A stretch of DNA of 25,166 bases from Rozella allomycis CSF55 (Eukaryota; Rozellomycota), in assembly GCA_000442015.1 (NCBI GenBank), contig KE560902.1, forward strand, positions 1 to 25,166. Reading direction: 5' to 3'. Both the position numbers and the translations under genes were made by a program. The notes under the pieces were generated by a model that worked only from the letters and a program-made list of their open reading frames with translations, did no database searches and was not told where the DNA came from. Below are positions 1 through 25,166 of this stretch, piece by piece (within the stretch, counting starts at the first letter, position 1; each line of letters begins with the position of its first letter).

Positions 1-1771
1 CTGAAAAGCTGTTTGAACCCATACCAATTAACATTTTTAAAGGAAAATAAAAAGTACCTCAAGAATCTACTTTAATGTCTAAGCCTTGCCCATATGTCTT
101 TGTAAGTTTCAGACTTCCCTTTAACAAAGACTCTTTCTGAATAACTTGGATGAAGCTAATTTAAGTAAACTTGACGAGATAAAAAGTTCTCAGAAAATAG
201 TGTTTATCTCAACAACATCCTCAAAAGTTTTGTCTCGGGTTTCCAAAAAATATTCAGAAGCACAAGTCATATCTCTTGATATTGAGTGCTCGGAATGTAA
301 AAACGTTATTTATTTAAGTAGCTACCTTTATATACGTTTTAGATAGAAAAAGGATGCCATCTCTTGACTATTCAAGACCTAAATGTTGCTGTTATCAATG
401 CAAAATATGATGAGTGGGAGTATTTGAAAGACTCTAATTTGGATTATGTTACAAAATCGTCCCTAATATCATTCAAGGAGGTCTTGGCAAATCATGACAA
501 GCCGATAGATTTATTTTTAGCTGAACCATTATCAACTATTTTCCCTAGAGATTTTCTTGGGCGAATAGCAGATCCGTACCTTCAGTCTATAATTAACTTT
601 GAGCCTTTTTACGAGATTTATAAAAATTGCAAAAGAAGAACAAGAATGTTTGCTTGCATGGATGAGAATTGGGAAGGAACAGTTTCATGGAGCAATGGTT
701 CAAATTTATACTGTAATTTTGGGAAATTGGGGCTTTATAATAATATTTCTGTATGTTGTTTTATTCATATTGAAATTAGGAATGCAGTGTGGAGATCTGC
801 AACATACTTCAGATAGATGTTAGCATCAATGACCCAACTATACCTAGTAAAAGAGACAGAGTGTATAATCAACCACCAGAAGGATATGTATGCAGAATAT
901 GCCAGAGTTCAGATCACTACATCAAAGAATGTCCAAAGAAAGTAAAAGAACCATTGGGGAAGCGAAATAATCACAAAGTAGTCAAATCTGAATGTTGGTT
1001 TTGTCTTGGAAATCCCAATGCATCCACTCACCTTGTGGCATCAGTTGAACAAGAAGTGTACCTTGCATTAGTAAAAGGCCCTTTAGTTAAGTTTCATTGT
1101 GTTATTGTACCCATTGAACATGTTTTGTCAAACGAAATTTATACTCCTAATTTACACCAACAAATAATGCAACTTAAAATCAGATTTGAAGAGGCTTTGA
1201 ATTGCAAATCTGTTCTAATTGAAGTTTTTCATCAAAATAAGGCATCTCATTCTTATGCCACAGTAAGTCATTTTCGATGCTTTTNCAATTTACACCAGCA
1301 AATAATGCGACTTAAAACCAGATTTGACGAGGCTTTGAATTGCAAATCTGTTTTAATTGAAGTCTTTCATCAAAATAAGGCATCTCATTCTTATGCCACA
1401 GTAAGTCGTTTTTGATGCTTTTTTAGATTGTTCCATTGTATGAAGAAACACAGTTAGAAATTGTGTACCAAAATTTTATTAATCAAGCTATATATGAAGG
1501 ATATTCAAAGTCAAACAACATATTGAACTCAGAAAAGCCCTGTTTCTTTAGGGTAACGATTACGAGTCTGGAACCTTTGATATTTCTCGTTCCGTCATCT
1601 AAAAGGATAGATTTACAGTTTCCAAGGTAAATAATGATACATTTTTTAACTAGAAAAGTACTGGCTTTAGCATTAGGTGTTCCCGAGAAAATTGAATGGA
1701 GAAATTGTCAGCAAACTCAGGACGAGGAACAAGCTTGGGCCGACGAATTGAAAGAGAAATTAAATAAATAA
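1..1771 (+). CDS. CWF19L1: CWF19-like protein (Drn1/CWF19L1 family), 5' end outside window
   Basis: Spliceosome- and lariat-associated protein of the CwfJ family, expected in the nucleus with the debranching machinery. Reading from the left edge in frame 1, I place introns at 54-83, 102-129, 318-346, 751-779, 1401-1426 and 1627-1653 (26-30 nt each); the second exon would be an 18-nt microexon (84-101). The encoded order matches the family: the end of a metallophosphoesterase-like domain (NVIYL then KKGCHLLTIQDLNVAVINA), a CCHC zinc knuckle (CRICQSSDHYIKEC, near 892-933), CwfJ_C_1 (ECWFCLGNPNASTHLV), then CwfJ_C_2 ending in LQFPR, KVLALALGVP and IEWRNCQQ. The stop is 1769-1771. An N at 1285 is flanked by a repeated 136-bp piece, so one copy of that exon is probably an assembly artefact. 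The family assignment is firm; the first two introns are less certain than the others. Confidence 0.85.
1149..1422. repeat. Tandem near-copy across assembly gap N1285
   Basis: Positions 1149-1284 and 1287-1422 are the same sequence with roughly seven or eight substitutions, separated by one N. Both copies encode the same piece of the CWF19-like protein and both include the following splice donor. Only one copy fits the protein family, so this looks like two unmerged contig ends or alleles rather than a real exon duplication. Confidence 0.85.
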
Positions 1772-1864
1772 ATCAATTGTTTTGTATCACAAAGTTAATT
1801 TCGTGCTGATCAATTTTAAATAGAATTTCCATAACAACTCCCAAACGGAGATTTTTTGAAGACA

Positions 1865-3292
1865 ATGAAACTTTTATCAATTCTTATTTGCGCGCCATTG
1901 ATTCTTTCTCAAATTATTCCAGTGGCTGTTGGAACGGCAGCGACAGGAATGGTGGGTGCAGGCGTCGGTATGAATAAGGAGGAACAGCTTCATGAAAAGT
2001 ACGACGACGTCCTTAAGAAAGCGGCATCAATGCTTGAGGTTTTAAGAAGGCAAGGGAAAGATATCCAGCAAAACATCGAGGCGGTCGAAAACGTCATAGC
2101 AAATTTGAAGGCTTTACAAGAAAATCCTGAATTAATCCATTCAATGTCTCCAGGAATAGTTGACCCAGGCCAGAAATTTCAGAATGAGCCAAATGCGCAA
2201 ATGTTACAGACTGATGAAGGATGGGCTGATGACCAAGAACCATATCCAGAACAACATATGTATATGCAGCATATGAACGACCCTCATTCTAACGAATATC
2301 AAGGAGAGAATGTTGGAAATTGGGACTCAATTAAGGCACCAGACTATTCAAAGGTACATTTAGGGGCAGTCGATAAAAAATCGCAAGCGTTACATGAAGA
2401 TTCAAGGTTTCAAGAAAAGTATAATATGTATGGAAATCCTTATGCAAAGTATTATGGAGACTCCAATTACGATAAATATGAAAAATATAACTCTGCACAA
2501 AAAGAACAATCTTATGATGAATATAATAGTCCTTCGGCTATGCATGATGTTCCTAGTCAGTATGATAGCCCTCAGAAGACTGATTACCATTATAACTCTC
2601 CATATTTCGGATATGAAAATGAATCAGATGATTTTGGTTCTTCCGATGGTTATGTTCAACAGGTTCCCGTAAGCAAAAATCGTAGCGATACAAAAACTGC
2701 CCAAAAGCTTGAGTCTGGGAGCAAACAAGAGGAAGGGAATCCAGATCCTAAGCAAGTTGTCGATGAGTATTTAGAATCAAAACAGGCTTTTTCGGATCCG
2801 GTGGAGACTAAGCAAGAATCAAAACAAGTCAACGAACCCGTGGAATCAAAGCAGGCAACAGTGGAGAGTAAACAGTATACAGGAAAACAGAACAACGGTG
2901 ATGCTAATCCCGAAAAGGTTGCCGCCAAGTTACAACCAGAAGATCCAGAAGTCAATAATTTGTTAAAGTTAGACTTTTTCGGCGGTGTATCTGACAAGTG
3001 TCTTACAAATCCTATTTCCGATATTGCGACGACTAAGTCGACTGAAAAGAAATTCAATACTCAGATCACCAAAGATAGGAAGATCCAGTCTATGAGACTA
3101 CGTAAAGTTCCAAAGGACACAACCATTGAATTTCAAGCAGATGAAAAATATGTGGTTAAACTTTTAGTGAAACATGAAATCATTGATGCCAAGATCTGCT
3201 CCTTTGATGAAGCTGATGGTGAAACCATTAAGATTGAAAAATCTGTAGATTCAAAACTTCAAGGTGTTAAAATCCAAATGAATAAAAAGTAA
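1865..3292 (+). CDS. Secreted low-complexity protein, Tyr/Gln/Ser-rich with SKQ repeats
   Basis: I do not recognise a family. The 475-residue single-exon product starts at the ATG at 1865; an in-frame TTG at 1856 is less likely. It begins with a hydrophobic signal peptide (MKLLSILICAPLILSQ). A charged, heptad-like helical stretch follows (about residues 37-85, KEEQLHEKYDDVLKKAA). Then comes a Tyr/Asn/Asp/Gln-rich low-complexity region (about 120-265, with motifs such as NPYAKYYGDSNYDKYEKYN), a run of ESKQ/ETKQ/GKQ repeats (about 300-345), and a better-ordered C-terminal part of about 110 residues with two cysteines (DKC, AKICSF). No transmembrane segment follows the signal, so export or a wall/surface location is likely. 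An adhesive or effector role would be speculation. Confidence 0.8.
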   Translation: MKLLSILICAPLILSQIIPVAVGTAATGMVGAGVGMNKEEQLHEKYDDVLKKAASMLEVLRRQGKDIQQNIEAVENVIANLKALQENPELIHSMSPGIVDPGQKFQNEPNAQMLQTDEGWADDQEPYPEQHMYMQHMNDPHSNEYQGENVGNWDSIKAPDYSKVHLGAVDKKSQALHEDSRFQEKYNMYGNPYAKYYGDSNYDKYEKYNSAQKEQSYDEYNSPSAMHDVPSQYDSPQKTDYHYNSPYFGYENESDDFGSSDGYVQQVPVSKNRSDTKTAQKLESGSKQEEGNPDPKQVVDEYLESKQAFSDPVETKQESKQVNEPVESKQATVESKQYTGKQNNGDANPEKVAAKLQPEDPEVNNLLKLDFFGGVSDKCLTNPISDIATTKSTEKKFNTQITKDRKIQSMRLRKVPKDTTIEFQADEKYVVKLLVKHEIIDAKICSFDEADGETIKIEKSVDSKLQGVKIQMNKK

Positions 3293-3408
3293 GCGTTATC
3301 TCTAAACTAATTTTCTTTTTTCTTTACGTTTTTGTTCCAATTGTATCTTAAATTAAATTTTAGAGAATATATCGCATTGTCTGAGCCACAAATTGTAACG
3401 TTACCTAA

Positions 3409-5369
3409 ATGATAAATGATTTGAGAAAAGCCATATTTCGCCTGGCATTAGCGAAAAGATATTATTCAAACGGAATATTAGATTCAAAAGTTCTTGATAG
3501 CAATATGAACATGATACAACAAAAATTATTAGATAGCAACATGCGATTTGAACATGGAATTGAATTAATAAGCAAGTCCAAAAATATTGACAGTGAAGTG
3601 TTAGTTGAATTTGTGAAAAGACATAAAACACACCCCAAGTTGCTAGCAGACTTTTTACCTATGCTTGATGGGTTTAAACATAAATATAATGCGAATTTTC
3701 TAAATCTTCTGATTGGACAAGCTGCTGTGAGGAATCTTAAAGAAGATGTCTTGAGGGTGTACATGAAGTATGATGAATTGAACATCGCGCGGGATCATTA
3801 TACATACACAAAATTAGTTTCATATGCATCTAGAACTAATGACTTGGAATTATGTAAGTTGTTGAACAACGAATTAAAGAATTTGAGCAACCCAAAACTT
3901 GAACCAATTTTGTATTTATTGCTCATGGAAGTTTTCGCTTCGAGAGACAAATGGGACGAAGTGGAAGAGCTGCATAAATTTATCAAAGATTGTGATCGAA
4001 ACTTAGACTATGCGAATATTTTAATGAATGCAGTATTTGCAAGTGATAACATCATGACAAAGTATTATAATCTCTACTGGCAGAATGTGAAAAAGGAAAA
4101 CTTTAATCTTATGATTATACTACTAAAGCGCTTCAGAGCAACAAACAATCGACCATTGTTTTTCAAAACGTTTGAAAAGGCAAAAGAACATAAATTTGCC
4201 ATTCCGTGTAATGTCTATGCGCATTGTCTTCATTTATTTGGGGAAACTGATAAACTTTTCAATTATTATCTTGAGATAAGAGAAGATCCCAAAATACAGC
4301 CTTTATTCTTTTCCACAGTTATCAAATGTGTTGCAGAAACAAAGAGATATGAAATAATTGATTATTTGTGTAAAGATTTCAGAAGAAGAAATGATCTTCT
4401 TACTGATTCTCATGTCATAAAAGCTTTGGAGATTCTATCGTCAGATAAAGATGTAAATTTGCCCGTCGATATCGCTCAGAATACAGATGCAGATTTGGAC
4501 ACTGAAATTTTTAACTTGTTAAATGAAACAGAAGAAGATAAAGTAAATAACATCACAAAGGATATTGACTCGGCGTTGAGCAAATTTTATCACATGCTTA
4601 AGAACGGGAAGATACCAAATAAGACTAGCTGTGTTTTACTATTGAGTCATTTATCACGTGATCCTGAAAAGCATTCAGAATTTAAGAAAGTATTTAAAGT
4701 ATTTGAAGATCAAAAATATGATTATTCACCACCTGTCTATGTAATTCTGTTCTCAGTTTTTGGCCGGTCAAAGGATCTAGCTTCGACAAAAAATACTTTT
4801 GAAAATTTTATCAAAGCATTTAAGACTGGCCATTACAGCGTTCTCTTCGCAGCCATNTTCTCTGCGCAGCCATGCACAGTTTTCTATTATGTCAAGATCA
4901 CGAATCTGTCCTGAAAGTCTTTGAAGAAATAAAAAATAGGCAATTAAACATAGATAAAGTCGTTGTAAACTATATCTTCACTTCTATATTCAAATCCAAT
5001 CCTGATGAGGTAGTGGAACAAGTTGAATATTACCATGAACAATTCCTGAAGCTTAATCTGAACAAGCAGGATTTGTTTTATGAAACAATTAAGTTTTATT
5101 TCGCAAGTGGTCATTTTGAAGAAGCATGGGCATTGTACGAAGATAATTTTATTCATNCATGGGCACTGTACGGAGATAATTTTATTCATGACTCACAATA
5201 CTTAGAGTTTGGTGTCCTCATGCTCAGGAAGAAACGCAAATTTGAATTCTTTGAAAGGTTTTTAGCAATTACAAATGGTGACTTTAAAGGAATTTCATTG
5301 AAGTCATTCTTAGATTTGAAAAAGATGGGGCGATCTTTAGGCATTGACACAAATTACTTTAAAAGATAA
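3409..5369 (+). CDS. PPR/TPR-like helical-repeat protein, probably mitochondrial
   Basis: Long single-exon protein of about 635-640 residues once gap duplications are collapsed. The N-terminus (MINDLRKAIFRLALAKRYYS) is basic, lacks acidic residues after position 4 and looks like a mitochondrial presequence. The rest is a chain of paired amphipathic helices with weak pentatricopeptide-repeat spacing (for example YVILFSVFGRSKDLASTKNTF and HESVLKVFEEIKNRQLN). Such proteins bind RNA in organelles. Two N positions (4857 and 5157) fall inside it; at each, 16-32 bp is repeated on both sides, which breaks the reading frame artificially at 4857. Joining one copy keeps the frame (HYSVLFAA then MHSFLLCQDHE). 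The exact RNA target is unknown. Confidence 0.7.
4842..4873. repeat. Short near-repeat across assembly gap N4857
   Basis: The sequence ttctcttcgcagccat before the N recurs as ttctctgcgcagccat after it. The repeat changes the reading frame of the surrounding PPR-like gene, so it is best read as an unmerged contig overlap. Confidence 0.8.
5125..5190. repeat. Short near-repeat across assembly gap N5157
   Basis: About 32 bp before the N (encoding WALYEDNFIH) recurs after it (encoding WALYGDNFIH) with two substitutions. Probably unmerged contig ends within the PPR-like gene. Confidence 0.8.
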
Positions 5370-5467
5370 ACTATATTTTATATTACAAATTTTTTCTCTT
5401 TATTTTCTCTTATTACGGTTTGCATGTCTATGAGTTCCTTTTAAACTTTCTAAAATTAGAGGTTCTC

Positions 5468-6385
5468 ATGGCAAATGCATCTAGCAACTCAGATTTGAAT
5501 CAATCGAATTCTGGTCTAGACGATAAAATTTGTCGAATATGTTTATCGACTTTTATTCAATCCCCGGGTTCCAAGCCAAAGCATAAACGCCGCTCATTTT
5601 TACATGCTATGAACATGGAGAACGGTCAAGAGCTGATATCACCTTGTAAATGTAAAGGTACGATGAAATATGTTCACAGGGCCTGCCTTCAACATTGGCG
5701 GGTATCAAGTTTTAGAAAAGAAAGCTTCTATAAGTGCGAACAATGTCAAACGAGATATATATTCAAAGAATCAAAACTAGCAAAATATTTAGACTCGAAT
5801 TCTTCAGTTTATGGGATCGCTTTTGTGTTAGTAATTTTGGTGTACATAGTGTTTGTGGTTTCGTTTGTTTTATTGCAAACATACGTCATCGATGTAATAG
5901 AATCAGATGATGCAAAGATTATTTGTAATAACAGCGTATTATCAAATTCCGATTACGACGGACGAAATAATAATGACTCAAAGCATACATCTTTATTGAC
6001 GAGTTGGATGACTGAAAAACTGTACTTGCACCTTCAAATATCAAAAATATGGTGTACAATGATGAAATACTCTCCAAGTTTTGCCTCCAGATTAATGGAA
6101 TACATATTATTATACTCTCATGCGCTATTCTTTGGCTTATGTCTGCTGTCGTCATTTGTATTTGTTTTCCTGCTGCCCTCATTCAATATGGTTTTTAATG
6201 TACTCTTCACAGTTTGGAGAATATGGAGATATCAATATGTTATAGATATGATTGCCATGTTTTTGTTTTCTCTAATCGCTATTGTCCAATTGGTTTGGTT
6301 TTTTCACATGAATGTTACCAGCTGGATGCATATTCTTGTTCAAAAGTTAATTGGAGATGTCCAAGAGTACAAAGGTGATGAATAA
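5468..6385 (+). CDS. RING-CH (MARCH-type) membrane E3 ubiquitin ligase
   Basis: A 305-residue protein starting at ATG 5468; the open frame extends upstream only through non-ATG codons. The N-terminal RING-CH zinc finger has the C4HC3 order: CRIC (about residues 22-25), CKCKG, HRAC and CEQC, plus the typical Trp between them (LQHW). The spacing between the first CxxC and CKC is long because of a basic insert (GSKPKHKRRS). Three hydrophobic segments follow: around VYGIAFVLVILVYIVFVVSF, ALFFGLCLLSSFVFVFLLPS, and MIAMFLFSLIAIVQLVWFF. This predicts an E3 anchored in the ER or endomembranes that ubiquitinates membrane proteins. Its 3' end faces the thioesterase gene 21 bp away. Confidence 0.9.
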   Translation: MANASSNSDLNQSNSGLDDKICRICLSTFIQSPGSKPKHKRRSFLHAMNMENGQELISPCKCKGTMKYVHRACLQHWRVSSFRKESFYKCEQCQTRYIFKESKLAKYLDSNSSVYGIAFVLVILVYIVFVVSFVLLQTYVIDVIESDDAKIICNNSVLSNSDYDGRNNNDSKHTSLLTSWMTEKLYLHLQISKIWCTMMKYSPSFASRLMEYILLYSHALFFGLCLLSSFVFVFLLPSFNMVFNVLFTVWRIWRYQYVIDMIAMFLFSLIAIVQLVWFFHMNVTSWMHILVQKLIGDVQEYKGDE

Positions 6386-6406
6386 ATATTTTTGTGGCAA
6401 TGCCCT

Positions 6407-7106
6407 TTAGTTTATTTTGCTTTGAATGAATTGTACCAGGTCTTCCAATTCCCTATCATCACAAGAATGAGGAAGACCAGGATAATCTTTGAAAGTGCTA
6501 TATTTGAGACCCTTTGATGCCAAAATTGAGTGACTTTCTCTTCCCCATTGGAAGGGCACTACTGGATCGTGCGTCCCATGGCCCATGAACAGCGGTGTAT
6601 CTGAATTTGCAACAGCAGTTAACTTTTTTCGCATAGGAAGGAAACCGGATAACGCAATTACCCCATCAACTTTTAAATCAGTTTGATGAGCTAATGCATA
6701 TAATGAAACGGCTGCACCCTGCGAGAACCCTTAACAAAAGACAAAAGTAACACTTACCACCAATAAATAAGCGTCCCGAAAATTGTTCCTTTTCTTTCTT
6801 TATCAATTCCATGAGATCAGTAACGGATCTTTTCAAACCTACTTCATCTTCACGTTCTTCATTGGGATCAAGACTAACAATATCAAACCAAGATTCAACT
6901 TTTGAGCCACCTGCTATAGTTACTTTCATAATCGGTCTATTAAACTAAAGCTATTCCATTTACGACAAAGGCATCACAAATTTTACGTGTGGTAGGCGCT
7001 GCGAAAGCATTTTAAAAGTCATAAACCAGCCATTTCCATGATCACCCAAACCGTGAAGGAATATTACAGTAGCATTATGAGTTGCCTGGGGAGAAATTAC
7101 GAACAT
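6407..7106 (-). CDS. LYPLA1: Acyl-protein thioesterase / lysophospholipase (APT1 family)
   Basis: Serine hydrolase that removes S-acyl (palmitoyl) groups from proteins in the cytosol. Three exons (7106-6964, 6936-6758, 6729-6407) joined across introns 6937-6963 (27 nt) and 6730-6757 (28 nt) give 214 residues, a normal family length. The N-terminus carries the oxyanion-loop motif ATVIFLHGLGDHGNGW, then SWFDIVSL. The catalytic triad is complete: Ser in GFSQG, formed exactly across the second splice junction; Asp in HGTHDPVVPF; and His in GLPHSCDD. The start ATG (complement of 7104-7106) is supported by the match of the N-terminus to the family and an upstream in-frame stop. Confidence 0.92.
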
Positions 7107-8595
7107 GTGGCTTGCCGCTGGTAGATGTTGTCCAATGAACTGCAGATTAGTTCACCAAATAGTTAGGCACTTACATAAAAAGAAGCATAAAGTACAACAG
7201 AATTTAGAAAACATGGTTATTGTTCCAAAGACGAGGACAAAAGATATCTATGCGAATACAATTGTTAATTTTGAGCAACTAGATATATCTGAGAATGTCA
7301 GGAATGAATTGTCGAAAAATATATTAAAGGATGGTCTGTACTTGTCAACATGTGAGTTGTTGAACAAGGTTAATGATATCTTTCCATCGATTTGTTTTAA
7401 GGGGATCAAAAGTGAGAAAGATCCGAATTGGCTATATTCAACAATTGCATCATTCCTTTTTGTAAGATTAAACCGGAGTCCACATGAAAAATGGATTGTT
7501 ATTCTTAAAAGAGAATCCGAAATAGAAAAACTGAAAACTGAATTGATTGGAGTATTGTATCCATTTAGAATAGAAACCTATCCAATATTGTTTGAGGAAT
7601 ACTCTAATCAACATAGCGTATTCATCACAAATTCTATAGAAGCAATATACTATCAAAACTATTTTGGGACTATTCATGTTGATGTGGAAGAAAAGAATTT
7701 ACCGTCGATTGCTACGAATATAAGATTTGAGGAAGATTTGAATCTAATCAACTTTTCGTTCCGCGACTTATTTGAACTAAAGAAACGGCAACTCGATTTG
7801 ACTGTCCACAATTACTTTATGATTCATCACGCCAATGTGCCTGAATTTATAAAAGAAATTATATCTGATCACATTTTGGATCATGAGAAGGTTGTATTAT
7901 TTTCAAAACTACATAATGAATCAAACTTCAATTATGATCATTATTTTATCGATGAATCTGACAAGGATTGGGAAATGAAAATAAAGAGATTTTATGATGA
8001 AAAGAAGAAATGTATTTTAGTTTTAAACAGTGAAAATCATTTGCATCTATTGAAGGATAATTCCATTTTGATTGATTTTAATCATTTTTGCTATAAACAT
8101 GAAAATAGAACCATTCGTCGGATATCTTTGATTAGTTACGTTAAAAATGTCTATAAAGTTAATTATTCGAGCGTTCCTGGCTTTTCAGTTCTGAATTGTC
8201 ACAAAGGGTTCGTTTCTTGTAAGATTATATGTCACCATGAATCTTACATTCCAATTGTTAAAAAGGTTATTCATAAAAGATACAAGGTTACTTTCTACAA
8301 CTATCAAAGACCTTTGGATTTCTTTGTAAATCTTCCAGAGAGTTGGCAGGAAACCAAATTCTATGAAGAATTATCGCCATTTGCATCAATTGAAGAAATT
8401 AGGTCAATTCATTCGTCAGAGATAAATCCAAAGATTATTAAACAAGATTATAAAGGGCATTTTATCAATGATAGAGCTCACGTAGGATTTAGTTTTGATA
8501 GACGAGATATTCGAGGTCGACATCTGCATGACCCTGAGTATGGCCTGAATGTTTCAGAAATGGCAGCCCCAGGGTTGAAAAGAATCTATAAATGA
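7105..8595 (+). CDS. Mitochondrial protein, possibly a decayed DEAD-box helicase
   Basis: A 496-residue single-exon product, or 486 if it starts at the second ATG (7135). The second start gives a more typical mitochondrial presequence (MNCRLVHQIVRHLHKKKHK). The layout resembles a two-domain DEAD-box helicase: an F-x-x-L entry (VNFEQLDISENVRNELSKN), a beta strand like motif Ia (WIVILKRESEIEKLKTEL), a strand plus acidic patch at the DEAD position (GTIHVDVEEKNL), and a helicase-C-like segment (KKKCILVLNSENHLHLL, SILIDFNHF, then ENRTIRRISLIS where HRxGR would sit). No GxGKT Walker A is present, so it would be a pseudo-enzyme. This assignment is inference from pattern alone; an unrelated mitochondrial protein remains possible. 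Confidence 0.5.
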   Translation: MWLAAGRCCPMNCRLVHQIVRHLHKKKHKVQQNLENMVIVPKTRTKDIYANTIVNFEQLDISENVRNELSKNILKDGLYLSTCELLNKVNDIFPSICFKGIKSEKDPNWLYSTIASFLFVRLNRSPHEKWIVILKRESEIEKLKTELIGVLYPFRIETYPILFEEYSNQHSVFITNSIEAIYYQNYFGTIHVDVEEKNLPSIATNIRFEEDLNLINFSFRDLFELKKRQLDLTVHNYFMIHHANVPEFIKEIISDHILDHEKVVLFSKLHNESNFNYDHYFIDESDKDWEMKIKRFYDEKKKCILVLNSENHLHLLKDNSILIDFNHFCYKHENRTIRRISLISYVKNVYKVNYSSVPGFSVLNCHKGFVSCKIICHHESYIPIVKKVIHKRYKVTFYNYQRPLDFFVNLPESWQETKFYEELSPFASIEEIRSIHSSEINPKIIKQDYKGHFINDRAHVGFSFDRRDIRGRHLHDPEYGLNVSEMAAPGLKRIYK

Positions 8596-8610
8596 TTTTA
8601 AATAAAATAT

Positions 8611-9930
8611 TTATTTAAAATATATAAAATTATTCTGGAACAAATGAGCCCTAAGATATAGTTTGTGTGCCAGATTGTAATCATCAGACTCTGGACTCAA
8701 TTTATCAATAACCGATTGTTTCATAATCATTGCAGTTCTTTTTTGATTTTCTATTGTCTTATAATTCTTTAAAAAATCTTCATACGCTAAAATCGCTTCT
8801 TTATATTTTTCAAACTCTGCCAAGAATTCAAGGCGTTGCTCAAACACATCTTGGTCTTTTCTAAGATTTTCATCCAGAGAATTATAAAATGATTCAAACG
8901 ATTTCTCATCTTTATGCGTTCTGCTCAATTTCAGGTAAATTAAGACAAATTCCTTGTCGCGTGCCATATTTTCATTTTCACAAGTACTTTGGCAAATCCC
9001 CCATGCCTCTTCATTCTTCTCTGCTTCCATCAAATAATTCAAAACAATTTTAGTCAATTCCACTGTCTTCTCTTGGCATTCTTTAAAAACACTCATCATC
9101 AAACTATAATCATAAATTCTATTCGCATAATGAATATATGCAGTGTAAACATAATTATTAAATTTATAACCCTTATTTTTATATTCTTCCAGGCAATCTT
9201 CAAATTTTGATTTGTTGCCCGCCATCGCATATACCTTTAACAAAGTTGCATGACCATCGGCTGTCTGTTGGATCCCAGCTCTCATCATATCTCTAATACC
9301 TTCTTCAGTAAGCAAAACATTCCCTTTGGATGCAAATTTGTCTAGATAAAATGTAAAATCCTGTTCAGTCTTTAAACGTGTAGCCTCCCTCTCAGCTTGG
9401 TACATTTCAATGACATCAAACATGGCATCAGCTGCATAAAATGCATTGGCGACTTTATGCTTCAGCTCTTTGCTTATTTCAACACCTTGCCTTTTCTGAG
9501 AATCTTCGTAAACAACTCCTAGCAAGTTCACGTCGCCCTTTAAAGTCAATACATGCAACAACCGATGGTACAATTGATTCCATTCATTATTTCCAAAAGT
9601 GTTGCCGCCAGAAGATAAATCTAACTTTATCATATTTACATACGCGTCCCTGATTTCTGATACTGGAGCTGTTTGCCAATGTTGACAGTGGAACTTTGTT
9701 AATAGATGATACACTTCCAGCTCATGTTTATTATTTCTAAAATTAGCTTCCTTTGTAACTCTAAGGAATGCAGCCTTGTCTTCCAATGGTATTGCTGAAA
9801 GCCTTTGAAAATAGTTCACTTTCTCAGCTACTGGTAGCTCATGAAGAATGGTAGCAGAATTTCTTTTTAATACCAATGGTAATGTCCTCTTAGAGGCATT
9901 TACAAGACTAAAATATAACCTATTTGACAT
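8611..9930 (-). CDS. Mitochondrial helical-repeat (PPR/TPR-like) protein
   Basis: A 439-residue single-exon protein starting at the ATG complementary to 9928-9930. The N-terminus is basic and hydroxyl-rich without acidic residues (MSNRLYFSLVNASKRTLPLV then LKRNSATIL), as in mitochondrial import signals. The body is all-helical and includes repeats with PPR-like features (GHATLLKVYAMAGNKSKFED; YVYTAYIHYANRIYDYSLM). Only 15 bp separates its stop from that of the convergent gene ending at 8595. Its start lies about 65 bp downstream of the end of the next minus-strand PPR gene. A role in mitochondrial RNA handling is inferred from the family only. Confidence 0.7.
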   Translation of the reverse strand: MSNRLYFSLVNASKRTLPLVLKRNSATILHELPVAEKVNYFQRLSAIPLEDKAAFLRVTKEANFRNNKHELEVYHLLTKFHCQHWQTAPVSEIRDAYVNMIKLDLSSGGNTFGNNEWNQLYHRLLHVLTLKGDVNLLGVVYEDSQKRQGVEISKELKHKVANAFYAADAMFDVIEMYQAEREATRLKTEQDFTFYLDKFASKGNVLLTEEGIRDMMRAGIQQTADGHATLLKVYAMAGNKSKFEDCLEEYKNKGYKFNNYVYTAYIHYANRIYDYSLMMSVFKECQEKTVELTKIVLNYLMEAEKNEEAWGICQSTCENENMARDKEFVLIYLKLSRTHKDEKSFESFYNSLDENLRKDQDVFEQRLEFLAEFEKYKEAILAYEDFLKNYKTIENQKRTAMIMKQSVIDKLSPESDDYNLAHKLYLRAHLFQNNFIYFK

Positions 9931-9995
9931 CTTATAGAAATTGAAAAGTCTTAATTTGGTAATTGAAATTAGTTTTTATGAAAACACAAATTTAT

Positions 9996-11948
9996 TTAAT
10001 TAAGAGAATTATTTGAAACATCAAAATGGTTATCGCCTTGATTAATTTGGAGAGAGTGACTACCTGCAAGTTCCAAGACTTCAATTTCCAAATCCATGTC
10101 ATTCAATTCTCTAGCCTTATCCAATAATTTAAGGGCCATTGATTGAACAGAATCAGTGCTACCTTGTGTTTTTAAGAAAGAAGACAGTAATTCAATACAC
10201 TTGGACAAATTTTGCTTTAAAAAGTAGAAATTGAAGAAGGCTTCGTAGACTGAAAGATTTTGACTAGGTACAACCTTTAATAAAGCAAATGTCTCGTCAA
10301 TCCAAGAAATGTTTTCAGATTTCTCAGCAGCTGCTATTAAACCCATCACAGGATTGATATTATTTAATAGCTTTCCATCATTGTTGTGGTCAACCCATAT
10401 TTTCCATACTCTTTCATATTTTCCCATTAATGCATACGACTCCATAGCTGTTGAGATAATAAGAGGCTTCACTTCATTATTCTTTGCAAAAGAATGAAAA
10501 ATGTCGTTCAATTTCGTTTCCTTCATTAATTTACTGCAAGCTATCATGTAAATGCAAACTGATTTGATTGTAATGTCCACTTTGTCTTTATTCTCATCAT
10601 AAAATTCCATTATTTCTTTAAATTTTTCTGCTTGAGCGCATGCTTTAAAGTATGCTTCAATCGCATTTCTGTCCAAATATGATTTGCCCTGAATTAGAAA
10701 TGAGTTAATTATATCAAGAGCTTCTTCTGATCTCCCAGCATCTTTGAGAGAATTGAATAGACTTAAAAGACATTTGGAATCGAATAGCCTTAATTCTTCC
10801 TTTGAGAAATTCACCAATTCACCAAACTTTGAATTCTTATGAAAACATTCAATCATTGAATTGATCGTCTTTGCATTCAATTCGTACATTGACTTTTTAG
10901 AAAAGTGTGCACTTGACTTCAATTGTTGCAGTTCTTTATATATTTCAATCATTTCTTCAAAATAGTTCATAGAAGCCAATCCTTGTATGTAAACGTTAAA
11001 GGTAGTCCCAACCTCATCTTTGTCGGTTCTTTTCGATACACATGAATCAAAATGAGATTTCATTGAGGAGTAATCTTTCAATTCTGCAAATAGTTTCATC
11101 ATGATAGCGTGCGTGTAAAAGTTTGTCTCGAATTCATTGTCTTTCGCCTCTTCATAAAGAATTCTAGCTTTTTCATAATTTTTATTTAAAACATTATAGT
11201 TTATTAAAATGTTGAAAGTAGAAATGTCGGGGTTAAATTTCAAATTTCTCATTTCATCAATCAACACCTCAATTTCTGCATCCTTATTTCTTTCGGAATA
11301 AGCACTCAACATCATATTAAATATTTTTATAGTTGGATGGATATCTTCTGACTTCATCTTTTCAAATAGATCTCGCATTTCTTCAAATTTTCCCAATTTG
11401 CCATAAGAATTGATCAATATCGCAAATGTTTCCTTGTCATACTTCAGTTTTGTTCTTTCAAACAATTCCAAACATTTATCAAAATGAGTCCTTTGCTTCC
11501 TTGCAAACGAAACCACAAGAATGTAATTTAGTACATTAGTCGTCAAAAATGACTCTTCGTTTAATATAGAATCTACTAAAGAAAAGAATTTAGCATTATT
11601 AACATGTGCAGATAAAAACCGGGTTGCCATCTCTTGCCTGATTGGTTGCACCTCAATTTCCTTTAAAATTTCTAAACCAAGGCTCACAAATTTCGAGCTT
11701 CGGAGAGTAACTATCTTTTTCAATTCTTGTCTACTTAAAGATTTCACTCTCTCTTTAAATAGTCTTATACTGGTCGCGTGAAGGCCGTTCAATTCACTCA
11801 CGATTTCAGTAATGTGATCGGGAGTTTGTAATTCCAATTTTGGACCTGGTCTGGATATTCCCACACGCGGAAGATGTACTGAGAATTGTCGCGTTGATTG
11901 AAATCCAATTGGGTTTCTTAAACTAAGTGCCAATTTGGAAAGAAACAT
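9996..11948 (-). CDS. Pentatricopeptide-repeat (PPR) protein, mitochondrial
   Basis: A 650-residue protein. I chose the ATG at 11948 because it gives a textbook mitochondrial presequence (MFLSKLALSLRNPIGFQSTR); the frame is open a little further upstream only from a TTG. P-class PPR motifs are clear around residues 155-270: TFAILINSYGKLGKFEEMRD, IFNMMLSAYSERNKDAEIEV and TFNILINYNVLNKNYEKARI are consecutive ~35-residue units. More degenerate helical repeats run to the C-terminus. The expected role is sequence-specific binding of mitochondrial RNA for processing, stability or translation. It lies in tandem with another helical-repeat mitochondrial gene on the same strand. Confidence 0.85.
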   Translation of the reverse strand: MFLSKLALSLRNPIGFQSTRQFSVHLPRVGISRPGPKLELQTPDHITEIVSELNGLHATSIRLFKERVKSLSRQELKKIVTLRSSKFVSLGLEILKEIEVQPIRQEMATRFLSAHVNNAKFFSLVDSILNEESFLTTNVLNYILVVSFARKQRTHFDKCLELFERTKLKYDKETFAILINSYGKLGKFEEMRDLFEKMKSEDIHPTIKIFNMMLSAYSERNKDAEIEVLIDEMRNLKFNPDISTFNILINYNVLNKNYEKARILYEEAKDNEFETNFYTHAIMMKLFAELKDYSSMKSHFDSCVSKRTDKDEVGTTFNVYIQGLASMNYFEEMIEIYKELQQLKSSAHFSKKSMYELNAKTINSMIECFHKNSKFGELVNFSKEELRLFDSKCLLSLFNSLKDAGRSEEALDIINSFLIQGKSYLDRNAIEAYFKACAQAEKFKEIMEFYDENKDKVDITIKSVCIYMIACSKLMKETKLNDIFHSFAKNNEVKPLIISTAMESYALMGKYERVWKIWVDHNNDGKLLNNINPVMGLIAAAEKSENISWIDETFALLKVVPSQNLSVYEAFFNFYFLKQNLSKCIELLSSFLKTQGSTDSVQSMALKLLDKARELNDMDLEIEVLELAGSHSLQINQGDNHFDVSNNSLN

Positions 11949-12188
11949 TCGTGGCTTGTTCTTTATCGAATGATGAAGATGCAAAGTAAATAAATTCTTT
12001 TTTAATAATAGAATTCTTTGGGGGCAATTTCATAAAAGTATCAATTTTAATGGAAAGGGAACAAAAATCATGGGATGGCAAATGCAAAAATCATATCATG
12101 ATATATGTATTAATTATATTGCTACTTGGCGAAAATGAAACTTTAATATGTAAATACTGTGACTTGTAAGAAATTGCACAAGCCACTG

Positions 12189-13285
12189 ATGACAGTACCA
12201 CTAAAGGGCGATGTGTCTTCTTCGTCTGAATTGACACCAATGACTATTCAAGTTGAAGTTAAAGACACAGTTTATTCCATTAAAGTTAAAGTACTCATAT
12301 GAAATTTTAGTTTTGCAGGAATGTGGCAATTGTAGAGAAATTTCAAGAAATGGCCAGCAATTTACCTCCTTATTGTATCAAATTAAAAAGGAAAATAAAT
12401 GGGTCACACTTCCATCAATAAATTTCAAAAAGACACAAGATGGTGAAGTTGTTCGCCTAATATTGCGGTGGATTTCAACACACCCAATACTCAAAGAAAA
12501 AGGCTATTTAGATACTTTTTTGAGTTCAGATTATGTATTGCTAACTATTTGTATTAATTAGACAGCAGAAACAAGGTTGTCGAAGCCAATAACAGCAAAG
12601 GAAACAAAAAACGAGGGGGCCTTTTTGTCCATGTACATGGAAGCCGAAAATTACTTGTACTATCTTGCATTCTTGGTGGAAGCGACAAATAAATTTCAAA
12701 ATGCATACATAGGTAATATCTAATACTAATTAAGACAGACTATTTTCAAAAAATGGAGTTTTTGATTGATTCATCAAAATCAGTTTGCAACAATTTTGAT
12801 TGCCTGATGTGGAAAGATCAATGGATCGTTTATAGCGAATATTTAAACAATGGTCCATATGGATTAAGAAATGAGGTAACAATATCTTTAACATACAAAA
12901 GTTACAAACAAATTTTAGCAAGTTGTTTTCATCTTGGAAAATGGCTGATATGATAACTAACGGATTTCAAGAAATTATAAAAGAGAGGGGGGCTTTGAAA
13001 GAACAGCTTGAACTTCATAAGCAACGACGAATGAAAAAGGATGAAGCTGTTTCAAAGATGAAAATGAAAGGCGGGTCATCTAGATNGCAAGCAGTGGAGT
13101 TGGAAGAAGAATTAAGTTGTTCGTTTAATTGTGCCAATAACTCGATTATGCGTGAATGTGACCGATATAAAATGCACAGGGGCGATCTAATTCAAATTCA
13201 ACTAGGAGACTACATTTCACAGGTACTAGAGATAGAAGAGACATACTTAAAATCTCTAGAGAGAGCCATTTCTTTAATAAACTAA
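12189..13285 (+). CDS. Sorting nexin, PX-BAR type (Snx4/Snx41-like)
   Basis: Endosomal membrane-binding protein. Five exons (12189-12290, 12319-12534, 12562-12712, 12739-12875, 12902-13285) are separated by introns of 28, 27, 26 and 26 nt, and the frame is kept through all. The N-terminal half is a PX domain: VYSIKVKECGN, then EISRNGQQFTSLLYQIKK, then the hallmark helix RWISTHPILKEKGYLDTFL. The C-terminal half is a helical BAR-like domain (FQEIIKERGALKEQLELHK and ANNSIMRECDRYKMHRGD). An N at 13086 sits inside the last exon, so the local residue is unknown and sequence may be missing there. Expected role: recycling of endosomal cargo or autophagy. The start is the first ATG after an in-frame stop; a further 5' exon is possible. 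Confidence 0.8.
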
Positions 13286-13319
13286 TTTATTTCTACGTTT
13301 GCAATGGTATATGCATTTC

Positions 13320-13832
13320 TTAGAGGAACACCTTTGACAATGCATATCTTTGCCCGTCCCTACCGACAAGATATCCATCTTCAATGAAAGATTCATTATG
13401 GATCCATCTTCTATTTGCAGTGCTTGAATTAGGTTCAACAGGTCGATAAATGGACACTCTATTACCTTGTTCCTCTCCATCAGATAACATATTATTATCA
13501 CTGTTCGAAAAGTCGCTGCTTTGAAAGGTGCCATAGGATGATGTAGATGTATCAGAATCGCTTCCAGAATCATTTTGCGAGTTTCGTCTCATCCTTCTTC
13601 GGATTCTTCTCGACGCGATTTGGGAATTCGCAAAGTTGAGAACTCTACGCTGAAAATCAAGATTTTGTGCAAGGTAATGTTCAGATTGAGCGGTATTAAC
13701 ATATGATTCATCTATTGGCGTTGGATTGAGTGCTGTGGTATAGTGATGTGGTACATATTCTGGGCGTATAAGATTCGTTGTTTCTTTGGCTGCAATAAGT
13801 GAAAAAAAGATCAAGAAGATTTGAATTTTCAT
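13320..13832 (-). CDS. Small secreted protein, Ser/Asp/Arg-rich
   Basis: A 170-residue protein with a clear N-terminal signal peptide (MKIQIFLIFFSLIAAKE) and no later membrane segment. The middle is arginine-rich (RRIRRRMRRNSQND), followed by an acidic serine-rich tract (DSGSDSDTSTSSYG), and the C-terminus ends GYLVGRDGQRYALSKVFL. There are no cysteines, which is unusual for a stable extracellular protein and suggests a disordered one. RIRRR could be a processing site for a Kex2/furin-like protease. No family is recognised. It converges on the sorting nexin gene with a 34-bp gap. Confidence 0.65.
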   Translation of the reverse strand: MKIQIFLIFFSLIAAKETTNLIRPEYVPHHYTTALNPTPIDESYVNTAQSEHYLAQNLDFQRRVLNFANSQIASRRIRRRMRRNSQNDSGSDSDTSTSSYGTFQSSDFSNSDNNMLSDGEEQGNRVSIYRPVEPNSSTANRRWIHNESFIEDGYLVGRDGQRYALSKVFL

Positions 13833-13933
13833 GAACGAATGGTGGCGTCAGCAATTTACTAATCCGAATGGCATATGCAGTTTGACATATTATCTGATGG
13901 ATTAGCACTTAAAATTATTATATTAAAAAGAAA

Positions 13934-14292
13934 TTAAAATTGATAATAACTGGTAATTATTTCCCAGAGCCAATTTTCAATATTGTTGATTAACATCTTC
14001 GGAGCTACTGCGAAGCAGAATTTTTTTTTGCGAAGATAANAATCATTAGGAAGTCCAGGGCATTCCTTGACGGCCTGCAGCAGACTCAAGATGGTCGGAA
14101 ATTCACTCACCGGTTTGTTGTTTAGCACTCTTTTTACAGAATCCGGAAGCTTTGAGAAACGGAGTTCGTTTAAGAGATTATGTTGCGGTTCCGGAACAGT
14201 GAAGGCGATATTGTTCTCCGTCAAGAGGTCTTGAATCGTCCGATGAATTCCGGCACTCTTTCTCCATGGTAGTACTGTATTTTGAATATCTT
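13934..14292 (-). CDS. Partial hypothetical ORF spanning an assembly gap
   Basis: Reading the minus strand from the N at 14293, the frame is open: it contains VLPWRKSAGIHRTIQDLL, NLLNELRFSKLPDSVKRVL and FPTILSLLQAVKECPGLP, then a second N at 14040, then about 30 residues to a stop. The first part looks like real protein, with helical and well-mixed composition. The part after the N (KKKFCFAVAPKMLINN) may not belong to it. Neither start nor family could be established. It lies at the left edge of the G+C-richer island, so it may be a broken gene of that island. Confidence 0.35.
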
Positions 14293-14559
14293 NTTAAAAA
14301 AATTCTTGAAACTGAAAGATCAATTCAATTATTCAGTATATTTGGTACTTCGGTCTAGTGAGGTGCATGGTTCTCTTTCAAGTTTCACCCAGATAACCGG
14401 TGTATCAAATTACTTGTTACAACGTAAATATTTAAAAAAATAGATTCAAAATGTACATTTAATATTTAAGCACTTTAAACAAATGACTTTCACTATTTAT
14501 ATGGTCGGATATTTTTGTTTATACTTGCCAACAACTCAACCGCTCTTTCATCTATTTAC

Positions 14560-14854
14560 ATGAGTCTTAATCAAAGGGAGCAAATATATTACACCATTGA
14601 ATCATCCGAGGACAATGAAACGTCAAGCGAAGTCTCCTCAATAATGTCTATATAGCATTGACGTAGACATGAATGCACCACCTTTTACAGCACTGGCAAC
14701 CAGTGATGGCATCTAAGATGATGTGCTCATCCACCGAACGCTCTCTGAACTACTTGGGTTTACGCAAAAATGCTGTGTGTCCATCCGCACGGATCATGCA
14801 TCCAAAGCCAGTATTGGCAAACAATTGGCGACATCCATTGCCAACGGACGTGAT
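14560..14854 (+). pseudogene. 5' part of broken Holliday-junction resolvase gene (putative)
   Basis: A coding-like stretch beginning MSLNQREQIYYTIESSEDNE at ATG 14560. It shifts frame near 14650, has an in-frame TAA at 14714-14716, and then reads DDVLIHRTLSELLGFTQKCC and SKASIGKQLATSIANGRD up to 14854. There the LTR element begins. The last reading frame continues exactly into the resolvase catalytic region after the element (GAT codon at 14852-14854 and again at 15824-15826). The segment SELLGF...SKASIGKQL loosely resembles the SAP-type DNA-binding domain that precedes the catalytic domain in some fungal Cce1 proteins; that match is weak. Confidence 0.5.
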
Positions 14855-14857
14855 GTG

Positions 14858-14996
14858 TGTTAGAATCCAAATTCTAACATGATATTTCAGATTCTACAGT
14901 CCGATATTTCATATATAAATAAAGAACAGAGACACGACACTAGTCGTGTTAACTCACCATACACTTTTACGGTTTTTTCTTAACTAGTGCGTAACA
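14858..14996 (+). repeat. 5' LTR
   Basis: Begins TGTTAGAAT and ends TAACA. It opens with an inverted repeat (TGTTAGAAT, 4-nt spacer, ATTCTAACA; 14858-14879). It contains an ATATATAAAT TATA-like box (about 14911) and, just downstream, a 7-bp hairpin stem ACACGAC/GTCGTGT with a 4-nt loop. Confidence 0.7.
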
Positions 14997-15002
14997 TTTT
15001 TA

Positions 15003-15145
15003 CACGACTACTATAACATGACTAGTGCACCGAACTACGACGAACTACACGNCTTTAACACGACTAGTATAACATAACTAGTGCTTAACACTTTAACACG
15101 ACTACTATAACATGACTAGTGCACCGAACTACGACGAACTACACG
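15003..15145 (+). repeat. Leader repeats and duplication across gap N15052
   Basis: Between LTR and gag there are near-repeats of about 35 bp built on acacgacta-ctataacatg and actagtgc. The piece from tacacgacta to gaactacacg occurs on both sides of the N, including the gag start codon (ATG 15018 and ATG 15112). The second copy leads into the open frame. The doubling around the N is probably an assembly effect; the shorter internal repeats may be real. Confidence 0.6.
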
Positions 15146-15720
15146 CTGCTTATCGCGCTTTGCAGCAAGAACTGAACGAACTAAGACTCCAACAACCGAT
15201 CCCAGCAAACGTTGCACCGGCAGTTTCCAGCAAGGAACCTAAGACGGCAGACCCACGCTTCTACTCTGAGGGACCACAAGAACTCAGGGAATTGTTACTC
15301 CAGCTCGAGCTTTCCACGCAACGCAACCGTCACGCTTTGACACTGAAGCCAAGAAAGTCGGACATGCCGCCAGTTTCTTACGAGGCGCCGCTGCGAAATG
15401 GTTGACAACCTTTTGGGCCCAGCCAAATAAGTCCTTCCAGGGGTTTCAGGAAAAGTTGCAAGAACAATTTGGAATTTATGACGAGCAAGAAGACGCTACT
15501 GAAAGAATGCTGAACTTGAAGCAAGGGAAGTTGACTGCTGCCGCATTCGTAGCGGAGTACCAACGACTCTACCCATTGACTGGATGGAACGAAACCGCTG
15601 TGAAACATACCTTTCTGAAATCGTTGAATCATGAATCAAGGATTTGCTTGTTGGGAAACTTGAGAAGGACGACTCTCTTGAAAAGTACTTTAAGATGGCT
15701 GTTCGCATGGATGAACATCT
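15112..15720 (+). pseudogene. Retrotransposon Gag (Ty3 type), frameshifted
   Basis: Starts MTSAPNYDELHAAYRALQQ with a short coiled segment, then the capsid-like region. In the original frame it reads LRELLLQLELS; a one-base loss in the T run at 15311-15313 moves the match to the next frame, which reads RFDTEAKKVGHAASFLRGAA and KWLTTFWAQPNKSFQGF. This pattern (RF, K-V-x-x-A, L-x-G-A-A-x-x-W) is typical of Ty3/gypsy capsids. A second shift near 15650 moves into LVGKLEKDDSLEKYFKMAV. The frame then stops at the N at 15721. No zinc knuckle is seen. A non-functional remnant. Confidence 0.75.
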
Positions 15721-15721
15721 N

Positions 15722-15821
15722 TACAGTCCGATATTTCATATATAAAAGAAAAACGACACGACCCTTGTCGTGTTAACTCACCAAATCACTTTTACTGTTC
15801 TTTCTTAACTAGTGCTTAACA
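15722..15821 (+). repeat. 3' LTR, 5' end missing at gap
   Basis: Matches 14895-14996 of the 5' LTR, including the TATA-like ATATATAAAA, the same ACACGAC/GTCGTGT stem with a different loop (cctt instead of acta), and the final TAACTAGTGC-TTAACA. The first ~37 bp expected from the other LTR are absent because the assembly gap lies there. Confidence 0.75.
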
Positions 15822-15823
15822 TT

Positions 15824-16421
15824 GATCAATATCTGCTACCGATTGACATTGGCACATCATTGTGCATATCTTTTGTTGGATCAGCGCCACAGTTGTGTTT
15901 TGAAATGGGGGCTCCAAAATGTAGTACGTGATAACGGATATCATCACGAACTAATTTCTGTGGCAAACAATCTAAACAAAATTAAACATTCTATTTCCGT
16001 AAACTTCGCGGACATTTCAATCCTCATCGAAAATCAATTTATAGATTCCCTAAAATTCCGCAGGGCAAGCATCCAACGTAACCGATTAATAATGGCACCG
16101 CTAATAGCAGTAGTTCCAGATCAGTTAAAATGTCAAATAGTTGGCGCATCATCAATGTGTGCTTGGATCAAGGCTAGATTCGGGCAGAAATACAATGCAA
16201 CCAACTATACGATTGAACTCGCGGGAAACATGATTCAAGATGGCACTGTGCAGTGTATCGGTGATGCGACATTGGTGTGGGACACGGCAGCGAAACGAGA
16301 TGATTTGGCAGATGCATTAGTACAGGCGGTAATGGTTATGAAAGGATTGGAACATCGAAGGATTCTTTTTAAACAAGTTAGTGGGAATATTATGACGCAT
16401 ACAAACTTGACAGATCCTTAA
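15824..16421 (+). pseudogene. Holliday-junction resolvase catalytic domain (Cce1/Ydc2-A22 superfamily), broken
   Basis: RNase H-fold endonuclease that cuts four-way DNA junctions. After the LTR element the frame reads QYLLPIDIGTSLCISFVGS, the first strand with the catalytic Asp (IDIGTS). It meets TGA at 15929-15931; a frameshift between about 15905 and 15928 carries the match to the next frame, which reads DISILIENQFIDSLKFR (catalytic Glu in LIENQ), RASIQRNRLIMAPLIA and finally KRDDLADALVQAVMVMKGLE, with the paired Asp of the last motif. All four acidic positions of the family are therefore visible despite the break. Two origins are possible: decayed host mitochondrial resolvase, or a gene of a mobile or viral element. 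Base composition favours the second. Confidence 0.7.
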
Positions 16422-16610
16422 TCTAAATATAAAATGATTATTGTAAATTACATACCTCGTATCTTTGATCTTTGGCTTTTTTCTCCCTTCCCTAAATCGT
16501 ATTAAAATAGATGTTGAAAAGCCTAATTAATCAATTACTCGATTGATTAGAAACTATAAATAATTTAACTTTCCAAAAGTGTATTTAGTCTTTTACATCA
16601 TACAGGGGTT

Positions 16611-17904
16611 ATGTCATAACAGTTACATCTGGAGGAAGATAATACGGACTATGAGGTTGCAGCCGACGATGAGCTCGAGGCGGTCGAGGAGTTGAACAAT
16701 TTTGACGCTTTGATGCAACTACTATCTGGGAACTCTGAAGATGCCATTAATCAATTAATGGAATTAGCAAACCTTGACATAACGACGCCTGAGATGGGGA
16801 TTGCGGACCTATACTAAGATATTGGAATCTTTACGATTGGAGAATGTGAGCGCATTCGAAAAATGTCGACGAGAGGGCGGCCGCAAGGCACAGGCCGATG
16901 TGGAAAATGAATTCGTTAATTACTGCAAACTTTATACAAAGGAACCATCGTGAGTAAAGTCAATTTATACGAGTTTATTCAATGGTTATCACAAGCGGGG
17001 GATGGCATATTGGCTTTTCGAACCATAAAGCAACATGTATTTGGGTTGGTTCGGTTATGGAATCAACAAAAGCTTACAAATTTGAAACTAAAAGCCGACG
17101 GCATTTCTTATGATGCTGATATTAAAATATTACTAAAACGTCATGCGCGACAATGTGTGGCGGAGCAGGGTTACCATCGACGATTTATTGATGTGGTGCT
17201 TGCAACGTCTCTTGATAATAGATACACAATGCAAAATCGTATTGACATTATTTTGAGATCTTTCAGGTGCAGTGACTCAAGTAGAATTGTTCCAGGAATC
17301 GGTTTACGCGACGCCTTTATGTTAGCACTTCTTGCTCGGACAGGGTTGAGAGGTGAGGAGGTGCGCAAGGTATCATGGCGGCAGTGTCAGCCTTACACGT
17401 TTAGGCACAGGCGTTCTGTTGAACATAAAGGAATGGTTGCGATGCTTGTTGAGAGACAGTAAATGAAGGACGACCAAACGAAATTGGTATTATACTTCAC
17501 AGAGATCCCAACGTGTGTGCATTATGGTGGTTTCCTCTCAAACGGCATTACGATTTTGTTGTTTTGTTGAAATCTCAGGGAACAAAATTGATTGGAACAA
17601 CCCGGCAGCAGTGTTCCAATTAATGGTGTGGTCTTCAGGTAAAATTCTAACACATACTATAGGCGCATCATCCCATTACAAACCCTTAAACGAATGTTAG
17701 CAAGGCTTACGTCTGAACTTCAGTAAAAGCACCCATTTAGGTCGCTCCAATTGTGACCGAAATCTCCAGGCTTTAGGGGTGGCAACGGAAGACATTACAA
17801 TATGGTTAGGGTGGACGACTGAATCTGCCACATTAGCTACATGCACCAACGACCCTATTATCAGGTTTGTGGAAGCGCAAGGTATCGTCCAAATGAAGTT
17901 ATGA
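16611..17904 (+). pseudogene. Crypton-type tyrosine recombinase (Ndc10-like), broken
   Basis: DNA-integrating recombinase of a Crypton element. Successive frame pieces are: an acidic N-terminal stretch (EEDNTDYEVAADDELEAVEE, stop near 16815); RKAQADVENEFVNYCKLYTK (stop 16951-16953); a core-binding region from 16950 (YEFIQWLSQAGDG, FRTIKQHVFGLVRLWNQQK); the first catalytic Arg in ARTGLRGEEVRKVSW (about 17335-17375); an Ndc10-like piece in another frame from about 17469 (GRPNEIGIILHRDPNVCALW); and the HxxR box THLGR at 17731-17745 followed by LQALGVATEDITIWLGW. The protein ends at TGA 17902-17904. The usual nucleophilic Tyr after the LGW motif is not seen (LATCTNDP). With at least four frame breaks, this copy cannot make the enzyme. 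Confidence 0.75.
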
Positions 17905-20335
17905 TCCTTGTCATTTAAAAATCAATGTAAGTAAATAAATATATTTTCATTAATAGGTTCCGGATAGGTTTGGAATAAGATGTCTTCAAATTTTCGGAGA
18001 TAGCATTTCACGAAGGCGAGGAAAGGTATAATTGCATCTGAAACTTTTTGACCATGCTCATTGAATTTCGAAATAATTTTGTCAGTTATTAATTGTACGT
18101 TTACAACCTTGCGTCTTGTAACGGCCCGTGTAATTCGGGGTCGTTGATTGCATATCGGCAATACATGTCAGGACGCTGTGACTTTGGGGGAAACGGGCAA
18201 ATCAATTTATTGGTTAGATGGACGCGATAAACGCATGTGTTGTTAGCCCTTGTACCGTCGACATCATGTGCAGGGTACGAACCTAGGTAGTAGAGGACGC
18301 GTGGCTGGTTATCGATGCATTACGTTTTTTTTGTGGTCATTTTATGATGTGTAAAACGGAGAGAATGTTCGCAAGCAAGCTCTTTGTGTGTTGTAATTCT
18401 GGTGCGCACCCCGCGAACGACGTTTTAGCAACGGTAAGTGTCTGTAGAAATCCGTCGGTACCTGAACACATTCTACCTAAAGTAGTTGATCATCAAACCC
18501 TGCAAAACGGTAAAATATGCAATTATACAATATGATGGTGTAAAAAATAGACAGGAATGTTACAAAGTCAATAGTACTTAAGCCAAACAGGGTAAGAATT
18601 CTATTTACCAATAGTAAAGAAATTCGGGGTATATTCGTGTTACTCGTAACGTAAATATGGTAGTGCATGATAGCGCCGAGGAGACGACAGAAATGTTAGA
18701 GGTTTGTGCTACAAGGGTTAACGCCGGAGTTACAGGTGGCCGCGATCACAAAATGTAGCGTCGAATAGTGTACAAACCTGAAATGGTCGACCTGACCAAA
18801 GCCGCATTGTTTCTAAGTTTAATTATTTTGGAAATATACTGAAATATATTTAGCTAACAACGGAAGCCATATATCGTTCCCGATAAATAACGAAACCGAC
18901 CACAATAACGATAATGATGCAGGAGTTTAGGTCCAAGCGTCAGAGTTAACAGGAAGTCTAACTATATCTAGCACGCAGCGTCACGGAATGCTGCCATTTT
19001 TCAAAACCAACCCCCAGGCAAAACGGACAAACGGCCATATGTTACTGAAACGACATACTAGTCGCACGGTGGGGGAGCTACGAATGGTTGTAAGATGTTG
19101 ATATTGCTGCTCGCAAATATATTGCCAAACGAACAATGCGGGGCAAGCCGTACAGGCCACATTTAAGACTTAACGTAATACCAACGAAAACAGACGTTTC
19201 CATATCTCGAGCTTACTGAGTATTTATTGACAGTCAGACACCCTCGCGTTAGTACCAGCATCGATCTCCGATTTCACATAGTCTTTATCGTCTGCGACAA
19301 CTCGCCACGATCCAGTTTGTGTACACCATAACCGACCGCAATAAATAGTGTCTTGCGACCTCGCGTGGCGGGCATGACTGCATTCGTTCCTGAAGACGGT
19401 TTTGACGCAATAACACATACCTTTTACCAACGGACATTTACATCGCTTAGTACGCCAGAAATTAAGCATCGTCGTCCATATTTTCAGCGTCATATTTGGG
19501 TTTGCCACAATAATATGCACTAAGATAATTAACTAAGACATGAAGAGACGGAATCTTGTCGCACGATTGCCCACGAACGTATTTCTGATGTCACACGTGC
19601 ACTTGCGGGATGTTCGGTAGACATCACGAGTCAAACGTTGAGTTGCAATCTATAATGTTTTAAGTGCGCGCCTAACATATAGCTGTAGCAAAGGTGGACG
19701 CGTCACATAAAGTCGATTTGTGCCCAGGGGTTAGGGGATGGGAATGCACAAATGCACAATGCCTTGGGTGAGTACGTGCCCACGTTATGAGTGCCACACC
19801 ATTCAACATAGAGTGTTGAAAATCTCATTATGACTCAAATTCAAATATGTCATACATAGTCCGTTGACGGTGACGTAGGGCGATTTTACAAACGCCCACC
19901 TTCGACCTTGATAAGTGTCAATTTCAGTTCATAGTTGACCAGGAGCACCCATTATGTTAGTCCATACATAGCGAATGTTCATAAAGTTTCCGCCACTCCA
20001 AGGTGTACTTAAATAGTTGTATTTGCCTCTCCAGGTCAAATACGTTTCCAATGTCGCTTGATTTTGTGTTAAAAGGTGTGCCTATATATATACATATTTA
20101 AATTGGATATGTTTAATATATCTAGGCCACGTGCAGACCGCTGGGCCCGTATATTCCTGCATGCCTCTTGTCGGAAAGATGCCACTGCGCCGCAGTGACT
20201 TACAGGGTACGACAAACTACATCTTGCGGACTCGTTTGGTAGTTTAAAATGATTCCTTACATGATGATAGACATTAAGCAATATCGATTTTGCCACAACC
20301 TCACAACCTTGCAGTATCACAGGTACCTTCCGGAG
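17905..20335. other. Gene-free stretch, compositionally distinct
   Basis: About 2.4 kb with no frame longer than roughly 100 codons on either strand and no recognisable protein motif. Hand counts of single 60-base lines give 28 G+C at 18661 and 30 at 19021, against 14 in coding sequence at 8041. I saw no tandem repeats, terminal repeats or tRNA-like structure. One short minus-strand frame at 17922-18161 reads protein-like (VNVQLITDKIISKFNEHG) but has no ATG. It may be the non-coding rest of the recombinase element, or old decayed foreign DNA. Confidence 0.5.
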
Positions 20336-20425
20336 GTATCCAATTTCTATGGATGGATTTGTTTCATTCAAGTTAAAATCAAACGAAAATAATTTGTTTT
20401 CAAATTCCACTTAAAGGAATTGTTT
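20336..20425 (-). pseudogene. Fragment of F-box-family gene (copy of 22546-22622 region)
   Basis: The minus strand reads VEFENKLFSFDFNLNETNPS, nearly the same as VELEGKFSFDLNLNKTNPS in the large F-box gene. The DNA match runs from about 20346 to 20425. The similarity ends abruptly at about 20335, where the G+C-richer island begins, so this is a breakpoint. Confidence 0.7.
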
Positions 20426-20447
20426 ATGCTTCTGGTGGCTGGGCAAC

Positions 20448-20492
20448 TGAAATGAAATGAAATGAAATGAAATGAAATGAAATGAAATGAAA
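20448..20492. repeat. Microsatellite (AATGA)8
   Basis: Eight uninterrupted AATGA units from 20451 to 20490, preceded by TGA and followed by AATTT. An assembly N lies ten bases further on (20502), so the true length may differ. Confidence 0.95.
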
Positions 20493-20514
20493 TTTATTTA
20501 ANTACCATGACTGG

Positions 20515-20690
20515 GGTAATATGTTTGCCTTTCGTTTTTATGTTTTTGTTGCTTGAAAGGGGTGGAACAGAATACTTTAATAGAATGTTCTTCTCCCGGC
20601 TTATATTACCTGGTTTATATTTAATGACAAAAACCAGAATCGATAATGAGTGTAGCCAATTAATCTCGGTGCCCATTGTGTAGTCAAAAA
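20515..20690 (-). pseudogene. Second F-box-family fragment (copy of ~22012-22056 region)
   Basis: The minus strand reads REKNILLKYSVPPLSSNKN, matching WIKNILLEYSIPRLSSIDY of the F-box gene's last exon. At the DNA level tgcttgaaaggggtggaaca and gaatactttaatagaatgtt correspond to the stretch at 22015-22056. In the intact gene this piece lies to the left of the piece copied at 20336-20425 on the plus strand; here it lies to the right. The two fragments are therefore rearranged relative to their source, or come from a paralogue. Confidence 0.6.
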
Positions 20691-20736
20691 TGTAGATTAA
20701 TAATTACAAGAGTTCTGAAACATCTACAAATAAGTC

Positions 20737-21400
20737 TAAACCAAAAGAAATCATTTAGAAGCCAGTTCCAACGTGGCCCCTGATGACCATGACTTCCGAC
20801 ATAAAAAGCTCAAATCTTTGAATTTTGACACAGAACTTGGTCCATTAGGATTAAAATCGTCTAGGCAGCCGGGAATACACTTTTGGTCTTTAGTCTCAAA
20901 CTAGGGTATAATCAAGTTTCAAGTTTTCAACTTTGACAATCAAATCAATATAGATGAACATAACTGTGCGGAAAAGAACTTAACTGAATTAAATTTATCT
21001 AAAATGAATGTTTTGAATAATAATTACTTAGAAGAAGATCAAAATTTGAAGTTGAAAGACAAAAATGCTGAAAATGAACAGTTTATTGACCACAGAGAAA
21101 GCAATCTTAGGATGCAGAGCGCCTTTATAAATACACATTATATATGGGTCTTTAACGGAAAAATTCAACAAGACGGGTGATTTCCAAAAACTTAATGATT
21201 CTCCCAATTTCACTTTAACCAACAACGTTGAACAAGATCGAGACTGTTCGCACATGGTAGCAATGCTTGTTCAACAAATTGTATTTTAAAGAAAACTTGT
21301 CTTGGCAAATACACCTTATGGGTTTTATTGGTAGTGCTGGCAAATGAATGTTTTCCAATTTTTATACCAAAGTGCTGCGGGCCTGGGGATATAATCTACT
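20737..21400 (+). pseudogene. Decayed plus-strand coding stretch, family unknown
   Basis: One frame reads HDFRHKKLKSLNFDTELGPL up to a TAG at 20902-20904, then continues in the same frame as FQVFNFDNQINIDEHNCAEK and MNVLNNNYLEEDQNLKLKD to about 21150. It then shifts: EKFNKTGDFQKLNDSPNFTL and DRDCSHMVAMLVQQIVF, and shifts again near 21290 to ENLSWQIHLMGFIGSAGK, ending in a stop. Composition is protein-like throughout but the breaks are too many for a working gene unless some are introns. I do not recognise it. Confidence 0.45.
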
Positions 21401-21590
21401 CAATGTACTCATTAGATAAATAGTTATAAAGTCGAAATTGATAGAAGTCTGTTACACCTAACGCTATCAACAAGTTGAATAATCATCGGAAGGTTGTAAT
21501 AAAGAAATACAAAGATGAAAGATGTTATTTATTATTCAATCATGAATGAGAGACAATCATCTGGCAGCTCTTCAGTCGGAGCCAATAGTT

Positions 21591-24500
21591 TCAATAACAC
21601 ATTCCTTTCAGCTCCNCAAACGAAACATACAAGACATGATACTTTTCCAAATATTCGCAATCACCAAAAGAAAATCTGCGAGTGGAATACCAGAATCCTT
21701 TTAAAGAGAAAATGGATGACTTCTTTTTCTGGAAATGGCCAACTAGTGAAACTTGCGCTGGATTTTGGCTGAATGTTTCTTTTAGTAATGAAAGGAAACT
21801 TGGTTGTAGTAGTTGAAATGGAATGTGTGGAGTAATAAAGTTTTCTGTGGACTGGATATTCTTTAAGAAATGGGCTACGTTTTCTGGCTGTATAGTTGAC
21901 AGACTAGACAAATAATTTGATAAAGAAGCAGGTAAATTGTTATTGTTGTTGGTAGGTTCCACATTGACCAATTTGTAATTGATTGGTTGATAATCAAAGT
22001 CTATGTAGTCGATGCTTGACAGGCGTGGAATGGAATACTCTAAAAGAATGTTCTTGATCCATTCTCTGCTTTCAGAGGGTTTAAACGATTGATAAAATGA
22101 CTTCCAATTCTTATAGTCAAATGAAAATGAGAATATTCTCGTGAAGTGCAGATTGAAAAGAAAACAATAATCATCAAACATTCTATTGCCACAAATATTT
22201 GATATTTCACGAGCTTTTAATATCAATAGGTTTAAATTCAAAGGATTGAATTGCTTTATGTGATGAAAGTCGTAGAATAAAAGATGAATGAGAATGCCAG
22301 GAACAAAAAGATCTGGTTCTGATAAAGTTAAATCTAAGAGTGCGTTTAATCTGCTTTCAATCAATATTCTAAAAATAGATTTAAAAATATTCTTACGGTA
22401 TAAAATTTGTGAAATTTAGTAAATGACACGTGATGGTATTTTCAAGGGTTGCACTTTCAAGGGTTGGAGATTCACACAGGAAAATAATCCTTCCAGGCAG
22501 TTTTAAAGCTTTATTAATATTTCGTTTTTCAGTGATAAAGTTTATTTCTGTTGATGGATTTGTTTTATTCAAGTTTAAATCAAAAGAAAATTTGCCTTCC
22601 AATTCCACTTGAAGGAATTGAAGAATATTTGAATCTGACATTAGATTTAGAAATGGGATGATTAATTGAATTATTTTGGAATCAAAAGTTTCAATTAAAG
22701 TTAAAATATTCATTTGATTTGAATTGTTGATCATTTTCTTTAAAACTGAATGTCTATTGATTTCACCTTTATTGAATTCCACCAACAAGGAATTTCTTAG
22801 TCCATTTCTAACATTGTGAACAAATTCATTGCTTATTAATTGTTGCAACATAATTTTCTCATTAACTAAAAGAGAATCTTGAATAAATCTAAAAAATATT
22901 TTATAAACACATTTCTTCTTTTCAAATAAACAACGATTCATTAAATATTCAAACACAATCTTTTCAATCACTGAAATTTCAGTTTCATTCACTTTAATAA
23001 CAAAATCAACCAAATCAATTTCATTTCTAAATTCAAAAGCAACATTGGCAAGAAAGTTGAATTGTTTTTGAAGTTTATTACGCAATGAAACAATCTCATC
23101 TGAAATTTTATTCTTTTCTTTAATTTTTCTTTCATTTTCTTTATGAATTTTATTAAATCTTAGAAATTCTAATCTGCCAGTTTCTGTTTCAATTGAATCT
23201 GGAAACTGAATAGATTCTGTTTCAATTTCTTTTAATTTTTTGAAATAATCAAAATTCTTTTCAATGTAAAATCTCACAAACAAATCACAAAAATGTTGCG
23301 GTGAAACATTAAAACTAAAATTAGAATTACCGTCTGCGCCACGCATCTTGTGATACATTTTAGTGAAAATTGGATCTTTTGACTCTGAAACAACTTTATT
23401 TCTTTCATTTCCCAAATGTTCCAATATAATAATAGATTTCCATGAACAATTATCAAAAGCATTCCAATCAATTCGACAGCCAGTAATACCAGATTGTTTG
23501 TTTAGACAATCCATCGAATCCCACTGAATTCTATTATTAAACAAATATTCTTTAATTTCATTTTCATTAAATTTATTCAAATAGAGAGCTATAAACAACG
23601 AATTCCCAATCACATTCAATATTTCCCTTCTACAATCATCAATTTTATCTTCCAGAAATGATTTATATTCTTTAACCTGAAAATTTATACTTTGTTTAAA
23701 CAAATACTGCTTTAGTGAATCTCTTGAAAACTTTAGACATGACAGCTGCTTCACAAACTCAATAATCCGCAATATTCCACTATCCCCATCAACATTCTTT
23801 ATCACATTAACATCCTTTTGTTTATTTTTATGGCTAAAAAGCTGTTCACTCTTTTGTATTTGGATTCCCTTCTTCTTTCCATGTTTCAGAAATTTCAGAA
23901 TCTGATAATGAAGAGGAAGATTGTAAACAGAAGTGTTGAGAACTTCTATAATAAACTTGTGTAGATAAAACTTGTTATTTATTTGAATGACACAATTCCT
24001 ATCATCGGTAGGAAACATCTTTTCCAATGAAATCAATGTCCAATTCAAAATCTCCAATGATTCCACAAACTTTAAACTTTTCGTTTGGCCACTTGAAATC
24101 ATCTTTTTTAATTCGTCATATTCAACCATCTTTTCAGCAAACTGTTTTACAAATCCATTCATTCCAAATTTTCTAATTCATTACAAACAAATTAACATAC
24201 TTTATTAAAACAATACAAGTTTCCAACTGAATAGATTCTAAAACAATCTTCTTTTCTTTCAACTTTACATAAACATTCTTAAAATAGACCTGCCACGGAA
24301 ACTGCTCGATTGGTTTATGCAAATACCCGATCCCAAACTTGTAACACCGGTACATCCAAAAGTTTGAATTATTAACCATATGATGCCATCTTCTACTCAC
24401 AACAACCAATTTAGAAATACAATCATCTTCTAAATGATAAAAGATGCAGTCTCTAATATCTCCAGGGAAGTTTCCCATCAAATCAAAAGAAAAATCTTTC

Positions 24501-25166
24501 ATTAGTCCATCGAGACTCTTTTCTTTAACAAAATAAACAAAAAAGTTGTCAAGCGCCGATTGCTGCATTGAATCAATCCTTTTTAAATCAACATTCATCA
24601 ATTTCAATGCCAATTCTTTAATATTAACACTATTAACGTCTGTCTTGTATTCATTAACATCTTTNGTATTCATTAATATCTTTAGAATCCAAAAACGCTA
24701 AAATTCTTTTAACCAACTTTTGCAATCTCTCAGGAAATTCCCAAAAATTGATCACTTGATCCTTCACCCCCTTCAACCGATTCAAAGCACAATTAAACTC
24801 TACCAACACTTCATAATGATCCTTATAAACAATATCATCCTTCATCATTCTCTTCATATTCTCATTATACTTGTCTCTAGCCATCCTATACTCCTTTTCC
24901 AACGGCTCCATCTCCTCATCCAGTCGAAACTTTAAAATATAATGCTGATACGCATTTTCAAACAACCTTTCAATCACTAAATTCTCAAATTTCATTCCCT
25001 TTTTATTAATCTCGCGAATCGCAGCAATAAAACTCCTAGTTTCACTAAACTCGCTACTCTGTGCAACAAACTTTATTCTCTTTGTTACTCGATCGATATT
25101 GCAAATCACATTTTCATGCTCGCCAAACAACAGCAACATAAACGCCGAACTCGCCAACCTCTTTTC
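21591..25166 (-). CDS. Large F-box protein, 5' end outside window
   Basis: The gene enters from the right edge on the minus strand and its frame is open there. Exons 25166-24201, 24172-22397 and 22368-21591 join in frame across two 28-nt introns (24173-24200 and 22369-22396), giving well over 1,000 residues. The F-box lies around 24330-24485: LMGNFPGDIRDCIFYHLEDD then SKLVVVSRRWHHMV and SNFWMY. Such domains bind Skp1 in SCF ubiquitin ligases. The long C-terminal part is helical and Asn/Lys-rich, contains a coiled-coil-like segment (KENERKIKEKNKISDEIVSL), and matches no family I know. An N at 24665 has the same 18 bp on both sides; another at 21616 lies seven residues before the stop, so the exact C-terminus is uncertain. 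Confidence 0.75.
24647..24683. repeat. Short near-repeat across assembly gap N24665
   Basis: gtattcattaacatcttt before the N recurs as gtattcattaatatcttt after it, both encoding KD(V/I)NEY on the minus strand. Probably unmerged contig ends inside the F-box gene. Confidence 0.85.

What the first reader, a model, noticed from the sequence alone, without database searches (positions are those of the whole stretch)
14560..17904. Resolvase and Crypton recombinase side by side: possible remains of one mobile element
An RNase H-fold Holliday-junction resolvase and a Crypton/Ndc10-like tyrosine recombinase lie about 190 bp apart on the same strand, both decayed and both G+C-richer than the surrounding genes. 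Both protein families work on four-way junctions. I know of no named element that carries this pair, so an undescribed element, or a fragment of an integrated virus, is possible.
Basis: inference. Interest (0 to 1): 0.75.

Follow-up and report, generated by a model that had tools for sequence, protein, structure and literature searches.

The report
Crypton transposon with a resolvase gene
In the fungal parasite Rozella, a decayed jumping gene of the Crypton type sits next to a gene that looks like a cutter of four-way DNA junctions, and a similar pairing recurs elsewhere in the genome, which suggests a transposon that carries two DNA-handling enzymes instead of one.

Summary
Both decayed genes are real. 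The window (contig C84, Rozella allomycis) holds a Crypton/Ndc10-type tyrosine recombinase (YR) relic, 42% identical to an open frame at C61. About 200 bp upstream on the same strand lies a relic with the D, ExQ and KRDDxxDA motifs of RNase H-fold Holliday-junction resolvases, with an LTR retrotransposon in front of its catalytic part. The pairing recurs: C61 has YR and a resolvase-like frame tail to tail; C48 and C132, found with the C61 resolvase alone, both carry YR relics in that convergent order. So all 4 resolvase loci found have a YR nearby; YR loci C164, C64 and C62 show no resolvase. Against one clean unit: the window order is head-to-tail, window and C61 resolvases lack pairwise similarity, the resolvase class rests on motifs and weak profile hits, and termini are undefined. 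C48 and C61 lie between direct tRNA copies: suggestive only. Best reading: a CryptonF-like transposon with an accessory junction resolvase, a new variant of a known kind, not seen in my literature searches.

The parts
14561..14857 (+). putative 5' part of the resolvase gene (ATG, acidic/serine-rich stretch, then a short open stretch), broken by stops
   Evidence: position only; no significant similarity to the C61 N-terminus (581 of 1000 shuffles as good); inference
14858..14995 (+). 5' LTR of an inserted retrotransposon; ends TGTTAG...TAACA placed by eye
   Evidence: repeat pair 14895-14998 / 15722-15823, 88% alike
15097..15720 (+). gag of the inserted LTR retrotransposon (decayed; the rest of the element is missing)
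   Evidence: PF19259 7.5e-12, PF03732 7e-9
15722..15821 (+). 3' LTR, starts at an assembly N (15721)
15822..16421 (+). catalytic part of an RNase H-fold Holliday-junction resolvase relic; the D-motif is in another frame than the rest
   Evidence: motif triple, pattern starts 15842 / 16023 / 16293; no profile match
16620..18104 (+). Crypton/Ndc10-like tyrosine recombinase relic; TGLRGEEVR at 17340, THLGRSN at 17731, SYMHQRP tyrosine motif (Y at 17838) in a shifted frame
18105..20340 (.). gene-poor, G+C-rich dead DNA; 18480-18957 resembles C132 DNA next to a Harbinger-type transposase (class seen by eye); membership in the element not shown

Best explanation
The window holds a dead copy of a small Crypton-type DNA transposon of Rozella allomycis that carries, besides its tyrosine recombinase, an accessory RNase H-fold Holliday-junction resolvase. 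Proposed mechanism (inferred): the YR excises the element as a circle and joins it to a short matching site, passing through a four-way junction; the resolvase cuts junctions that the YR leaves unfinished, or resolves multimers of the element. The copy then decayed by stops and frameshifts, and an LTR retrotransposon landed in the resolvase gene. Shown: the two relics, and the recurrence of a YR beside a resolvase-like gene at three other contigs. Inferred: the enzyme activities, the joint movement, and that the window and C61 resolvases play the same part.
For: YR: P0001 (C61) passes PF16787 NDC10_II (2e-7) and keeps the arginine, HxxR, HW and tyrosine motifs (roles recalled); its relative P0002 has a weak GCR1_C tail (0.0013, below Pfam's cut-off), and the C48 relic retains that tail (70% of 27 residues). 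Pairing: C61; C48; C132, where the resolvase part (79% of 222 bp) and the YR N-terminus (74% of 139 bp) match C61 DNA in the same order and orientation (182 and 92.5 bits against a maximum of 35.4 in 60 shuffles). C48 and C132 were drawn in by the C61 resolvase alone, and both have a YR piece. Random placement of 3 non-window resolvase loci and 7 YR places puts 2 or more within 2 kb in 3 of 200000 draws. Resolvase class: phrog_18317 'Holliday junction resolvase' is the best PHROG for the C61 frame (0.0079 and 0.0053), and this frame is its only match in the six-frame genome (0.019). More than one copy, each with a YR, speaks against a host gene.
Against: Window and C61 resolvases have no pairwise similarity beyond chance (783 of 1000 shuffles score as high). 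Order differs: head-to-tail in the window, convergent at C61, C132 and C48. No shared termini or empty site found. YR loci without a detectable resolvase: C164, C64, C62. The C61 resolvase has G+C 0.303 while its YR has 0.386; its third motif reads QSHVD, not DDxxD. PHROG E-values are weak, and families of unknown function come close (phrog_7315, 0.016 and 0.011); Pfam gives no resolvase (best BBS2_hp 0.04). The C61 YR lacks the GCR1_C tail. Structure models were useless (mean pLDDT 32 and 36). Uniform placement ignores that mobile DNA clusters.
Confidence: 0.58

Rival explanations
1. Two separate mobile elements: a Crypton, and a resolvase-bearing element or virus fragment, that pile up in the same gene-poor graveyards of a compact genome.
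For: YR without detectable resolvase at C164, C64 and C62; order differs between the window and C61; other transposons lie in the same places (LTR gag in the window; a Harbinger-type transposase at C132, seen by eye).
Against: All 4 resolvase loci found have a YR piece within 2 kb; C132 and C61 share both genes in the same order and orientation at DNA level; random placement makes this unlikely, though clustering would raise the odds.
Confidence: 0.25
2. The C61 resolvase is a host gene (mitochondrial Cce1/Ydc2 type) beside which a Crypton landed; C132 and C48 are duplicated pieces.
For: Host-like G+C; long open frame; no other resolvase found in the genome (rang in no control genome, so they show little).
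Against: Relics on other contigs each have a YR relic; no PF09159 match; no homologue at E <= 1 among 384 candidates in the protein search, although a conserved fungal gene would be expected to have some.
Confidence: 0.1
3. Remains of an integrated giant virus or polinton-like virus that carried both a YR integrase and an A22-like resolvase.
For: Phaeoviruses carry a tyrosine recombinase and an A22-like resolvase (PMC13236599, passages read).
Against: Only the two frames between the tRNA-Asp pieces at C61; no viral gene among the 10 window proteins scanned, six of them outside the pair and the gag; no relative found in viral contigs; the YR is of Ndc10/Crypton type.
Confidence: 0.05

Closest known systems
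CryptonF DNA transposons of fungi and oomycetes
   Same: YR of Ndc10 type; weak GCR1_C tail in P0002 and in the C48 relic; small. Some oomycete CryptonF and some CryptonS carry a second gene, a C48 peptidase (PMC3212892, passages read).
   Different: Here the second gene is resolvase-like; short terminal direct repeats were not found; the words resolvase and tRNA have 0 occurrences in that paper's main text.
A22-like / Cce1-like RNase H-fold Holliday-junction resolvases
   Same: Order of the D, ExQ and DDxxD motifs in the window (family motifs recalled).
   Different: No Pfam match; C61 departs from the third motif; sits beside a transposon recombinase.
Integrated phaeoviruses (Ectocarpus)
   Same: Encode both a YR and an A22-like resolvase (PMC13236599, passages).
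   Different: Virus genomes with many genes; the Rozella unit seems to have two.
tRNA-targeting integrative elements of prokaryotes (recalled)
   Same: Two loci lie between direct copies of a tRNA gene, as at attL and attR.
   Different: None found at the window, C132, C164, C64 or C62; direct tRNA pairs also flank other genes in this genome.

Membership tests
Crypton (CryptonF) | tyrosine recombinase with R...HxxR...H/W...Y | tested here: met
   P0001, P0002; P0003 has F for the tyrosine; PF16787 above cut-off for P0001; present in pieces in the window
Crypton (CryptonF) | C-terminal GCR1_C DNA-binding domain | tested here: inconclusive
   P0002 PF12550 E 0.0013, 19.4 bits against a cut-off of 23; tail match in the C48 relic; missing at C61, not found in the window
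Crypton (CryptonF) | short terminal direct repeats (6 bp in most fungal Cryptons, PMC3212892) | tested here: inconclusive
   termini could not be located; few and diverged copies
Crypton (CryptonF) | no reverse transcriptase within the element | tested here: inconclusive
   none recognised among the frames listed at C61, which were not all scanned; the gag in the window belongs to an inserted LTR element
RNase H-fold Holliday-junction resolvase | acidic motifs D-I-G, E-x-Q, DDxxD in order | tested here: met
   window only: 15842 / 16023 / 16293; 0 of 100 shuffles, 0 of 12 other loci (post hoc pattern). C61 lacks the third motif in this form
RNase H-fold Holliday-junction resolvase | profile match to a resolvase model | tested here: inconclusive
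   none in Pfam or NCBIfam; phrog_18317 at 0.0053-0.019 for C61 only
RNase H-fold Holliday-junction resolvase | RNase H fold | tested here: inconclusive
   window ORF folded without alignment, mean pLDDT 32; the C61 frame is outside the folding tool's stated sources
tRNA-targeting integrative element | element bounded by direct copies of a tRNA gene or its 3' part | tested here: inconclusive
   C48: tRNA-Val copies identical over 78 bp, no N in the 10 kb; C61: tRNA-Asp and a 61-bp copy, but Ns abut; none found at the window, C132, C164, C64 or C62
integrated virus | viral hallmark genes near the pair | tested here: inconclusive
   none among 10 window proteins scanned, none recognised by eye at C61; not every frame was scanned

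The most novel reading that the evidence does not exclude
Rozella carries a two-gene eukaryotic integrative element, Crypton YR plus its own Holliday-junction resolvase, that inserts at tRNA genes the way bacterial and archaeal islands do, and whose YR makes only a single strand exchange that the resolvase completes; the differing gene order would reflect YR-driven inversion.
Probability: 0.15. Interest if true: 0.8.

Novelty: new variant of a known kind. Interest (0 to 1): 0.55.

Why it matters
How Cryptons move is little tested (recalled). A Crypton with its own junction resolvase would say that the second half of the YR reaction, or the handling of circular intermediates, is a bottleneck that the element solves itself, and would give a defined pair of proteins to assay. 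It would also be a Crypton family in one of the deepest fungal lineages.

Tried and rejected
Integrated virus: set aside for lack of recognised viral genes and of viral-contig relatives. Single-copy host resolvase: unlikely, relics on three contigs. Structure prediction of the window resolvase ORF and of P0001: too poor to search folds with, so no fold search was made. Window and C61 resolvases as close homologues: no pairwise support. A resolvase start at C48 about L014:4690 with an acidic stretch like those of C61 and the window: spacing fits, but the best Z in any frame was 1.77 at C48-B and 2.35 at C48-A, so not claimed. Window 18480-18957 as a third gene: it matches C132 DNA next to a Harbinger-type transposase (75.4 bits against a maximum of 35.4 in 60 shuffles), so probably another transposon. 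Direct tRNA pairs as proof of targeting: weakened by tRNA-Ile and tRNA-Lys pairs around other genes at C140 and C210. PF09159 and PF04848 genome searches found nothing, but rang in no control either. PDB sequence searches gave no resolvase or recombinase.

Full report
What is in the window. The window is contig C84 of a 9.97-Mb, 213-contig genome whose C61 protein is named Rozella allomycis CSF55 in the protein database. From about 14.3 to 20.4 kb lies gene-poor, G+C-richer DNA. In it a resolvase-like relic (catalytic part 15822-16421) is followed about 200 bp later, on the same strand, by a tyrosine recombinase (YR) relic, 16620-18104. An LTR retrotransposon piece with a Ty3-type gag sits at about 14858-15821, in front of the catalytic part; single Ns at 15052 and 15721 lie at its repeats and look like assembly seams.

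The recombinase. The window YR is 42% identical (E 1.0e-33) to an open frame at C61. The database model of that gene, P0001 (595 aa, O9G_003398), passes the Ndc10 domain model PF16787 with 2e-7. Two protein searches, which see only candidates sharing short words, gave as relatives only itself and two more Rozella proteins of another locus-tag series, P0002 and P0003. P0002 has a weak GCR1_C tail, a mark of CryptonF (PMC3212892, passages read). Catalytic motifs (roles recalled) are present in P0001 and P0002; P0003 has lost the tyrosine. The window keeps them in pieces, the tyrosine motif in a shifted frame at 17838.

The resolvase. The window relic has the three acidic motifs in order but no resolvase profile match. 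The C61 frame has the D and ExQ motifs but a changed third motif; its best PHROG is phrog_18317, Holliday junction resolvase, at 0.0079 and 0.0053, with a family of unknown function close behind (phrog_7315, 0.016 and 0.011). It is the only match of phrog_18317 in the genome (0.019). Window and C61 resolvases do not resemble each other beyond chance in a pairwise test. The class is therefore likely, not proven, and the two may be different branches.

Does the pairing recur? At C61 the resolvase-like frame and the YR stand tail to tail. A genome search with the C61 resolvase alone gave two further loci, C48 and C132. At C48 a YR relic, GCR1_C tail included, runs towards the resolvase relic in the same convergent order; another YR relic lies upstream on the other strand. 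At C132 two DNA blocks, the resolvase part at 79% and the YR N-terminus at 74%, match C61 in the same order and orientation, with about 1.8 kb of the C61 sequence missing between them. So 4 of 4 resolvase loci found have a YR piece nearby. Two of these, C48 and C132, were found without using the YR; the window was chosen for its pair, and the C61 resolvase was seen because it lies beside the YR. Random placement would give 2 or more of 3 in 3 of 200000 draws (uniform placement, so it flatters the case if mobile DNA clusters). Against this, no resolvase was detected in the stretches searched around the YR pieces at C164 and C64 and around another Ndc10-type YR at C62, and the window order is head-to-tail.

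tRNA genes. The 5.1 kb at C48 lies between two tRNA-Val genes in direct orientation, identical over 78 bp (no N in the 10 kb). At C61 the pair lies between a full tRNA-Asp and a 61-bp copy of its 3' part (97%), but Ns sit beside the tRNA pieces. None was found at the window, C132, C164, C64 or C62. Control: among 66 tRNA matches listed (63 of 711 candidates scored; the C48 and C61 tRNA genes are themselves not in that list, so it is incomplete), two other close direct pairs of one tRNA, at C140 and C210, enclose other genes (malate-dehydrogenase-like and copper-ATPase-like, seen by eye). With the base rate from those two pairs raised tenfold, 2 or more of 6 loci (C62 left out) would be bracketed with probability 5e-4. 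The incomplete list, the control pairs and the seams keep this at suggestive.

Reading. The best account is a CryptonF-like transposon with an accessory junction resolvase, of which the window holds a dead copy. Rivals are given with their weights. In print: searches for Crypton with Holliday junction resolvase (2 papers), with RuvC (2), with Cce1 or tyrosine recombinase (32 papers, 12 listed, none of the 12 holding Cce1), with tRNA gene (9), and for Rozella with Crypton (0) or with tyrosine recombinase (1) or transposable elements (15, 10 listed) showed no such element in what I saw. Passages of PMC12220804, PMC13236599, PMC10871703, PMC8869645, PMC3212892 and PMC5718144 were read; the rest only as listings. 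Most subscription papers are not in that library; the Rozella genome paper (recalled) was not looked up.

Noticed in passing
window 14858-15821: LTR retrotransposon fragment (Ty3-type gag, two LTRs) in front of the catalytic part of the resolvase relic.
   Followed up: yes
window 1149-1284 / 1287-1422: 136-bp tandem copy, 94% alike, in or next to the CwfJ-like frame, with an N at the seam (1285): perhaps an assembly artefact.
   Followed up: no
window 20343-20422 / 22544-22620: 85% direct copy of the 3' part of the frame 22393-24177; a second short pair at 20550-20592 / 22013-22055.
   Followed up: no
L051:4307-5599 (C76): Open frame of 431 aa matching the GCR1_C-like tail of P0002 (9e-7) without a significant YR match, near a tRNA-Leu: perhaps a domesticated Crypton piece.
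   Followed up: partly
L036 (C62:3948-6811): Another Ndc10-type YR in repeated pieces (PF16787), matched by P0001 only at 0.51.
   Followed up: partly
L006:4574-4600 (C61): A 27-nt stretch with a stop in the YR gene, removed as an intron in the database model.
   Followed up: partly
L017 (C140) and L018 (C210): tRNA-Ile (100% over 76 bp) and tRNA-Lys (98.8% over 85 bp) genes in direct orientation about 3 kb apart around other genes.
   Followed up: partly
window 18480-18957 and L015:6689-7244: 58% similar over 559 aligned positions, inverted, beside a Harbinger-type transposase at C132 (class seen by eye).
   Followed up: partly
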